Shown here: one piece after another, positions 1 to 55,513 of the stretch
How positions within the stretch are numbered: position 1 is the first letter of the stretch
Layout of the letters: each line of letters starts with the position of its first letter
Source: Desulfurococcales archaeon
Lineage (GTDB): Archaea > Thermoproteota > Thermoprotei_A > Sulfolobales > NBVN01
Assembly (NCBI GenBank): GCA_023255965.1
Contig: JAGDWE010000009.1
Location: 1-55,513 of the forward strand
Length of the DNA stretch: 55,513 nucleotides
Reading direction: 5' to 3'
Program-made: the position numbers and the translations under genes
The notes under the pieces: generated by a model
The model's database searches: none
The model's input: only the letters and a program-made list of their open reading frames with translations
What the model was told of the DNA's origin: nothing

Positions 1-126
1 AACCGAGGCGCTTATATAACAGGGCCACCATGTACGCGTTGGGGCCTGTGAGCTGCTGCCCGCCGATGGCCGGGGCCGCGGGCAGGAGGGGATCGAAAGG
101 TGGGGTGAACCCATGGAAGCAAAAAT
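1..126. other. GC-rich fragment, probable mobile-element remnant
   Basis: This stretch is far richer in G and C than its surroundings. It opens with a segment (gaggcgcttatataac) resembling the TATA-bearing segment of the remnants near 25.06, 36.96 and 52.85 kb. A short open frame runs on the + strand to a stop at about 126, but I recognise no family and the window cuts its left end. It could be the tail of a decayed TnpB-type element or a structured RNA. No gene is claimed. Confidence 0.3.
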
Positions 127-157
127 AGCAAAATAATGGGCATGGGCAACCACTTCT

Positions 158-841
158 TTACGGACTCATTAATAATTTATTTATAATGTGGGTTAATTCC
201 CTTAAATTATTTATCTCATAATAATTGGTGATCTTTAGTTCGCTAAGTAATTTACTGCATGAGCTACAATTAAATAACACAGGATATCCGACGACCTTAA
301 AGGCGCTTACATCCCAATCAGCATCACCTACATAAATAAAGTACTTAGGTGACATCCCAAATAATGTAGCTAATTTGTAAATGACTGCATCCTTCCTAAG
401 CGGATTAACGACTTCGATTCCGTAGGGAAGCAAACAGCCGTTATTATCGAAGAGCAACTTATTAGCGTATATCGTTGTAATACCTAGTTTGCTTCCAACA
501 AGCTCTGCTAGAATATCTATCCCACCGCTAACTATAGCTGTTTTAACGCCTAAGTTATGGAGGTAGTTACATAATTCATCTGCACCGTCATTTAAGGTCA
601 GTACTTTAAATGCCTTAATCACCTCATCACGTTGTATGCACCCCTTCGACGTAAGTAATTTCAAGTCCCTACGCATCCACTCATCATACGTTATTACTCC
701 CTTGTAGAATAGTTCCACATTAACCCTCCTGTAGTCGTCATCCTGAACTCCGAAGTAGCTATGTAGGTACTCCCACGAACTCTTAATAGGTACGAGGACG
801 CCGTCTAAGTCAAAAACCACTGCTAGCCTCCTCTTCAACAT
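158..841 (-). CDS. HAD-superfamily phosphatase, phosphoserine-phosphatase-like
   Basis: This is a cytoplasmic hydrolase of the haloacid dehalogenase fold, 227 aa. Motif I is DLDGVL at residues 11-16, with the nucleophile Asp11 and the acid/base Asp13. Motif II is the SGG near residue 105. A lysine of motif III follows in the PLRKDA segment, and motif IV is VGDADWD near residue 171. A helical cap lies between motifs I and II, the arrangement of the phosphoserine phosphatase subgroup. The substrate cannot be read from sequence; phosphoserine, a phosphoglycolate or another small phosphate ester are possible. It is a single gene, 78 bp downstream of the operon at 920-4885 on the same strand. Confidence 0.8.
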   Translation of the reverse strand: MLKRRLAVVFDLDGVLVPIKSSWEYLHSYFGVQDDDYRRVNVELFYKGVITYDEWMRRDLKLLTSKGCIQRDEVIKAFKVLTLNDGADELCNYLHNLGVKTAIVSGGIDILAELVGSKLGITTIYANKLLFDNNGCLLPYGIEVVNPLRKDAVIYKLATLFGMSPKYFIYVGDADWDVSAFKVVGYPVLFNCSSCSKLLSELKITNYYEINNLRELTHIINKLLMSP

Positions 842-919
842 GCACTATCACGATTTATATAGTTATAGACGTAGAATAAATATGTTAATTGCGCTGAAGA
901 GCCTACCACATCAGTATAG

Positions 920-1765
920 TCATTCTCGGCGCGCTACCTTATCGCGAAGGGCGTTCATGAAGTTAATTAAGAACTCATCGATTGATGCGGGAGCTCCCTT
1001 GCTCTCCAACGAGTTAATTAGTAAGCCACATAAGTTAGTACCGCTTTTATCAAGTACTCTAAGATATATTTCGGAGATACATAGATTGTTCAACTCTGTT
1101 AATGCCTCTATCATCTCTAATCTCTGCCTCATAATCCGTGCTAATTCAGCCGTATACGCAAGTACTAGGATATCTACTAAGCACTCTAAATTCTCAAACT
1201 TAAGTAAAGACCTAATCACATTCTTACTGCTGCTTACGATATTGAAAATCGCCTTCTTAATTAACTCCTTAATTCCCGCAACGTTTCTTAGGTAATGCAA
1301 ATGCTTTAATTCATCTATTAATTCATCTATATTAATTCCATAATTCATCAACCATTTATTCACGCCTTCAAGCTCCGTAATTGCTTCCCCTAGGGCACTC
1401 CATCCACTTGATAAATTGATACTTAATTCAGTAAGTGCTGTAATTAATGAGTTAAAAGCCTTAGATATTAAGGGGATTAAGTGGCTAAGGGTTTCAACTA
1501 CGGAGGCATAGTTGATCCTTAACTCTACAACTCTACATACATCCCTAATTAGATTCATGTAGGGTTCTGAGGCGCTGACCCTTAGCTCCTTTCCATCAAC
1601 TATAAGTAGTAGTTCATTACCTACGAGTTCAATTCTCCTTATGGACTCGATACTGACATCGCTTACTATATTACCCTCTAAGCTATACACCAGCAATTTA
1701 TTGTTCAATATAGAGATACTACATTGAATTACCTCCCCATCTAAGTAGCATCTAGCTAGTACCAC
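920..1765 (-). CDS. Unknown protein with PH-like N-terminal domain and helical C-terminus
   Basis: I do not recognise a named family. The 281-aa product begins with about 75 residues of alternating beta strands closed by one amphipathic helix (SEPYMNLIRDVCRVVEL), a pattern like PH/GRAM-type domains. The remaining ~200 residues are almost entirely helical with heptad-like leucine spacing. There is no signal peptide or membrane segment. The GTG start lies inside the preceding gene (14-nt overlap), so it is almost certainly co-translated with the polytopic protein encoded there. The overlap suggests a cytoplasmic partner of that membrane protein. The PH comparison rests on a strand pattern read by eye and is an inference. 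Confidence 0.65.
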   Translation of the reverse strand: MVLARCYLDGEVIQCSISILNNKLLVYSLEGNIVSDVSIESIRRIELVGNELLLIVDGKELRVSASEPYMNLIRDVCRVVELRINYASVVETLSHLIPLISKAFNSLITALTELSINLSSGWSALGEAITELEGVNKWLMNYGINIDELIDELKHLHYLRNVAGIKELIKKAIFNIVSSSKNVIRSLLKFENLECLVDILVLAYTAELARIMRQRLEMIEALTELNNLCISEIYLRVLDKSGTNLCGLLINSLESKGAPASIDEFLINFMNALRDKVARRE

Positions 1766-3914
1766 TTAATTCCCTCTTAATGACTCTACCATCATAAACA
1801 ACGCCCCCTCTACTACTTAAATATATGCTTAGAAGCCAGCTAAGTACGTTACTCGGTAGAGGTATTTCATCGACATTAATGGAACCATCTATAGAGAGCC
1901 TATCATCAAGGTATTTAATAAAGAGAGATAAATACTTCGCTCTCTTAATGGTAATGTCGATTAGCTTAACATATCCAAGTAACTCACTTAGAGGCTTCAA
2001 TTTACTATTCACTAGGTACTCCACCAATTCCCTGCAAGGTCTATCGATGTAAGTCAGCAATTCATTAACAGCAGCACTTACATCGCTTTTACGTGTTGTG
2101 AGGTAATCTAATTTAATGTCCTTAAGATCGATTAAATTACTCATCTCCAATTCCCTAACATGGACTTCGTTATTAACTGCATCTAAGAACCTAGTCAAAT
2201 TATCTCTCAACGCCATACATACCTCCCTAATATTGAATAACGCTCTAATCGGAGTTACCCCGAACTCTGGCAACACCTTAAATGTTTCACGTAGGTTGTT
2301 TAGAGCGGTTAATACTTCCGAACTACTCATGTCCTTGAACGAATTAATCAACGCCTCTAAATCCCTGCCTAACTTAGTTAAATTGCTGTAGGTGGTCATC
2401 ACCTCATCTTTAAATTCACTATGTACCTTATCGATGAATTCCATGTAGATCTTAATGACGTCGAGCATGACCAAATCCTCAGAGCACTTTATCGGCGCAT
2501 TAACGCTATATGCTTCCTTCCCCAGGACCTCGCGATAATATGTTGATATAACGCTTAATACATTTCCGCATAAGTCGCATAATCTCTTTAGTACTTTCTT
2601 TAATTTAAGTAATGCATCGGGCAACGCCTCTAAATCATTAACTCCCTCTAAGTGTTTAAGCATGTCCGATACATGGCTATCCATCAACCCTGAGGTAAGT
2701 GCGATGCTATTGTATAAATTCTTAACATCATTAACTAAGCTCGCGAATTTATTTAATAAAGAATTCTTAATGCTATTTAAGGACTTACTTAATTCGGTAT
2801 CTAACCTGTTTAATACTTCATTGATGCGTCTAGCTGTTGTCAAGGACTTACTTAATTCCCAACTAATGTTGTCTAATTCCTTAGAGATTTTAGTTAATGA
2901 ATCCTTAACCTCGTTAATGCTTAGCCTCGTTGAGGCGTCGCTAACTTCCTCAATAACTGAGGCATATAAATTTAAATCGCTTCTTAAGCTATTAATCATC
3001 GACATAGCCTTAGATCTCAGTACGTTCGATCTTGTTAGCATTTCATTAAAGGCATTAAGTAGGGCGAATATCGATGCAGTTAAAGGCACAACCACTAAGT
3101 ACCCATAGCGGGTTGCCTGCGGAACTGAAATGACGTTTTGAGAAACTATAACCACGGTTAATACGGCCGCCACGCATAGTACGTACGATGTAGCGGTACG
3201 AATTAGTATGTCCCTAAGCCCATAGGCTTCCGGTAAGAACCTCTTTTTAATGAGTAAGTACATGCAACCTACTAAGGTGTATATAAGTATTATCGACATG
3301 AAGAACATAGCAGGCTTTAATTCAAAGCCAGGTAACATGTAGGTCATATTAAGCATGCTTATATTTGGTACGAACTTGATGTTGGTTATTAGGAGGGGTA
3401 GGATTAGGTAGGGCGCATATATAGACATTAATGATACGGCATATATTATTAAATCCTCTAGACTATTAGACAACACTATATAAGCAGCTATTAAGGCTGG
3501 TGAGGCATAACCCGTAGGATCTAACATAGCCACTGGTAGTGATGCAATTATAAGTATATGGGGCACTATAAAGCCATGTCGCTGTCTCATTACTAAGAAT
3601 GCTGGGATGAAATTAGTTGCCGATATTGCCGCCAATATTAATGAAATGTAGTATGGATCTAATGGACTTCTAAATGCCACTCCTGATACGCTATAACCGA
3701 AGATAAGAGCTACAGATAACGAAATGTACGATAATGCTACACTCTTCCTTATATCTTGGGAGAAAATGTAAAAGTAGGTGATTATCAATATGACAGCATA
3801 TGCTGTGGAAAACAACATTAGCTGAGCCGTACTTATGCCTCCGCTTAATACGTATAGTAGTAGCTCAAACACCAAGACAAATACTATTAGCTGCAGCAGC
3901 TCTATAAATCTCAC
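1752..3914 (-). CDS. Polytopic membrane protein with long cytoplasmic coiled-coil domain
   Basis: The product is 720 aa. Residues 1-290 contain about eight hydrophobic segments, the first at residues 5-24. Residues from about 295 to the end form a soluble domain dominated by long helices with repeated Leu/Ile heptads and many Asn, Ser and Lys residues (for example DSLTKISKELDNISWELSKS), consistent with coiled coil. No enzyme motif is visible. The GTG start overlaps the stop of the upstream gene by four bases, and its own end overlaps the downstream gene by 14, so the three genes form one translational unit. The layout (membrane anchor plus large coiled-coil platform) suits a scaffold or membrane-shaping protein; that role is inferred. 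No family recognised. Confidence 0.75.
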   Translation of the reverse strand: MRFIELLQLIVFVLVFELLLYVLSGGISTAQLMLFSTAYAVILIITYFYIFSQDIRKSVALSYISLSVALIFGYSVSGVAFRSPLDPYYISLILAAISATNFIPAFLVMRQRHGFIVPHILIIASLPVAMLDPTGYASPALIAAYIVLSNSLEDLIIYAVSLMSIYAPYLILPLLITNIKFVPNISMLNMTYMLPGFELKPAMFFMSIILIYTLVGCMYLLIKKRFLPEAYGLRDILIRTATSYVLCVAAVLTVVIVSQNVISVPQATRYGYLVVVPLTASIFALLNAFNEMLTRSNVLRSKAMSMINSLRSDLNLYASVIEEVSDASTRLSINEVKDSLTKISKELDNISWELSKSLTTARRINEVLNRLDTELSKSLNSIKNSLLNKFASLVNDVKNLYNSIALTSGLMDSHVSDMLKHLEGVNDLEALPDALLKLKKVLKRLCDLCGNVLSVISTYYREVLGKEAYSVNAPIKCSEDLVMLDVIKIYMEFIDKVHSEFKDEVMTTYSNLTKLGRDLEALINSFKDMSSSEVLTALNNLRETFKVLPEFGVTPIRALFNIREVCMALRDNLTRFLDAVNNEVHVRELEMSNLIDLKDIKLDYLTTRKSDVSAAVNELLTYIDRPCRELVEYLVNSKLKPLSELLGYVKLIDITIKRAKYLSLFIKYLDDRLSIDGSINVDEIPLPSNVLSWLLSIYLSSRGGVVYDGRVIKRELSGTS

Positions 3915-4885
3915 TTAAGGCCCACCATATATGTCAATTTATCGACATTTATATGTAGACGAAGCTCTCCAGATACATCATATATCTTATGGATGTACCT
4001 CCTGAGGGATTTAATTAAGTGCCCTCTGGGCTCTATGGTTATTACCATGGATTCGTATTGGCCCTTAATCTCCGAAATCCTAATTAAGTCCCTAGATATC
4101 CTTCTAAAGGCCTCAGAATCAACATGTAGAATAAGATCCTTGGTTATAAGGAGTAATGATTCATTAATGTAGGGCTCATAATCGCCTATCAAGTGATGTA
4201 AGAATTTAATGGTATTCACTAAATTCCCAAAGACCTCTAACTCAATGCCGGGAAAACATAAAATCATACCTAATTTACCATAGGCGTCTAGGTAAGTACT
4301 AATCTCACTATAGTTGTCTAATAATGCATTAATACACGATCTTAAGGGATCTATGCCTTTAATTAGCCTCAAATACGTGAATAATTTATCGCTCGTAACT
4401 AATATCGAGTTACTAAGTCCCCCCTCAAGAACCATGGCGATGTAGATTAAGGCATTTAAGGCATCATTATCACTTAACATGCTCGGAAGCCTCATTAAAG
4501 TAAGTACATTACATCTACTATTCAAATCTTTAACTTCCTTAAGCAACTCATACGTTACATATAGGCTATACGGTTCGGTGCTGATTATCACCAAGGCATT
4601 CATGATATCGCTAATGATGTGCGGCTTAACTTTATTAATCGAATCAATTATGAGATGGTTCTTGGAAAGATTGATCCATAGGCCATCTAAATTAAGCTTA
4701 GGTAATGTAATTACGTTACCCTCATTTGGTGTTACGTTATCTAACAATATATATAATGTACTACTACCTAGGCGATCTCTTAAAACCCTATACTCATCTA
4801 AGGATGAGGTTATTACGACATTAACATACGACTTAACATCAGTGGAATCTATTAGGCGAAATAATCTGTCTAGATACTGACTCAT
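3911..4885 (-). CDS. Divergent tubulin/FtsZ-fold protein candidate lacking GTPase loops
   Basis: A longer frame opens at 4909. I prefer the ATG at 4885 because GGTGATG lies just upstream of it; this gives about 324 aa. The strand/helix order follows FtsZ closely. A VNVVIT strand is followed by LYILLDN, then ALVIIST where FtsZ has its T4-loop strand, then CNVLTLMRLP (compare LTVAVVTLPF), then NSILVTSDKLF (compare DTLVVIPNEKLF). A long helix follows, then KLGMILCFPG, YINESLLLITKDLIL and YESMVITIEPRG, which match the order of the C-terminal domain. The glycine-rich GGGTGTG loop is replaced by STEPYSL and the T7 loop is degenerate, so GTP hydrolysis is unlikely. It is the first gene of a three-gene operon. 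The fold call is made by eye and is unproven; the gene itself is solid. Confidence 0.6.
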   Translation of the reverse strand: MSQYLDRLFRLIDSTDVKSYVNVVITSSLDEYRVLRDRLGSSTLYILLDNVTPNEGNVITLPKLNLDGLWINLSKNHLIIDSINKVKPHIISDIMNALVIISTEPYSLYVTYELLKEVKDLNSRCNVLTLMRLPSMLSDNDALNALIYIAMVLEGGLSNSILVTSDKLFTYLRLIKGIDPLRSCINALLDNYSEISTYLDAYGKLGMILCFPGIELEVFGNLVNTIKFLHHLIGDYEPYINESLLLITKDLILHVDSEAFRRISRDLIRISEIKGQYESMVITIEPRGHLIKSLRRYIHKIYDVSGELRLHINVDKLTYMVGLK

Positions 4886-5037
4886 CAACATCACCATTAA
4901 ATAATTCAATAATACATTAATAACTCCACATCCTTATTTTTCCTCTAAATGCTTTTATTACTTAGATGTGTGATGCATTCCTAAAACACGATAATGCTTA
5001 AGAGTATACGATCTACTATCTAAATTAGATGATGAGG

Positions 5038-5046
5038 GAGGTGATC
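5038..5046 (+). promoter_or_regulatory. Near-perfect Shine-Dalgarno sequence in an unusual position
   Basis: The run gaggtgatc is complementary to the 3' end of archaeal 16S rRNA. It is well spaced for the ATG at 5051, but that frame stops after 11 codons. The nuclease gene starts 14 bases further on, at 5065, in another frame. It may serve a small leader peptide, or the true gene start may be misjudged. The same bases can also be read as a C/D-box RNA pattern, which I think less likely. Confidence 0.5.
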
Positions 5047-5064
5047 TCAGATGGGTGAAGATGG

Positions 5065-5745
5065 ATGCAACCGCCTGATTTCTTAGACAAGTTAATGGCG
5101 CTCTATGAAAGGCTCAGCAAAAGGCATTGCATCAACCTAGATGATGTAGGGGTGTATGAGGTAATTAATTACCTGCTTGAAAACGGTGTATTACATAGAG
5201 GCCTTAACCGTGAGTTATGCGTTAAATCTAGGGTTAAGTTCGCCTTAGAGTTAATTAGATTAGGTAGTGATGTAGAGAGGGTAGCCCTCTCACTCGACTG
5301 GCGGGATTTTGAGGAATTAATTAGCGAGTGCTTAATCATGAATAATTATCTAATCATTAAGAACCTTAGGTTCGGGGTTAAGAGGAATGAGGTAGACGTT
5401 ATTGGCGTTAATACGGCATCATCCATCGCTGTCGTAGTGGACTGCAAACATTGGAGTCCAGGATACAGTAAGAAAGGGAAGTTAATTAGTGTATGCCGTG
5501 AACATAGACGTAAGGTTGAGGAATTAAGTAGCCAATGTTCATCGCTTATGGGCACGTACTTACAGTTAGCTAAAGCCAAGTACTTAATACCAGTGGTAGT
5601 GACATTAACTGACGTAATACGTGGATACTTTAACGGGGTATTTATAGTGCCCATATATAGATTTAATGACTACATAGTAAATATCAATTACTATGTAGAA
5701 TTGCTGGGCAGGTCTGAGTTGGTAAGGAATAAGTGTTTTAGCTGA
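5065..5745 (+). CDS. Mrr/RecB-like restriction endonuclease-fold protein
   Basis: The product is 226 aa and soluble. The segment WRDFEELISECL (79-90) is the typical entry helix of the Mrr-type catalytic domain. It is followed by NEVDVIG (108-114) with the catalytic Asp111 and VVDCKHW (124-130) with Asp126 and Lys128, giving a PD-(D/E)xK arrangement. The N-terminal ~75 residues are helical and could bind DNA. No methyltransferase lies beside it, so it is not an obvious restriction-modification system. A role in DNA repair or in defence against foreign DNA is possible. The start is uncertain: ATG 5065 is used, ATG 5095 is an alternative. Confidence 0.7.
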   Translation: MQPPDFLDKLMALYERLSKRHCINLDDVGVYEVINYLLENGVLHRGLNRELCVKSRVKFALELIRLGSDVERVALSLDWRDFEELISECLIMNNYLIIKNLRFGVKRNEVDVIGVNTASSIAVVVDCKHWSPGYSKKGKLISVCREHRRKVEELSSQCSSLMGTYLQLAKAKYLIPVVVTLTDVIRGYFNGVFIVPIYRFNDYIVNINYYVELLGRSELVRNKCFS

Positions 5746-6032
5746 AAAGCCATAATCATTTACAGGTGTGTACCCGAGTAGATGGAACGAAGCCTCCGCC
5801 TTCTAGAGCGGGGGAGAGGTTAGAGCTAAAGTCTAAAAACTTAAAAGCTTCAGCGAATCTATCTTAATCACGGTGATGAGGGTCCGTAGCCACATCCCTA
5901 AAGCGATGTATGATGTATCGGCCCTCCGTAATAGTCCTAAAGATTATATAGTATATGAATCAATGGGAGACGGCATGCTGGGACCCTAGTTCCTTAGGTT
6001 AGGGGGAGATTAGGTAGGAGTGATAGGTAATC
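5746..6032. other. Intergenic region with a solitary TnpB-type hairpin end
   Basis: Bases 5791-5820 form a GC-rich imperfect hairpin (agcctccgccttctagagcg and the following g-rich arm) of the same type as the dispersed element ends elsewhere in the window. Further on, an AT-rich segment near 5943-5957 (gattatatagtatat) is a plausible TATA region for the protease gene starting at 6033. Nothing else is recognised. Confidence 0.45.
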
Positions 6033-7205
6033 ATGGTTATTGAGGTATTGTTGGCGGTATTAGTTGCTGAGTTAATCATTTACTTGCTGAGTAACTATCA
6101 TAAGGGGTTCTCGGCAAGGATTAGGAGGACCGGCTTAAACGTAGGTCTATTTACGTTAATGATCGATGTGGGCAAGTTTGCTGGGCTTAAGGTTAGGAGG
6201 TTTAATACCGTGAGTCGCATAGTGGGATTCGTAGGGATAGCTAACCTCATATCTTTAATAGCGTTATTTTACTGGATTGCTATTCCGTCCCTACTTAACA
6301 TAATTAAGTCCGTGACCTCCGCCGGCGTAGTAGGTGAGTCCCCCTTCGTCCCAGTGGTGCCTGGGGTTACGATTAAGGGCCTAAGCATCATCTACTTCCT
6401 CTTAAGCATAGCGATAGCCATAGTCGCACACGAACTATCCCACGCATTAATAGCGATTAACGAAGGCATTGAGGTCCAATCATGGGGGTTAGGGATTTTC
6501 CTGATATTTCCATTCGCATATGTTAGAATCGATGATGAATCATTTAATAAAGCATCACTGTCGAGTAAGGTTAGGGTACTATCGGCCGGCATACTATCTA
6601 ATACCGCGCTAGCCATAGTCGTTCTCCTATTAATGAACTACGTATCTGGGATCCTATATCAGCATATAGCGGTAGTCATATGCGGTTTAGATCGTAGCCT
6701 AGGTCCAGACGCGCCAGCTATATTAGCTAATATACCCGTTCCTTCAGTGATTAACAGCATTAACGGTACTCCGATTAAGATATTAAGTGATTTGAGGAGC
6801 TATTTGATTTCTATAGCTAATAAATCAACGTCGCTTGTGCTGAACGTATCTAAATTTAATTACCTCATAGACGACTCGATAGTTGACTCCATAGACGGTT
6901 ATCAATTAATCGAAGTATATAAGCCCTCATACTATCCTAGGCTAGGTATCTTAGTCGTTGAAGCATATCTACCATCAGTCCCTAAGGAGCTATATTACCT
7001 AGCTAGGGCCTTCTTCTGGATATACCTCGTAAACATAAGCCTAGCAGTGTTTAATGCAGCCCCATTAATTATAACTGACGGAGGTAGGATAATAGATGAA
7101 TTCCTTAGGAAGTACGGCCTACGTAAGGTCAGTAATGTTATTCAGGCATTAACCATAATAATTGTAGTCGTATTACTTATTACTGGTTTTGTGAACTTCA
7201 TTTAG
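6033..7205 (+). CDS. Site-2 protease family zinc metalloprotease (M50)
   Basis: This is a polytopic intramembrane protease, 390 aa. HELSH at residues 133-137 supplies two zinc ligands and the catalytic glutamate. The distal NAAPLIITDGG segment near residue 349 supplies the third ligand Asp (the usual motif is LDG). Hydrophobic segments surround both motifs. Between them, about residues 210-300 form a soluble PDZ-like insert (PSVINSINGTPIKILSDL resembles the PDZ carboxylate-binding start). The family cuts membrane-bound substrates such as anti-sigma-like regulators or signal-peptide remnants; the archaeal substrate is unknown. The 3' end overlaps the convergent aldolase gene by 8 bp. Confidence 0.88.
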   Translation: MVIEVLLAVLVAELIIYLLSNYHKGFSARIRRTGLNVGLFTLMIDVGKFAGLKVRRFNTVSRIVGFVGIANLISLIALFYWIAIPSLLNIIKSVTSAGVVGESPFVPVVPGVTIKGLSIIYFLLSIAIAIVAHELSHALIAINEGIEVQSWGLGIFLIFPFAYVRIDDESFNKASLSSKVRVLSAGILSNTALAIVVLLLMNYVSGILYQHIAVVICGLDRSLGPDAPAILANIPVPSVINSINGTPIKILSDLRSYLISIANKSTSLVLNVSKFNYLIDDSIVDSIDGYQLIEVYKPSYYPRLGILVVEAYLPSVPKELYYLARAFFWIYLVNISLAVFNAAPLIITDGGRIIDEFLRKYGLRKVSNVIQALTIIIVVVLLITGFVNFI

Positions 7206-7764
7206 TGCTTAATGACTTCCTCATTAAGTACATCTCCGCAACATCCTCTAAGGCCTCAACAGCATTTAACGCTGTATATATGTCCTTGGCAGCTGATACA
7301 ACTCCATGGCCCTGAAGCACTACTACGGGACATTCATCTACAGCCTCATTAACGGCGTTAGCCAGCTCATCAGAGCCCGGCGGATACCTACCTACTACCT
7401 CAATACATGGTATAGAGACCGCTGACTCCACATAAGCACTTAGGTCTATGTTTTCAGTTAAATCAAATAATAGGGTAGTTAGGGGGCTGTGTGCGTGGAT
7501 TACTGCCTTAACCCATTCATAGTTCTTATATAGGTTTAAATGCATCTTATACTCTATAGAAGGTTTAGTTCTACCAACCCACCGACCATCTAGGAATATG
7601 AGCACTATGTCGTCAGGTGTCAACCTATGTTTGGGTTCCTTAGATGGCGTAATCCATATGTAGTCGCCGTTACCTCTAATGCTCGCATTACCTCCCTTAA
7701 CGTTAAGCAGTCCTCTATCATGGAGAACCCTCATTACATCGCATAATACCTCCCTAGTATCCAA
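7198..7764 (-). CDS. Class II aldolase (fuculose-phosphate aldolase/ribulose-phosphate epimerase family)
   Basis: The product is 188 aa, a typical length for the family. KGGNASIR near residues 22-29 matches the phosphate-binding start, and WITPSKEP follows. The catalytic/zinc segment PSIEYKMHLNLY contains the conserved Glu and His, VIHAHSPLT holds two more zinc histidines, and VLQGHGVV the last. It would cleave a sugar-1-phosphate to dihydroxyacetone phosphate and an aldehyde. Archaeal relatives include the fuculose-1-phosphate aldolase of Methanocaldococcus, but the true substrate is not readable here. The gene stands alone, convergent with the protease gene. Confidence 0.85.
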   Translation of the reverse strand: MDTREVLCDVMRVLHDRGLLNVKGGNASIRGNGDYIWITPSKEPKHRLTPDDIVLIFLDGRWVGRTKPSIEYKMHLNLYKNYEWVKAVIHAHSPLTTLLFDLTENIDLSAYVESAVSIPCIEVVGRYPPGSDELANAVNEAVDECPVVVLQGHGVVSAAKDIYTALNAVEALEDVAEMYLMRKSLSTK

Positions 7765-7807
7765 ACTGACACCCTTAGTTACTGGGGGGCATGGTTAATA
7801 AGCTTAT

Positions 7808-7846
7808 AACTGAAGGCCTCGCTCTTCAGGTCTGGTAGGAGGTCAG
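7808..7846 (-). repeat. TnpB-type element end (hairpin plus GCCTTCAGTT flank)
   Basis: Read on the minus strand this is gacctcctaccagacctgaa followed by gagcgaggccttcagtt. It matches the + strand element end at 23950-23990 at most positions, including the flanking GACCTCCT and the CTTCAGTT. It lies about 30 bp beyond one arm of the long inverted repeat, so that repeat is probably part of the same element. Confidence 0.6.
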
Positions 7847-7874
7847 CAGGGCTTTTACGCCCTTCTTAGTGCCT

Positions 7875-8083
7875 AACTTGCTTCTAGTCGTCTCTAAACG
7901 CCTTTAGTAGCTATTAGGTACGCTGAGGCGGTGTCGAGGATCATTAAACCGTATTGGCCGCTGGTTCCATAGATCCGCGGGGCTCTGGGTCCTAAGCAAC
8001 TGCGGTGAGGGCTCGCGGGCGGCGCGATGAGCTACATGCAGCGATCAAAGGTAATTAAAAATGACGAGAGGTCGCGGTATGTG
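7875..8083 (-). repeat. Long inverted repeat, copy 1 (partner at 18073-18279)
   Basis: About 209 bp that reappear inverted at 18073-18279 with one substitution and one 2-bp insertion seen by eye. Homology ends abruptly at both sides. Read on the minus strand, a frame open in the other copy is interrupted here by TAG (atgtag against atgtgg). The unit is GC-rich and lies next to a TnpB-type hairpin end, which suggests a mobile element or MITE of recent origin. It could also be a structured RNA. No known family recognised. Confidence 0.85.
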
Positions 8084-8178
8084 GGGAACGCTAGGTTGTA
8101 TAGCTGTGGAATGCTATAAGATTTTCGATCAGGATAACGCGTAAGAGTTTATTAACCCTTTTAACTCTATAGTATTGT

Positions 8179-8247
8179 GGAGGGTTGAGGAGAGGCCCTC
8201 CAGCCCCGGCGGTAGTTGGGGTTTGTCTAGCTAGCCCCCAACGCCGC
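8179..8247 (-). terminator. Double GC-rich hairpin after the MTHFR gene
   Basis: Two stems lie directly downstream of the stop codon of the minus-strand MTHFR gene. The first pairs 8215-8221 with 8236-8242 (gttgggg with ccccaac), extended by gcgg/ccgc. The second pairs 8179-8184 with 8196-8201 (ggaggg with ccctcc). They probably end or stabilise the transcript. A small structured RNA is an alternative. Confidence 0.45.
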
Positions 8248-9353
8248 TACATTATAGATTTAATTGATACGTTGCTTAGGAACTTTAATGCTAAATTAAT
8301 GTTGCCGTAACTCGATATATAGATCCCGTCAATTAAATCTCTTACTTCCTCTAGCATCTTCCTAATAATTAGCTCGTTGGCTACTATTACGTCATTACTC
8401 TTCAATAAGCTAGTTAGATATTCCTTCTCAGAATGGCTTAGCTTTATACCTAATCCATCAATGATCTCCAACCTCTTAACGCTATCTAATATTGCGTACG
8501 TAGCTAGTACTTTAATATCCAGATATAAGGACTTAACCCTCCGTATAAACTCCCTGAACCTACTTACGCTATATATTGGCTGAGTGGCTATGAATTCTGC
8601 ACCGCATTTTAACTTCCTCACCGTTCTTAAGACCTCTAAGTCAATGTAATCACTATATTGGTTTGCAGCAACCCCTACATGTGCTGCCTTACCGCCAATA
8701 CCTACTCTCCTACCGGAGTGATTAATGCCCAAGTCGCTTAGTAATCTAATTAAGTAGATTAACTGTGTTGAGTCTAAAGCGAATAAAGCGTTACCTGCAT
8801 TTCTAGGCCAGTCACCAGTAACCACGATAAAGTTACTTACTCCAGAATTAACAGCAGTTACTATGTACTTAGATAACTCATCTAACGATTTATCACGAGC
8901 GCTTAGATTCAATATCACGTCGACGTTGCTAAAGTGAGTCCTAGCGATCGAAGCCAATGTAAGTTGATCGTATGTTACTAGACCCATGGGTGAGTCAACT
9001 AAGACGTAGGCATCAACATAATTAGCTAACCTCCCTAACAACTTAACCAATACCCTTAAGTCTAAATCCACCGGCCGGCTAAATACCTCATAAGCTAATG
9101 CACTGCCCCTATTGAGCAATTCGATAAATTTAGACGATATACGTAATGGTGGGGGTACGTAGTCCCTAATCTTGAAGTAAGGACCTAAGTTAACCTTAGT
9201 GAATACTTCAAGGCACTTACTTCCATCTTTACATAATTTTTTATATACATCAACCCATACGCACTCTCCTGCGACCTCACAGTAATCGCCTCTATAACCC
9301 CCGCATGGCCCGTTTAGCATGCCCTTCGGACATCTACCCACGCTACTTAGCAC
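8247..9353 (-). CDS. Methylenetetrahydrofolate reductase-like protein with N-terminal MTHFR_C zinc domain
   Basis: The product is 368 aa. Residues 8-34 carry CPKGMLNGPCGG and CEVAGECVW, the cysteine-rich motif of the MTHFR_C domain normally found C-terminal to, or separate from, MetF. The rest is a TIM barrel of the MetF type, with landmarks such as NFIVVTGDWPR, RRVGIGGKAAHVG and GAEFIATQPIY. The predicted reaction is reduction of a methylene-pterin to methyl-pterin, or a related step. Because crenarchaea use modified C1 carriers, the cofactor is not certain. The fusion order (zinc domain first) is unusual. It is divergent from the geranylgeranyl reductase gene, 55 bp away. Confidence 0.8.
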   Translation of the reverse strand: MLSSVGRCPKGMLNGPCGGYRGDYCEVAGECVWVDVYKKLCKDGSKCLEVFTKVNLGPYFKIRDYVPPPLRISSKFIELLNRGSALAYEVFSRPVDLDLRVLVKLLGRLANYVDAYVLVDSPMGLVTYDQLTLASIARTHFSNVDVILNLSARDKSLDELSKYIVTAVNSGVSNFIVVTGDWPRNAGNALFALDSTQLIYLIRLLSDLGINHSGRRVGIGGKAAHVGVAANQYSDYIDLEVLRTVRKLKCGAEFIATQPIYSVSRFREFIRRVKSLYLDIKVLATYAILDSVKRLEIIDGLGIKLSHSEKEYLTSLLKSNDVIVANELIIRKMLEEVRDLIDGIYISSYGNINLALKFLSNVSIKSIM

Positions 9354-9373
9354 CTAAATCAGTAATTACATTA

Positions 9374-9384
9374 CATATTTAAAA
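9374..9384 (+). promoter_or_regulatory. TATA box upstream of the geranylgeranyl reductase gene
   Basis: The segment atatttaaaac lies about 30 bp before the ATG at 9409. No Shine-Dalgarno sequence lies between, so the gene is probably transcribed as a leaderless mRNA. Confidence 0.55.
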
Positions 9385-9408
9385 CCGCTATCCAACTGTT
9401 CAATAGCT

Positions 9409-10530
9409 ATGAAGGTAGGTATTGTTGGTGCAGGATTCAGCGGATTGCTTAGTGCCCTTAAGATAGCCAAGTACATGGATGTAGAAGTTTTCGAGGAACA
9501 TGCGAGGATAGGATACCCTAGGCACTGCACCGGCTTGGTAAGCGAGTATGTATTTAATTACCTAGGTAGCGAGGTGGGCGAATGCACCTTAAACTCCTTC
9601 AATAGATATATTGTGAGGCATGTATCAAGACCTAATGATGAGATAGAATTAAGGTTTAAGGAGAGGGTTTACCTCATAGATAGACCTAAGGCTGAGCAGT
9701 ACTTTGCGGATGTGGTACAATCATATGGCGGTATTATTTACTTAAGTCACGGCGTTAAATCCGTAGATGCTCGTGACACCTCGATATCCTTAATGGACGG
9801 CAGCAAGAAACGCTATGATTTAATAATATTGGCTGAGGGGTCTAGGGCAAACATAGTTAGAAAGCTAGGACTATGCCGAGAAATTAAGTATCTAATAGGT
9901 GTTCAGGCCGTTTTAAGGGTTCAAAACGAGCTGGATCATCCATATGTGCTATTTGGTGACGATCTAAGTAATGAGTTCTTCGGGTGGTTAGTTCCTATAG
10001 ATGAGAAGAATCTAATAGCCGGCTTAGCAGACGCTGTCGAACCATATAATAAACTAAAGCGCTTAATAAGTAGGTACTTAAGGCAATTCCTAAATGCGTC
10101 ACAGTTAAGTTATGAGATCACTGAGATCTTCGGAGGATTAATACCTATGTCTAAGCCATGTAATCAAGTCATTAATAAAGTTATAGGTCTAGGGGATGCA
10201 GTATCAGTTACTAAGCCATTAAGTGGTGGCGGGATCTACGGTATATATAGGCAGGTAAGAGAGCTAGAGAGTTTGAAGAGTTTATGCAGTCCAGAGGATT
10301 TAGTTAAGGAATACTCATCAAGGGTAAAGCGCTTACTACATGAACTAAGGCTCCAACACTTAATTAAGGATTTAATTAATAGAAAATTTAATAGCATAAA
10401 TAACTTGATATTAAGGATTATCGACTCTAGAATTAACTGCATTAAGGTAGTGGATTATGATAAGCTAGTGATCGGTCCCTCAGAAATCCTTAAGGTCTTG
10501 AAACTCATTACGCTGAGCGTCTATAATTGA
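9409..10530 (+). CDS. Geranylgeranyl reductase family FAD oxidoreductase
   Basis: The product is 373 aa. GAGFSG at residues 7-12 is the FAD-binding dinucleotide motif. RHCTGLVS (about 43-50) and FGWLVPI match the active-site and substrate region of archaeal digeranylgeranylglycerophospholipid reductases. VIGLGDAVSVTKPLSGGGIYG near residue 258 is the second FAD motif. The family saturates the isoprenoid chains of membrane lipids at the membrane surface. Other paralogues act on quinone side chains, so the exact substrate is open. A DGGGP synthase gene lies 1.7 kb downstream on the same strand. Confidence 0.85.
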   Translation: MKVGIVGAGFSGLLSALKIAKYMDVEVFEEHARIGYPRHCTGLVSEYVFNYLGSEVGECTLNSFNRYIVRHVSRPNDEIELRFKERVYLIDRPKAEQYFADVVQSYGGIIYLSHGVKSVDARDTSISLMDGSKKRYDLIILAEGSRANIVRKLGLCREIKYLIGVQAVLRVQNELDHPYVLFGDDLSNEFFGWLVPIDEKNLIAGLADAVEPYNKLKRLISRYLRQFLNASQLSYEITEIFGGLIPMSKPCNQVINKVIGLGDAVSVTKPLSGGGIYGIYRQVRELESLKSLCSPEDLVKEYSSRVKRLLHELRLQHLIKDLINRKFNSINNLILRIIDSRINCIKVVDYDKLVIGPSEILKVLKLITLSVYN

Positions 10531-10560
10531 AGGCGTTATATTGGTGATGAAGCTAGATAC

Positions 10561-10592
10561 CGACCTCCTTCCGCCCTGAAGGGCGAAGTTTG
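10561..10592 (+). repeat. TnpB-type hairpin element end
   Basis: The sequence cgacctccttccgccctgaa followed by gggcgaagtttg holds an imperfect palindrome around tgaa. It shares GACCTCCT and CGCCCTGAAGGGCGA with the ends at 7808-7846 and 23950-23990. No transposase gene is attached, so it is a solo end left in the 111-bp gap. Confidence 0.65.
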
Positions 10593-10641
10593 TCCTTCTT
10601 TTATCAAGCCCTATTAATCTCCGAACTCTAATTATTTCGAG

Positions 10642-11604
10642 GTGTGTATAACGACTAAATGCCATAAATGTGGGATTAGAGAAGCTGTAATCCTTCAAAG
10701 ACATAGCGGGAAGTTATTGTGTGCTGAGTGTTTTATAGATGATATTAAGTCACGCGTACTTAACGAGGTACGTAAATACCATATGTTCAACTACAACGAT
10801 AGGCTATTACTAGCTCTCTCAGGAGGTAAGGACAGCTACACATTGCTTGATACGATATTAGGTATTCACGAAGCAAGCAAGTTGGGTGTCATAACGATTT
10901 CTGAGGGTATTCAGGGCTATAGTAGGGATGAGGATGTAGTGTGGATAATGTCTAGGTGTAGGGATTTAGGTATAGACATAGTTAGGGTTAGTTTTAAGGA
11001 GGCTGTGGGATATACGTTATTTGAACTAGTTAATATGTCGAAGGTCTCGGACATTGATGTAAGTCCGTGTACTTTCTGCGGTATGATTAGGAGAAGGATA
11101 ATAAATAGATATGCTAGGGAATTGGGTTACGATAGAGTGTTGACTGCTCATAACTTAGATGATGAATCGCAGACAGCATTTATAAACATATTAAGAGCTG
11201 ACTTAAGTAGGCTTATTCAATCGCATCCGGGGGGTCCTAAGTTAAGTGATTTATTTGTTAGGAGGGTTAAGCCGCTTAGGAAGGTTTATGAATGGGAGTC
11301 AGCTCTTTATGCATATTTAAAGGGGTTTAAGTTCCAGGAAGCTGAGTGCCCGTACATAACTACTGAGCCTACATTAAGAGCTAAGGTAAGGGACTACTTC
11401 CGTAGGTTAGAGGCTCTAGAGCCCGGAGTATTACTTAGATTTCTTAACTTCATTGACGATCTGGTATCGAAGTTCATTGATGAATCTCTTAAAATACCCA
11501 GCCTACCTCTATGTAAGTTATGTGGCGAGCCAACAGCACATAATAGAAGCATTTGTAAGACATGTGAGCTACTTATTAAGGTAGGTGTTATGAGGTGGGC
11601 GTAG
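10642..11604 (+). CDS. tRNA 2-thiolation protein, TtcA/Ncs6 family
   Basis: The product is 320 aa. An N-terminal zinc site (CHKCG and CAEC, residues 7-31) is followed by the PP-loop SGGKDS near residue 60, which adenylates the target nucleotide. A middle CTFCG motif and C-terminal CKLCG/CKTC complete the pattern of the archaeal NcsA/CTU1 group, which thiolates tRNA (for example U34). The GTG start sits in gaggtgtg, which also provides the ribosome binding site. It overlaps the taw3-like gene by 10 bp, so two tRNA modification genes are co-expressed. Confidence 0.88.
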   Translation: MCITTKCHKCGIREAVILQRHSGKLLCAECFIDDIKSRVLNEVRKYHMFNYNDRLLLALSGGKDSYTLLDTILGIHEASKLGVITISEGIQGYSRDEDVVWIMSRCRDLGIDIVRVSFKEAVGYTLFELVNMSKVSDIDVSPCTFCGMIRRRIINRYARELGYDRVLTAHNLDDESQTAFINILRADLSRLIQSHPGGPKLSDLFVRRVKPLRKVYEWESALYAYLKGFKFQEAECPYITTEPTLRAKVRDYFRRLEALEPGVLLRFLNFIDDLVSKFIDESLKIPSLPLCKLCGEPTAHNRSICKTCELLIKVGVMRWA

Positions 11605-12197
11605 ATAGGGAATTATGGCTCCGGAATAAGGAGGTAATGTATAAGCGCTTACTTAATGATCTACATATTGGGTATTTAGATGAGGATATTGAGGAAGTTC
11701 TTTTGGAGATATTTAAGAGGCGTGATTCATATACTGTGAGCTCATGTAGCGGTAGAATAGTTATGGTGGATTGCGTGTTACCGTGGATTAGGAGGAATTC
11801 AACAGTAGTCTTCAAGAAACATAAACCAATAAGTAGAGAGGAATTCCTGGATCTACTAAGCAAGCCCATACTATATAATCTATGGGTGGTAATTACCAGT
11901 CCTATAATTCACGTAGTTACAGCTGATCTTAAAGAAGCGCGCAGGATCCTAGTAATTGGTAGGGAAGCTGGCTTCAAACATAGCGGCATAATAAGTATTA
12001 GGAGGGACGGGATAATCCTTGAGTTAAGGAGTGGTGTAGGTCTCACTCAGATCGTTAAGGCTGGGAGTAAGATACTGGTAGACATCAGTAACGTTGATGA
12101 ATTAGTATCTATGTATAATAATGTATTAACGAGCGGTAAGGAGAGATTAGAGAAACTTAAGGAGCTGCTAAGGAAGTACTCTGAGGAAGAGCATTAA
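11595..12197 (+). CDS. taw3: tRNA wybutosine-synthesis methyltransferase Taw3 (TYW3 family)
   Basis: The product is 200 aa, close to the family length. YTVSSCSGRI near residues 46-55 is the family signature, followed by the VVTADLKEARRILVIGREAGFK-type central region (helix plus glycine turn) and SGVGLTQIV. The enzyme N-methylates the 4-demethylwyosine intermediate at G37 of tRNA-Phe. The GTG start overlaps the end of the thiolase gene, and the DGGGP synthase follows after 13 bp, giving a three-gene transcript. Confidence 0.88.
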   Translation: MGVDRELWLRNKEVMYKRLLNDLHIGYLDEDIEEVLLEIFKRRDSYTVSSCSGRIVMVDCVLPWIRRNSTVVFKKHKPISREEFLDLLSKPILYNLWVVITSPIIHVVTADLKEARRILVIGREAGFKHSGIISIRRDGIILELRSGVGLTQIVKAGSKILVDISNVDELVSMYNNVLTSGKERLEKLKELLRKYSEEEH

Positions 12198-12210
12198 ATG
12201 GGTGCTAATA

Positions 12211-13119
12211 ATGGGCAGATTACTATGGCGTTTCAGCGGCTTTATAGAGATCTTAAGAATACATAATCTGCTGGCTTCCGCAGTAGCTACGTTACTTGGC
12301 TTTATGACTGTGTATGCAGGCTCACGTAGTGAATTAAGCCTTTCAACCTCGTTGATTCCCATATCAGTGGTCGTCTTAGTCGCGGGCGGTGGCTACGTGA
12401 TTAATGACTACTTTGACGTAGTAACCGACTCGATCAATAAGCCTACGAGACCTATACCTTCAGGTAGAGTCCTCAAGGATGAGGCGCTGCTACTGAGCAT
12501 AGCTCTAATGACTTTAGGAATCATACTAGCTACTCTTATCGGCGTAGTATCTTTCGCTTACGCATTAATTAATGCATTACTACTCATAGTCTATTCCAAG
12601 AACCTAAAGAGGGCAGGACTAGTAGGTAATTTAGTGGTTAGTACTGCAAGCGCCAACTCGATATTATACGGCGGCTTAGCGGCATCAGAATACTTAGGCA
12701 GATTTCAACTCATTTCTTATACAGCACCACCAGTTGCATACGCATTCATATTTACGTTGATGAGGGAGATAATAAAAGGCGTTGAAGACTACGTTGGTGA
12801 CCTCAAAAGCAATATTAAGACCTTGGCAGTAATTAAGGGCGTTAAATACGCCTCTAACATCTCAATATCCCTAATGATACTAATAATTACCTCATCTCCT
12901 ATACCCTACATACTTGGCTTATACGGAATCATGTATTTAATTCTAACAGCATGTATGGATGTGATTTTAATGTTATCCATAATAACCCTAATTAGGGGGT
13001 CTAACACAGATGAACTTATTAGGAGGGCCGCACTAGTCAGGAGTTATACTAAAGCAGCCATGTTCCTAGGCATACTTGCATTCCTGACAGATATTTCACT
13101 CTGTGTATTAACTAGCTAG
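12211..13119 (+). CDS. Digeranylgeranylglyceryl phosphate synthase (UbiA family)
   Basis: This membrane prenyltransferase transfers a second geranylgeranyl group to GGGP in archaeal lipid synthesis. The Mg-diphosphate motif is NDYFDVVTDSINKPTRPIPS; a second acidic motif, EDYVGDLKSN, lies near residue 190. About eight hydrophobic helices are visible. A GTG at 12202 is an alternative start. I prefer ATG 12211 because GGGTG lies six bases upstream and the protein then begins MGRLLWRFSGFIEILRI, as in relatives. Length is 302 aa. Its end overlaps the convergent gene by 8 bp. CDP-archaeol synthase, the next pathway enzyme but one, is also in this window (21994-22533). Confidence 0.88.
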   Translation: MGRLLWRFSGFIEILRIHNLLASAVATLLGFMTVYAGSRSELSLSTSLIPISVVVLVAGGGYVINDYFDVVTDSINKPTRPIPSGRVLKDEALLLSIALMTLGIILATLIGVVSFAYALINALLLIVYSKNLKRAGLVGNLVVSTASANSILYGGLAASEYLGRFQLISYTAPPVAYAFIFTLMREIIKGVEDYVGDLKSNIKTLAVIKGVKYASNISISLMILIITSSPIPYILGLYGIMYLILTACMDVILMLSIITLIRGSNTDELIRRAALVRSYTKAAMFLGILAFLTDISLCVLTS

Positions 13120-14155
13120 GTAGTTGGGTTTTAACCTCGGATACTTCCTGCCCATGTAGGCCCTTATATATAGCCCTTAATACCATCAACTTATTTGCTT
13201 TTTTAGCATCTACATCATAGCTTTTAGAGAGCTCCTCGCCAGGTTTTAATGACCTAATTACGTCCCTTATAAATAGATTGCCTCCAGATAAGGCTATTAA
13301 GGTAAGGGTATCGCATACTAAATCACCTTCATTCCTTAAAGTTGCAGTAATACTGATGTTGTTACCCTTGCGTCTGACGTCGCTAACTACTATGCTTATC
13401 TTAGGTCCTTCCTTATTCATCTTGTATCGTAATATCGAGTATATGGGTATGAATGGCGGATGGTATTTCGCCCCCGAGTCCCTATGATATATTGATAAAG
13501 TGCTATTACCTAAAGATTCAAAGCTATTTATTACCGTATTAATCAACCCTATGTAGTTATTTAACGTTTTAACCACCCTTTCATTAAGTACTATATCTAC
13601 CTTAGCATTTTTCGACGGCATGTTTAAAAGTATTGAAGTACTCACCCTACCGTCATACTTTGAACTATACTGAACCGCGTAATTCTCCGTTTGGTTTATT
13701 AGAATGCACCCACCTCTATAATCTACCTCAGTAATTAGGCCTGAATCCCTCTTAACTCCAACTAATTCTACGCCATCTATTGTTATCGGATGAGGTGAGT
13801 CGCATGATATGGTTAGTGTGTACGTCTTCCCTCCCTTAACTACCTTACTCAGATCAAATAGATGTACCGCATATAGGTAACCCCCACACTCTACGACAAC
13901 CTGAGGTTTAAATTCGCGTGTTATGCTTAACTCCTCGATGCCCACCCTCCATGAAACTTTACCTAAGCCTTCATTAGCTGCCGTAATAATAATTAGGTAA
14001 ACCTCATCCAGGGGGTATTCATCTACTTCTAGCAAGTATTCACCAGCTCTGGGATAAGACCTACCTCCTAGCCTTAATTGACTTGAGATGCTCGTATGAT
14101 ATATTCTGCCGTTAACCTCATTCTTAATGAGTCCTAGTAAATCCCCTTTAGACAT
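13112..14155 (-). CDS. Unknown beta-rich protein with CARDB-like C-terminal domain
   Basis: I do not recognise the family. The 347-aa product has no signal peptide or membrane helix. The whole protein is strand-rich. The C-terminal third (KISIVVSDVRRKGNNISITA through LRNEGDLVCDTLTL and SLKPGEELSKSYDVD) resembles CARDB-type beta-sandwich adhesion or stalk domains. The N-terminal half looks like a carbohydrate-binding-type sandwich. It lies 38 bp after the DUF763 gene on the same strand, at the end of a run DUF763, NfeD protease, stomatin. Confidence 0.6.
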   Translation of the reverse strand: MSKGDLLGLIKNEVNGRIYHTSISSQLRLGGRSYPRAGEYLLEVDEYPLDEVYLIIITAANEGLGKVSWRVGIEELSITREFKPQVVVECGGYLYAVHLFDLSKVVKGGKTYTLTISCDSPHPITIDGVELVGVKRDSGLITEVDYRGGCILINQTENYAVQYSSKYDGRVSTSILLNMPSKNAKVDIVLNERVVKTLNNYIGLINTVINSFESLGNSTLSIYHRDSGAKYHPPFIPIYSILRYKMNKEGPKISIVVSDVRRKGNNISITATLRNEGDLVCDTLTLIALSGGNLFIRDVIRSLKPGEELSKSYDVDAKKANKLMVLRAIYKGLHGQEVSEVKTQLPS

Positions 14156-14193
14156 TAATCCACCACTAGTTAAGTTAATCAGAAGTATTAAAG

Positions 14194-15384
14194 TTAAAGT
14201 CGATCAAGGACTTCATCTTTGGGAGCGTATCTCCTTAAGTTCCTTAAAGCAATTAATTTCTCCTTGCGTCCCATTTCAGCCTCTTTAATGATGTCATTTA
14301 ATTCCCTAATCACCTTAACCATCAATTCTCTCTTTATTGGAAAAGGTATACCATCCTTACCACCAACGGTAAATGCGTATTTGAATGGATCGTATGGATC
14401 GGTTACCGGATCATCTAATGATGGCGGCTCCCTATAGATCAGCTCGGATACAAGGCTTAACGCCCTATAGACTTCACTACCTACGTTAGGTATTAGTAGT
14501 GCTTCCTCGATACTCGATGGCTTTATCTCATAAACCTTCATAAGCCTACTTAATAAAGATCTATCCAGCCTTACTGGCCTGTAATACGTTGTATTGAACG
14601 TTATAACATTGCCTCTAAGATTATGCGCCTCACTTTTTATGCCTATGAAGTAATCAAGAGTCTTAACTCCCTTAAGAACGTTATTGATCTCCGTAATCAT
14701 CCCCACAACCTTCTTGGGGTTTTCATTCATCAAATCTAATATGACCTCCTTACACCTCCTTGAAGCTATATCTACTAGATTTAACGCTGTTCCTTTATAA
14801 TTAGATGCTATTCCTGAATGCGGGCTCTCATCTATTTTAGGGCTAGTAAACCAAGCTATATGATACCTACGAGCCAATTTAACGTCCAGATTCATGCCCT
14901 GCTGAATAACCACCCACCTCCCCTTATCGTCGAATACTATGACATGGTGATATAGTGAGAAGCCATCCTGAAGTAGGGCTGAATCAACCTTAGCAGATAA
15001 CTTAGAATATCTGATCAATTCATTAATTACTGACGAATTAATGCCTAATTCATCACCATACCCTACAATTTCATCAGGCGTTCTTAAGGCTAACCCGCCT
15101 TTACCGCCTGCAACCCTAACATTAACTCCTAAGTCATTTAACGACTCCTTAATGATGGCTGTGGTTACCGTTGTCGACCCGCTACTATCCCAGTCCATGC
15201 CTATAGCATTATTAAATGCCTGAAACCATAATGGATTAGAGAGCCTTCTTAGTAACCCCTCACTGCCTAACTCCATAATAACTATCCTTAATATTTCCTT
15301 ACCTAATTTCTTCATAAGCTTCGCTAACCATTGCGGGACATGACCATCATGTAGCGGTAGATCAGCATAACCGCTAAGAACCAT
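14194..15384 (-). CDS. DUF763 family protein
   Basis: The 396-aa product opens with GYADLPLHDGHVPQWLAKLM, the recognisable start of DUF763, a family of unknown function found in archaea and some bacteria. Other conserved stretches are MDWDSSGSTTVTT and VAGGKGGLALRTP. Family members are sometimes discussed near DNA repair genes, but I can assign no reaction. It is cytoplasmic with no membrane segments. Its start overlaps the end of the NfeD-type protease gene by 11 bp, so the two are co-translated. Confidence 0.8.
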   Translation of the reverse strand: MVLSGYADLPLHDGHVPQWLAKLMKKLGKEILRIVIMELGSEGLLRRLSNPLWFQAFNNAIGMDWDSSGSTTVTTAIIKESLNDLGVNVRVAGGKGGLALRTPDEIVGYGDELGINSSVINELIRYSKLSAKVDSALLQDGFSLYHHVIVFDDKGRWVVIQQGMNLDVKLARRYHIAWFTSPKIDESPHSGIASNYKGTALNLVDIASRRCKEVILDLMNENPKKVVGMITEINNVLKGVKTLDYFIGIKSEAHNLRGNVITFNTTYYRPVRLDRSLLSRLMKVYEIKPSSIEEALLIPNVGSEVYRALSLVSELIYREPPSLDDPVTDPYDPFKYAFTVGGKDGIPFPIKRELMVKVIRELNDIIKEAEMGRKEKLIALRNLRRYAPKDEVLDRL

Positions 15385-16687
15385 GCTTACGCACCACTAA
15401 GTATCTCTCCTCCTGCTTAACTACGTAAATGAGCTCCCCTGGCTCAACAATTTCATCAGATCTAGCCAGCCAGTACTCACCATCAACTAACACATATCCG
15501 TAGGTACCTGGCGCCAGTCTATCAAGGGCCTTACCAACCTTACCCTCAAGGCTAAATATACGACTTCTCATCTTCTTTGCCTTAATTACTTTCACCAACA
15601 TGAATGAAGTAAGTGAAGTAAATAAAACCCCTACAATAATACTAGTGATTCTAAGCATTTCTATTTGCCGAGGAGTTAGGATCAAGGTCGATGGAATGGA
15701 TGTAGGAATTAAAATTAATCCTAGGACTAATAGTACGATGCCTGAAACTCCAGTGACCCCGAATCCAGGTATTACGAATAATTCTAGGGCGAGTAGTAAA
15801 GAACCCAACAATATCATGAGCAATGACGCTATGTTGGGGTTGAAGCCGGATCCTATTAAACCTAGTATTAAGAATACCAATGCTAATGGTATAGCATGTA
15901 GATTAGCTGATGCTAATGCAAATATTAATGACATCACACCAACAGTAACTAATATACTACTTACCAGAGTGTTGGTAAGTATGGATAAAGCTCTAGATCT
16001 TAAACTGCATGTAAAGTAAGTATAGCTACGTATGTTGATGATATAATTACCTGAAGATGTATTGATTATCATGCCATTCAGCTTAGCTATCAATTCATCT
16101 AAGTTACTTACCTCAAAATCGGCAACGCCTAATTCAACAGCTTTACGTGAATCCAACACTAAATTGCTCCTTATGAACTCCTGGACAACAGATTCGTTCC
16201 TGCCCCTAGCACTGGCGTACATTAAAGCCTTTTGAATTATTGGATTTAAGACCTTACTCTCGTTAACGTACTCAACAGCGCCTGTTAGCGGATTGTAGGT
16301 TACCGGCTGCATGGCGCCAATTATAGAATTACGTGATAAGGATACTACATGCATCGGTAGTAGGATTAATGTGCCGGCACTTAAAGCCTTACCGCCCGCT
16401 ACATAACCTATCACTGGAACATGCGTTGTATAGATAGCATCGCCTATGGTAAATGCCGAGTCAAGCCATCCACCATAGCTATCTACCATGACAATAAGTG
16501 CTTTATTAGATGCTTCAGCTTCGCTTAGTGCATCAACTACACATTCAGCTATACCGGGATCTATAGTATCCCATGGTGGCATTACCTTAACTATCAATGC
16601 GCTATTTATTGATGGCGGGTCGGCAAGTACGTTAGCTGGTGTTAGTATAATAATGAATACTGCCGTTAAGAGCAAGTAATTCCTCAT
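15374..16687 (-). CDS. NfeD-type membrane-bound serine protease (stomatin operon partner)
   Basis: The product is 437 aa. Residues 1-22 are a signal peptide ending in VLA. A ClpP-like protease domain follows, with the glycine-rich SYGGWLD and GKALSAGTLI holding the expected catalytic Ser near residue 103. Several hydrophobic helices occupy about 230-365, and the C-terminal ~60 residues are the OB-fold NfeD domain (GKVGKALDRLAPGTYGYVLV). Archaeal homologues such as Pyrococcus PH1510 cleave the C-terminal region of stomatin. The stomatin gene directly upstream overlaps by four bases, supporting that partnership. Confidence 0.88.
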   Translation of the reverse strand: MRNYLLLTAVFIIILTPANVLADPPSINSALIVKVMPPWDTIDPGIAECVVDALSEAEASNKALIVMVDSYGGWLDSAFTIGDAIYTTHVPVIGYVAGGKALSAGTLILLPMHVVSLSRNSIIGAMQPVTYNPLTGAVEYVNESKVLNPIIQKALMYASARGRNESVVQEFIRSNLVLDSRKAVELGVADFEVSNLDELIAKLNGMIINTSSGNYIINIRSYTYFTCSLRSRALSILTNTLVSSILVTVGVMSLIFALASANLHAIPLALVFLILGLIGSGFNPNIASLLMILLGSLLLALELFVIPGFGVTGVSGIVLLVLGLILIPTSIPSTLILTPRQIEMLRITSIIVGVLFTSLTSFMLVKVIKAKKMRSRIFSLEGKVGKALDRLAPGTYGYVLVDGEYWLARSDEIVEPGELIYVVKQEERYLVVRKHGS

Positions 16688-17502
16688 GGACTGCTTTCCT
16701 GCTTCCCGCTACTTTCTAGTTGTCGCCTTACAACACCTAACGATGATGCGATGGCATGTGCTGAAGCACTTGCTGTCTCAGTAACCACTATCAATGCCCT
16801 CTCCTTAGCTATCTCCGTTAAAGTCTGGAGCTCCCTTAATCTAATGGCGGCAACATGCTTCTCGTACTCCTCAGCTGCCTCTGCGAGGATTTTAGATGCC
16901 TGTTTTTCGCCTTCAGCCTCAATGATCCTAGCTCTACGCCATCTCTCCGCCTCAGCCTGCTTAGCCATAGCCCTCTTCATAGCCTCCGGCAACTCGACGT
17001 TCTTTAACGTGACGGCTACTACCTTAATGCCCCAAGGCATTGTTATTTCGTCAATGTTGCTTTGAAGCCTCTTATTTAATTCCTCCCTCCTCATAAGTAA
17101 ATCATCTAATTCAACCTGACCTAGAACATCCCTTAAAACGGTCTGACCTAATAGCGTTATTGCGTAGGGATAGTTAGCTACCTTAACTATCGCCTTCTCA
17201 GGGTCTACGACTCTATAGTAGATCACTGCATCAATATTTACAGTGACGTTATCCCTAGTTATTATTTCCTGCCTAGGCACATCTACGGTGACCACCCTTA
17301 AGTCAACCTTAGCCAGACTATCAATAAATGGGATAATAAAGAATAACCCAGGACCCCTAACTCCTACCAACCTACCCAACCTAAATAGTACCGCCCTTTC
17401 ATACTCCTTAATTATCTTAATGCTTGCGCTAAGTAATGAAACTGCTATCAATGTTATGATTAAAATTAGAATTAATGTAAATATATCCAAACCTCTAATC
17501 AC
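16684..17502 (-). CDS. Stomatin/prohibitin-like SPFH membrane protein
   Basis: The product is 272 aa. One membrane segment (residues 8-30) is followed by EYERAVLFRLGRLVGVRGPG, the family signature, then the SPFH domain and a coiled coil rich in Ala/Glu (about 180-240). It forms membrane-attached oligomers. Start and neighbours match the archaeal p-stomatin/STOPP pair. The last residues are the hydrophobic-to-polar tail that PH1510-type proteases cut in relatives. It is the first gene of a run of three or four. Confidence 0.9.
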   Translation of the reverse strand: MIRGLDIFTLILILIITLIAVSLLSASIKIIKEYERAVLFRLGRLVGVRGPGLFFIIPFIDSLAKVDLRVVTVDVPRQEIITRDNVTVNIDAVIYYRVVDPEKAIVKVANYPYAITLLGQTVLRDVLGQVELDDLLMRREELNKRLQSNIDEITMPWGIKVVAVTLKNVELPEAMKRAMAKQAEAERWRRARIIEAEGEKQASKILAEAAEEYEKHVAAIRLRELQTLTEIAKERALIVVTETASASAHAIASSLGVVRRQLESSGKQESSP

Positions 17503-17566
17503 CCTTATTACTTAAGTATCACGCAATTTAAACCTAGCTACATATAATATCACTTGGTGTGAAGAG

Positions 17567-18022
17567 CTGAGTAAGTCTAAGGGGTTTAGAGCTGAACGTG
17601 AATTAGTTGCTAGGCTATGGAAGCTAGGGTTTGCAGTCATGAGGGCTCCTGCAAGCGGCTCTAAGATAAAGAAAGCTAAGTACCCAGACGTCGTGGCAAT
17701 TAAGTCGGGTAAAGTCTTAGTACTTGAGGTTAAGTGTAGATCCAAGGTGGAGTCGATCTACATTAAGGAGGATCAAATTAATAAATTAAGGGAATTTGCG
17801 AATAGATCTGGTGGCTACGCATTCATAGCCATTAGGATACCTAAAGGAGTTTGGAAGCTCGTATCGATAGATAGCATTGAGAAGGTATCTAACAATACCT
17901 ATAGATTAAGTAGGGAGTTAATAATTAACAGCAAGGAATTAAGTGAAGTCCTTAAGGAGTTAAAGCTGATAACCACTCTTGAAGAATTCATTGCTAAGCA
18001 TGATAGTGGTTCTATCTCCTAG
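17567..18022 (+). CDS. hjc: Holliday junction resolvase Hjc, probable CTG start
   Basis: The conserved beginning KGFRAERELVARLWKLGFAV lies upstream of the first in-frame ATG (17639), so that ATG would remove the catalytic Glu. In frame, the only plausible initiation codon before KSKGF is CTG at 17567, with GGTG nine bases upstream. The catalytic pattern is ERE, then PDVVAIKSGK, then LEVKCR (E and K of the PD-(D/E)xK site). The mature length of about 151 aa is slightly longer than typical Hjc. It resolves four-way DNA junctions during recombination. Confidence 0.82.
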   Translation: MSKSKGFRAERELVARLWKLGFAVMRAPASGSKIKKAKYPDVVAIKSGKVLVLEVKCRSKVESIYIKEDQINKLREFANRSGGYAFIAIRIPKGVWKLVSIDSIEKVSNNTYRLSRELIINSKELSEVLKELKLITTLEEFIAKHDSGSIS

Positions 18023-18072
18023 TTAGTTATATTGGTTGTAGAATTTTCATCTGGCTTCCAGTTAGCGCTTCT

Positions 18073-18279
18073 CACATACCGCGACCTCTCGTCATTTTTA
18101 ATTACCTTTGATCGCTGCATGTGGCTCATCGCGCCGCCCGCGAGCCCTCACCGCAGTTGCTTAGGACCCAGAGCCCCGCGGATCTATGGAACCAGCGGCC
18201 AATACGGTTTAATGATCCTCGACACCGCCTCAGCGTACCTAATAGCTACTAAAGGCGTTTAGACGACTAGAAGCAAGTT
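18073..18279 (+). repeat. Long inverted repeat, copy 2 (partner at 7875-8083)
   Basis: About 207 bp that match 7875-8083 in reverse orientation almost exactly. In this copy a frame remains open through the repeat to a stop at 18260-18262, ending DTASAYLIATKGV. I do not recognise the peptide and it may be chance. The two copies enclose ~10 kb and could support inversion by homologous recombination. Confidence 0.85.
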
Positions 18280-18495
18280 AAGGCGTTGAGAAGTGTGTAG
18301 CAGGCCTAAAGAGCGGGGATCACGCATCAATCTGGCCCTACATCCCCATTTGAGGGGCAGTTAAGGGCTTGAATTCCCTCATCCGTATTCTTAATCCGAG
18401 TCGCCGACTCCGCATCAACTCCTTTGGGGGAGATCCGCCATCAGGTCATGCGATTCCTAGCATATCACTATAACACGATAGGTGAGGCAGCTTAG
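18280..18495. other. Gap with element-end hairpin and remnant sequence
   Basis: At 18301-18330 the sequence caggcctaaagagcggggat resembles the ends at 24942, 41314 and 52713. The following segment (catttgaggggcagttaagg, 18352-18371) matches the same position in the elements near 24.98 and 52.77 kb. No open gene is present until Nop10. Confidence 0.5.
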
Positions 18496-18654
18496 TTAGG
18501 ATGAGTACTTCATAAGAACCCTATATTTTACATATTTATTTGTTGGAGAGTATCTATGGGGATGAGCGCTTACTGTTTCCTTTCCACATTTTAGGCATTT
18601 ATCAGATAATGTGTATACCTTACAGTTAGTGCATTTATGTATAAGCCACTTCAT
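18496..18654 (-). CDS. nop10: H/ACA ribonucleoprotein protein Nop10
   Basis: A 52-aa gene, MKWLIHKCTNCKVYTLSDKC at the start and then LKCG, ETVSAHPHRYSPTNKY and a basic tail. The zinc ligands are C8, C11, C20 and C23, and the AHPHRYSP motif is diagnostic. Nop10 is part of the box H/ACA pseudouridylation complex with Cbf5, Gar1 and L7Ae. The ATG overlaps the TGA of the aIF2-alpha gene by four bases, the usual archaeal operon arrangement. It encodes fewer than 60 residues and is easily missed. Confidence 0.95.
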   Translation of the reverse strand: MKWLIHKCTNCKVYTLSDKCLKCGKETVSAHPHRYSPTNKYVKYRVLMKYSS

Positions 18655-19457
18655 CCTCTCTCCCTCTCAAAAGCAAATACCATGTTGAGTGATTTAGCTA
18701 TCGTACTAACTAAATCTAAGTACTTACTTAGCACTTTCTCTGCCACCTTATAGTCCGTAGCTATAACCTCAACCCTATATCTAGGAGCACCAACAGTATA
18801 TACTCTTATCAGAGTATTTTCATTTAACTCGCTACTTAATTTTTTAAGCGGCTGTGTTAATGCTTCCTTAATTCTGTTAATTCCATCCGACCCATAGGTA
18901 GTTAACGTTATTAAACCCTGGACCTTTACTTTCTTAACTTCGATATGCCTCTTTAGCTCCTCGATTATGGGATCTATCCATTCGTCAGGTACACCGGCCT
19001 TCCTCAACACATCCCGCCCCTGATATGCTGCGAGCTCTAAACCGGCGTAGATCTCCCCATAAACATCCTCTAACCTCCAGCCAACTTCCCTGTACGCGTC
19101 GTCTAGCGTCTTACCTAGCTTAGAGGCCGCGATCTCAAGTAATTTCTCAGCCCTTTGACTTCTCTTCCACTCAAGTAGCTTCCTTCTCTGCTCACCTTCA
19201 CTTACACGTTTAAGGGATACATCTACCTGCTTCTTCCTTCTATCAACTCTAATTACCTTAGCTATTATTCGTTGATTTTCTTTAATGACCTCCTTAATAT
19301 CCTTAACCCATTTAGAACTCACCTCGCTCCATGGTAGGTAAGCCTCGAGTCCTCTATACTCTTCTAGACGTACGTAGGCACCATACTCAAATATCTTAAT
19401 AACTGTGCCTATAACTAATTCCCCGACCTCAGGTAGCTCACTACGCTTTCTAACCAT
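18651..19457 (-). CDS. Translation initiation factor aIF2 alpha subunit
   Basis: The product is 268 aa. An S1 domain occupies residues 10-85 (GELVIGTVIKIFEYGAYVRL, and the KQVDVSLKRV end). A helical domain and the C-terminal alpha/beta domain that binds the gamma subunit follow. It stabilises initiator tRNA on the small ribosomal subunit. It lies in the conserved cluster L44e, S27e, aIF2-alpha, Nop10. Confidence 0.95.
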   Translation of the reverse strand: MVRKRSELPEVGELVIGTVIKIFEYGAYVRLEEYRGLEAYLPWSEVSSKWVKDIKEVIKENQRIIAKVIRVDRRKKQVDVSLKRVSEGEQRRKLLEWKRSQRAEKLLEIAASKLGKTLDDAYREVGWRLEDVYGEIYAGLELAAYQGRDVLRKAGVPDEWIDPIIEELKRHIEVKKVKVQGLITLTTYGSDGINRIKEALTQPLKKLSSELNENTLIRVYTVGAPRYRVEVIATDYKVAEKVLSKYLDLVSTIAKSLNMVFAFERERG

Positions 19458-19462
19458 CTACT

Positions 19463-19660
19463 TCAACCCAAGATTCTGACTATTTCGCCTAGTATCTTGG
19501 CCTTACCGCCGGTAGGTACAACCAAGACTGTGCCACATACTAGGCACCTGGATGGGAATGTTGCATGGTCGTATACTACTTGTTCGTTACCGCAGGAAAG
19601 GCATCTAACCTTAATGAACTTTGATTTAGGCATAGGTATTAATATCTTCGACCTCTTCAT
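19463..19660 (-). CDS. Ribosomal protein S27e
   Basis: The product is 65 aa with a four-cysteine zinc ribbon (CLSCGNEQ and CLVCG). The start [17 protein letters not shown] matches archaeal S27e. It overlaps L44e by one base and is followed by aIF2-alpha after 5 bp, forming one operon. Confidence 0.95.
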
Positions 19661-19947
19661 TACTTTACAACCTCCACGAGCTCTGCCTTCTTAAGCCTAA
19701 TACCCCTCCTATGCTGTATATAGCCGCACTTAGAGCATTTAAGCTTTAACACCACCTTCTTAGTTGTCTTAGCAAACCTCTTCTGTTCAGGCTTTCTCTT
19801 ACTGCCATAACCTTTCTGCTTACGTCTATACCTTCTCTCACCCTCAGCAAGGCTCCTACGCTTACCATGCTTATATAAAGTCACTGTCTGCTCAGTATGC
19901 TCCTTACATCTAGGGCAGTAGGTCCTTAATTTCTTGGGGATCTTCAT
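19660..19947 (-). CDS. Ribosomal protein L44e
   Basis: The product is 95 aa. [20 protein letters not shown] at the start is the family signature. A zinc ribbon is formed by the N-terminal CPRC and the C-terminal CSKCGY, with a highly basic middle ([20 protein letters not shown]). It sits at the large-subunit E site. The operon continues into S27e. Confidence 0.96.
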
Positions 19948-19957
19948 TAATCATCAC

Positions 19958-20254
19958 CTACTTCAAAGGCCTCGGAGTCTTCCTCTCATCCTCTGATCTA
20001 ACCTTAATTATGCCCAGGAATATAGCGCAACTAACGCAGTAGCATTTAGTCACTGGATATCTAGCTATTATGGCTCCCTTCTTCTCTAGCTCATCAGCTA
20101 GCTGAGGATCCACTGGTGAGTACATCTTAGTCACACACACGGCTTTATCCTCAGGAATTAACCTACCGCATTGATCGCAGTGCACTAGGTCTACTGAACC
20201 CTTACTGCCCTTATGCCTCCCTCTACTCTCCCTCTTCTTAGGCGTAACTAACAC
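19958..20254 (-). CDS. Ribosomal protein S26e
   Basis: The product is 98 aa. RGRHKGSKGSVDLVHCDQCG and YCVSCAIFLGIIKVRSEDER match S26e, a small-subunit protein near the mRNA exit that is present in crenarchaea and eukaryotes. The cysteine pairs C26/C29 and C74/C77 make the zinc site. An unusual insertion (VDPQLADELEKKGA) separates them. It heads the operon, 10 bp before L44e. Confidence 0.9.
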   Translation of the reverse strand: MLVTPKKRESRGRHKGSKGSVDLVHCDQCGRLIPEDKAVCVTKMYSPVDPQLADELEKKGAIIARYPVTKCYCVSCAIFLGIIKVRSEDERKTPRPLK

Positions 20255-20435
20255 CTCACTACATTACCATAGCATTTAAGGATTTTTAATTTTTAGCTTG
20301 TTAGTTCCTATATTCGAATCAACTATTTACATTAAGTGTGAGCCGCCATTAAATTGAAATAATTTAATCGATGTTAAGCAATTTTAAGAAATATTTAAAA
20401 TTAAATGTGATCTTTAAGATTACTGGATATCTGCG

Positions 20436-21896
20436 ATGACCATGGGCGAAGTTCATGTATACAGGGACCTAGGGAGATCGTTCTCTGAGTGGTTCGACAA
20501 TGTATTAGAGGCCGCTGAAGTATACGATTACGGTAGATATCCAGCTAAGGGTATGGGTGTATGGCTACCTTACGGGTTTAAAATCAGGGAGAACGTCATT
20601 AGGATAATTAGGGAGCTCTTAAATAGCACTGGCCATGAGGAAATACTACTTCCTTTACTCATACCTGAGGGGATCTTAAGGAAGGAGTCGGAGCATATTA
20701 GAGGATTTGAGGATCAAGTTTACTGGGTTACCCATGGAGGTCTAGAGCCCCTTGACGTTAAACTAGCTCTAAGACCCACCAGCGAGACCTCCTTAACATA
20801 CTTAGAGAGTTTCTGGATTAAGAGCTATAAACAGTTGCCTAAGAAGTACTATCAAATCGTAAGCATATTCAGATATGAAACTAAGGCGACGAGGCCTATG
20901 ACCAGAGTTAGAGAAGTAACTACGTTTAAGGAGGCACACACGGTTCATGAGGACTTCATTGACTGCGAGAGGCAGGTTCTAGAGGCTGTCGAGATATATA
21001 GTAAGTTGTTTGATTACTTAGGTATACCCTACATAATATCTAAGAGGCCTGAATGGGATAAGTTCGCTGGCGCAATATACACTATAGCTTTTGATACGTT
21101 ATTGCCTGACGGTAGGGCATTACAGATAGGTACAGTCCATAATTTAGGGCAGACCTTCACTAAGGTGTTTGAAGTGAGGATTCAGAAGAGGGATGAGAGC
21201 ATAGATTATGCTTGGCAGACTAGCTATGGGATTTCAGAAAGAGTGATAGCATCAGTGATAGCTATACATGGAGATCGAAGGGGTCTTGTACTGCCCTTCT
21301 CTATAGCTCCGATCCAGATAGTCATTATCCCATTATTCACGGCTGATGCCTATAATGATGTAATTAGCTACTCCCATATGTTATACGAGATGCTACGTAA
21401 TAATGGATTTAGAGTCCATGAGGATCTACGCAACGAGTTAAGGCCTGGTGAGAAGTACTATTATTGGGAGCTTAAGGGGGTCCCTCTAAGGATTGAAGTA
21501 GGTATTAGGGAAGTAAGTAATAAATATGTAACATTATTTAGACGGGATACCTACGAAAGAACTAGAGTAGGATTAAATGAACTCATAGAGGTCGTTAAAA
21601 AGATTAGTGTTGAGTACGATGAAAACCTCAGGAATAGGGCATGGAGCGCATTTAAATCGAGGATCGCTAGGTTCAATAACTTAGAGGACGCTAGGGAATA
21701 CTTAAATAGCAGTAGAGGAGTCGTGGAATTGCCGTGGTGTGGTAGACATGAATGCGGCATAAAAATGAGTGAGCTAGTTGATGCTGATACCTTGGGAACC
21801 CCATTAAATTTAAGTATGGATGAGGTATCAAATGCCAAGTGCGTGGTATGCGGTTCCAACGCAAACACATTAATGAGGCTAGCTAAGAAGCACTGA
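20436..21896 (+). CDS. proS: Prolyl-tRNA synthetase
   Basis: The product is 486 aa, the short archaeal/eukaryotic type. Class II motif 2 is [20 protein letters not shown], motif 3 lies in the [16 protein letters not shown] region, and the TSE proline/ATP site is LRPTSETSL. An anticodon-binding domain follows and a C-terminal zinc domain ([10 protein letters not shown] and CVVCGS) completes it. It charges tRNA-Pro. A TATA-like run aaatatttaaaatt lies just upstream (about 20390), divergent from the ribosomal operon. Confidence 0.95.
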
Positions 21897-21993
21897 AGCA
21901 TTGATCCAATCCCCCCGGCGCTAGGGTACTAAGGCGTCGATACGGACTACAATGAAAGTCCGACCTCTCTATTTACTAACCAACTCTCTAAAG

Positions 21994-22533
21994 CTACCAG
22001 GGTACCTCCTTAAATCCAAGCATATACGCCATGAAGTTAGTTAGCGGGTGAAGTATTAGTGATATAAGCATAGCTAGTACCAGGTGCTCTAAAGTTAATT
22101 CAACCCCCATGATTAAGTCTATGTTAAGACTTTTAATTGAAACGTAGGAGCCCAGTAGGTAATCTACTTGATCTAATGGCGGAAACGGAGATCCCTGCTT
22201 TAGCCCTACCCTACGTTTGATAAAGGCGTTAATTAGGTCACCTAATAGTGCCCCCACGCTCATAATTAATGCATACATGATACATGAGGCGGTGTTAAAT
22301 ATCAACGTATATGCTACACCCGTAAGTAGTCCTGCGAGCAGGCCGGCTATGAGGCCCTCCCAAGTCTTACCATCACCGAATACTCTCCTTCCATCCCTAA
22401 GCACTCTACCTCCATCTATTGGATGCCTGTATCTAAAGACTCTAGTTAGTACTGGGGCTGCATTACAGATCATCGCTGGCGCAAAGTATATTAGAGCCTC
22501 AGTAAATTTATTAGCTAAGTACTCAGTGCTCAT
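21994..22533 (-). CDS. carS: CDP-archaeol synthase CarS
   Basis: The product is 179 aa with about five membrane helices. The signature is PIDGGRVLRDGRRVFGDGKT followed by WEG, and GDLINAFIKRRVGLKQGSPFP plus LDQVDYLLGS near the middle, as in the DUF46/CarS family. It activates unsaturated archaetidic acid with CTP at the membrane, the step after DGGGP synthase. The start overlaps the upstream RecA-like gene by 11 bp. Confidence 0.92.
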   Translation of the reverse strand: MSTEYLANKFTEALIYFAPAMICNAAPVLTRVFRYRHPIDGGRVLRDGRRVFGDGKTWEGLIAGLLAGLLTGVAYTLIFNTASCIMYALIMSVGALLGDLINAFIKRRVGLKQGSPFPPLDQVDYLLGSYVSIKSLNIDLIMGVELTLEHLVLAMLISLILHPLTNFMAYMLGFKEVPW

Positions 22534-23122
22534 CCTCAGCCCACTTAATACCCTCTTTATCTATACTGTAATAAAGAGTTAAGCCGATACTTTCAGGGAA
22601 CTCGATAGTCAGCTTTCTAATAATACCCTTGACCCTCTGGAGCCTAATTATGGTATCGCACCAATACCTAAGTAGTGATATGCCGCTTACAGTTATATCC
22701 TCGTCGGAACTACTTACTTGTGCGGTCAATATGCATGTGATGCCATTATTGAGAACTAAGTCATTTATGAGCGATAGCATCGAGTTATAGATCCTATTTA
22801 TTCCAGGGGTAAGGGTAGAGTCTGACCTGTAGAAGCTATTAATACTATCTATGACCACGATTTTTAATTCCTTAGCGTACCTAAAGTAAATATCAATAAT
22901 TAGTTGAAGTAGGTCGCTACTGCTGTAGGCAGTAACGAATAGCTCATTACCGTAGAATCCATATCTATCGAGTACGGACGCGTATGACGTACCCTCAGTA
23001 CTTATGTAAATAGATCTTGAGCTGCCGTTAGCTAAGGCACTCATTAACCATAAGGATAAATTGGTCTTCCCCACACCTGCCTCACCGTATATTAAGTTGG
23101 TTTTGCCAACGATTAACGACAA
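22523..23122 (-). CDS. RecA/RadA paralogue ATPase (RadB/aRadC-like)
   Basis: The product is about 199 aa. Walker A is GEAGVGKTN near residues 14-22 and Walker B is KIVVIDSINSFY near residue 80. There is no N-terminal HhH domain, so it is a short RecA-family paralogue rather than RadA. Such paralogues assist recombination in archaea. The start is doubtful. TTG at 23122 is used here, but homologous-looking sequence (RSLDDLL) continues upstream to a GGTGGGAGG ribosome binding site near 23146, where no standard start codon is found. It overlaps carS and diverges from the RuvC-fold gene. Confidence 0.75.
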   Translation of the reverse strand: MSLIVGKTNLIYGEAGVGKTNLSLWLMSALANGSSRSIYISTEGTSYASVLDRYGFYGNELFVTAYSSSDLLQLIIDIYFRYAKELKIVVIDSINSFYRSDSTLTPGINRIYNSMLSLINDLVLNNGITCILTAQVSSSDEDITVSGISLLRYWCDTIIRLQRVKGIIRKLTIEFPESIGLTLYYSIDKEGIKWAEDEH

Positions 23123-23229
23123 TAAATCATCTAATGAGCGTATCCTCCCACCTAACTAAGAAAACTTATTACTTAAGTCAAATTAACTATTGTGGTGATT
23201 AAATAGGCCTAGCAAGGGATAATAGGGGC

Positions 23230-23883
23230 GTGGCTCTCTTCATCTATAATCCTCGAGTACTTAAGTATGTGAAGGATGTGCTTAGAAATTATGACCTGAG
23301 GTTCTACGTCCCACGCGATGTAAGTAAAGTAAAGGATAGCGATGTGTTAATTGTTGATAGCGAAGGTTTAAGGATATTACATAGTACTGTGGGCAACAAC
23401 CTACCAAGATACTTCCTAGTAAATGGCGATGACGCTTCCATATACAGGCCTATACTTAATGCCTACGGCATTAAGGAAGTAAAGGTCATTCAAGTAGGTA
23501 TAGACGTTGGTAAGAGGTTGGCCTACGTAGTACTTTGCGATGGAGTGCTGCTTAGAGCTGGCTATGCTGGAAGTTTAAGGGAGTTGATCAATTCCATTAA
23601 CTTACTTAATAACTACCTAAGACCTAGTAAAGTTATCATAAAGATAGGTGGCTATGTGGATGAGCTTGAAATTCACCTCCTTAAAAACCATCTTCAAAGA
23701 AATTGTGAAGTATTCCTAATAGATGAGCAAAAATCATCAGCGAAATCACAATTAAATCTATGCGGCTTGAAGATCAAATTTACCGATGATATTCACGCAG
23801 CTTTAAACATAGCCCTTAGGGATGGTATTAAACTAGAATTCGCAGCTGAAAATCCAACCTCTAGGGCGGGAACGTATACCTAA
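23230..23883 (+). CDS. RNase H/RuvC-fold protein of unknown function
   Basis: The product is 217 aa. The second half follows the RuvC topology: QVGIDVGKRLAYVVLCDG near residues 93-110 holds the first catalytic Asp, then KVIIKIGG, EVFLIDEQKSS, and DDIHAALNIALRDG near residue 185 with the last acidic residue. The usual second acidic residue after the KVIIKI strand is not obvious. The first 85 residues form a Rossmann-like domain. A nuclease or a Holliday-junction-type enzyme is possible, supported by the divergent RecA paralogue 107 bp away. It lacks the zinc finger of TnpB, so it is not a plain transposon protein. Confidence 0.55.
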   Translation: MALFIYNPRVLKYVKDVLRNYDLRFYVPRDVSKVKDSDVLIVDSEGLRILHSTVGNNLPRYFLVNGDDASIYRPILNAYGIKEVKVIQVGIDVGKRLAYVVLCDGVLLRAGYAGSLRELINSINLLNNYLRPSKVIIKIGGYVDELEIHLLKNHLQRNCEVFLIDEQKSSAKSQLNLCGLKIKFTDDIHAALNIALRDGIKLEFAAENPTSRAGTYT

Positions 23884-23949
23884 TTCCACCTAAAACACAT
23901 CCCGTTGAATGAAGGAATATCCTCGACAGAAGCGATACGCAAGATGCCT

Positions 23950-23990
23950 GACCTCCTCCCCGCCCTGAAGGGCGAGGCTTTCAGTTGTAA
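23950..23990 (+). repeat. TnpB-type element end, best-preserved copy
   Basis: gacctcctccccgccctgaa followed by gggcgaggctttcagttgtaa. The inverted arms cgccct/agggcg close a tgaa-type loop, and CTTTCAG follows. This is the form I recognise from right ends of archaeal IS605-type elements. No transposase is attached. Confidence 0.7.
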
Positions 23991-24026
23991 TTAAAGGGTA
24001 TTTAAATGCATCGTTAAATCATAAAC

Positions 24027-24056
24027 AGCCTCGCCTTCTAAGACGGGAAGGGGGCC
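24027..24056 (-). repeat. TnpB-type hairpin end overlapping the KsgA stop
   Basis: agcctcgccttctaagacgg followed by gaagggggcc, an inverted and diverged copy of the end 40 bp to the left. The stop codon of the KsgA gene and its last codons (about three to six) lie inside this hairpin, so the protein's C-terminus is partly supplied by the element. Confidence 0.55.
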
Positions 24057-24871
24057 AGCTTACGGAAGACTTCGATTAGAGTATTTACTGGTAGTTGATA
24101 CACTCTTCTATCGCCTACCAAATTAATTAAATCATATATATCTCCATAAATTCTTAACTCATTTAAACATCTGCTTAGGACCTTCTTAGCTAGTCTCCTT
24201 CTCTGATTGAATAAGCACTTAACGATTCCTTCATATACCTCCCAATCGTAACTCCATCTCCTAACCCTCCTTAGTACAACTACCCTAGAGCTAACTTTTG
24301 GAGGTGGATAAAAATCCTCCGGTAAGTATTTACCTCCCAACTCCACATCCATAAACGTATTCACCATAACCGTTAAACGGCTGTACTCACGACTACCCGG
24401 AGAAGCCTTTAACCTCAACGCTACTTCATCCTGTATTGTTAGGACTGCTGCCCTACAATTTGACTTAATTACCGACATAATTAAAGGCCCTGTAATCCCG
24501 TACGGTACGTTAGATACTACAACATCTACGGATCGTAGAGCGTTGATAAGGAAGTTAATACCCTCACCAACTACTATATTAACATTTGATTTACCTCTAA
24601 GGAGTTCTAAAGCTGCCCTAGCCAACCTACGATCTAACTCGATAGTGACTACGTTCTTGAATGCATCACATAAATGCGTAGTTAGAAAACCTAAGCCGGT
24701 GCCAATCTCAACAACGTATTCAGGCCTTAAATCCATTGCATGCATCATTAACTCATTAATTAAGGCATCATTAACAACGAAATGCTGGCTTAACCTCCTC
24801 CTAATCTTAACTCCATACTTGCGTAGTAACATGATAGTAAGCTTAACTAAATCCTTTGACTGCAATTTCAT
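24038..24871 (-). CDS. ksgA: 16S rRNA adenine dimethyltransferase KsgA/Dim1
   Basis: The product is 277 aa. RRLSQHFVVNDALINELM is the N-terminal signature, EIGTGLGFLT near residue 52 the SAM-binding motif I, and VVSNVPYGITGPLI the catalytic NVPY motif. YPPPKVSSRVV and the C-terminal helical domain with FNQRRR follow. It dimethylates two adjacent adenines near the 3' end of 16S rRNA. The C-terminus (LAPFPS) runs into a mobile-element hairpin. It is transcribed away from the region holding the AOR gene. Confidence 0.95.
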   Translation of the reverse strand: MKLQSKDLVKLTIMLLRKYGVKIRRRLSQHFVVNDALINELMMHAMDLRPEYVVEIGTGLGFLTTHLCDAFKNVVTIELDRRLARAALELLRGKSNVNIVVGEGINFLINALRSVDVVVSNVPYGITGPLIMSVIKSNCRAAVLTIQDEVALRLKASPGSREYSRLTVMVNTFMDVELGGKYLPEDFYPPPKVSSRVVVLRRVRRWSYDWEVYEGIVKCLFNQRRRLAKKVLSRCLNELRIYGDIYDLINLVGDRRVYQLPVNTLIEVFRKLAPFPS

Positions 24872-24941
24872 CCTTCCAAATACCTTAAAGAGTCTTAGAG
24901 TAAAATATTAACTAATAAAGCGTTATCTTAAATCCAGCCCC

Positions 24942-25110
24942 CTACGGGCCTAAAGGGCGGGGATCCCAACACCCAGTTTGAAGGGCGGTTAGGGCCAGAG
25001 CTCGACCTAGGCTACTAGCTGGGGATCGATTCCCTAAGGCAAACCACCACCAAATACTTTAGAGGGCGTTTATCTATAGGCACTTACGCCTCAAGGAGGT
25101 AGGGCTTTCA
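24942..25110. repeat. Complete small element between KsgA and AOR genes
   Basis: The left end is ctacgggcctaaagggcggg and the right end is ggaggtagggctttcag. Between them lie a segment shared with the remnants at 18.35 and 52.77 kb (gtttgaagggcggttaggg) and one shared with 36.94 and 52.83 kb (caccaaatactttagagggc). Its last bases supply the stop codon of the aldehyde oxidoreductase gene. No coding frame of note; it looks like a MITE-type derivative of a TnpB element. Confidence 0.55.
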
Positions 25111-26922
25111 GACGTAATCAGCGTACTCAGCTAGTCCTAGCTCAATCAACTTATCCCTTGTAGGAATCCCATTTAAGTCCCATCCCCTTAGCCTGTAGTA
25201 CTCCATTAACGCGTTATCGAATTCATCCCTCCTTAAAACCACACCTTTAACTACATCATCTGGTAGTGGATCCTCAAATACCCTCGGTGGCAAGGTGTCA
25301 TCCTTCCGCCTAATACCCTCCCTGACATTAAATATCCTAATTAAGTTCCATATTCTTTCACCGCATTTTAGATACTCCTCAACAGTGTAGTTAAAGCCTG
25401 TTGCAGCATTTAGTAGATTTACCGCAGGTATTGGTGCGAAATCACAGATAACTAATGAGAAAGCTGCTGCCCTCTCATCCTGTACTTCCTTGACATACTT
25501 AGCCTTGTCGCTTAGTGAGAATCTATGTAACCTTCCCTCGATCTCAGCTCTAGTCGTCCAAGCGCGTTGATGGCATGCGCCTCTATCAGCCGTTGCGTAT
25601 GCTAGAGCCATACCACTGGAACTCCTTGGATCATATCCAGGCATTTCCAAGCCCTTAACATGCATTGCAAACCTTTCGGAACCCCTACCTATGGTCTTTG
25701 AGGCCATAGCAACACCTTCAGCTAATAAATTGCCCAACCAGCCCTCCCTATATGCGATGCGTCTAATTAGCTCCCTCTGAGCTGCCGCGTTCCCGAACCT
25801 TATATCTAATTCGCTGCACTCTTTACCCGCTAATATACCTTTCTCGCAGCATTCCATGATCCATCCAATGACATTGCCCGTTGAAATAGCATCTAACCCT
25901 AACTCATTGCATAGGTGTACGGCCTTAATTACATCGACTATATCCTTCACTCCATTATTCGTACCTAGCAGGGCTATCGTCTCATATTCTGGCCCCCTAA
26001 CGATTACTTCCTTACCATCTATTATTACGTGGCTTAATTTACTGCACGATATTATGCAGTTAAAACATGTAATATCCTTAATCACATAATTAGCCCTCAA
26101 ATGGTCGGCATACAGCTTTTCGGCGTCTCTTAAAGATCCCCTTTGGAAGTTGAGGGACGGTATTATACCGTGTTCATTCATAGGCTTAACCCAGTAGGCA
26201 GTGCCGTATTTCCTCCTAAATTGCATGAATGGATTATCATTAATAGATTTAACAGCCTCTAAGACCGCCTTCTTAAACCCTTCAGGATCAGCTACCTCAA
26301 TCTTATGCGAACCCTTAATAGCTATTGCCTTTAGGTTCTTAGAACCCATCACAGCGCCTGGACCGCCTCTAGCTGCTATACCATTCCTCTCCTCCTCCTT
26401 ATCAAACACTATACATGCGTACCTAACTAGCTTCTCACCCGCAGGACCTATGACACCTACATGGGCATCACGACTCGTCTCACTCCTAACGACGTCCACA
26501 GCTTTACTTACAGTTAAACCCCATAAATGAGTTGCTTCCCTAAACTCCACTAAGTCATCATTTACCCATAAGTAAGTAGGATGCTGTGCACGTCCCCTGA
26601 TGACGATGGCATCATAACCCGCCTTCTTAATTTCTGGACCCATATAACCGCCTACATGGGAGTCCGTGAATATACCGGTTAGTGGCGACTTAGTAACCAC
26701 TACAAACCTACCTGAAGTCGGTGCCGAAGTCCCTGTTAATGGTCCAGTAGCAATTATAAGTACGTTTTCAGGACTTAGTGGATCTACATGAGGCCTTAAA
26801 TTATCAATTAATAACTTAGCCCCCAAGCCTTTACCACCTATGAATAATCTTAAATACCTCTCATCGATACCGTATGTCCTTACCTTCTCACTACTTAAGT
26901 CCACATCCAAGATCCTTCCCAT
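25108..26922 (-). CDS. Tungsten-containing aldehyde:ferredoxin oxidoreductase
   Basis: A TTG further upstream (26955) extends the frame, but the family begins MGRILDVDL, so ATG 26922 is used (604 aa). GGKGLGAKLL, KSPLTGIFTDSHVGGYMGPE and AARGGPGAVMGSKNLKAI bind the tungstopterin. CFNCIISC with a distal LVICDF cysteine ligates the 4Fe-4S cluster. The enzyme oxidises aldehydes to acids with ferredoxin as acceptor in peptide and sugar breakdown. Substrate preference (AOR, FOR or GOR type) cannot be told. The stop codon lies in a small mobile element. Confidence 0.93.
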   Translation of the reverse strand: MGRILDVDLSSEKVRTYGIDERYLRLFIGGKGLGAKLLIDNLRPHVDPLSPENVLIIATGPLTGTSAPTSGRFVVVTKSPLTGIFTDSHVGGYMGPEIKKAGYDAIVIRGRAQHPTYLWVNDDLVEFREATHLWGLTVSKAVDVVRSETSRDAHVGVIGPAGEKLVRYACIVFDKEEERNGIAARGGPGAVMGSKNLKAIAIKGSHKIEVADPEGFKKAVLEAVKSINDNPFMQFRRKYGTAYWVKPMNEHGIIPSLNFQRGSLRDAEKLYADHLRANYVIKDITCFNCIISCSKLSHVIIDGKEVIVRGPEYETIALLGTNNGVKDIVDVIKAVHLCNELGLDAISTGNVIGWIMECCEKGILAGKECSELDIRFGNAAAQRELIRRIAYREGWLGNLLAEGVAMASKTIGRGSERFAMHVKGLEMPGYDPRSSSGMALAYATADRGACHQRAWTTRAEIEGRLHRFSLSDKAKYVKEVQDERAAAFSLVICDFAPIPAVNLLNAATGFNYTVEEYLKCGERIWNLIRIFNVREGIRRKDDTLPPRVFEDPLPDDVVKGVVLRRDEFDNALMEYYRLRGWDLNGIPTRDKLIELGLAEYADYV

Positions 26923-26998
26923 GTAACTACTCAAAGATTGGAACCCAGGTATCAAAGGATAATTGAGGTTAAAAACATTGATGCACGCATTACCTGAA

Positions 26999-27050
26999 AA
27001 TCAGCTGAGACAGGTTTAATCACCTGGTCATCTAATTTTCGTCATCATCT
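26999..27050 (-). ncRNA. Box C/D sRNA candidate targeting 23S rRNA
   Basis: Read on the minus strand: box C atgatga (27048-27042), 12-nt spacer, weak D' gacc, C' gtgatta (27023-27017), a 12-nt guide aacctgtctcag, and box D ctga (27004-27001). The guide is complementary over about 11 nt to UGAGACAGGUU, part of the conserved peptidyl-transferase segment of 23S rRNA as I recall it. The box D + 5 rule would place methylation at the G of UGAG (E. coli ~G2599). The D' box is degenerate. Confidence 0.6.
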
Positions 27051-27060
27051 ACTAAATACA

Positions 27061-27095
27061 ACTGAAAGCTCCGTCCTTTACGGCGAGGATGAAAG
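27061..27095 (-). repeat. TnpB-type hairpin element end
   Basis: actgaaagctccgtccttta then cggcgaggatgaaag. Inverted relative to 23950-23990 and less well conserved, with the CTTTCAG flank visible on the minus strand. It separates the two sRNA candidates from each other. Confidence 0.55.
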
Positions 27096-27255
27096 TTTAT
27101 AAGCTTTTCTACGTTCCCGATGGTTTGGAGGCGCTTTACGGACTCCGGCGGTGGGGGCCGGGGGACCGTGAGGAACCCAAGGGCGGGTAATCAACAACCA
27201 CCAAAGAACATCAAAGATCGCTCCCGGGTGAACGGCTGGGGGCCGGATATAATAG
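27096..27255. other. GC-rich unassigned segment
   Basis: About 150 bp, much richer in G and C than the genes nearby, begin after a TATA-like tttataag at 27096-27103. It contains runs such as ggcggtgggggccgggggac. In a hyperthermophile such an island may be a structured RNA, but it does not show the RNase P or SRP motifs I know. Its flank next to an element hairpin makes a decayed tnpB tail equally likely. Confidence 0.35.
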
Positions 27256-27260
27256 TGATC

Positions 27261-27313
27261 AGATGATGTGACGACGGTCTCCTGAGGTGTGATGCATCTT
27301 CTCTTCACTGAAA
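27261..27313 (+). ncRNA. Box C/D sRNA candidate targeting 23S rRNA
   Basis: Box C atgatgt (27263-27269), 12-nt guide gacgacggtctc, box D' ctga (27282-27285), 3-nt spacer, C' gtgatgc (27289-27295), 12-nt guide atcttctcttca, box D ctga (27308-27311). The symmetric 12-nt spacing is what archaeal sRNAs show. The first guide is complementary over 10 nt to AGACCGUCGU, the conserved 23S segment just before the target of the minus-strand sRNA 230 bp away (recalled, not searched). The target of the second guide is unknown. Confidence 0.65.
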
Positions 27314-27363
27314 TGGCAATATTATTTATTAAGTTAATAACGTATGTAATCTAATTAGATGAT

Positions 27364-30300
27364 ATGATGCCAGTGTATGATGAGGTACGAGATGCTGAGC
27401 TGGGAATCTACAGCGGTTCATGTCCTAATTGCGGCGGCGTAATAAGCGACTCTAGACTAAGGAGCTCGCTTCCATGTACTACATGTCTTCCCATCTTTAA
27501 AAAGGACATTAGCTTGAGTAATTTAATTAAGTTGTTGGAGGAATTAGGTACGCTAAATAGGCTAAGGGAGCGATATCTAACCGAGCTAAGCGTTAACGAG
27601 ATGGTGGATATCTTTGAAAAATGCGTCGGTAGTAAGCCGTGGAGCATCCAAATGCTGTGGATGCGCAGACTAGCTAGGAATATTTCATTCGCTATGATCG
27701 CTCCTACCGGCATAGGTAAGACCACCTTCGGCATAGCAATTAGCATTTACTATGCATCTAAGGGCTATAAGACGTATATCATAGTACCAACCACGATGCT
27801 TGCAATGCAACTAGAGAGGAAGTTTGAGGAGGTAGCAAGGAGACCTAATGTCCCGTTAATTAACTACTTGGTGATACATTCCAAGGTACCTAGGAAGGAG
27901 CGTGAACTAAGGGAACGGAGACTGGATGAAGGGGCTTTCGACGTATTAGTAACTACCTCTAGATACTTGCTAAATAACTTTGAGAGGATCTCAAGGAACA
28001 ACTTTAAATTCATATTCGTTGATGACGTTGATGCTGTTTTAAGGGGATCCAAAGCCATAGATATGATACTTAAGTTAGCTGGATTTGATGATGATGACAT
28101 CGAGTTAGCGCTTAAGCTATTAAGGCTACGTAGTGAGTTAACGTTCAGACGTGACGACGAGAAATTGGTTGAGGAGATATCCAAAATTGAGGAGCACATT
28201 AAGTTAAGGAGGGCTCGGAACAATAAGGTAGTTGTTATAGCTAGTGCCACGGGGAATCCTAGAGGAGTTCGAGTTAAGCTATTCAGGGAGTTATTGGGCT
28301 TCGAGATAGGTGCTAGACCGGAGTTTATACGGAATGTTGCTGATCTATATATCAAGCCAGGAGGCGCCCCCATAGAAGAGATTGTAATTAATATGGTTAA
28401 GAAGCTGGGTAGTGGCGGTCTAGTGTACGTTCCTGTAGATAAGGGCGTGGAATTTGCAGAAGCATTAGCTAAGATATTAAATAGTCGTGGAATACATGCA
28501 GAAGCATTACATAGTAGAAACGTTAAAGTAATTAATGAATTCGTGGAGAGGAAATTAGACGTCCTCATAGGCGTCGCTACATATTATGGGGTACTAGTTA
28601 GGGGTTTAGACCTACCTGAGGTAGTGAGGTATGCGATATTCGTGGGTGTTCCAAGACATAAGATACCGTTGAGGCTTAACAACATAGGGCCATACGATGT
28701 ATTAAGACTTTTAACGATAGTGAGGGACGTTATTAGGGATCAAGACCGTAAGAGGGATTTAGATAATTTACTGATGGTCATTAGGAGGGGGTTAAGGAGG
28801 GCTTCAATAACAGCATTATCTAAGGCTAAGGAGGTATTAATGAATTTAAGAACTGCTGAGACATCATTTGAGAAGAACCTACTTAAAGCGTATGAAGCGC
28901 TTAGGAGCTACTTAAACGATTCGTCAATCGTAAACGAGATTAAGAAGTACGGTGAGGCAACTATTATTGAAGAGAACGGCGAGCTCTACATATTAATACC
29001 TGACGTACCTACATATATTCAAGCTAGTGGTAGGACTTCAAGGCTGTTTATTGGAGGTATAAGTAAAGGGCTGTCCATAGTAGTAGATGATGATGAAAGG
29101 CTGCTTAAGGGGTTGGAGTCTAGGGCCAGATGGTTAATTGATGATTTCAAATTCTCTAGCATAGATGAAGTCGACTTAGGCAGGCTAGTTAATGAGGTTG
29201 ATAGGGATAGGGAGTTAATTAAATCGATACGATGCGGACTAGTAGATGTATCGGAATTGAGTAAGTTGGGTAAGGAATTCATAGCACCTAAGACGATATT
29301 ATTAGTTGTTGAATCACCTAATAAGGCTAGAACTATAGCTCGTTTCTTCGGTAAACCAAGTATACGTGATTATGGTGGATTAAGGGTTTATGAAGTCAGC
29401 ATAGGTAGATATACGCTATTAGTAACCGCTAGCGGGGGGCATATATATGACCTAATAACAAATACCGCTGCAACTGACAACATTTACGGAGTTGCTTATG
29501 AGAGGATGGACGGCAGGTTTAAGTTCATACCTATATATTCATCCATAAAGAGGTGCCTGAAATGCGGCTATCAATTCACTGATGAATTAAGTATGTGTCC
29601 CATATGTGGATCTGCTATTGTTAAAAATTCGATAAATATTGTAAATCTACTTCGAGATTTAGCTTATGAGGTTGATGAGGTCTACATAGGAACAGATCCA
29701 GATACAGAGGGAGAAAAGATCGGATATGATATATACCTGGCATTAAGTCCGTACGCAAGGATTATAAGAAGGATAGAGTTTCATGAAGTTACTAGGAAGG
29801 CCATACTCAATTCATTAAGTAATCCAAGGGACATAGAGTTAAACCTAGTTAAAGCTCAGGTAGTTCGTAGGATTGAGGATAGATGGCTTGGATTCTCACT
29901 ATCCTCCCTCCTTCAGGTGGACTTCTGGAAGGAGTACTGTAGGGGGAGAGGACGCTCAGATGCTAGGTGTGGTGAGCCCGTTAATAGGAATTTAAGTGCT
30001 GGTAGAGTTCAGACGCCAGTCCTCGGATGGATTGTAAAGCACTATGAGGACTACGTCAGCAGTAAGAGGAAGTTCCTCATATTAAACCTAAACAATATAC
30101 GTCTTGAAATAGCTCTTACTGATGAATTCGCTTCATTAAGTACTGAGGATATAGCTGAGGTCGTAGTTAAGGTTTTAAGTAGAGATGTTGTTAGTGAGGA
30201 GTTAAAGCCCTTGCCGCCTTATACGACCGATAGCGTGCTATCGGATGCATCGCTGTTTCTTGGATTACCTGCCCCCCAAACAATGCAAGTACTTCAGGAA

Positions 30301-31161
30301 TTATTTGAGATGGGATTCATAACGTATCATAGGACGGATAGTACCAGGGTGTCTGAGGTGGGTCTAGCTATTGCGAGGGAGTATTTGAGTAGTCTATTAG
30401 GGGGTGAATTCGGTAAGTACTTCGCCCCAAGGGTATGGAGTTCTGAGGGAGCACATGAATGTATAAGACCGACTAGACCAGCTGATGCAGACATGATTAC
30501 TAGGCTTATTAGTGAGGGGGTCATAGAGCCAGTGAGAAGGTTAACCCGTAAGCACTTAAATATATATAACTTAATATTCAGTAGATTTATAGCTAGTCAG
30601 TCTAAGGAGGCCATAGTTAGGAAGGGGAAGTATGAATTAATGATCGAATTACGCCTAACGAACGGCCGAACCCTGAAAATTACCGAATCGCCTCTAGTTG
30701 CAGAGGGCGTAGTTGACGTTATGTTCGACGGGTTTTCAAGATTTTATAAGTACTTTAAATTAATTAATGATTTAATGCCTGGTTCCTACATCCTCACTAA
30801 GGACAACTTTAGAGTTATTACCAAGGGAGTTACCCCGCTACTTACTCAAGCACGTTTAATTAGTATGATGAGGGAGAGAGGTATTGGTAGACCAAGCACC
30901 TACTCAAAGATCATTGAGACATTATTTAAACGTAACTACGTGATTGAGAGCAGGAGAAGAGGTTATCTAATACCTACTCAGCTAGGTATAGAGGTTTACT
31001 ACTACCTCAGTAATTCATTTAAGAGCTTGGTGTCTGAGGAGAGAACCAAGGACTTGGAAATGAAGATGGATCTGATAGAGGCAGGTAAGCAGGATTACAG
31101 CGAAATACTTAATGAGCTTTACAACGAATTAATTACACAGGGATTAGTAAGGGTGCGCTAA
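27364..31161 (+). CDS. rgy: Reverse gyrase
   Basis: A 1265-aa fusion of an SF2 helicase and a type IA topoisomerase that introduces positive supercoils, the marker protein of hyperthermophiles. Zinc finger 1 is CPNCGG with CTTC (residues 20-39). Walker A is APTGIGKT (about 111-118) and the DEAD-equivalent is VDDVDAV. The Toprim start is VVESPNKARTIARFFG near 648, with DPDTEGEKI. Zinc finger 2 is CLKCGY/CPICG near 731. The catalytic Tyr is in FITYHRTDSTR, residue 988. It is a single uninterrupted chain. The stop overlaps the start of the next gene by one base. Confidence 0.97.
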   Translation: MMPVYDEVRDAELGIYSGSCPNCGGVISDSRLRSSLPCTTCLPIFKKDISLSNLIKLLEELGTLNRLRERYLTELSVNEMVDIFEKCVGSKPWSIQMLWMRRLARNISFAMIAPTGIGKTTFGIAISIYYASKGYKTYIIVPTTMLAMQLERKFEEVARRPNVPLINYLVIHSKVPRKERELRERRLDEGAFDVLVTTSRYLLNNFERISRNNFKFIFVDDVDAVLRGSKAIDMILKLAGFDDDDIELALKLLRLRSELTFRRDDEKLVEEISKIEEHIKLRRARNNKVVVIASATGNPRGVRVKLFRELLGFEIGARPEFIRNVADLYIKPGGAPIEEIVINMVKKLGSGGLVYVPVDKGVEFAEALAKILNSRGIHAEALHSRNVKVINEFVERKLDVLIGVATYYGVLVRGLDLPEVVRYAIFVGVPRHKIPLRLNNIGPYDVLRLLTIVRDVIRDQDRKRDLDNLLMVIRRGLRRASITALSKAKEVLMNLRTAETSFEKNLLKAYEALRSYLNDSSIVNEIKKYGEATIIEENGELYILIPDVPTYIQASGRTSRLFIGGISKGLSIVVDDDERLLKGLESRARWLIDDFKFSSIDEVDLGRLVNEVDRDRELIKSIRCGLVDVSELSKLGKEFIAPKTILLVVESPNKARTIARFFGKPSIRDYGGLRVYEVSIGRYTLLVTASGGHIYDLITNTAATDNIYGVAYERMDGRFKFIPIYSSIKRCLKCGYQFTDELSMCPICGSAIVKNSINIVNLLRDLAYEVDEVYIGTDPDTEGEKIGYDIYLALSPYARIIRRIEFHEVTRKAILNSLSNPRDIELNLVKAQVVRRIEDRWLGFSLSSLLQVDFWKEYCRGRGRSDARCGEPVNRNLSAGRVQTPVLGWIVKHYEDYVSSKRKFLILNLNNIRLEIALTDEFASLSTEDIAEVVVKVLSRDVVSEELKPLPPYTTDSVLSDASLFLGLPAPQTMQVLQELFEMGFITYHRTDSTRVSEVGLAIAREYLSSLLGGEFGKYFAPRVWSSEGAHECIRPTRPADADMITRLISEGVIEPVRRLTRKHLNIYNLIFSRFIASQSKEAIVRKGKYELMIELRLTNGRTLKITESPLVAEGVVDVMFDGFSRFYKYFKLINDLMPGSYILTKDNFRVITKGVTPLLTQARLISMMRERGIGRPSTYSKIIETLFKRNYVIESRRRGYLIPTQLGIEVYYYLSNSFKSLVSEERTKDLEMKMDLIEAGKQDYSEILNELYNELITQGLVRVR

Positions 31162-31973
31162 TGAATCTCGAGGGCGGTAAGGCCGTTATAGCTGTTCCTC
31201 ATATAAATGTAGATATAACTGCTAAGGAATTCCTAAGAAACGTTGAGGTAATGGTTGAAGGCGCTAAGGAAAGGGGAGCACATCTCGTGATCCTCCCATC
31301 ACCATTACATCCATTAATTGATGTCTTAAAGGGTACTAAGAGGATTTCATCCTACGAGTCATCTAATGAGGAGTTGATCAATAGGCTTCTATACTTAAGT
31401 AATAAGTTCCTACTCTACATACTTATATCGCCGATCATCCGTAGGGCTGGAAGTAAGAGATATCTAACGTCAGTACTTCTAACCCCACAAGGCGGGGAAA
31501 TATACGTTAAGAAGATCTTCAGCGATAGCAGCTTGCAGGGTATTATAAGCCCTGGTAGGGACATAGACTTGCTTGAGATCGATGGTGAGATCGGCACTAA
31601 GGTATGTGTGCTAATAGGCTCCGACATACTTATCCCTGAGATATCTAGGTTATGTAATTTCCTAGGGTCAGATATCATGATATCAATTCAACTACCGCTA
31701 ATAACGTCCATAAAACCCGATATAATAAAGTCAATAGCTATAACTAGGGCTGTAGAGAATTCTATTCCCTTTATCAATCTAGGAAGCTATACACGCGATA
31801 GGAGTAACTTGATACCCACATTAGTGGTTAGCAGTGCTGGTGATGTTATTGACTTATGTGAGGACTTTGAGTCGAGCCTACTAATAGTTGAGGTAGGTAG
31901 GAGGAATATAGCTAGCGGTGAATCCTTTATTATAAGAAATTTAAAAAACTTGATTAGAAAAATAGTTATTTAA
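31161..31973 (+). CDS. Nitrilase-superfamily-like protein with altered catalytic residues
   Basis: The product is 270 aa. The fold order of the carbon-nitrogen hydrolase family is visible: AHLVILPSP where active enzymes have LPE, YVKKIFSD at the catalytic lysine region, KVCVLIGSDILIPEISRL at the catalytic Cys region (usually ICxDxxFPE), and a late GDVI. The catalytic Glu of the first motif is replaced by Ser, so amidase activity is doubtful. It is co-transcribed with reverse gyrase (TAATG overlap), an unexplained pairing. A non-catalytic or changed role is inferred. Confidence 0.6.
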   Translation: MNLEGGKAVIAVPHINVDITAKEFLRNVEVMVEGAKERGAHLVILPSPLHPLIDVLKGTKRISSYESSNEELINRLLYLSNKFLLYILISPIIRRAGSKRYLTSVLLTPQGGEIYVKKIFSDSSLQGIISPGRDIDLLEIDGEIGTKVCVLIGSDILIPEISRLCNFLGSDIMISIQLPLITSIKPDIIKSIAITRAVENSIPFINLGSYTRDRSNLIPTLVVSSAGDVIDLCEDFESSLLIVEVGRRNIASGESFIIRNLKNLIRKIVI

Positions 31974-31980
31974 TCTAGAT

Positions 31981-32931
31981 TTAACCCTCGACAGGTCCTA
32001 TTACTTCCTTGCCAATCAACTTATTGATCCTCTCTACTTCAGCATCAACTAGCTGCTGTATCTTCTTTATCTCCTCTTCACTTAGATGCCTAAACCTCCC
32101 TTGAAGCCTTAAGTACTCCCTCACCGGCTTCCTCTTAGGCACCGGTGTAGTCACTCTGTAGACTCCGTTCTCATATTCATAGTTAATCCACATACCTGTT
32201 AGTACCGCTAATTTACCGACCGCGACCGACTTATCGGGCTCTATCCTCCACCCTGGAACACAAGGCGATAGTACATGGATTAGCTTGGGTCCCCTAATAG
32301 ATAATGCCTTCTTAACCTTTGCATACAGGTCTAAGGGGAATGCTGGATTAGCCGTTGCTGCATACGGTACGTTATGAGCTATGGCTATGGCTACCAAGTC
32401 CTTCCTCTTCTTAGGCCTCCACTCACCGCGCCATATCTTACCAACAGGCGTCGTCGTTGTCCAAGCGCCCATAGGTGTTGAACCGCTTCTCTGGATACCC
32501 GTGTTCATGTAGGCCTCATTATCATAGCATATGTAGAGTACGTCATCACCTCTCTCTAAAGTGCCTGATAATGCCTGTAAGCCTATATCGAAGGTACCTC
32601 CATCACCACCAATCGCTACCACATTAATCTGTCTATCCTTAGGTATTACTCCTTTCCTCTTCAATACCTCAATACCAGCCCTTATACCTGAGGCCACGGC
32701 GGCTGCGTTCTCGAACGCTACATGAATCCATGGAACTCTCCAAGCATTATCGGGGTAAACCGTAGATGTTATCTCACCACAACATGTAGGCATGACCACT
32801 ATCGTGTCCTTACCAGCTGCCTTAAGTATATGTCTAAATGCTATAGCCGCCCCGCATCCCTGACACATCCTGTGCCCAGGTGCTAGTAGTTCATCCCTAG
32901 GTAGGTCCCAAACGGTTATAGGCTTGCTCAT
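31981..32931 (-). CDS. porB: Pyruvate/2-oxoacid:ferredoxin oxidoreductase beta subunit
   Basis: The product is 316 aa. HRMCQGCGAAIAFRHIL opens the TPP-binding domain, with CCGEITSTVYP and the GGDGGTFDIGLQALSGTLER Mg-TPP motif. Four conserved cysteines (positions 19, 22, about 49 and 220) bind the proximal 4Fe-4S cluster. The subunit decarboxylates pyruvate to acetyl-CoA and reduces ferredoxin with its partners. Its ATG overlaps the end of the alpha gene. Confidence 0.93.
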   Translation of the reverse strand: MSKPITVWDLPRDELLAPGHRMCQGCGAAIAFRHILKAAGKDTIVVMPTCCGEITSTVYPDNAWRVPWIHVAFENAAAVASGIRAGIEVLKRKGVIPKDRQINVVAIGGDGGTFDIGLQALSGTLERGDDVLYICYDNEAYMNTGIQRSGSTPMGAWTTTTPVGKIWRGEWRPKKRKDLVAIAIAHNVPYAATANPAFPLDLYAKVKKALSIRGPKLIHVLSPCVPGWRIEPDKSVAVGKLAVLTGMWINYEYENGVYRVTTPVPKRKPVREYLRLQGRFRHLSEEEIKKIQQLVDAEVERINKLIGKEVIGPVEG

Positions 32932-34109
32932 TCTCTCACCCCAATAAATATTGGTTCCTTAGGTAATTCCCTAGCATCCTTATACTTAATTAACGCGCTC
33001 ACCATCTGCTTAACGTTATCCATAGTCAGCAATCTACCACCTAGTCCGGCTATGAACCCTATTGTCCTTACGTCCAGCCCCCTCTGCTTAATCGCTGCGA
33101 TTACATCACTATGTAGATGACCGCCTGTCGGTGATCCAGGGACCAACGCCCTATCCATGACGCCAACTAACTTGACATTACTTAACGCCTTAGCTACATC
33201 ATCTGCTGGGAATGGCCTATATAACTTGACCCTCAACGCACCTACCTTAATTCCCTCCTTTCTAGCTCTATCTACGTAGGCCTTTATAGTGCCCATGAAA
33301 CTGCCCATACCAACTATAGCTACTTCAGCGTCGTCTAACATGTAAGTCTCTATAGCTGAGTACCTCCTCCCGAACTTCTTAGCGAAATCTACCACCACTT
33401 CATCAAATACCTGCCTAGCCTCCTTCATGGCCTCCCACTGTTGGCGCTTGAATTCATAGTAGTAATTTGGATCCCCAACAGAACCCATAGCTACAGGTTT
33501 ATCTGGATCAAGTACATACCACGTCCTCCTCTTAGGCGCAAAGCTTAATACATCTTCATCGCTCTCCACCTCAACCGGCTCCACTACATGGCTCTGTATA
33601 TATCCATCCATCGAGGTTATAACCGGCAGTAGGACCCTCGGATCCTCAGCTATTCTATACCCAATAATTACCTCGTCATATGCTTCCTGATTAGATGCTG
33701 ACATCATCATCACCCAACCGGCATCCTGCACCGACATGAAGTCGCTGTGGTCATTCCATATGTTTATAGGTGCTGATAAAGCCCTATTAACTATCGTTAG
33801 AACCATAGGTAGCCTCATAGCTGACATGATGTAGAGTAATTCGTTCATTAACGCTAACCCCTGAGAACACGTTGCTGAATACGCCCTAGCACCTACAGCT
33901 GCGGCACCTATCGCTACACTTAGGGCTGTGTGCTCTGACTCCACATGCAGGAACTCTGCGTCTAATTCGCCATTGGCCACGAACTCAGACAGCCTTTCAA
34001 CGATAGTTGTCTGAGGTGATATAGGATATGCCGTCATTACATCCACATCACATGCTTTTACAGCGTATGCCACTGCATAATTGCCTCCTAATGGTACGAC
34101 CTTACCCAT
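32928..34109 (-). CDS. porA: Pyruvate/2-oxoacid:ferredoxin oxidoreductase alpha subunit
   Basis: The product is 393 aa. YAVKACDVDVMTAYPISPQT is the substrate-side signature, with SEHTALSVAIGAAAVGARAY and TCSQGLALMNE. A C-terminal transketolase-type domain (VGALRVKLYRPFP) follows. It pairs with beta to form the active site. The start follows the delta gene by one base. Confidence 0.93.
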   Translation of the reverse strand: MGKVVPLGGNYAVAYAVKACDVDVMTAYPISPQTTIVERLSEFVANGELDAEFLHVESEHTALSVAIGAAAVGARAYSATCSQGLALMNELLYIMSAMRLPMVLTIVNRALSAPINIWNDHSDFMSVQDAGWVMMMSASNQEAYDEVIIGYRIAEDPRVLLPVITSMDGYIQSHVVEPVEVESDEDVLSFAPKRRTWYVLDPDKPVAMGSVGDPNYYYEFKRQQWEAMKEARQVFDEVVVDFAKKFGRRYSAIETYMLDDAEVAIVGMGSFMGTIKAYVDRARKEGIKVGALRVKLYRPFPADDVAKALSNVKLVGVMDRALVPGSPTGGHLHSDVIAAIKQRGLDVRTIGFIAGLGGRLLTMDNVKQMVSALIKYKDARELPKEPIFIGVRE

Positions 34110-34110
34110 A

Positions 34111-34428
34111 TTATATCACCTCCTCCACCATACTTATTGCCTTAACCGGGCATTCATTTGCGCAGATGCCACATCCCTTGCAATGATCGTAATCTATTTT
34201 ATATGTAACCTTATACTCCCTACCAGCCTTAGTCTTATACGGTTCATCTACCTCTATGATAGATCCCTCAGGGCAATACATCCAACAAGTCCTACATCTA
34301 ATACATTTTTCCTGATCTATTTCAGGTCTTAAGGTCCTCCACTCACCGGTCTTATATGAGACGCTGCTACCAGGCACTAGATTAACTGCCCCTATAGGTA
34401 ATTGCCTCCATCCGGGCAATGCGCTCAT
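34111..34428 (-). CDS. porD: Pyruvate/2-oxoacid:ferredoxin oxidoreductase delta subunit (2x4Fe-4S)
   Basis: A 105-aa ferredoxin-like subunit. Two cluster motifs, CIRCRTCWMYCPEG and CKGCGICANECPV, carry electrons from the TPP site to ferredoxin. Order in the operon is gamma, delta, alpha, beta, the common archaeal four-subunit layout. Confidence 0.93.
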   Translation of the reverse strand: MSALPGWRQLPIGAVNLVPGSSVSYKTGEWRTLRPEIDQEKCIRCRTCWMYCPEGSIIEVDEPYKTKAGREYKVTYKIDYDHCKGCGICANECPVKAISMVEEVI

Positions 34429-34429
34429 T

Positions 34430-35002
34430 TCACTCCACCTTGACTAATTCGTAGGCCTGCTTAATAAGCTGTATGTTTGGCTGCACCAGACGCTCCGGGA
34501 ACATGTCTTTAACCGCCTCGAAAGCGTACTCTACAGGTAAGATCTTAGTAGCCGCAAGCATCGCACCTACTACTGCCGTATTAACTATAGGTGCCTTTAG
34601 CACGTCCATGGCTAACTTAGTAGCATTAATTACGCCTATCTTAACATCACTCCTACCAATTATACTTCTAATCTCTTCGACGGATTTCGTGGTATTTATG
34701 ATTAGATATCCATTAGACTTTAAACCAGCCACTAAAGGCTTTGGATTAGCTAGGAGGTGTGGATCAGCTACCACCACCGCATCTGGCTCAACAATCGGCG
34801 ATCTCTCATAAATAACTTGGCGATCAATTCTATTATACGCAATAACTGGGGCGCCCCTTCTTTCTGTACCGAAGGTGGGTATGGATTGAGCGTAAAATCC
34901 AGCCTTAATAGCGGCTGTAGCAGTTAAGTTGGCGGCTGTTACAATGCCTTGACCTCCCCTCCCGTGCCATCTGATTTCGAAGCGACTGGTTAAGGTGCTC
35001 AC
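34430..35002 (-). CDS. porC: Pyruvate/2-oxoacid:ferredoxin oxidoreductase gamma subunit
   Basis: The product is 190 aa. IRWHGRGGQGIVTAANLTA is the family signature, with QSIPTFGTERRGAPV. The GTG start follows an AT-rich divergent promoter region (35022-35044, containing aatttataagtatttat) shared with the + strand gene at 35051. It is the first gene of the operon. Confidence 0.93.
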   Translation of the reverse strand: MSTLTSRFEIRWHGRGGQGIVTAANLTATAAIKAGFYAQSIPTFGTERRGAPVIAYNRIDRQVIYERSPIVEPDAVVVADPHLLANPKPLVAGLKSNGYLIINTTKSVEEIRSIIGRSDVKIGVINATKLAMDVLKAPIVNTAVVGAMLAATKILPVEYAFEAVKDMFPERLVQPNIQLIKQAYELVKVE

Positions 35003-35050
35003 TCGATCACCGTTAACGTATGCTTCGAAGAATTTATAAGTATTTATGGG

Positions 35051-35458
35051 GTGATTGTTAATTATGCGTTTATAAGAGCATTTAATTACTTGAATTTAGG
35101 TGATAAATTGAGTGAATTAAGGCGTGTCATTAAATTGCGTGTTAAGTCATTAAATGATTTAGCGAGGATGGCTGCATCCGTCGTGGCGCTAGGCCAGCCA
35201 ACTTACATTATCAAGTACAGGAACTCGGGTAGGGTGGTTTATGGATTGCTTGCAATATTTAGGGATTATTTTAACTTATATGGGCTACCCCTCCTATACT
35301 ACTATACCGATGATGAAGGTAGGTATCCTGAAGGTAACTACATATTAATTAAGGGCGATGAAGGCGGTGAGAGAGTAGAGATAAGTAAAAGCATGAAGGC
35401 AGGATATATATCAATACCTATAGTTGAATTAGTTGAAGTACCTGAGTTCCTTGTATAA
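35051..35458 (+). CDS. Conserved-looking small protein, unknown
   Basis: A 135-aa soluble protein starting at GTG. The N-terminal ~60 residues are helical and basic (LSELRRVIKLRVKSLNDLA). The rest is strand-rich with an aromatic patch (LLYYYTDDEG) and ends LVEVPEFLV. I recognise no family. Codon usage looks like the neighbours and the promoter region is shared with the oxidoreductase operon, so it is probably real. Confidence 0.6.
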   Translation: MIVNYAFIRAFNYLNLGDKLSELRRVIKLRVKSLNDLARMAASVVALGQPTYIIKYRNSGRVVYGLLAIFRDYFNLYGLPLLYYYTDDEGRYPEGNYILIKGDEGGERVEISKSMKAGYISIPIVELVEVPEFLV

Positions 35459-35551
35459 GTTTATAGGTTGCTAGGAAACGTCTTTAAGCTTGCTAGGAGC
35501 TGATACCAGCTTAGGAGTGAAAATTTAAATTCTAAGTATCTTAATAGTTGA

Positions 35552-35607
35552 TTAGATGATGATGCCGACGTAGTCCAATAGGATGAGGATGGGACGATGC
35601 TCTGATG
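35552..35607 (+). ncRNA. Box C/D sRNA candidate, weak D' box
   Basis: Box C atgatga (35556-35562), 12-nt guide tgccgacgtagt, position of D' occupied by ccaa, 4-nt spacer, C' atgagga (35583-35589), 12-nt guide tgggacgatgct, box D ctga (35602-35605). A TATA-like aaaatttaaattc lies about 35 bp upstream. Spacing is right, D' is not. No target identified. Confidence 0.45.
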
Positions 35608-35771
35608 GAGCTGCCATCATTAATGTCTAATGACGTCGGATCCTGGTATTAAATTGGATTTACTGGTTGTGCCCATCGTTATGATCATATAACACTGAGG
35701 TTGGGATTATGCGTAGCGTTATTGATGCAAACAGTGAAATAACACGATATCTTTAATGGCTTTCCATATTG
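35608..35771. other. Rest of the 35459-35771 gap
   Basis: Apart from the sRNA candidate I see no gene, hairpin end or repeat in this gap. The part next to the tRNA is AT-rich. Confidence 0.4.
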
Positions 35772-35863
<92 letters not shown>

Positions 35864-35985
35864 TACACTAAATTAGTAGAGATAAGTTGGATTTAAATTT
35901 ATTTTGCTTGAGCAATTCCAGATATCCATAGCCCGAGCTCTCAAGAAGCTGGAGACGTTGCATCCAAAACATGACAGGAGCTAGG

Positions 35986-36393
35986 CTATGTCATTTTATC
36001 GATGAGGACGTTGATCACGCTTTTAACCGCTTCTATGTCATTTAGTACTTCATTTAATTGTATGGAGGTTATTTTACCGTTACGTACATATTTACATACG
36101 ATGTTCAGTATTTCTAGCTCATTATTAAGTCCTATTATAGCGCTATACTCAAGCAATGTGAACAATTGATCATCATCTACATTCATCAAGTTCTTATCTA
36201 TATTCACTACTACGTTAACATACTTCCTCCTGCTCTCCCTTAAGTCCTCTATCAAGTCCCTTACGAGGTCTTCATTACATGAGCACTTACTGAACCTAAT
36301 TAGCTCTCTCCTAAGCTTTTGGAGTATCCTCTCACGTCTTAACGTGAACTCCTGAACCTCGTTTAGAACGTTAAGGTAATCCATCTTACGCAC
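35986..36393 (-). CDS. Small helical protein, unknown
   Basis: A 135-aa, almost wholly helical, charged protein (EFTLRRERILQKLRRELIRF, and NELEILNIVCKYVRNG). No family recognised. It overlaps the upstream gene by 8 bp, so the two form an operon, perhaps a protein pair. Confidence 0.6.
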   Translation of the reverse strand: MRKMDYLNVLNEVQEFTLRRERILQKLRRELIRFSKCSCNEDLVRDLIEDLRESRRKYVNVVVNIDKNLMNVDDDQLFTLLEYSAIIGLNNELEILNIVCKYVRNGKITSIQLNEVLNDIEAVKSVINVLIDKMT

Positions 36394-36733
36394 CCCTAAC
36401 CGTGACCACGCTATTGTCCGCTATACCCCTTAGCTTCATGATGTCAGGGTGTCCCCACACCTCGTTATACGGTACATCATCCCTAATCACAGCCTTAAAT
36501 TTCATCGACTTCCTGCCCGGTACAGCAACGTATAGGAAGTCCTTAATCCCTAATTCATCAGCTAATTTCTTAGATATGTGTATTTCATCCTCCTTAACTC
36601 CTTCATTATACCTTAACTTAATTCTTTTCTCTTTAACCTTAGACTCCTTAGCCCTAAGGGACTGAGGCGACGGTACAACCGATACCAAGGACTTAATCCT
36701 CTCTAAGGTTTTACTCTCGTTAGAGTCCGACAC
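36386..36733 (-). CDS. Small protein with barrel-like C-terminal domain, unknown
   Basis: A 115-aa protein. The first 45 residues are charged and probably flexible. Residues 46-115 form a compact beta-rich domain (DEIHISKKLADELGIKDFLY, VAVPGRKSMKFKAVI) reminiscent of AbrB- or double-psi-barrel-type folds, but I cannot assign a family. It is the first gene of a two-gene unit with the helical protein downstream. Confidence 0.6.
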   Translation of the reverse strand: MSDSNESKTLERIKSLVSVVPSPQSLRAKESKVKEKRIKLRYNEGVKEDEIHISKKLADELGIKDFLYVAVPGRKSMKFKAVIRDDVPYNEVWGHPDIMKLRGIADNSVVTVRGA

Positions 36734-36839
36734 ATGATCGCCCCATTTTACCTTGTAGGTCCTAGTCTTCCATATACTGATGATTCCATTATCAATTACA
36801 CCCCATCACTAGGGGATTTGAAGTTACAGATCCAATCTT

Positions 36840-37150
36840 CATAGCCTGGGAGGGTTGGTATTTAACCCTACCGTACATATTATGCATCACCTGAGAGCGG
36901 GCACCGAGGCTCATGAACGCTAAATCCATCACCAAATAAATTAGAGGGCGCTTACTTATAAGTATTCATCGCACACCTCATGAAGCTGTTTTGGACTTCT
37001 ATGGGTCTGTGATGGCTGCCGTAATTCCCCAGGCTATGGGGCGAAGGCCGTAAATGCCCTCAACGCAGGTGGGGTTGAGTATGCAGTGGATGTAGCGCTC
37101 TGGGCCGCCTAAGCTCCCTAAGCCAGATGAAAACCCGAGTGGAATGTGGG
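36840..37150. repeat. Decayed mobile-element remnant upstream of the unknown operon and downstream of glyS
   Basis: The segment caccaaataaattagagggc with the following cttacttataagta (36931-36964) matches the elements near 25.06 and 52.84 kb. The region beyond is GC-rich and broken by stops in all frames I read, with cysteine-bearing pieces (aaatgccctcaacgc) that could come from a TnpB zinc finger. No intact gene in 36734-37256. Confidence 0.45.
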
Positions 37151-37256
37151 GAAGGAAGGTGATGGGATGACATATCACTATAAAACTCCATTAAACCTAA
37201 ACCCCTTAAAAAGACCTGAATCCCATAATGTGAAATACTCAAACGATTATGGCCTA

Positions 37257-38978
37257 CTATTCTATGTTGAGTTTGTAGTTAAGGAAGTCAGTTACTGCCT
37301 TAACTACATAGTTAGCACGAACTCTAATCTGCTTCCTACTATCCCTATCACGTAACGTTACGGTGGAGTCATCTAAGGTTTGATAATCGACGGTTATGGC
37401 TAGTGGAACCCCTATTTCATCAGCTCTGGCATACCTCCTGCCGATAGACCCCGAGTCGTCATATATTACATAGAAGCCATTATTAATCAGCTCATTGTAT
37501 ATCTCCTTAGCCTTAACTTCCAATGCATCATCATTTACCAACGGAAATACAGCTACCTGAATTGGTGCTAGATCCCTAGGTATTCTTAGTACTACCCTAT
37601 CGCCCTCCTCATGATAGGAATGATCAAGAATTACCAGCACTAACCTCTCAGCACCGAATGATGGTTCAACCACATGCGGTATTATACGTTTCCCGCTAAC
37701 CTTCTCAACAACTTCCCTAATACTTATTGATGACTTAGGTATTAGATATTGGCCTATTTCTATATAATCACCTCCAACCCCCAACAACTTCTCTAAATCT
37801 TCAATATTAGTAGATAATATTGAATTTATGACCTCATCGGCTTTATCCTTAAATAATCTACCTAGCAACGCCCTATTAACTAATACTTTTTTAGACTTAA
37901 TCACTATTGGCTCCTTAAATTTCTTGAACACCGTGAACTCTTGACCGCTGAACTTCATATGCATCGATAAGTCGTAGTCTCCTCTATAGGCATGCCCGGA
38001 GACCTCGATCCAACCCCACCTACTAATCCTAACTAATTGATCGAACGTCTGGAGCGAGTAGTGGGCTCTCTCATGCGATAACTTCTCCTCGAAGTACATG
38101 TCGCTACTTGGAATACCTAAGTCGAGTATGAAGTCCCTAGCAACGCACATCCAATAAGCTAACCAAGGCGTCTTAATTACCCCCTCGGATATCGCCTCAT
38201 TAACGTCGTACTCGGATGGCTCTTCAATGCCCTCAGCCCTATCGCTTGCTGGTAATATCCTTAACTTACCTTTACATTCATTGATTAAGTTGCACTCCGG
38301 TTCTTCAGGATCGAAGAAGAACTCTACCTCCATGATGGTGAACTCCCTAAGCCTCACCATGCCCTGCCTAGGCGATATCTCGTTACGTGCAACCCTACCT
38401 ATCTGAGCTATGCCTATAGGTAATCTCTCTCTAAATGCTTCATATATACGCTTAAACGATACAAAGATCCCTTGAGCTGTCTCAGGACGTAGATAGCCCA
38501 CGTCCTGGGCGTAGGGACCTATCGTAGTAGTAAACAATAAATTGAACAACCTTACCTCCCCCAACTCCCCACCGCACATCGGACATCTAACACCGTATTC
38601 CCTTAATATTCTATTGAGCGCATCAACGCTTAACCCTTCGACCTTAACTTTAGAGCTTTCCTCAATTAGCTGATCCGCCCTATACTTCCTGCCGCATTTA
38701 AGGCATTCAACTATAGGATCAGTGAAGTGCTTTACATGACCGCTAGCTTCAAGAACTTTATATGGCGTTATCACCGGCGTTTCAACCTCAACAACCAAGT
38801 CTTGGTGCTTCTTTACGAACCAATTACGCCACTTCTCAATAATTCTTTGTTTGAGTAAGGTCCCTAAAGGGCCTAGGTCGTAGAAGCCTGCAACCCCCCC
38901 ATAAACCTCGTATGATGGCCAGTAGAATCCTCTCCTCTTAGCTAGCTCGACTATCTTTTCATATTTATCGTAGTTCAT
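37257..38978 (-). CDS. glyS: Glycyl-tRNA synthetase
   Basis: A class II synthetase. The frame opens at 39023, but the ATG at 38978 follows AGGTGG and gives the typical start MNYDKYEKIVELAKRRGF (573 aa). YEVYGGVAGFYDLGPLG and RGFYWPS are motif 1 landmarks. A zinc domain has CLKCGRKY and CPMCGG, GIAQIGRVARNEISPRQG is motif 2, and EPSFGAERLVL is motif 3. The anticodon-binding domain closes the protein. Confidence 0.95.
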   Translation of the reverse strand: MNYDKYEKIVELAKRRGFYWPSYEVYGGVAGFYDLGPLGTLLKQRIIEKWRNWFVKKHQDLVVEVETPVITPYKVLEASGHVKHFTDPIVECLKCGRKYRADQLIEESSKVKVEGLSVDALNRILREYGVRCPMCGGELGEVRLFNLLFTTTIGPYAQDVGYLRPETAQGIFVSFKRIYEAFRERLPIGIAQIGRVARNEISPRQGMVRLREFTIMEVEFFFDPEEPECNLINECKGKLRILPASDRAEGIEEPSEYDVNEAISEGVIKTPWLAYWMCVARDFILDLGIPSSDMYFEEKLSHERAHYSLQTFDQLVRISRWGWIEVSGHAYRGDYDLSMHMKFSGQEFTVFKKFKEPIVIKSKKVLVNRALLGRLFKDKADEVINSILSTNIEDLEKLLGVGGDYIEIGQYLIPKSSISIREVVEKVSGKRIIPHVVEPSFGAERLVLVILDHSYHEEGDRVVLRIPRDLAPIQVAVFPLVNDDALEVKAKEIYNELINNGFYVIYDDSGSIGRRYARADEIGVPLAITVDYQTLDDSTVTLRDRDSRKQIRVRANYVVKAVTDFLNYKLNIE

Positions 38979-39035
38979 TAATTCAAACCACCTATGTATT
39001 TTTAAGAGAGTTAAAAATTTCAAATTAGGATCTAC

Positions 39036-39944
39036 ATGAAGGAGCTATATGTAGTTAGAACTCCATACATTTTCAATGGAGTAGTATCCCGTCATGAGAG
39101 GAATTTATTCGCAGTAGTAGGGGTACCCCTAGACTCGACATCTAGTTTTAGAGGTGGGTGCAGATTCGCTCCATACTACATTAGATTAGCGTCCCAGACG
39201 CTAGAACTACTTTCATTAAGGACTTTAGTTAACGTTGAGGAGGTCCCAATAGAGGATATCGGTGATGTAGCAATACCTCATGGCGATGTGGTTAAATCAT
39301 TAAGTATTATTGAGAACGTTATTTCGGAGATAGTTGGTGGAGGGTTAAGGCCTGTAGTCATTGGAGGGGAGCATACGTTATCCTTAGGAGTTGTAAAGGG
39401 GGTTATTAAGGCTTTAGGGAGCGATATTTGCTTCTTATGCTTTGATGCTCATAGCGACTTCAGGTATGAGTATTTAGGTGTGAGGTACAGCCATGCATGC
39501 GTTACTAGGAGGATTTACGAGGTATTAGGTAGCCAAAGGATTTACTTAGTCGGCGTTAGGGCTATATCTAATGATGAGTATAAGGATATGAAGAACTCTA
39601 ATATAAGGTATATTACATCTCATCAGATTAGATCCCTAGGTTTTAGGGAGGTCGGCAGAAGCATTACTAGATCCTTAGATCCATGCCGTAGGGTCTATAT
39701 AAGCATCGATCTGGACGTGGTAGACCCGGCATATGCTCCAGGAGTAACTACGCCAGAGCCTGAAGGAATCTCACCTACCGAGCTATTGGATGTTCTTCAG
39801 GCCTTAATTGATGAAAGGGTGGCGGGCTTCGATTTAGTTGAGGTAACCCCAAGCTATGATATCTCCATGATCACTTCAATACTTGCAGCCAAGGTTATAA
39901 ATGAAGTAATAGGAATGATTTATCGTAGCATTAAACCCACTTAA
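39036..39944 (+). CDS. Agmatinase/arginase-family ureohydrolase
   Basis: The product is 302 aa. Mn-binding motifs GGEHTLS, CFDAHSDFR and SIDLDVVDPAYAPG are all intact, and FDLVEVTPSYD closes the site. The likely reaction is agmatine to putrescine and urea. A pyruvoyl-dependent arginine or SAM decarboxylase at 52002-52406 would supply the same pathway. It is divergent from glyS; the short leader suggests a leaderless mRNA. Confidence 0.88.
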   Translation: MKELYVVRTPYIFNGVVSRHERNLFAVVGVPLDSTSSFRGGCRFAPYYIRLASQTLELLSLRTLVNVEEVPIEDIGDVAIPHGDVVKSLSIIENVISEIVGGGLRPVVIGGEHTLSLGVVKGVIKALGSDICFLCFDAHSDFRYEYLGVRYSHACVTRRIYEVLGSQRIYLVGVRAISNDEYKDMKNSNIRYITSHQIRSLGFREVGRSITRSLDPCRRVYISIDLDVVDPAYAPGVTTPEPEGISPTELLDVLQALIDERVAGFDLVEVTPSYDISMITSILAAKVINEVIGMIYRSIKPT

Positions 39945-39954
39945 CAGTAAATAA

Positions 39955-40110
39955 TTAAACAGCCTTAACTACCTTCCACGAACTACCCCTAATTTTAACT
40001 ATTACCTTAGATGAGCAGTATGGACAACTTATTCTCTCAATTAACTCTATTTCCTTATTTGAGAAAGTCTTACCACACATCCAGCACTTATAAGTTATCT
40101 CCTCACTCAA
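39955..40110 (-). CDS. rpoP: RNA polymerase subunit P (Rpb12-like)
   Basis: A 51-aa gene with TTG start. YKCWMCGKTFSNKEIELIER and ISCPYCSSKVIVKI give the zinc ribbon of RpoP, followed by a basic tail (SWKVVKAV). It is too short for common ORF cut-offs. It is convergent with the agmatinase gene. Confidence 0.92.
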   Translation of the reverse strand: MSEEITYKCWMCGKTFSNKEIELIERISCPYCSSKVIVKIRGSSWKVVKAV

Positions 40111-40170
40111 GTGATTCGCCCCTTATTAAAGTCACACTAATTTCAGTATTAAATTTTCTAATCTTGAATG

Positions 40171-40200
40171 CCGACCCCCTCGTCCTGAAGGGCAAGCCTC
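40171..40200 (+). repeat. TnpB-type hairpin element end
   Basis: ccgaccccctcgtcctgaag followed by ggcaagcctc, a diverged copy of the ends at 10561 and 23950. It begins a gene-poor stretch (40111-40735) that also holds the decayed frame below. Confidence 0.5.
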
Positions 40201-40427
40201 CTTTATATATCTAGTTCTAAAATGCTTCATCTGGAGAGCGGTCAACTGGGCTAGAACCCCCTCCATAGTATTTTGGAGTTGCCGACCCTTCATTAAGTCC
40301 TTGGGACGACCCATCATTAAATAGATGTAATCCGCCGAGTGAGATTTACTAAATTCTACATCTACTACGAGGAAGGATGTCGAGTTAACTAGGAAATGCG
40401 TTGGTAAAGTTATGGCCTAGGGTAAAT

Positions 40428-40735
40428 AGCGATATTTGTTTAAACTCTTTAGACTATGGTTTAATTGCTGTCTTTAATCTGAATAGTGATGGGTTGAACG
40501 TCGTGACAATCAATAAGAATGGTGAAGCTATTTTCAAGACTTAGTGGTATAATGAGGTTGTTTTCCACGGTTTTCCTAAGGATATGGAAGACCTTATCCT
40601 TAGGAAAAAAGTCTTCCGTCGAATTAGCATGTGGAAGTACATTAAACAGACTAGTAAAGGCATTTGGCTACGAAACCTTATTTTGAAAACGCTAAATCCG
40701 ACCTTTACGAAATCAAAACAACTCGCCGAGGCATA
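40428..40735 (+). pseudogene. Decayed transposon-type coding remnant next to tRNA-Asn
   Basis: One frame reads LDYGLIAVFNLNSDGLNVVT, then NKNGEAIFKT, a stop, and WYNEVVFHGFPKDMEDLILR, continuing helical and basic up to the tRNA. The start resembles the RuvC-I region of TnpB proteins and the rest their basic helices, but the match is weak. It lies between an element hairpin and the 3' end of the tRNA. The 40201-40427 part shows nothing else. Confidence 0.4.
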
Positions 40736-40812
40736 TGGCGCCGGGGGGAGGACTCGAACCTCCGACCACCGGGTTAACAGCCCGGCGCTCTACCAGGCTG
40801 AGCTACCCCGGC
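40736..40812 (-). tRNA. tRNA-Asn (GTT), CCA encoded, no intron
   Basis: The acceptor gccgggg/ccccggc, D stem gctc/gagc, anticodon stem ccggg/cccgg with loop ctgttaa, and T arm with ggttcgagtcc are complete. CCA is encoded (40736-40738). The mature length is 77 nt. A TATA-like gtttaaaatcc lies upstream on the minus strand. Confidence 0.95.
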
Positions 40813-40903
40813 TCTTAGTCCACGTTATGTATAATGTTGTAGGATTTTAAACTTTAATAGCGAGCTAGATATTCTTGGAAAAATATTGTTTACATTTAAA
40901 TAC

Positions 40904-41242
40904 CTATTCAACGGTTTCAATAAATATTATATTCTCTGGTGGTATGCCGAATTCATTAATTAAGATGTTCTTAACTTTATTCCTATGGTCACCTTGGAGC
41001 TCTAGATGACCATTTTTAACGGTTCCCCCGGTAGCCAACTTACTCTTTAAATGAGATACAACTTTCTTTAGATCGTACGCGTTTGGATCTAGCCCCTCAA
41101 TAACAGTTACCTCCTTACCGAATTTGCGTTTCTCAAGTTTTATCTTAACTACTTGTTGCTCAACACCCAACTGAGCACATAACTCTGGCGGTAAGCCACC
41201 ACATAGTGCCTCTAAATCACCTTTACTATTCCTCCCCTTCAT
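40904..41242 (-). CDS. Translation initiation factor aIF1 (SUI1 family)
   Basis: The product is 112 aa. [40 protein letters not shown] and [15 protein letters not shown] are the SUI1 signatures. It assures start-codon selection on the small subunit. A zinc-ribbon-like N-terminal extension is absent; CGGLPPELC is the usual archaeal start. Confidence 0.95.
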
Positions 41243-41313
41243 TCCACACCCTTACATGTGATCGTTAATAGTCAAGACTAATAAATTTTTATATTTTATA
41301 CATTTTTCGTAAG

Positions 41314-41593
41314 CTGAAACCTGTTTTAAGAGCGGGGATTATTTAAACGCGTTTCCCTGCTCACGGCACTTCTAATTTTTAATTACTTTTAACCCCGTGA
41401 GCGGGGTTGGCCCCTGGTGTGGGATCACTAGCTTCACCTGCACTCCACGGGCTCGTAGGGCCCAACGCCGCAGGCCCCCACCTGAGGACAAGCACCTTAA
41501 CCCAATGTTCACTGCTCCCACGAAGTCCCTGTTCAGGATCAATCCGCTACTTAGCCTCGCTAGCCTCAAAGCGATTTTAATTACTTTCACCAT
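41314..41593 (-). pseudogene. TnpB C-terminal fragment with its 3' element end
   Basis: The minus frame (41372-41593) reads SSGLILNRDFVGAVNIGLRC, the last catalytic motif of TnpB (NRDxxGAxNI) after a lost zinc finger, and ends TPLTGLKVIKN. The 3' flank ends with aatccccgctcttaaaacag (41340-41321), the same kind of end as at 18301, 24942 and 52713. The N-terminal two-thirds are missing, so it is a dead remnant of an IS605/IS1341-type element. Confidence 0.8.
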
Positions 41594-41599
41594 TCTACC

Positions 41600-42007
41600 C
41601 GCATAGCGGATCTCGGAGGGGTGTAATTGGATATAGATCTCCTCGTGAACGGCTCTATGCTTGATATGTAGGCTAATAGCCTATTCTTAAGTAATATCAT
41701 GATCAACGCTATAATTGACTAACTTATGGCATTTGATGATAAATTTAAAGATAAAGTCGTGGGTCATTATACGCTTTAAAACCGAGTTTAACGGTAATAC
41801 CTTAAATTATATCATTTAGAATTTTAAGATGTCTGATTTAACGATTTCGTTGCTATAAGTGCTCTATATACGATATTCATCGGTCATTTATAAAGTATTC
41901 CTTTAAAGATTATTAAGGAATTTTTTATTTGTAATAATTATTCCATTTTAAAGGACTTACATAACATTTAAACCCATTACACATTACTAATAGTCATGGT
42001 GATGTAG
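41600..42007. other. AT-rich leader region upstream of cren7
   Basis: About 400 bp without an open gene and strongly AT-rich. The run acataacatttaaacc (about 41960-41975) is a plausible TATA region, 30-45 bp before the start. No hairpin or repeat was recognised. Confidence 0.5.
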
Positions 42008-42193
42008 ATGAGTAAGAAGCCAGCGATAAAAGTTAAGGATCCAACTACCGGTAAGGAAGTAGAGTTAACGCCTGAAAAGGTATGGACGCTAGCTCCTAAG
42101 GGAAGGAAGGGAGTTAAGATAGGGTTATTTAAGAGTCCTGAGACCGGTAAGTACTTTAGGGCTAAAGTCCCTGACGACTATCCAGTAAGCTAA
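42008..42193 (+). CDS. cren7: Chromatin protein Cren7
   Basis: A 61-aa small basic SH3-like DNA-binding protein. [23 protein letters not shown] and [15 protein letters not shown] match Cren7 nearly residue for residue. It bends and compacts DNA and is typical of Crenarchaeota. GGTGATG precedes the ATG. Confidence 0.97.
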
Positions 42194-42302
42194 CACGCAG
42201 GTAACGTACAGGGACTATTAAAGTAAAATAATTTTTTACCTTATTAATTCTCGTCATCTTTTTATAGTTGCTTAGTTAAAAATCTTGCTGGGTGCCCTAA
42301 TA

Positions 42303-42851
42303 ATGCACATCATAGTGATTTCCGACACTCACGATAATCTAGCAATGATAGATAGATCTTCATCGTTGATCTTTAAATTAGATCCAGAAATGATTATACA
42401 TTTAGGCGATTACGTATCCCCATTTACGTTGAGGAAGATATTGGATTTAGGTATAAAGTTCTTGGGAGTCTTCGGTAATAATGATGGTGATAAGTTATTA
42501 TTGAAGTTTACCTTGGGAGGTCGAGGCGAGCTTCATGAACCTCCCTACGAATTATCTATTGATGGACTAAAATTCTTATTAATCCATGGATTCGGAAGTC
42601 GTGAGTTAACTAACAAGTTAGTTAACTCCATAGCATCGGGAGGTGAGTACGATTTACTGTTATATGGTCATACTCATATACCTAGACTTGAGAAAGTAGG
42701 GAATACGGTAATATTAAATCCCGGAACTCTATCAGGATACTTAAGTGAGCTCCCGACCTTGGCTTACATCGATACAAGAGAATTAATTCCTAGAATTTTA
42801 AATGCATTAACTGGGGATCAGATTAAATATATCAAAATGCACGATACTTAA
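42303..42851 (+). CDS. YfcE/MJ0936-type metallophosphoesterase
   Basis: From the preferred ATG at 42303 the protein is 182 aa (TTG 42285 would add six residues). Metal-binding motifs are ISDTHDN, HLGDYV, GNNDG, LIHGF and YGHTHIP, all in order. Members hydrolyse phosphodiesters; the physiological substrate is unknown. It is convergent with the pilus operon, with a 4-bp overlap. Confidence 0.9.
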   Translation: MHIIVISDTHDNLAMIDRSSSLIFKLDPEMIIHLGDYVSPFTLRKILDLGIKFLGVFGNNDGDKLLLKFTLGGRGELHEPPYELSIDGLKFLLIHGFGSRELTNKLVNSIASGGEYDLLLYGHTHIPRLEKVGNTVILNPGTLSGYLSELPTLAYIDTRELIPRILNALTGDQIKYIKMHDT

Positions 42852-44581
42852 ATCTCGTGGTCAAGTTTGATCGGTATAGGTCTGGGGTCGGGCAGTATAC
42901 GTATTAATGCATCCCCCTTACTAAGTAATAACGTATAGTCCTTAATCTCTTCATAAGATATCCTCATATAGTTTGATAATTCCTTCCAGTAAAGGATGTC
43001 CGGCGATGGTAATGCTATAAATAAACCTATATTCTCTATGAGGTCCTTACCTAATTCGCCTAAGTCGTTAAGGGATTGCGTAGCCAGCGCTATTGAGATC
43101 CCATAACCCCTACCTAACTTAATTAACTTAATCAGTAATGGGACCTTATTAAACATGAATTGCCACGCCTCATCAATAACCACCTGAACCCTAGGTATAT
43201 GGCTTTCTCTAACCGTGTTCATATAAAGTAAGTTAATAACGTTAAAGAATGCGGCTACACTTAAATTTAGGTAATCTACGCCTAATGCACTAATATGCGA
43301 TAAATTAATTACCGTAATTGATTCTGAACTGCTTAATGCCTCAATAAGCGGTGGATCACATTCTAGCGTTTCTATGGTGTTAAATATACGCATTAATCTG
43401 TACTGAACATACTCATCATCAATACCTAATGTTAGATCCTTAGCAACCTCCCAGAAATTACTCAAGACCTCGTCCTGGAGTTCTGACGCCTCGCTAAGCA
43501 CCTTAAATAATGACGCCGTTAGCTCTCTGTCACCTTTTAAAATCATCGAATCACTTATTAATTCTGTGAGGAAAGCTGCCCTCAAGTTCTTAGGTATGTA
43601 TTTTAGTAAATCAACTATGCCTAGACCGATACTTACGCCCAGGTCAACTACCCAAGGCTTAAAACCCTTCATCAACAGCCTACCAACATACTCATTTTTA
43701 ACGTCAACGATGAACACCTTAGTTGAGTACGTAAGGTAAGTTCTCAGCAGTAGCGTTATTAAAGTCTCAGTCTTACCTATGCCTGAAGGACCTAGAACTA
43801 ATACGTGCGGGTTAAGGCAATTACCTATATTCCAGAAGATTTCCTCAGATGTAATTATATTATATCCTAGGTAAATTCCCTGGCTTCTTAGGTCAAATCT
43901 AGTCCTCGCATTTATTATGTGAGGGGCGAATAATGCTAATGTTGGTGATGCCATCTTAAAGGAGTACCTTAGCCTAAGTAATTTAGTAAGTATTAAATTA
44001 ACGAGCCTAGGTGGAAAACCTCGAAAAAATATGTGAAGTAATGCCATACCTTCAATGCCCTTTAGCTCAGAAGTAACTATGCCCAAGGATCCTAGGGTCT
44101 TCATAAGTAAATCCGCCCTAGAATTCAACGCGTTCACCACTTCGTCCTCAGAGGTACCACATGCTTCTACAGAGTAAAATACAATTAAATCGAATGGTTG
44201 TAGGCCATGCTTAGCTATTTTATCCCTAAGCTTACTGAGCTTCTCTAATTCCGTCTTAGCCTTAATGTTATTAGGGTTTACCTCAAGATCTATTAATAAG
44301 CTTTGAATCTTCTTATTTAACTCAGAGACAACTTTCTCCTTGCTTAATGGGGTAAATATCGATTTGATCTCTATAGGGAAGCCTAAATTCATGGAATTAA
44401 AGTATGTTTTTAAGTACTTTACTACTTCGTGATCGCTTAAGTCATTTATGGAAGTAACTACCTTATTTACCTTAATTACTTTCCTACCGCATAATTCGTT
44501 ATCTGGCCTACGAAACAGTATTATACCATTATTTAACACCTTAACTTCTTTTAAGCCTAAGTCTAGTACTGAGGCCTTCAT
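42848..44581 (-). CDS. HerA/VirB4-like ATPase of the pilus operon
   Basis: About 577 aa from ATG 44581 (a TTG at 44590 is an alternative that would overlap the previous gene). The N-terminal ~250 residues form the conjugation-type accessory domain. Walker A is GPSGIGKTET near residue 266, Walker B VQVVIDEAWQF near 465, followed by the RGYGISIALATQSL sensor region. These are features of HerA/VirB4/TraG motors, including the crenarchaeal DNA-exchange ATPases CedB and TedB. It is the last gene of a five-gene operon with a Tad-type pilus core. A role in DNA or protein transport is inferred. Confidence 0.8.
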   Translation of the reverse strand: MKASVLDLGLKEVKVLNNGIILFRRPDNELCGRKVIKVNKVVTSINDLSDHEVVKYLKTYFNSMNLGFPIEIKSIFTPLSKEKVVSELNKKIQSLLIDLEVNPNNIKAKTELEKLSKLRDKIAKHGLQPFDLIVFYSVEACGTSEDEVVNALNSRADLLMKTLGSLGIVTSELKGIEGMALLHIFFRGFPPRLVNLILTKLLRLRYSFKMASPTLALFAPHIINARTRFDLRSQGIYLGYNIITSEEIFWNIGNCLNPHVLVLGPSGIGKTETLITLLLRTYLTYSTKVFIVDVKNEYVGRLLMKGFKPWVVDLGVSIGLGIVDLLKYIPKNLRAAFLTELISDSMILKGDRELTASLFKVLSEASELQDEVLSNFWEVAKDLTLGIDDEYVQYRLMRIFNTIETLECDPPLIEALSSSESITVINLSHISALGVDYLNLSVAAFFNVINLLYMNTVRESHIPRVQVVIDEAWQFMFNKVPLLIKLIKLGRGYGISIALATQSLNDLGELGKDLIENIGLFIALPSPDILYWKELSNYMRISYEEIKDYTLLLSKGDALIRILPDPRPIPIKLDHEI

Positions 44582-44583
44582 AT

Positions 44584-46944
44584 CTACCAATTAATAATTA
44601 GGTTTTTAAGATGTAACGCAACACCGCACGCTAATTCCAGGCACTTTCTAAGTATCTCGCTATATTTAATCACGTATACATCCCTTACCCCGTTACCTAA
44701 TACTATTACCACTATATCATTAACTAAGTTATTTAAATCCAAAGATATCTCCCCAGCAAGCCCCTTAGATACATATGCGGCATTACCCACTAATGCTATT
44801 AAGGTGCTATCGTTCAAGAACTCATATATTAGTTTGATCTTAACTCCTTCAGATGTAATTGAGGGAACTAATAGTAGCTTCCTCAAGGGATTTACTTCGC
44901 TTATCTTTAGCTTAATTTCGTTGTCTACAAACCCATTAACGCACTTACGAATCAAATCCACCTTGACATTTAATTCGTTACTCGACTTAACATCAATAAG
45001 CACCAAATTGCTGCTATTAATTAATTGGCGCTTCACCCAGTGAAATGCGCCAATGCCGTAGCTGAATTCGAGAACTGCTGGAAGGCTACATTCCTCAATC
45101 ACTACGCTATTAATACCATTAAATTTCCTGCCATCTGCGCATGTAACTTGCACGCTAACGGGTATTTCCTTGTTAACAGAGTTGGTGAGGGTAAGCTTAT
45201 ACCTACATTCGTCTATGTACTCTAACGAATATGATATTATGCTGTAGGGATCGTTTATTAGATGTTCAGTAAGGTCTATGGTATATGCGGCGAGTACTTC
45301 GCTGCGATTAATCCATTCATACTCGATGAGCAATTGCAGGGTATTACTAAAAATCCGTAGCGAGTCCTCTAACTCTAACTCATTACGTCCAGGTCTAAGA
45401 ATATGTGAACGGGATTTAACTATTTGATTTCCTTCAACGTAATTTATAATTACCTTTAATTCCTCAGGCAAAGGATTGTATATTGATAGAAAGTACTTGA
45501 TGAGTAAGTTATCATCGCCATTATATAGCCTTCCATTGATTGAGTACTTAACTTCATTAATCTTCAAATCCAGGACTTCAGGCCTATTCACCATCACCTT
45601 AAAGATATTTGAGTACTTCGTTAGCATAAAGTCGATTATAGCCTTAAAACTGATTTCAACGCCCAGCTTAATAGGCTTTATGCTGTATTCCTTAATTAGG
45701 TCGTTATCTAGTGGGTTGCTTAGTAAGATTATAGGACCCTTAATAATTAACTGTGAAGGCTTACTCCACGGCATTATAACTAACCTCGGGTATCCCATGC
45801 TAGAATTAGCTTCTATACCCACGTATAGATCCCTTAAGTCCGTTAGATCGTAAATTAATACCTTACCTTCATACACACATACTAAGGCATCATTGATTAT
45901 ACTGCAATCCATCAATTTATATGATGCCATGTGGGCATTAACACTAAAGAGCTCTAGCGAGTTAGGAGTGCGGAATGCGATGTAGTTGGTTCCTACACTT
46001 CCATCAATAACCCTGAGGTCGCTAATTAACCTCCAAATGTTATTATTGAGTATGTAGGGGCGACTATTTAGTATAATAATCAATTCACCGCCAGGGAGGT
46101 AGCCTACAACCCTTGGACTGACGGCAAATATTAAAGGCCTTAACTCCTTTCCATTGAATTCCATGAGTAGGTTATGTTGCTGACTATGAAGCAAGTATCT
46201 ACCGCCGATATCTACTAACGGGAACGCATTAAGCGGTATCCTTAATAAATTGTTGAAAGATATTAAGTAAGATCCCTCAACGCAATTGATGAATCCAAGG
46301 CAATCACCTACTAGCACATCATTAACTTCATGACACTTACTTAACTCATACAGCTTATGTATATTTAAGTTCTTATGATTCAATAACGCAAATAACTTCC
46401 TATCACGTTTGAAGACGAGCAACGATGTAGTTTTTGATTCATAATATCTAACGTAATCTACCTCGATAGGTGATTTCCTGATCAAAGGTGATATTAGGTA
46501 CTTAGTTCCATTACTCTTCGTTAGAACCAGTGATGGACCATAGAAACCCTCCACGGCAACACCTTTAAATGATTTAAGGATCCATTCCTCCTCATTAGAG
46601 CGTAGGTCGTATAGCGACACGCCATCACTATATACGTTTATCAACATATCATTATATGCGAAGTAAGTCTTAGCGTAAAACCTTAATAATGATCCGTCAC
46701 CGAGAATTACCTTAGATGAGTCGCCTTCATGAAGGATCCATAATCCGCTAATGTATGTAGTTAAATTATCATTAATTACTAGCTTAGGCACTTCGGCAAA
46801 GCTCCTAAGATAAGGCTTAATTATTATCTTATTAAAGCTCATACTCTTTAATAAAAGCCACCTACTAAGCGCTCTATCATCTACGTATTGATTTTTAAAG
46901 TAATCACGTAGATCCAAGTGATGCTTAAGGATAGGGAGCTTCAT
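44584..46944 (-). CDS. Large probable beta-propeller protein of the pilus operon
   Basis: The product is 786 aa with no signal peptide or clear membrane helix. Residues ~45-400 contain repeated four-strand units with YDL-like turns (VYSDGVSLYDLRSNEEEWIL, VCVYEGKVLIYDLTDLRDLY), suggesting a WD40/PQQ-type propeller. Residues ~430-760 are beta-sandwich-like. I recognise no named family. It lies between the TadC-like gene (4-bp gap) and the VirB4-like ATPase gene, so it is probably a cytoplasmic adaptor of this machine. The function is unknown. Confidence 0.65.
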   Translation of the reverse strand: MKLPILKHHLDLRDYFKNQYVDDRALSRWLLLKSMSFNKIIIKPYLRSFAEVPKLVINDNLTTYISGLWILHEGDSSKVILGDGSLLRFYAKTYFAYNDMLINVYSDGVSLYDLRSNEEEWILKSFKGVAVEGFYGPSLVLTKSNGTKYLISPLIRKSPIEVDYVRYYESKTTSLLVFKRDRKLFALLNHKNLNIHKLYELSKCHEVNDVLVGDCLGFINCVEGSYLISFNNLLRIPLNAFPLVDIGGRYLLHSQQHNLLMEFNGKELRPLIFAVSPRVVGYLPGGELIIILNSRPYILNNNIWRLISDLRVIDGSVGTNYIAFRTPNSLELFSVNAHMASYKLMDCSIINDALVCVYEGKVLIYDLTDLRDLYVGIEANSSMGYPRLVIMPWSKPSQLIIKGPIILLSNPLDNDLIKEYSIKPIKLGVEISFKAIIDFMLTKYSNIFKVMVNRPEVLDLKINEVKYSINGRLYNGDDNLLIKYFLSIYNPLPEELKVIINYVEGNQIVKSRSHILRPGRNELELEDSLRIFSNTLQLLIEYEWINRSEVLAAYTIDLTEHLINDPYSIISYSLEYIDECRYKLTLTNSVNKEIPVSVQVTCADGRKFNGINSVVIEECSLPAVLEFSYGIGAFHWVKRQLINSSNLVLIDVKSSNELNVKVDLIRKCVNGFVDNEIKLKISEVNPLRKLLLVPSITSEGVKIKLIYEFLNDSTLIALVGNAAYVSKGLAGEISLDLNNLVNDIVVIVLGNGVRDVYVIKYSEILRKCLELACGVALHLKNLIINW

Positions 46945-46948
46945 AAAA

Positions 46949-48451
46949 TTAACCCAGCATAAGTGCCAGGATTAACATAGCTATACCGGTAATTAGAGTG
47001 TTACCTAAGGAGTCATATAGTGTATAGTCAACGTATAGTGAGTACCAAGTAACAATCACGTAAATTAAGACCATGTAGTTCATTAACTTAACATTGGCTA
47101 AAGTCGCCATGGACGTAAGCAACCACGGCATTATCAATGACATCATCATGAGCGGGAGTAAACTCACTATATAGTGCTTAAAGTCCTCGATCATATCTAG
47201 GGTCAATGTTCTCAAATTAAGCAATTGCTCCTTACTTAGATTGCCGTTGACTAATGACCTAACTATTATGTAGTATGTATACCTTCCTAACCACGATCTG
47301 ATAGCTGGGAGATTATCCTTTAAATTGTTTAGGTTTAACTTAGATCCTAGCCTTCTTAAACTCCTCGATCTACACGTCATTAAAACTTCTTTAAAGCCCT
47401 TTAACGGGTTTACCAGGATATATGGTGTCTCAGCATATAATGAAATTACCTTAGGTAATTCGCTGACTTCTGTAATTACTTCAATAAAATCACGTAAATT
47501 GAGGATGCCGTTTATGATTAGAAGGACTGATGATGTAAGTAACGCGTGCTTGATTACTGGTTGATCAAGCATAGACAGCGATAGGGGGATGATAAATAGT
47601 GTTACCATGTATATGACTATGTTTTTTAGCTTAAAAATGATGCTATTATTATTTACTAATGTCTTAAGATGTAACGTCTTCCCGGGCATGAAAATCAATA
47701 TTGGTATGATGGTGGCTAAAAAGAATATTGATGGAACCGCTTCGATAGCTCCTGAAATTATTGATAAGGATACCATTAGTGAAGGTAAGTAACTTAACAG
47801 TACTCCGGCTATTAGCGAAATTGTAGTCCTTAATTGAATTGATGTCTTAGCATCGCCTCTTAATTTATGTAGCAATTCGTTAGACGTATTAAGTAGCCAT
47901 GCATTAACCACTCCCTTAGATAGCGCTAACACATAATCACTAAGTAACCTATTGACGTACTTCGAAGCTGAGTACTTAATATACGTATTTATAGCCTCCG
48001 TCACTGTTAAGAAGCTTCTAAATACCCTTAATCTCAGCCCCTCAACAACCAATTCCTTAAATACGTGCTCCCATCCGCTCAATTCGCATAGATCGTTTAC
48101 TAACTCCGTTGAATAAGTGTATATAGCTGCCTCTGAGATTATGAAGTAAGCTAATTCCTCCTCCACCTTCTTCCTCCTTACCCTCACAATATAGCTGTAG
48201 CTTAGGTAAGGAAGCATCATGGATGTTAGGGCTGCGGAAGGTATCGCAAGTGCGGTTAATGTTACATAGGTCGCTACTGTAAATCCAAGCATATAGTTTA
48301 ACACGATAATTAACACAGTGACTACTAGTACTGAGGCAGTGATGTATTTGAGAAGCATCGATTTTAAGTCTCTAACACCGGCCCTTGTTAACCCAGCTTT
48401 AACTCTAAGATCCTGTATTAACTCTAGGTATTTATTAATGTAATTCCTCAT
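46949..48451 (-). CDS. TadC/ArlJ-like pilus platform membrane protein
   Basis: The product is 500 aa with two copies of the T2SSF-like arrangement. A helix-rich cytoplasmic domain (RRKKVEEELAYFIISEAAI, residues ~93-111) precedes two membrane pairs, and a similar unit follows. The archaeal archaellum/pilus platform proteins have this pattern. It begins 1 nt after the ATPase stop, so it is tightly coupled. The membrane protein would turn the ATPase's motion into pilin assembly. Confidence 0.82.
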   Translation of the reverse strand: MRNYINKYLELIQDLRVKAGLTRAGVRDLKSMLLKYITASVLVVTVLIIVLNYMLGFTVATYVTLTALAIPSAALTSMMLPYLSYSYIVRVRRKKVEEELAYFIISEAAIYTYSTELVNDLCELSGWEHVFKELVVEGLRLRVFRSFLTVTEAINTYIKYSASKYVNRLLSDYVLALSKGVVNAWLLNTSNELLHKLRGDAKTSIQLRTTISLIAGVLLSYLPSLMVSLSIISGAIEAVPSIFFLATIIPILIFMPGKTLHLKTLVNNNSIIFKLKNIVIYMVTLFIIPLSLSMLDQPVIKHALLTSSVLLIINGILNLRDFIEVITEVSELPKVISLYAETPYILVNPLKGFKEVLMTCRSRSLRRLGSKLNLNNLKDNLPAIRSWLGRYTYYIIVRSLVNGNLSKEQLLNLRTLTLDMIEDFKHYIVSLLPLMMMSLIMPWLLTSMATLANVKLMNYMVLIYVIVTWYSLYVDYTLYDSLGNTLITGIAMLILALMLG

Positions 48452-48452
48452 A

Positions 48453-51116
48453 TCAAATCCTATTTGAAGTTATATCCTTATTAGGAGAATTAAAACCCCT
48501 GACTTTAACGCTCTTCCTAAATAACTCCTCCTCTGTAACTTCATCACCAAACGTGTATAGATTATTTAATACTATACTGTCAGTTTCCTCATCATATATC
48601 GGTTCATCAACGCTAACTACAGCTCTTTTAAGGCTCTTACCATGGTATACGTAATTAACTGTTATGAAGGTCCAGAACATGCTTACCTGATACGGGCTTA
48701 AATTTATCGGAGGCCCTGTAAGCCTCATCAATGCCTCCTTAACGTTCCCCCCATGAAATGTTGTATTATGTGTTAGTATGAGGGACCCTGATATAGCATA
48801 GATATGTGTTTCAGGTACCTCAATATCGTAGAGAAGGCTTTCCTTCTCCACTACTTCTACCTTCTTCACCCTTAATAGCAGGAGTTTTCCTCTCAACCCT
48901 TTATCATGCTTTGGCTTTCCATGCATCTTAATGTTCGCATAATTCATGTAAGCGATATTATCTACATTATCTAGGAGGTCGAGGATTTCAAATGCCTTTT
49001 GCTCGTATTCACCTCCACGGATATGAATGAGGTATGTAGCACCTCCGTTTACAGAGCATCCACGTTTCCTCAGACGAACATCTGCAACTATTCCTAAGCT
49101 CCTTAATATGAGATATAAGCTTTCAGCAAGCCTTCTATTAGCGGTCTTTACTGTAATACCACTGCCCTTCCTTGTACGAATGGCACCTGCATCGAAATAT
49201 CCCTCAATTATACCTACTCTAAAATCCTCAGGCGCTCTAAGAGCTAAATCCAGCGGTACACATCTATTGTGCTCATGTACCCTACCATCCAGTAACCCCA
49301 CCAGGAACCTCGTGAAAATCGATGAGCGAATGAGAATGCGAGCAACATTACCACTATCATAGATAGAGATCGCGTCCTTTAGCCCTAGTTCCTCCAAGGC
49401 ATGTAATATCTTCTTTTGCTTCCATGAAGCGTCTACACTCATATTGAACGTTACTCTGACGGGGATCCCATACTCGTCATGCTCTACATCACCACTTACG
49501 AGGAAGGACCCTATGAGATAGCCTAGATCCTTGCTTAACTTTACTATATATGGGAAGGGGGGTTCTTGACTAGATGTGTTAGCATGGATTACGAGGTCCT
49601 TAAGCTTACGCCCATCGTATTCCCTCCCCCTTAAGATCGCATCTGCATCCTTAGCAGACATGCATTTACTTTGAGTCTCACTTTTATCACAGATTACCAA
49701 AGATCTCTTGTAGTCGTCTTCTAAGTAATCCATTGTTATTACGTAGCGCATAGTTGTCGGGCCAAGCTGTGGAGGATGAGGAAGTGATATGAGTATGTCC
49801 CCAGGTTTAAGATCTTTTGCAGGTTTTGTAATAGATTTCCCTTTCTCGTACACTATGACCGAATGTTCCTCATGAACTTCGTGAACAACTCCCCCACTAA
49901 CATGTATTCTTACAAACCTACGGCTACCGTCCTTGATTATCGCCCTCGATATAGGTACCCATCTGGCAACTCCTTTCACGTCCCCAGTAACAACCTCCAC
50001 GTGTTTATACTTCCCATTAATCACACCCTCAACTACGTCGCCAATTTCATATAGATCTACTTTACCATCGACTTTTGCAAGGACAAGCTGATCCTTAGGT
50101 AAGCATAGTCCGCCTAAGCCCATGTTCATTGCTTGAACTAATACCTGAGCTTCGCTCCCCCTAGTCTCACCTATTACTATGTATCTACTTACCGATGCCC
50201 TTAGTGCTGCCTTAGATAACGTAAATTGATCTAAGAAATTATTTGGGACGGTTGATGTAGGCACTATATACCTAACCCAGTTACTCTTAGGCGGTGGATC
50301 GATCTCAGGAGTGTCTTCTATAATGACTATCTTCCAGGTCTGTGGTATGCATTCGTACAGTATCGCCCTAAGTAATGTCGTTTTACCCGAGCCCGGAGGC
50401 CCTAAAATTACTATACTACCCCTCGATCTGATCACGGCATTTATGTACTTAACTAAAGCTCTAGGCAAAGTTCCCTCACTAATTAACGAATTTAAACTTA
50501 TGCCGCCATAGTTTCTCTTCTTCCTAATGGTTATCTCAGGTCTATCTAAGCTTACCTCAGGTAGCACTAAGTGCACCCTATGACCTCCATCTACATCAGG
50601 GAGGTTGGCATCCAAAATGGGGTATGACTTAGATATTATCTTACCCGCCTTCTCCGAAAATAAATTGATATACCTAAGGACTTCCTCAACATCGCTTAAA
50701 ACTATATTCGTAGGTATATAATCAGCCTCCGGATCAATTCTTAAGACCTTACTATGTCTAACCCATATAGGGCCGGGACCTACGACTGTTATATCTTCAA
50801 TGTAGGGATCATCAATTAATACTTGGAACTTCTTATACTTAAGTTCCTTCCTTAGTACATAAAGGACGCTTATGAAATCTTCATTACTAATGCCCAAGAC
50901 CTCTGAAACAGCCTTAGATAATATTAAATCATTTAATTCGCAATTATATGGTATTGAGGTAAGTATCTTATCCATATTCCTAAGGACTAACTCCTCAACG
51001 TCCTTGCCCAGGAATTCCTCAACAACGTATTGATAGCTATTACCGTACTTAATTATCTTGATGTTAGATATGCCTACATTATATTCATCAATAACCTCAG
51101 CCTTGAGCCCGGTCAT
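48453..51116 (-). CDS. Tad/VirB11-type pilus assembly ATPase with an intein
   Basis: An 887-aa precursor; the spliced ATPase is 440 aa. The N-terminal region is followed by GPPGSGKT (Walker A, 239-246), the Asp box IIEDTPEID and YIVIGETRG (Walker B, 312-320). The signature QAMNMGLGGL is interrupted at residue 337 and resumes TTFHGGNVKEAL at 785. Without the intein the sequence reads like other archaeal secretion ATPases. It drives pilin polymerisation or secretion at the membrane. The pilin-like gene lies 35 bp upstream. Confidence 0.92.
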   Translation of the reverse strand: MTGLKAEVIDEYNVGISNIKIIKYGNSYQYVVEEFLGKDVEELVLRNMDKILTSIPYNCELNDLILSKAVSEVLGISNEDFISVLYVLRKELKYKKFQVLIDDPYIEDITVVGPGPIWVRHSKVLRIDPEADYIPTNIVLSDVEEVLRYINLFSEKAGKIISKSYPILDANLPDVDGGHRVHLVLPEVSLDRPEITIRKKRNYGGISLNSLISEGTLPRALVKYINAVIRSRGSIVILGPPGSGKTTLLRAILYECIPQTWKIVIIEDTPEIDPPPKSNWVRYIVPTSTVPNNFLDQFTLSKAALRASVSRYIVIGETRGSEAQVLVQAMNMGLGGLCLPKDQLVLAKVDGKVDLYEIGDVVEGVINGKYKHVEVVTGDVKGVARWVPISRAIIKDGSRRFVRIHVSGGVVHEVHEEHSVIVYEKGKSITKPAKDLKPGDILISLPHPPQLGPTTMRYVITMDYLEDDYKRSLVICDKSETQSKCMSAKDADAILRGREYDGRKLKDLVIHANTSSQEPPFPYIVKLSKDLGYLIGSFLVSGDVEHDEYGIPVRVTFNMSVDASWKQKKILHALEELGLKDAISIYDSGNVARILIRSSIFTRFLVGLLDGRVHEHNRCVPLDLALRAPEDFRVGIIEGYFDAGAIRTRKGSGITVKTANRRLAESLYLILRSLGIVADVRLRKRGCSVNGGATYLIHIRGGEYEQKAFEILDLLDNVDNIAYMNYANIKMHGKPKHDKGLRGKLLLLRVKKVEVVEKESLLYDIEVPETHIYAISGSLILTHNTTFHGGNVKEALMRLTGPPINLSPYQVSMFWTFITVNYVYHGKSLKRAVVSVDEPIYDEETDSIVLNNLYTFGDEVTEEELFRKSVKVRGFNSPNKDITSNRI
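48765..50105 (-). mobile_element. Intein with LAGLIDADG-type homing endonuclease
   Basis: Residues 338-784 of the ATPase (447 aa). It begins CLPKDQLVLAKVDG with Cys1 and ends ILTHN before +1 Thr, with the penultimate His intact. Block B is VHEEHSVIV, where the usual Thr is replaced by His. The endonuclease motifs are LGYLIGSFLVSG (~530) and GIIEGYFDAGA (~636), with acidic residues present, so homing may still work. It sits in the conserved TTxH block of the ATPase active site. Euryarchaeal KlbA homologues are known to carry inteins in the same region. Confidence 0.93.
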
Positions 51117-51151
51117 AATCCCACTAAAAAATAGTGTTTATTTTTACCCTG

Positions 51152-51619
51152 CTACTTAACTACCACTTTGACTACGTAATTATTACCTAAAATGTCCTTA
51201 ACCTCAAGTATTACGACGGAGATCCTTGAAGTGATGTTAGGTAGTGTTATAAGCAACGTAGCTTCATCACCTGGGCTTAGTATTGATTTACCTGAGATTC
51301 TCGTTGCTGAAGTATTGATGGTGCCACCGTCTTCAAATACTATTGTGGCATTGACATGATTGCTTAGATCTAAGTCCTTACCTCCTTTATTAGCTAAGCT
51401 CAGCACCATGGTTACGTTGTTATTTCTGTAATCCATAGCCACGATGTTTGCAACTAATTCGGGCGCTACCGAATATCCATATGCCTTACTTACTTGTGAG
51501 GATAGCCAATTTTGAACTGCAAGGGTTACTGGAATAGCTACTGCTATTAGAGCAAGAACTATTATCAGGTCACTCACACCTAACCTGATTTTGTTGACTG
51601 AGCATTTGCGGGCTACCAT
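51152..51619 (-). CDS. Type IV pilin/archaellin-like protein
   Basis: The frame opens at 51676, but ATG 51619 follows GGGGGTGTTAAT and is preferred (155 aa). NKIRLG then VSDLIIVLALIAVAIPVTLA is a basic stretch, a Gly and a hydrophobic helix, the arrangement cut by archaeal prepilin peptidase. The C-terminal ~100 residues are a beta-sandwich (VTMVLSLANKGGKDLDL, GDEATLLITLPNI). It is the first gene of the operon and would be the pilus subunit or a minor pilin. No prepilin peptidase gene is in the window. Confidence 0.78.
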   Translation of the reverse strand: MVARKCSVNKIRLGVSDLIIVLALIAVAIPVTLAVQNWLSSQVSKAYGYSVAPELVANIVAMDYRNNNVTMVLSLANKGGKDLDLSNHVNATIVFEDGGTINTSATRISGKSILSPGDEATLLITLPNITSRISVVILEVKDILGNNYVVKVVVK

Positions 51620-51676
51620 ATTAACACCCCCGTTACTTTCAATAAACTTATAAAGTGTTCTTGAATCCACAACCAA

Positions 51677-52001
51677 CCTTACTAGCGGGATCTCAATTTA
51701 GCGAAGCGCCCATCCACATCATCTTATTGGAATTAGAGCTAAGGGGATCGCCATTTATTAGTAAGATAACTGAGATGAGCATCTAAATATCTAACTAAAG
51801 ATTTTGCTGGCGGTTCCCCAGGACGGAGCTCTATCCTCACAAACTCCGATGTAGCAAAAGCTTAGACAGGAGTTGAGCCCGAACCCTCATGGCAGATGGT
51901 ACAGCACTAAACCTCGTTGTAGGAGTCCGCGCTAAGGATTAAAGGAGGTTGGTTGAAAAGTACGGAACTTAATAAGACATCATAAAATTAAATTAGCTTA
52001 A
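51677..52001. other. Gap with an element-end-like hairpin and remnant sequence
   Basis: gttccccaggacggagctct (51813-51832) resembles the inner hairpin of the end at 27061. The stretch after it (51840-51945) is GC-richer than the surroundings and broken by stops in every frame I read. It may be a decayed TnpB tail. No gene is claimed. Confidence 0.35.
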
Positions 52002-52406
52002 CTATCTATATCTAGAGGATCTATCTGCGTAATGGACTTTAAACGTCTTAGGTTTTAATACCGTAACTATATACTCGAATGCCTTCCATGGATCACTTTT
52101 CTCTCCACAAGTGTATATATCTACTGTAGCATACCTGTAGTTGACCCATGTATGTATAGCTATATGTGATTCCATAACTAACGCGAGTACTGAAACTCCT
52201 CCCTTAACTCCCTCAACCTTCCACGACTTGACCTCAACTAGTGTCATATTAGCTAATTGAGCTGCCTTAATAACTACGTCCCTAAGTAGATGTTCATCGG
52301 AGATCGCGTCAATAAGCGGCTCATAAAGATTCGCATATATATGTCTGCCTATTATCGCCTCGTCCATTTGTTTTAATTCATTACCTGATTGAGGGATTAC
52401 CTCCAT
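52002..52406 (-). CDS. Pyruvoyl-dependent S-adenosylmethionine/arginine decarboxylase
   Basis: A 134-aa proenzyme. LVMESHIAIHTW contains the Glu-Ser self-cleavage site that creates the pyruvoyl group, and YATVDIYTCG is the second conserved strand. The C-terminal VHYADRSSR resembles crenarchaeal arginine decarboxylases more than SAM decarboxylases, as I remember them. Both belong to polyamine synthesis and the two cannot be separated with certainty. It would feed agmatine to the ureohydrolase at 39036-39944. Confidence 0.88.
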   Translation of the reverse strand: MEVIPQSGNELKQMDEAIIGRHIYANLYEPLIDAISDEHLLRDVVIKAAQLANMTLVEVKSWKVEGVKGGVSVLALVMESHIAIHTWVNYRYATVDIYTCGEKSDPWKAFEYIVTVLKPKTFKVHYADRSSRYR

Positions 52407-52562
52407 CTTATTATTACTTCCTCCTAATCAACTGCTTGTACCGGTCTAGGTTTATAAACTTAACGTATATAGGGTTCTACAAATGACATAATAAGGTACT
52501 AACCTAAGAGGAATACTTAACCGATCACACTTAGGATCATCAATTAAGGCATAATAATTTGA

Positions 52563-52666
52563 TGGAGCCGCCGCCGGGATTTGAACCCGGGACCTCCGCC
52601 TTACCAGGGCGGCGCCTAGTACCTCAACCTACTTGGTTGAGGGTCCACCCGCTGAGCTACGGCGGC
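52563..52666 (-). tRNA. tRNA-Thr (GGT) with 28-nt intron in the D arm
   Basis: The acceptor gccgccg/cggcggc, anticodon stem ccgcc/ggcgg with loop ctggtaa and the T arm are complete. CCA is encoded after discriminator T. The D stem gctc/gagc forms only after removal of 28 nt (about 52616-52643), which itself folds into an 8-bp hairpin cctcaacc/ggttgagg. The mature length is 76 nt. An intron within the D stem is non-canonical and typical of Thermoproteales. Confidence 0.92.
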
Positions 52667-52712
52667 ATCTAACAATACCTTGAACTACTATATTTTAAAC
52701 TTTCATATATCT

Positions 52713-53032
52713 TCGACCTCCTGGGGCCTAAAGGACGGGGATAGGCATCAACCCGATCCTATACCCTGTTTGAGGGGCATTTGGGAACTTAAGCCCAAAC
52801 GAGCTTAATTTAATTCCTTAAGGCAATCAATCATCAAATACATTAAGATGTATTTATAAGCCTTCATCCACGTCTCAAAGAGCTGGACTACCATCATATT
52901 TCAGATTATTTAATGATGACAGCACTAAGATCCAGATAGGGGATCTCTGGCCACCCCGACTGCCCAGCAGATGACAAATGTAGCCACGAATAGATGCTGG
53001 GAACCCGCCCTTCGTGGCGGGGAGGAAGTTGG
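52713..53032. repeat. Small element with two hairpin ends, possible TnpB tail
   Basis: The left end is tcgacctcctggggcctaaa then ggacggggat. The inside shares gtttgaggggcatt with 18.35 and 24.98 kb, and aatcatcaaatacattaaga then tgtatttataagcc with 25.06 and 36.95 kb. The right end is ggaacccgcccttcgtggcg then gggaggaagttgg (53000-53032). A + frame across the right end reads NRCWEPALRGGEEVGG and stops, as tails of TnpB-type frames do when they run into the end hairpin. There is no intact transposase. Confidence 0.5.
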
Positions 53033-53081
53033 TGGGTAGGGCCATTAAGGGAGGGTTAAGATGGCTAGTTGCAGTGGGCAG

Positions 53082-53828
53082 TTACATGTTTTCGCTTTCC
53101 TTTAGGTATTTATTAGATAGTTCTAAATCACCTTTAAGTCTATATACTTCGGCTAATTCCTTAAGTGCTTCAGGCGTTCTGTGGCACCTTAAGGCATTTT
53201 CATAGTTAGTAATTGCGTTATCTAAATCCCCTATTAACGTGTAAAGCCTAGCTAATCCTAAATAACCTTCGTAGCTATTTACATCCATGCTAATGACCCT
53301 CACAAATAAATCGTAGGCGTTCTTAAATGCTCTTTCGGATTGCTCTCTTAATGGGAAATTGCTCGTCCTCTCATATTCTTTAAGGATCTTTAAGTAATTA
53401 AGGTAGATATTGCCCCTGATAACATATGCCTCAGCATCCTGAGGGGCCAACAACCCTAGGATTTCGCTAAGTATGAATACGTTAGCTAATGGGTGTTCTT
53501 CTGCTCCGATGCTCTCTAAATGGTTTATGATGGTGTTAACGTTCCTTAACCATAGCCTAAGAACCTTCTTAAAGCAAGCTACTAAGCCGTCATACGACTT
53601 AAGTAGGTATTCAATAACCTCCACGTCTCGTAAGCCTAGCAAATCGTCTAAATTGATTAACAACAAATAAAGCACTGAGTAACGACCTTCGCTATCAGCC
53701 TCCATGGCATTCTTAAACAACTCCACTACATCCTTAATTAAACGCTCGTCGCGTTCACCTCCTAAGCTGATCTCACCTAATTTTATGAATAACTTTGATA
53801 GCAGCTCTTCGGCACTCATTCTACGCAC
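53082..53828 (-). CDS. TPR-repeat protein
   Basis: A 248-aa soluble helical protein. The C-terminal ~80 residues hold at least two clear TPR units (GYLGLARLYTLIGDLDNAIT, NYENALRCHRTPEALKELAE), and earlier helices may be diverged repeats. Such proteins mediate protein-protein contacts. It stands alone, so no partner is indicated by neighbours. Confidence 0.75.
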   Translation of the reverse strand: MRRMSAEELLSKLFIKLGEISLGGERDERLIKDVVELFKNAMEADSEGRYSVLYLLLINLDDLLGLRDVEVIEYLLKSYDGLVACFKKVLRLWLRNVNTIINHLESIGAEEHPLANVFILSEILGLLAPQDAEAYVIRGNIYLNYLKILKEYERTSNFPLREQSERAFKNAYDLFVRVISMDVNSYEGYLGLARLYTLIGDLDNAITNYENALRCHRTPEALKELAEVYRLKGDLELSNKYLKESENM

Positions 53829-53972
53829 CTGATAATTTATCGTATAAAAGAATGTTTTAAATATCTACTTCGAGCTTAAACAATACAATGACGTGGCTGC
53901 CATGATACATGATGCGTTAGATAAATAAAACTCCTTACTTATAATCTCTTAAATTATCTTTTAATTAATGAT
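53829..53972. other. Short gap between TPR gene and iron-sulphur gene
   Basis: AT-rich. A TATA-like ttttaaatat (53854-53863) lies about 30 bp upstream of the TPR gene on its strand. Nothing else is seen. Confidence 0.4.
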
Positions 53973-54611
53973 TTAGATTTTCTGGACTAGCTGTTTTACT
54001 AGTTTTACTGCTCTTACAGGGTTGAATATGCCGCAACTACAACAAGCAGCCATTACCTCAGCTGCTTCCTCAGCCGTTATTCTACCCCTCTTAACATCTT
54101 GAGCTAACTTCATAACTAGATGCCTTGATACGAACTGATGTCCACACATCGTACATATCTTAAGCACCTCCTCGTGCTTGGGCAATAATTCGGTCTTACC
54201 CCAGATGCCTAATGATATGTTAACGGTATGCGGCCTAGCAATCTTTTTAACTTCATCGTAAAGACCGCTAATAACCACTGACATACCTAAGTCGGCCTTC
54301 TTTAAATCGTCTACAACCTTCTTAACCGTCCCTAGGTCCGTAAATACACCATGGAATATCGATCTGTCATGCACTCCCTCAAGTAATTTCCCGACAGGAT
54401 CGATCCTGAAGCCCGCCCTATACCTGCTTCCTTGTGTCATATCACCTATGTTGACTGGATTATGTTTACTGATTATTCTTAAGGCTTCAGCTAACTTAGG
54501 GGCCGCGCCCTTGTCGTTAAATCCTCTAGCGGACATCACTAATACCACGAAGTCTTCCTTTAATTCCTCGTAAGTACCTTGCCTATGTAATGTGTGAGTC
54601 ATTACTCCCAC
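53973..54611 (-). CDS. Unknown protein with C-terminal cysteine cluster, partner of the ferredoxin-domain gene
   Basis: A 212-aa protein. The central region is alpha/beta (DLGMSVVISGLYDEVKKIAR). The C-terminal part has CTMCGH and AACCSCGIFN, enough cysteines for a metal or Fe-S site. I do not recognise the family. It overlaps the upstream 4Fe-4S gene by 10 bp, so the two products probably form a redox complex. The reaction is unknown. Confidence 0.6.
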   Translation of the reverse strand: MGVMTHTLHRQGTYEELKEDFVVLVMSARGFNDKGAAPKLAEALRIISKHNPVNIGDMTQGSRYRAGFRIDPVGKLLEGVHDRSIFHGVFTDLGTVKKVVDDLKKADLGMSVVISGLYDEVKKIARPHTVNISLGIWGKTELLPKHEEVLKICTMCGHQFVSRHLVMKLAQDVKRGRITAEEAAEVMAACCSCGIFNPVRAVKLVKQLVQKI

Positions 54612-55354
54612 CCAATAAACGGCTTACCTAAACCTATGTTTATCTTCATATTCGGTCTGGGCTCTATACCTAATTGCCTAAGCACCTCAAAGGCCTCTGG
54701 CTCGCCATCAGGTTTCACCCGGCTTACTAATCCAACGGAGATGACCGTGTTTAACTCCTTGCTAACCTCCTTAACTATCTGTAAGACCTTAGATGCTAAC
54801 TCCTTAGGTGCCTTAGCCTCAACTACCGCTGAGAGTAGGTATACATTACGTAGCTTAGGGTCTCTGACCTCCCCCGTCCTAGGATCTATTAGTAACTTGG
54901 TAACTGGGTTCTCAGGTTCGAATGTAACGTAGGGGGCTATAGCCCTGCAGACCTTCTCGATATCTGATACACGGACCCCCACCCCAGTAGGTCTACCCAT
55001 ATCTAGTGAGAAGCCTATCTCACCGAACTTAAACCTACCTGTTACGTCATTAGTCTTCATCTCCTCAGTACCCCTGCCAGCCATACCTGTCTCAGGCCAT
55101 ACAGCAGTAGCTGATGCGAAGAAGAACTTCAGCCTCCGTTCAAATGGCATCTTCTCAGGTGGCGTAGGTTCAATAGCGTCCTTAGGACATCTAGCAACCC
55201 TATAGCAAATCCAGCACTCAACGCACTTATCCTCATCAACCCTAGCGAAGGACCTACCACCCTCACTAACTATTTGTATAGCGCCTGTAGGACAGAAGGG
55301 CACGCAATGCGTACATGCAACGCATTTAGAGGGATTTATGTACAAATGCATCAC
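54602..55354 (-). CDS. 2x4Fe-4S ferredoxin-domain protein of unknown pathway
   Basis: A 250-aa protein. Residues 10-65 hold a ferredoxin domain with CVACTHCVPFCPTG and CVECWICYRVARCP, giving two clusters. The other ~180 residues are an alpha/beta domain (GRPTGVGVRVSDIEKVCRAI, LSAVVEAKAPKELASKVL) I cannot place. A TATA-like tttttaaacccc precedes it on the minus strand. It is the first gene of a two-gene operon. Confidence 0.7.
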   Translation of the reverse strand: MMHLYINPSKCVACTHCVPFCPTGAIQIVSEGGRSFARVDEDKCVECWICYRVARCPKDAIEPTPPEKMPFERRLKFFFASATAVWPETGMAGRGTEEMKTNDVTGRFKFGEIGFSLDMGRPTGVGVRVSDIEKVCRAIAPYVTFEPENPVTKLLIDPRTGEVRDPKLRNVYLLSAVVEAKAPKELASKVLQIVKEVSKELNTVISVGLVSRVKPDGEPEAFEVLRQLGIEPRPNMKINIGLGKPFIGWE

Positions 55355-55477
55355 CGGAGGATATATTTAGGCAGGGGTTTAAAAACATAACGTAAGAAAC
55401 CCCAGCTAGTATTTACCTGCCTTAGTAGGAGGTTAAAAGTAGAAAGATTTATAAGTAATGTTAAAGTAGATCTCAAG

Positions 55478-55513
55478 GTGTTATTGGTGTCGTTAAGGCC
55501 TTCAACCACGCTA
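55478..55513 (+). CDS. Start of a gene cut by the window edge
   Basis: A TATA-like gatttataag (55446-55455) and the ribosome-binding-like AAGGTG precede an open frame from GTG 55478 (or GTG 55487) that runs off the end. Only 12 codons are visible, so no product can be named. Confidence 0.35.
   Translation, partial: MLLVSLRPSTTL

Follow-up and report, generated by a model that had tools for sequence, protein, structure and literature searches.

To our knowledge, crenarchaea are usually held to be without tubulin-family proteins, rare FtsZl1 genes being the exception. The FtsZ-like 1 protein (FtsZl1; Pfam PF13809, Tubulin_2) has been predicted to take part in membrane remodelling as a component of a membrane-associated multiprotein system, its Sulfolobus example, SSO1376, possessing N-terminal transmembrane helices (Makarova and Koonin 2010, PMC2875224).

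The DNA analysed here, a stretch of 55,513 nucleotides (contig JAGDWE010000009.1; hereafter, the window), comes from a member of the Zestosphaera tikiterensis family (NCBI Desulfurococcales) and not from the Thermoproteales, the group in which an earlier note on this DNA had proposed to search. It carries three co-directional minus-strand genes—designated A, B and C—for which that note gave no known system with the same set. Profile comparisons, however, revealed homologues of the three (A', B' and C') flanking an intact FtsZl1 GTPase gene in nine further genomes from the order to which this one belongs, which indicates that the trio descends from a relative of the FtsZl1 membrane system already described.

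Organization and conservation of the operon

The three genes are tightly packed, the end of A (3911) and the start of B (3914) overlapping by 4 nt and the end of B (1752) and the start of C (1765) by 14 nt, both overlaps being exactly as previously claimed. At 20 orthologous loci besides the window, the A-B spacing ranges from -17 to +6 nt and that between B and C from -76 to +7 nt, with a single exception of +234; with this recurring tight arrangement, A, B and C are not chance ORFs. Purifying selection acts on each of the three (pairwise dN/dS 0.07-0.29), the sequence identity of the trio between genomes dropping to ~15%.

Conservation of the trio in relatives, which the earlier note had named as a point to be checked, was confirmed, the operon being kept in 24 of the 31 Zestosphaera-family genomes—with the A-B-C order intact in 20 and interrupted by contig ends in four more—and present in all 11 near-complete ones. 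It was not found in most other families of the order. A first scan of the genome contigs with A gave no match; a match to A in genome G013 (L028) turned out to be an ABC-transporter ATPase, weak A matches outside the family were not supported, and most B matches outside the family lay in the coil region and were of a generic helical kind, operons being reached only through those at the C-terminus. In Pfam, NCBIfam and PADLOC, A and C had no match at all and B weak coiled-coil matches only; ATG17, EzrA, arcadin-4, LeoA and LmuB were rejected as its identity, all of them being weak coiled-coil matches that fail to reach the curated cut-offs, wherever such cut-offs are set.

Among the ORFs read around the trio, no vWA-domain partner was seen, nor were OmpA, kinase or GTPase partners in its neighbourhood, and no homologue of the bitopic protein of the FtsZl1 operons was found near the trio in the Zestosphaera family. 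It should be noted that many genomes of the family have a site-2 protease gene less than 10 kb away from the trio, nuclease-like genes also being among its neighbours.

The tubulin-like protein A

Gene A (3911..4885, minus strand) encodes a protein of 324 amino acids classified here as a pseudo-tubulin, i.e. a tubulin/FtsZ fold without the GTP-binding motif. Its start at 4885 (MSQYLDRL...) was chosen by homologues and agrees with the relatives (MSSNLDRL...); longer starts are possible at 4891 and 4909, the longer ORF beginning at 4909. With the AF2 model (pLDDT 82, pTM 0.86), the best Foldseek match was CetZ (3zid, E 2.3e-9), and VIA gave a Z of 19.6 (~19-20 across the superfamily) with 297-300 residues aligned. 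According to the model, A is predicted to adopt the two-domain tubulin/FtsZ fold, consisting of a nucleotide-binding domain, a central helix and a second domain. The seven named viral matches to A with E ≤ 1e-3 were FtsZ/tubulin-like or uncharacterised proteins.

As for the earlier description of A as FtsZ-like, the fold is thus retained, but the GTP-binding motif is missing. At the position of the T4 loop (residues 98-113 of the 326-aa form; 4553..4600, minus strand), the sequence reads about ALVIISTEPYSLYVTY where GGGTGSG is expected; the T4 signature GGGTG(S/T)G, including its GG.TG motif, occurs in none of the 21 A homologues, GG at this place likewise in none of the 21, and no residue pattern is conserved in the loop. 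The sole near-constant residue of the pocket region is W72, lost in one genus (g5), and after the predicted H7 there is no conserved acidic/Asn pattern of the T7 type (alignment A5; loop boundaries uncertain). With the GTP motif gone, A is invisible to sequence models: it matches neither PF00091 nor PF13809, PF00091 being found in none of the 31 family genomes, and a PDB sequence search with A or A' yielded nothing useful.

The membrane protein B and the PH-like protein C

Gene B (1752..3914, minus strand; 720 aa) encodes a membrane protein that is polytopic and has, in addition, a long helical part and a conserved C-terminal motif of the ELPF type. In place of the eight transmembrane helices previously counted, simple hydropathy gives nine candidates, covering residues 6-289 (3048..3899, minus strand); there are 6-10 in the orthologues and, again, nine in four of the five distant relatives. 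The helical region that follows, residues 295-720 (~426 residues; 1755..3032, minus strand), has its mean local power peak at a period of 3.6, contains 1.9% proline and harbours the invariant Cys446 and Cys477. Of the previously proposed platform—a ~400-residue coiled coil on a membrane anchor—the strong helicity and the membrane anchoring therefore remain, whereas the coiled coil is not proved. The C-terminal motif is DEIPL here and of the ELPF type in most sequences; the conserved C-terminal stretch, residues 660-700 (1815..1937, minus strand), seen in the joint alignment and in the A7/A10 profile matches, is shared with B' of the FtsZl1 operons.

Gene C (920..1765, minus strand; 281 aa) encodes, according to the AF2 model (pLDDT 90.6, pTM 0.84), an N-terminal PH-like domain and a helical bundle. 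Residues 1-84 (1514..1765, minus strand) form a seven-stranded PH/PTB-like domain with a capping C-terminal helix, aligned by VIA with many PH/PTB/FERM-F3 domains (Z 9-9.9, rmsd ~2 Å, 74-80 residues), so the PH-like start suspected from the letters alone is borne out. Within C, Cys6 and Cys15 are near-invariant.

Relation to the FtsZl1 operons

Of 214 genomes, nine encode a full-length FtsZl1, and precisely these nine also encode B'. There, FtsZl1 is full-length with GGGTGSG intact, and an A-like protein without the GTP motif is also present; at one locus (L197), the genes for the bitopic protein, FtsZl1, A, B and C follow each other in one run. A five-gene FtsZl1 operon can thus be defined, comprising a bitopic protein, FtsZl1, a pseudo-tubulin-like protein, a membrane scaffold and a PH-like adaptor; it is found partly in apparent Sulfolobaceae.

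Concerning the individual profile comparisons, B and B' match with E 4e-25 and a score of 214, partly inflated by helical composition as the reversed control reached 70. For C and C', the E-value is 1e-5 (score 46.0 versus a null maximum of 18.2) and for A and A' 7.7e-5 (score 40.8 versus 19.9), the latter pair being moderate in hhalign (62%). A direct comparison of A with the Sulfolobaceae-type A' (A9) was weak (1.3%), and the link rests on A8-A9 (95.5%); A' is assumed to share the tubulin fold. When the profiles of A and FtsZl1 were compared directly, no match was obtained, so A is not a recent FtsZl1 derivative. In the 31 Zestosphaera-family genomes, which are drafts, no FtsZl1 was detected by PF13809 or by the order-specific full-length profile A12, the A12 matches in the family being weak helical segments only.

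Possible role of the trio

Homologues of A, B and C standing beside FtsZl1, together with a family without FtsZl1, point to the trio as a retained accessory module of the crenarchaeal FtsZl1 membrane system, kept after the loss of the GTPase as a static nucleotide-free scaffold; this is the reading towards which we lean, if only somewhat. The three proteins would assemble into a single complex on the inner side of the membrane, with B, in the orientation that we infer for it, as the anchor holding out its long helical stalk, and with A and C—both without a signal peptide—binding this stalk, probably near the conserved C-terminal ELPF-type motif. Such a complex may, in the relatives, act as a tether or regulator of FtsZl1 filaments, linking these to the bitopic protein with its extracellular domain. 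For the Zestosphaera family, the missing GTPase and the lack of a bitopic protein near the trio suggest that A may be a structural subunit or an adaptor with a nucleotide-free tubulin fold, and the complex could be a static scaffold of the membrane, related to shape, a membrane domain or vesicles and acting alongside the Cdv-based division, not in its place.

An engine-like role, in which A would still polymerise as a cytomotive filament—using another nucleotide, or GTP via a remodelled pocket—and replace FtsZl1, would fit the full two-domain tubulin fold retained over ~300 residues and the keeping of the trio where FtsZl1 is absent; with a T4 loop devoid of GG and of any conserved pattern, and W72 lost from g5, we nevertheless consider it unlikely, all the more as the motif-less A-like protein encoded alongside FtsZl1 makes A look accessory rather than a substitute. 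Little credence is also given to a non-cytoskeletal platform for secretion or membrane-protein quality control, with the tubulin fold merely as an adaptor and the site-2 protease and nuclease-like neighbours as functional partners: the polytopic B and the frequent proximity of the site-2 protease gene agree with it, but these neighbours vary in spacing and orientation, and the co-occurrence with FtsZl1 in the relatives is exact.

The Cdv genes bear on one more possibility. The earlier note had proposed to check the co-conservation of the trio with the loss or presence of crenactin and Cdv genes. A link to missing Cdv genes is not supported, as cdvA, cdvB and cdvC are present in this genome as separate genes at another locus, which rules out the trio as a Cdv replacement, and no Pfam match relates the trio to CdvA, CdvB or CdvC. 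That the trio would take part in cell division by tethering the Cdv/ESCRT ring to the membrane appears very improbable; it is plausible that ESCRT-III polymers have a membrane anchor, and the presence of the trio in every near-complete family genome is what a core function would predict, but the trio was not found in most other families of the order, which divide with Cdv, and in this genome it is not linked to the cdv genes.

It may further be asked whether the family kept a tubulin-fold module while dropping every GTP-binding tubulin, its nucleotide-free pseudo-tubulins polymerising or scaffolding on a membrane stalk. This is a possibility on the doubtful side; if true, it would be a tubulin-based structure working without GTP. 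In any case, a gene for a tubulin fold here belongs to the core set of a crenarchaeal family, and a pseudo-tubulin next to an active tubulin offers a natural model for the origin of tubulin-fold regulators. Since genetics may be possible in the apparent Sulfolobaceae, the role of FtsZl1 in crenarchaea—a long-open question—becomes testable.

Comparison with known systems

With the CetZ/FtsZ/tubulin superfamily, A shares the two-domain tubulin fold, but the identity is only ~10% and the T1/T4 glycine motifs are absent. Residues 1-82 of C resemble the PH/PTB-like domains in their seven strands and helix, although C has no sequence match to them and continues with a helical bundle of ~200 residues. 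The CdvABC proteins are likewise membrane-associated, and CdvA—a small beta domain plus helices—superficially resembles C, whose beta domain, however, matches PH-like folds. As far as the FtsZl1 system (PMC2875224) is concerned, the Zestosphaera family differs by having no detected FtsZl1 gene and no vWA, OmpA, kinase or GTPase partners in the neighbourhood of the trio, and the FtsZl1 encoded in the five-gene operon does not have the N-terminal transmembrane helices of SSO1376; what is shared is that homologues of A, B and C accompany a full-length FtsZl1 with GGGTGSG intact in nine genomes from this order.

Conservation and surroundings of the trio

The three genes designated A, B and C lie on the minus strand at 3911-4885 (324 aa), 1752-3914 (720 aa) and 920-1765 (281 aa), neighbours overlapping by 4 and 14 nt, as the earlier note had placed them; 4885 is the preferred start of A, given that its relatives open with the same MS..LDRL sequence. 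The search in Pfam, NCBIfam and PADLOC yielded neither a family assignment nor an enzyme motif for any of them, B giving just weak coiled-coil matches, which agrees with the previous statement that no enzyme motif could be assigned. The genome itself, of which the window is one contig, is a 1.22 Mb draft with a completeness of 79.9%. Its assignment to Thermoproteales has to be corrected since NCBI puts Zestosphaera in Desulfurococcales; the 17 loci matched in a search with the neighbouring site-2 protease included Zestosphaera tikiterensis NZ3 (contig NBVN01000004.1), the remaining ones being labelled Desulfurococcales, Desulfurococcaceae or Sulfolobales archaea.

Within the Zestosphaera tikiterensis family, the profile of C matched 25 of 31 genomes, including all 11 near-complete ones, a few matches being weak. 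Reading the loci revealed the A-B-C order intact in 20 genomes; in another four, contig ends divide the trio. In the genus g5, a membrane protein of ~690 aa is positioned between A and C, though B was too diverged there for the first profile; the improved profile, built with the g5 sequences included, matched also g5 genomes outside its own input (G073 and G132), where B is flanked by A and C again. The spacing in orthologous loci ranges from -17 to +6 nt between A and B and, with one exception, from -76 to +7 nt between B and C. Protein identity to the window drops to about 13-20% in distant genera, and dN/dS in the pairs compared is 0.07-0.29; the trio is thus under purifying selection, yet its proteins change faster than those of neighbouring housekeeping genes. 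Among 398 genomes of the phylum, the A profile found nothing convincing outside the family.

The trio is adjoined by a gene for a HAD-family phosphatase (158-841), present near it also in several other genera of the family in varying position and orientation. Divergent from the trio are the genes for a NERD/Mrr-like nuclease-domain protein (5065-5745) and a site-2 protease (6033-7205), a pair also present in the vicinity of the trio in several genomes of the family. Elsewhere in the window, a type II/IV secretion ATPase gene (48453-51116) carries an in-frame intein with a LAGLIDADG homing-endonuclease domain; the surrounding locus is pilus-like and also encodes a HerA-like ATPase (42848-44590).

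Predicted structures of the three proteins

The AlphaFold2 model of A (pLDDT 82, pTM 0.86), calculated from 12 family sequences with no templates, had its best Foldseek match in CetZ (E 2.3e-9), followed by tubulins; VIA-align gave Z 19.6 over 297-300 aligned residues (rmsd 4.3-4.5 Å, ~10% identity). Against viral proteins, seven matches with E ≤1e-3 headed the list, those named being FtsZ/tubulin-like or uncharacterised. Both the structural and viral matches thus indicate that the modelled fold of A is that of the tubulin superfamily, in line with the earlier FtsZ-like guess. The GTP-binding signature, on the other hand, is missing in all 21 homologues: GG.TG occurs nowhere in them and their T4 position lacks GG. 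PF00091 matched none of the 31 family genomes. A is therefore best called a pseudo-tubulin.

Simple hydropathy indicates nine candidate TM helices in residues 6-289 of B, a number shared by four of five distant relatives and ranging from 6 to 10 among orthologues, followed by residues 295-720 of strongly helical periodicity with few prolines. Cys446 and Cys477 are invariant across the family, and the C-terminal stretch contains a conserved D/E-hydrophobic-P-hydrophobic motif of the ELPF type. A weak charge bias, together with partners lacking signal peptides, suggests that the helical part would be cytosolic.

The model of C (pLDDT 90.6, pTM 0.84) consists of seven strands and a helix, succeeded by a helical bundle. 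Residues 2-82 superimpose on many PH, PTB and FERM-F3 domains (Z 9-9.9, rmsd ~2 Å), so that the PH-like start proposed previously is retained at the level of the fold; in Foldseek there was no match under E 0.001, although the PH/PTB rows had probabilities close to 1. Two cysteines of C, Cys6 and Cys15, are almost invariant.

Relatedness to the FtsZl1 operons

Through its C-terminal part, the B profile matched ORFs of ~700-860 aa in other families of the order, where homologues of the trio (A', B' and C') are found beside the gene for the FtsZ-like 1 GTPase (FtsZl1; PF13809). The locus L197 (genome G206) represents a run of five genes: a bitopic protein, whose signal peptide and extracellular part are followed by a TM helix and a short helical tail; FtsZl1 (875 aa); a 325-aa protein; a membrane protein (808 aa); and a 283-aa protein. 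The ~330-aa gene is inverted in family f3; in f11 genomes (L168, L169, L189) and at L170 it follows B. The A-like proteins of the latter loci (L169:7476-8507, L168:7383-8393, L170:5016-6089 and L189:2971-4002) have a zinc-ribbon-like N-terminus with a four-cysteine C..GH...C..CG start, in contrast to A of the Zestosphaera family. The f11 genomes are probably Sulfolobaceae, based among others on the interrupted FtsZl1 of G136. The FtsZl1 proteins of these operons retain GxGG(T/A)G and GGGTGSG, both PF13809 and PF00091 matching them. In the single-contig genome G125, the FtsZl1 gene belonging to the five-gene operon is broken into two ORFs (L168:2514-5170), either by a sequencing error or by a real break.

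Profile-profile comparisons, controlled by 40 column-shuffled and by reversed profiles, connected B with B' (E 4e-25; score 214, shuffled maximum 17.9, reversed 70), A with A' (E 7.7e-5; 40.8, 19.9 and 15.2), C with C' (E 1e-5; 46.0, 18.2 and 16.0) and the two A' groups with each other (E 1.4e-8; 66.0, 20.6 and 21.1). The reversed scores reveal a composition effect in B only, its score staying far above that effect. A compared directly with the zinc-ribbon A' group was weak (22.7 vs. null maximum of 18.2), and A with FtsZl1 gave no alignment. When 214 genomes of the order were scanned, the profiles of full-length FtsZl1 and of B' selected the identical nine outside the family (G003, G014, G025, G035, G026, G206, G125, G223 and G226). 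As both profiles had been built partly from six of these genomes, what agrees independently is that neither gene was picked up alone in any other genome of the order. In G026 the two are on separate contigs. In the Zestosphaera family, FtsZl1 was detected in none of the 31 genomes by PF13809, the order-specific profile A12 giving weak helical segments only, and no homologue of the bitopic protein was found near the trio.

Based on the above results, the trio is best explained as the accessory membrane-attached part of a crenarchaeal FtsZl1 system, retained after the GTPase was lost. The computations demonstrate the fold, the operon, the homology and the lack of a detected FtsZl1. We infer a loss in the Zestosphaera family rather than a gain elsewhere, and likewise infer the complex formation, orientation and function of the trio, in which A may be a passive scaffold or may still assemble.

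The earlier note had also suggested checking the trio for co-conservation with the loss or presence of crenactin and Cdv genes. A role as a Cdv stand-in is rejected, because the genome of the window has a complete cdvA-cdvB-cdvC operon in one locus (contig C76, L221:1522-4303) as well as a second ESCRT-III-like gene (L222:1951-2646); CdvA matches PF18822 (E 1.7e-34), CdvB has a C-terminal winged-helix-like part and CdvC is Vps4-like with an MIT domain.

Comparison with known FtsZl1 systems

According to PMC9723716, close TACK lineages lack FtsZ homologues, the exceptions being the Culexarchaeia described in that article and two Sulfolobales that possess FtsZl1. Makarova and Koonin (2010; PMC2875224) described FtsZl1 as central to a membrane-remodelling system that they predicted, in which vWA, GTPase and further lineage-specific genes take part. 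They noted one crenarchaeal member, SSO1376, which has TM helices at its N-terminus and is disrupted by a transposon. Some genes of the present operon may be among the accessory families listed in their work without function; our literature searches retrieved no later work on it. A second operon type (L187, L188 and L190 in G223, G050 and G046) combines FtsZl1 of 880-1050 aa, whose N-terminus bears hydrophobic helices in L188 and L190, with a following helical protein of 695-830 aa; similarly to SSO1376, the FtsZl1 gene of G136 (L193) is interrupted. In a third type (L191, L196 and L198 in G125, G199 and G016), FtsZl1 has 920-980 aa and lies near a vWA-like gene, to which L191 adds one for a P-loop GTPase-like protein; this arrangement resembles the classical Makarova and Koonin system.

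Follow-up and report, generated by a model that had tools for sequence, protein, structure and literature searches.

The window (the whole stretch of DNA that was analysed, 55,513 nucleotides from a Desulfurococcales archaeon) carries near its first letters three genes, here called A, B and C, that overlap one another on the minus strand as an operon headed by A. Gene A (3911–4885, minus strand; ATG at 4885, stop at 3911–3913) encodes 324 residues; the initial annotation's claim that this interval codes for a protein stands as to the open reading frame, which is real, and the strand is the minus one (the plus-strand reading contains 35 stops). Homologous frames of similar length in relatives start at the same conserved MS, and A is therefore a real gene. 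Gene B (1752–3914, minus strand; 720 residues) has a GTG start that shares four bases, GTGA, with the stop of A; about nine membrane spans are predicted within residues 1–290, the part after them is a long, helical coiled coil, and there is a conserved C-terminal motif. It is the large membrane coiled-coil protein with which A had been said to be encoded; no known transporter family was matched by B in Pfam or NCBIfam. Gene C (920–1765, minus strand; 281 residues) overlaps B by 14 nt and encodes a beta-rich N-terminus followed by helices; this N-terminus is possibly, on a weak indication, PH-like (the sole Pfam match of one relative of C was bPH_3, non-significant, E 0.06).

A HAD-family phosphatase gene (158–841, minus strand) is a common neighbour of A, on either strand, in the window's archaeal family and is probably not part of the system. 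A putative NERD/Mrr-like nuclease gene (5065–5745, plus strand) adjoins A, and the gene at 6033–7205 (plus strand) encodes a large membrane protein that contains an HELSH motif and appears to be a site-2 protease. Both genes are oriented away from A, and relatives often have them beside A too.

Protein A was matched by no Pfam or NCBIfam family, its family profile found no PDB sequence, and a peptide-pattern search of named genome contigs with the window protein returned nothing. In the window's family A diverges rapidly and has no conserved active site; the best-conserved stretch outside the folded core is the first 20 residues (4826–4885, minus strand; MSxxLDRLxRLIDSxDxxSY in an alignment of 11 sequences), where M1, S2 and Y20 are invariant and D6, R10, L11 and D16 nearly so. 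In the model of the window's A a helix (residues 3–14) precedes strand S1, at low confidence (pLDDT 72 and 61 for residues 1–20); the segment may be a partner-binding element.

The fold of A was modelled with AlphaFold2 from an alignment of 22 family members (pLDDT 86.4, pTM 0.86). Aligned to tubulin by VIA-align, the model gave Z 19.6 over 299 residues (rmsd 4.4 Å; residues 21–324 of A), so that both domains are covered, and the tubulin/FtsZ order from the first strand to the C-terminal domain, proposed earlier from the letters alone, was borne out. Foldseek against PDB listed matches to tubulin, CetZ or OdinTubulin, with no other fold among the matches listed and CetZ second-best; against a viral library (E < 1e-3) the model found phage FtsZ, tubulin and PhuZ proteins, one nameless protein and nothing else. 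A structure prediction whose fold search finds the tubulin family, with both domains aligned, is what the initial annotation had asked for as support. The local patterns compared with FtsZ in the initial annotation lie where it had placed them: NVLTLMRLP on strand 126–133 (S5), SILVTSDKLF on strand 160–165 and the following helix (S6–T6), KLGMILCFPG on strand 205–212 (S7) and ESLLLITKD on strand 243–247 (S8). A second model was built from relatives only, namely nine A proteins from the GTPase-bearing cassettes described below, with no sequence overlap with the first set (pLDDT 72.7, pTM 0.79); it gave Z 22.8 with residues 19–334 aligned, and its best Foldseek match was CetZ 3zid (E 1.5e-11). 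Both alignments were shallow, with 22 and 9 rows; in both models an N-terminal Rossmann-like domain and a C-terminal tubulin domain form one continuous arrangement. Identity in the structural alignments was about 10–16%.

Homology was also assessed by profile comparison, in which A2 denotes the alignment of A from the window's family and A16 that of 22 A proteins of Z-bearing-type cassettes from other lineages (Z, the cassette GTPase). Compared directly by hhalign, the window family's profile was at chance against FtsZ (6 of 100 shuffles scored as high) and at chance against Z, and the sequence case for A therefore rests on intermediates; by way of orthologues in other lineages the similarity rises well above chance. 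A2 matched A16 at E 1.7e-6. The match of A16 to FtsZ had E 2.4e-4 and a score of 39.4, against 20.5 for the highest-scoring of 40 shuffles; its 179 columns start ahead of T4, take in T6 and reach into the C-terminal domain. Pfam Tubulin (PF00091) matched 12 of the 22 A16 members (best E 3.8e-4, below the curated cut-off), and no other Pfam family matched more than one of the 22. The negative controls, A16 against C and against B, were at or near chance; A15, the most conserved A subgroup, gave a weak hhalign match to FtsZ (4 of 40 shuffles as high). A match to PF13809 is absent from A and its relatives and present in the Z proteins. These results support the tubulin-superfamily fold of A in both domains, the membership of the window's family resting on the models and on a transitive sequence link.

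In FtsZ and tubulin the GTP site is marked by loop T1 (GxGGxGxN in FtsZ), by T4, the tubulin signature (GGGTGxG), and by the catalytic T7 loop (NxDxxD/E). At the T1 position of A (residues 27–30, 4796–4807, minus strand), after strand 22–26, the window protein reads SSLDEYRVL and has no glycine motif; at the T4 position after S4 (residues 103–110, 4556–4579, minus strand) it reads TEPYSLYV. Neither the T1 nor the T4 motif was found in the window protein or in the aligned family members, in agreement with the earlier statement that the GTP-binding loops are gone. After the H7 region no conserved acidic pair (T7) was seen, in a part of the alignment that is uncertain. T1 is missing from A proteins throughout. 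T4 varies: FtsZ has AGMGGGTGTGAAP at this position, proteins of family f17 have SSIWDGVGSALLP, f23 has AGVAGD and f3 has AEFNRREE, WDGVGSA is also among the decay stages, and the window has ISTEPYSLYV. The window's A thus stands at the far end of this series of T4 decay.

Elsewhere in Thermoproteota two further proteins are encoded with A, B and C: Z, a GTPase of the Tubulin_2/FtsZl1 kind, and S, a surface protein with a single span. Two weak Pfam Tubulin matches in family f3, which belongs to the window's order, proved to be proteins of about 880 residues with GGGTGSG; the reading of these matches as noise was rejected, as they led to Z and the cassette. Z was called Tubulin_2 by Pfam (E 3.6e-12 in f3, 9e-18 in f11). 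The cassette has a permuted gene order in f9 and f11, has its Z and S on another contig in f4 and occurs also in f17 and f23, families outside the class; A-type proteins were found in f63 and f69 as well. Each window protein was compared with its cassette counterpart, and each match lay above every column-shuffled control: A at a profile E of 8.4e-5, B at an hhalign E of 2.5e-14 and C at a profile E of 8.5e-4. B and C are homologous to their counterparts in the GTPase-bearing cassettes, and the whole A-B-C of the window is, to judge from these profiles, orthologous to the A-B-C module of the FtsZl1-bearing cassettes. The initial annotation had proposed a relic or repurposed protein, which is plausible; a more fitting description of A is that of one subunit in a conserved cassette to which, elsewhere, a Tubulin_2 GTPase also belongs. 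Many further matches of B in other genomes (about 16–55 bits) were set aside as coiled-coil noise.

Within the window's family A was found in 22 of 31 genomes, one copy each, a count that is probably a lower bound since the search profile was made without the most divergent genus, whose members reach E < 1e-83 with a fuller profile; all 11 near-complete genomes (at least 90% complete) have it. The A profile found none in the other 198 genomes of the class. In the loci read, A, B and C kept this order across the family's genera as far as the contigs reached. The Z search of the family's 31 genomes returned one weak coiled-coil match and no Z, and Pfam Tubulin (PF00091) had no match among the 25 family genomes searched. 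In the host genome the genes of CdvA, CdvB and CdvC adjoin one another (locus L058). The CdvC of this genome shares 79% identity with that of Sulfolobales MAG SKYB66 and 67% with the CdvC of Zestosphaera tikiterensis NZ3, whose assembly carries A too. A second ESCRT-III paralogue lies apart from the cdvABC cluster (L059, 2951–3646, plus strand). Thermoproteales have been reported to be without both FtsZ and ESCRT (PMC7617429), and CdvA relatives are now reported even there (PMC10936438). The window genome is not among the Thermoproteales that have neither, because it encodes CdvABC and its CdvC is closest to those of Sulfolobales MAGs and Zestosphaera; it belongs near Zestosphaera, not in Thermoproteales, and the initial annotation's premise of a lineage with neither FtsZ nor Cdv fails. 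On the same grounds a division role is not called for.

Compared with known systems, A belongs to the same superfamily as Tubulin_2/FtsZl1 (PF13809), a member of which, Z, is encoded with A, B and C in other archaea, and the gene context is membrane-associated; FtsZl1 keeps GGGTGxG and a long C-terminal coiled coil (about 880 residues here), whereas A is without the motif and has about 320–390 residues in most members. The C-terminal tubulin domain is present in the A model, and the authors of the FtsZl1 family could not identify that of their proteins (PMC2875224). CetZ of Haloferax and Methanosaeta is, like A, an archaeal, compact two-domain tubulin; unlike A, which is without GTP loops, it binds GTP, polymerises and is known from Euryarchaeota. 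In both domains the strands and helices of A follow the order seen in FtsZ, and the wider A family matches the FtsZ profile; A differs in having neither the T1/T4 motifs nor a division-gene context, and its cells encode CdvABC. SSO1376 of Saccharolobus solfataricus is also a crenarchaeal tubulin-superfamily protein, described as an FtsZl1 with N-terminal membrane helices (PMC2875224); it keeps the GTP motifs, resembles the N-terminally membrane-anchored Tubulin_2 type of genomes G078 and G213 and is not an A protein.

Taken together, S, Z, A, B and C look like a membrane-spanning cytoskeletal complex. In the Z-bearing cassettes A would most likely be a non-catalytic subunit of tubulin fold that docks on Z, whether as cap, as seed or as copolymer, and B, perhaps with C, would hold A at the membrane. 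We infer complex formation, attachment to the membrane through B and C, and a scaffold function. The window's family has lost Z and yielded no other GTP-binding tubulin, on which ground A-B-C would most likely work without GTP there. The reading that we hold to be probable takes A for a tubulin-superfamily member that is not a GTPase and is the conserved partner of the membrane protein B and of C, a presumably cytoplasmic protein. In this family A-B-C would form a scaffold that acts without GTP on the inner side of the membrane; it may organise the shape of the envelope or the formation of vesicles, next to the Cdv/ESCRT-III machinery for division. Put forward more tentatively is the wider proposal that a lineage of Cdv-bearing crenarchaea kept a GTP-less tubulin-based membrane skeleton, in which a pseudo-tubulin that formerly partnered a Tubulin_2 GTPase now self-assembles on its membrane anchor. 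An unrelated binding role on the old fold is possible, given that A evolves fast and has no conserved catalytic site.

A module serving division or chromosome positioning as an accessory to Cdv/ESCRT-III, for example in placing the division site, with the tubulin fold keeping its link to cytokinesis, would account for the single copy of A in every near-complete family genome, as expected of a core function; the membrane anchor and long coiled coil of B are in keeping with it, and ESCRT-III and CdvABC are present as possible partners. It is nonetheless rather improbable, as most other genomes of the order that encode Cdv are without A, and the loci read show no cdv genes close to A-B-C; moreover, Makarova and Koonin (2010), who described FtsZl1 as a family and proposed membrane remodelling from its gene context, argued that a direct division role is unlikely since FtsZl1 usually coexists with FtsZ (PMC2875224). 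Unlikely, too, is the view of A as a decayed tubulin that forms neither filament nor scaffold and is kept only to serve B, in signalling or transport, as its structural adaptor or sensor: all three genes, with their overlapping frames, are strictly retained, which speaks against it, as does B, which looks like a coiled-coil anchor and matched no transporter, whereas the rapid divergence of A with no conserved active site, the loss of Z in the window's family and the transport or signalling roles that a reviewer of the FtsZl1 paper proposed for FtsZl1 loci (PMC2875224) speak for it. That the fold call is wrong and A is an unrelated alpha/beta protein whose generic Rossmann-like core was matched is strongly disfavoured, a very small chance being left to it by the direct FtsZ comparison at chance and the shallow alignments, against the agreement of two non-overlapping sequence sets over some 290–300 residues including the C-terminal domain, listed PDB fold matches that are all tubulin, FtsZ or CetZ, and the independent sequence evidence from Pfam Tubulin and A16.

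With A the tubulin superfamily gains a non-GTPase branch, extending from Zestosphaera-like crenarchaea to other families of Thermoproteota, and the poorly understood FtsZl1/Tubulin_2 proteins gain a fixed archaeal partner set in S, Z, A, B and C. A lineage without the GTPase that has the pseudo-tubulin and its membrane anchor offers a direct test of such a system without nucleotide-driven dynamics, and genetics could become possible with the cassettes that large, complete genomes in this order (inferred Sulfolobaceae) carry. No description of the A family or of the S-Z-A-B-C set was found in the open-licence papers searched; the supplementary neighbourhood tables of PMC2875224 may list parts of the cassette as uncharacterised genes.

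Several variants were seen among the relatives. In one f11 genome Z is split into two frames about 40 bases apart (L097, 8514–9767 and 9806–11170, plus strand; 417 and 454 residues), with A, B and C remaining open; the GTPase may have been lost there recently. In f11 and f4 the A proteins have an N-terminal CxxGH...CxxCG that looks like a zinc ribbon (L096, 12476–13507; L095, 4971–6002; L097, 13383–14393; L131, 7015–8088) and is missing in the window's family, f3 and f9. Several A proteins of f17 (L250, 1453–2850; L249, 1210–2880; L251, 1099–2607) carry, after the tubulin domain, long charged proline-rich low-complexity C-terminal tails reminiscent of FtsZ/tubulin tails. A second archaeal Tubulin_2-like type occurs in the same order, with more than 1000 residues, N-terminal hydrophobic helices and a GGGTG motif (L099, 7807–10857, plus strand; L100, 7552–10707, minus strand), and is probably of the SSO1376 type; a related form of 883 residues is without the N-terminal helices (L098, 7126–9777, minus strand).
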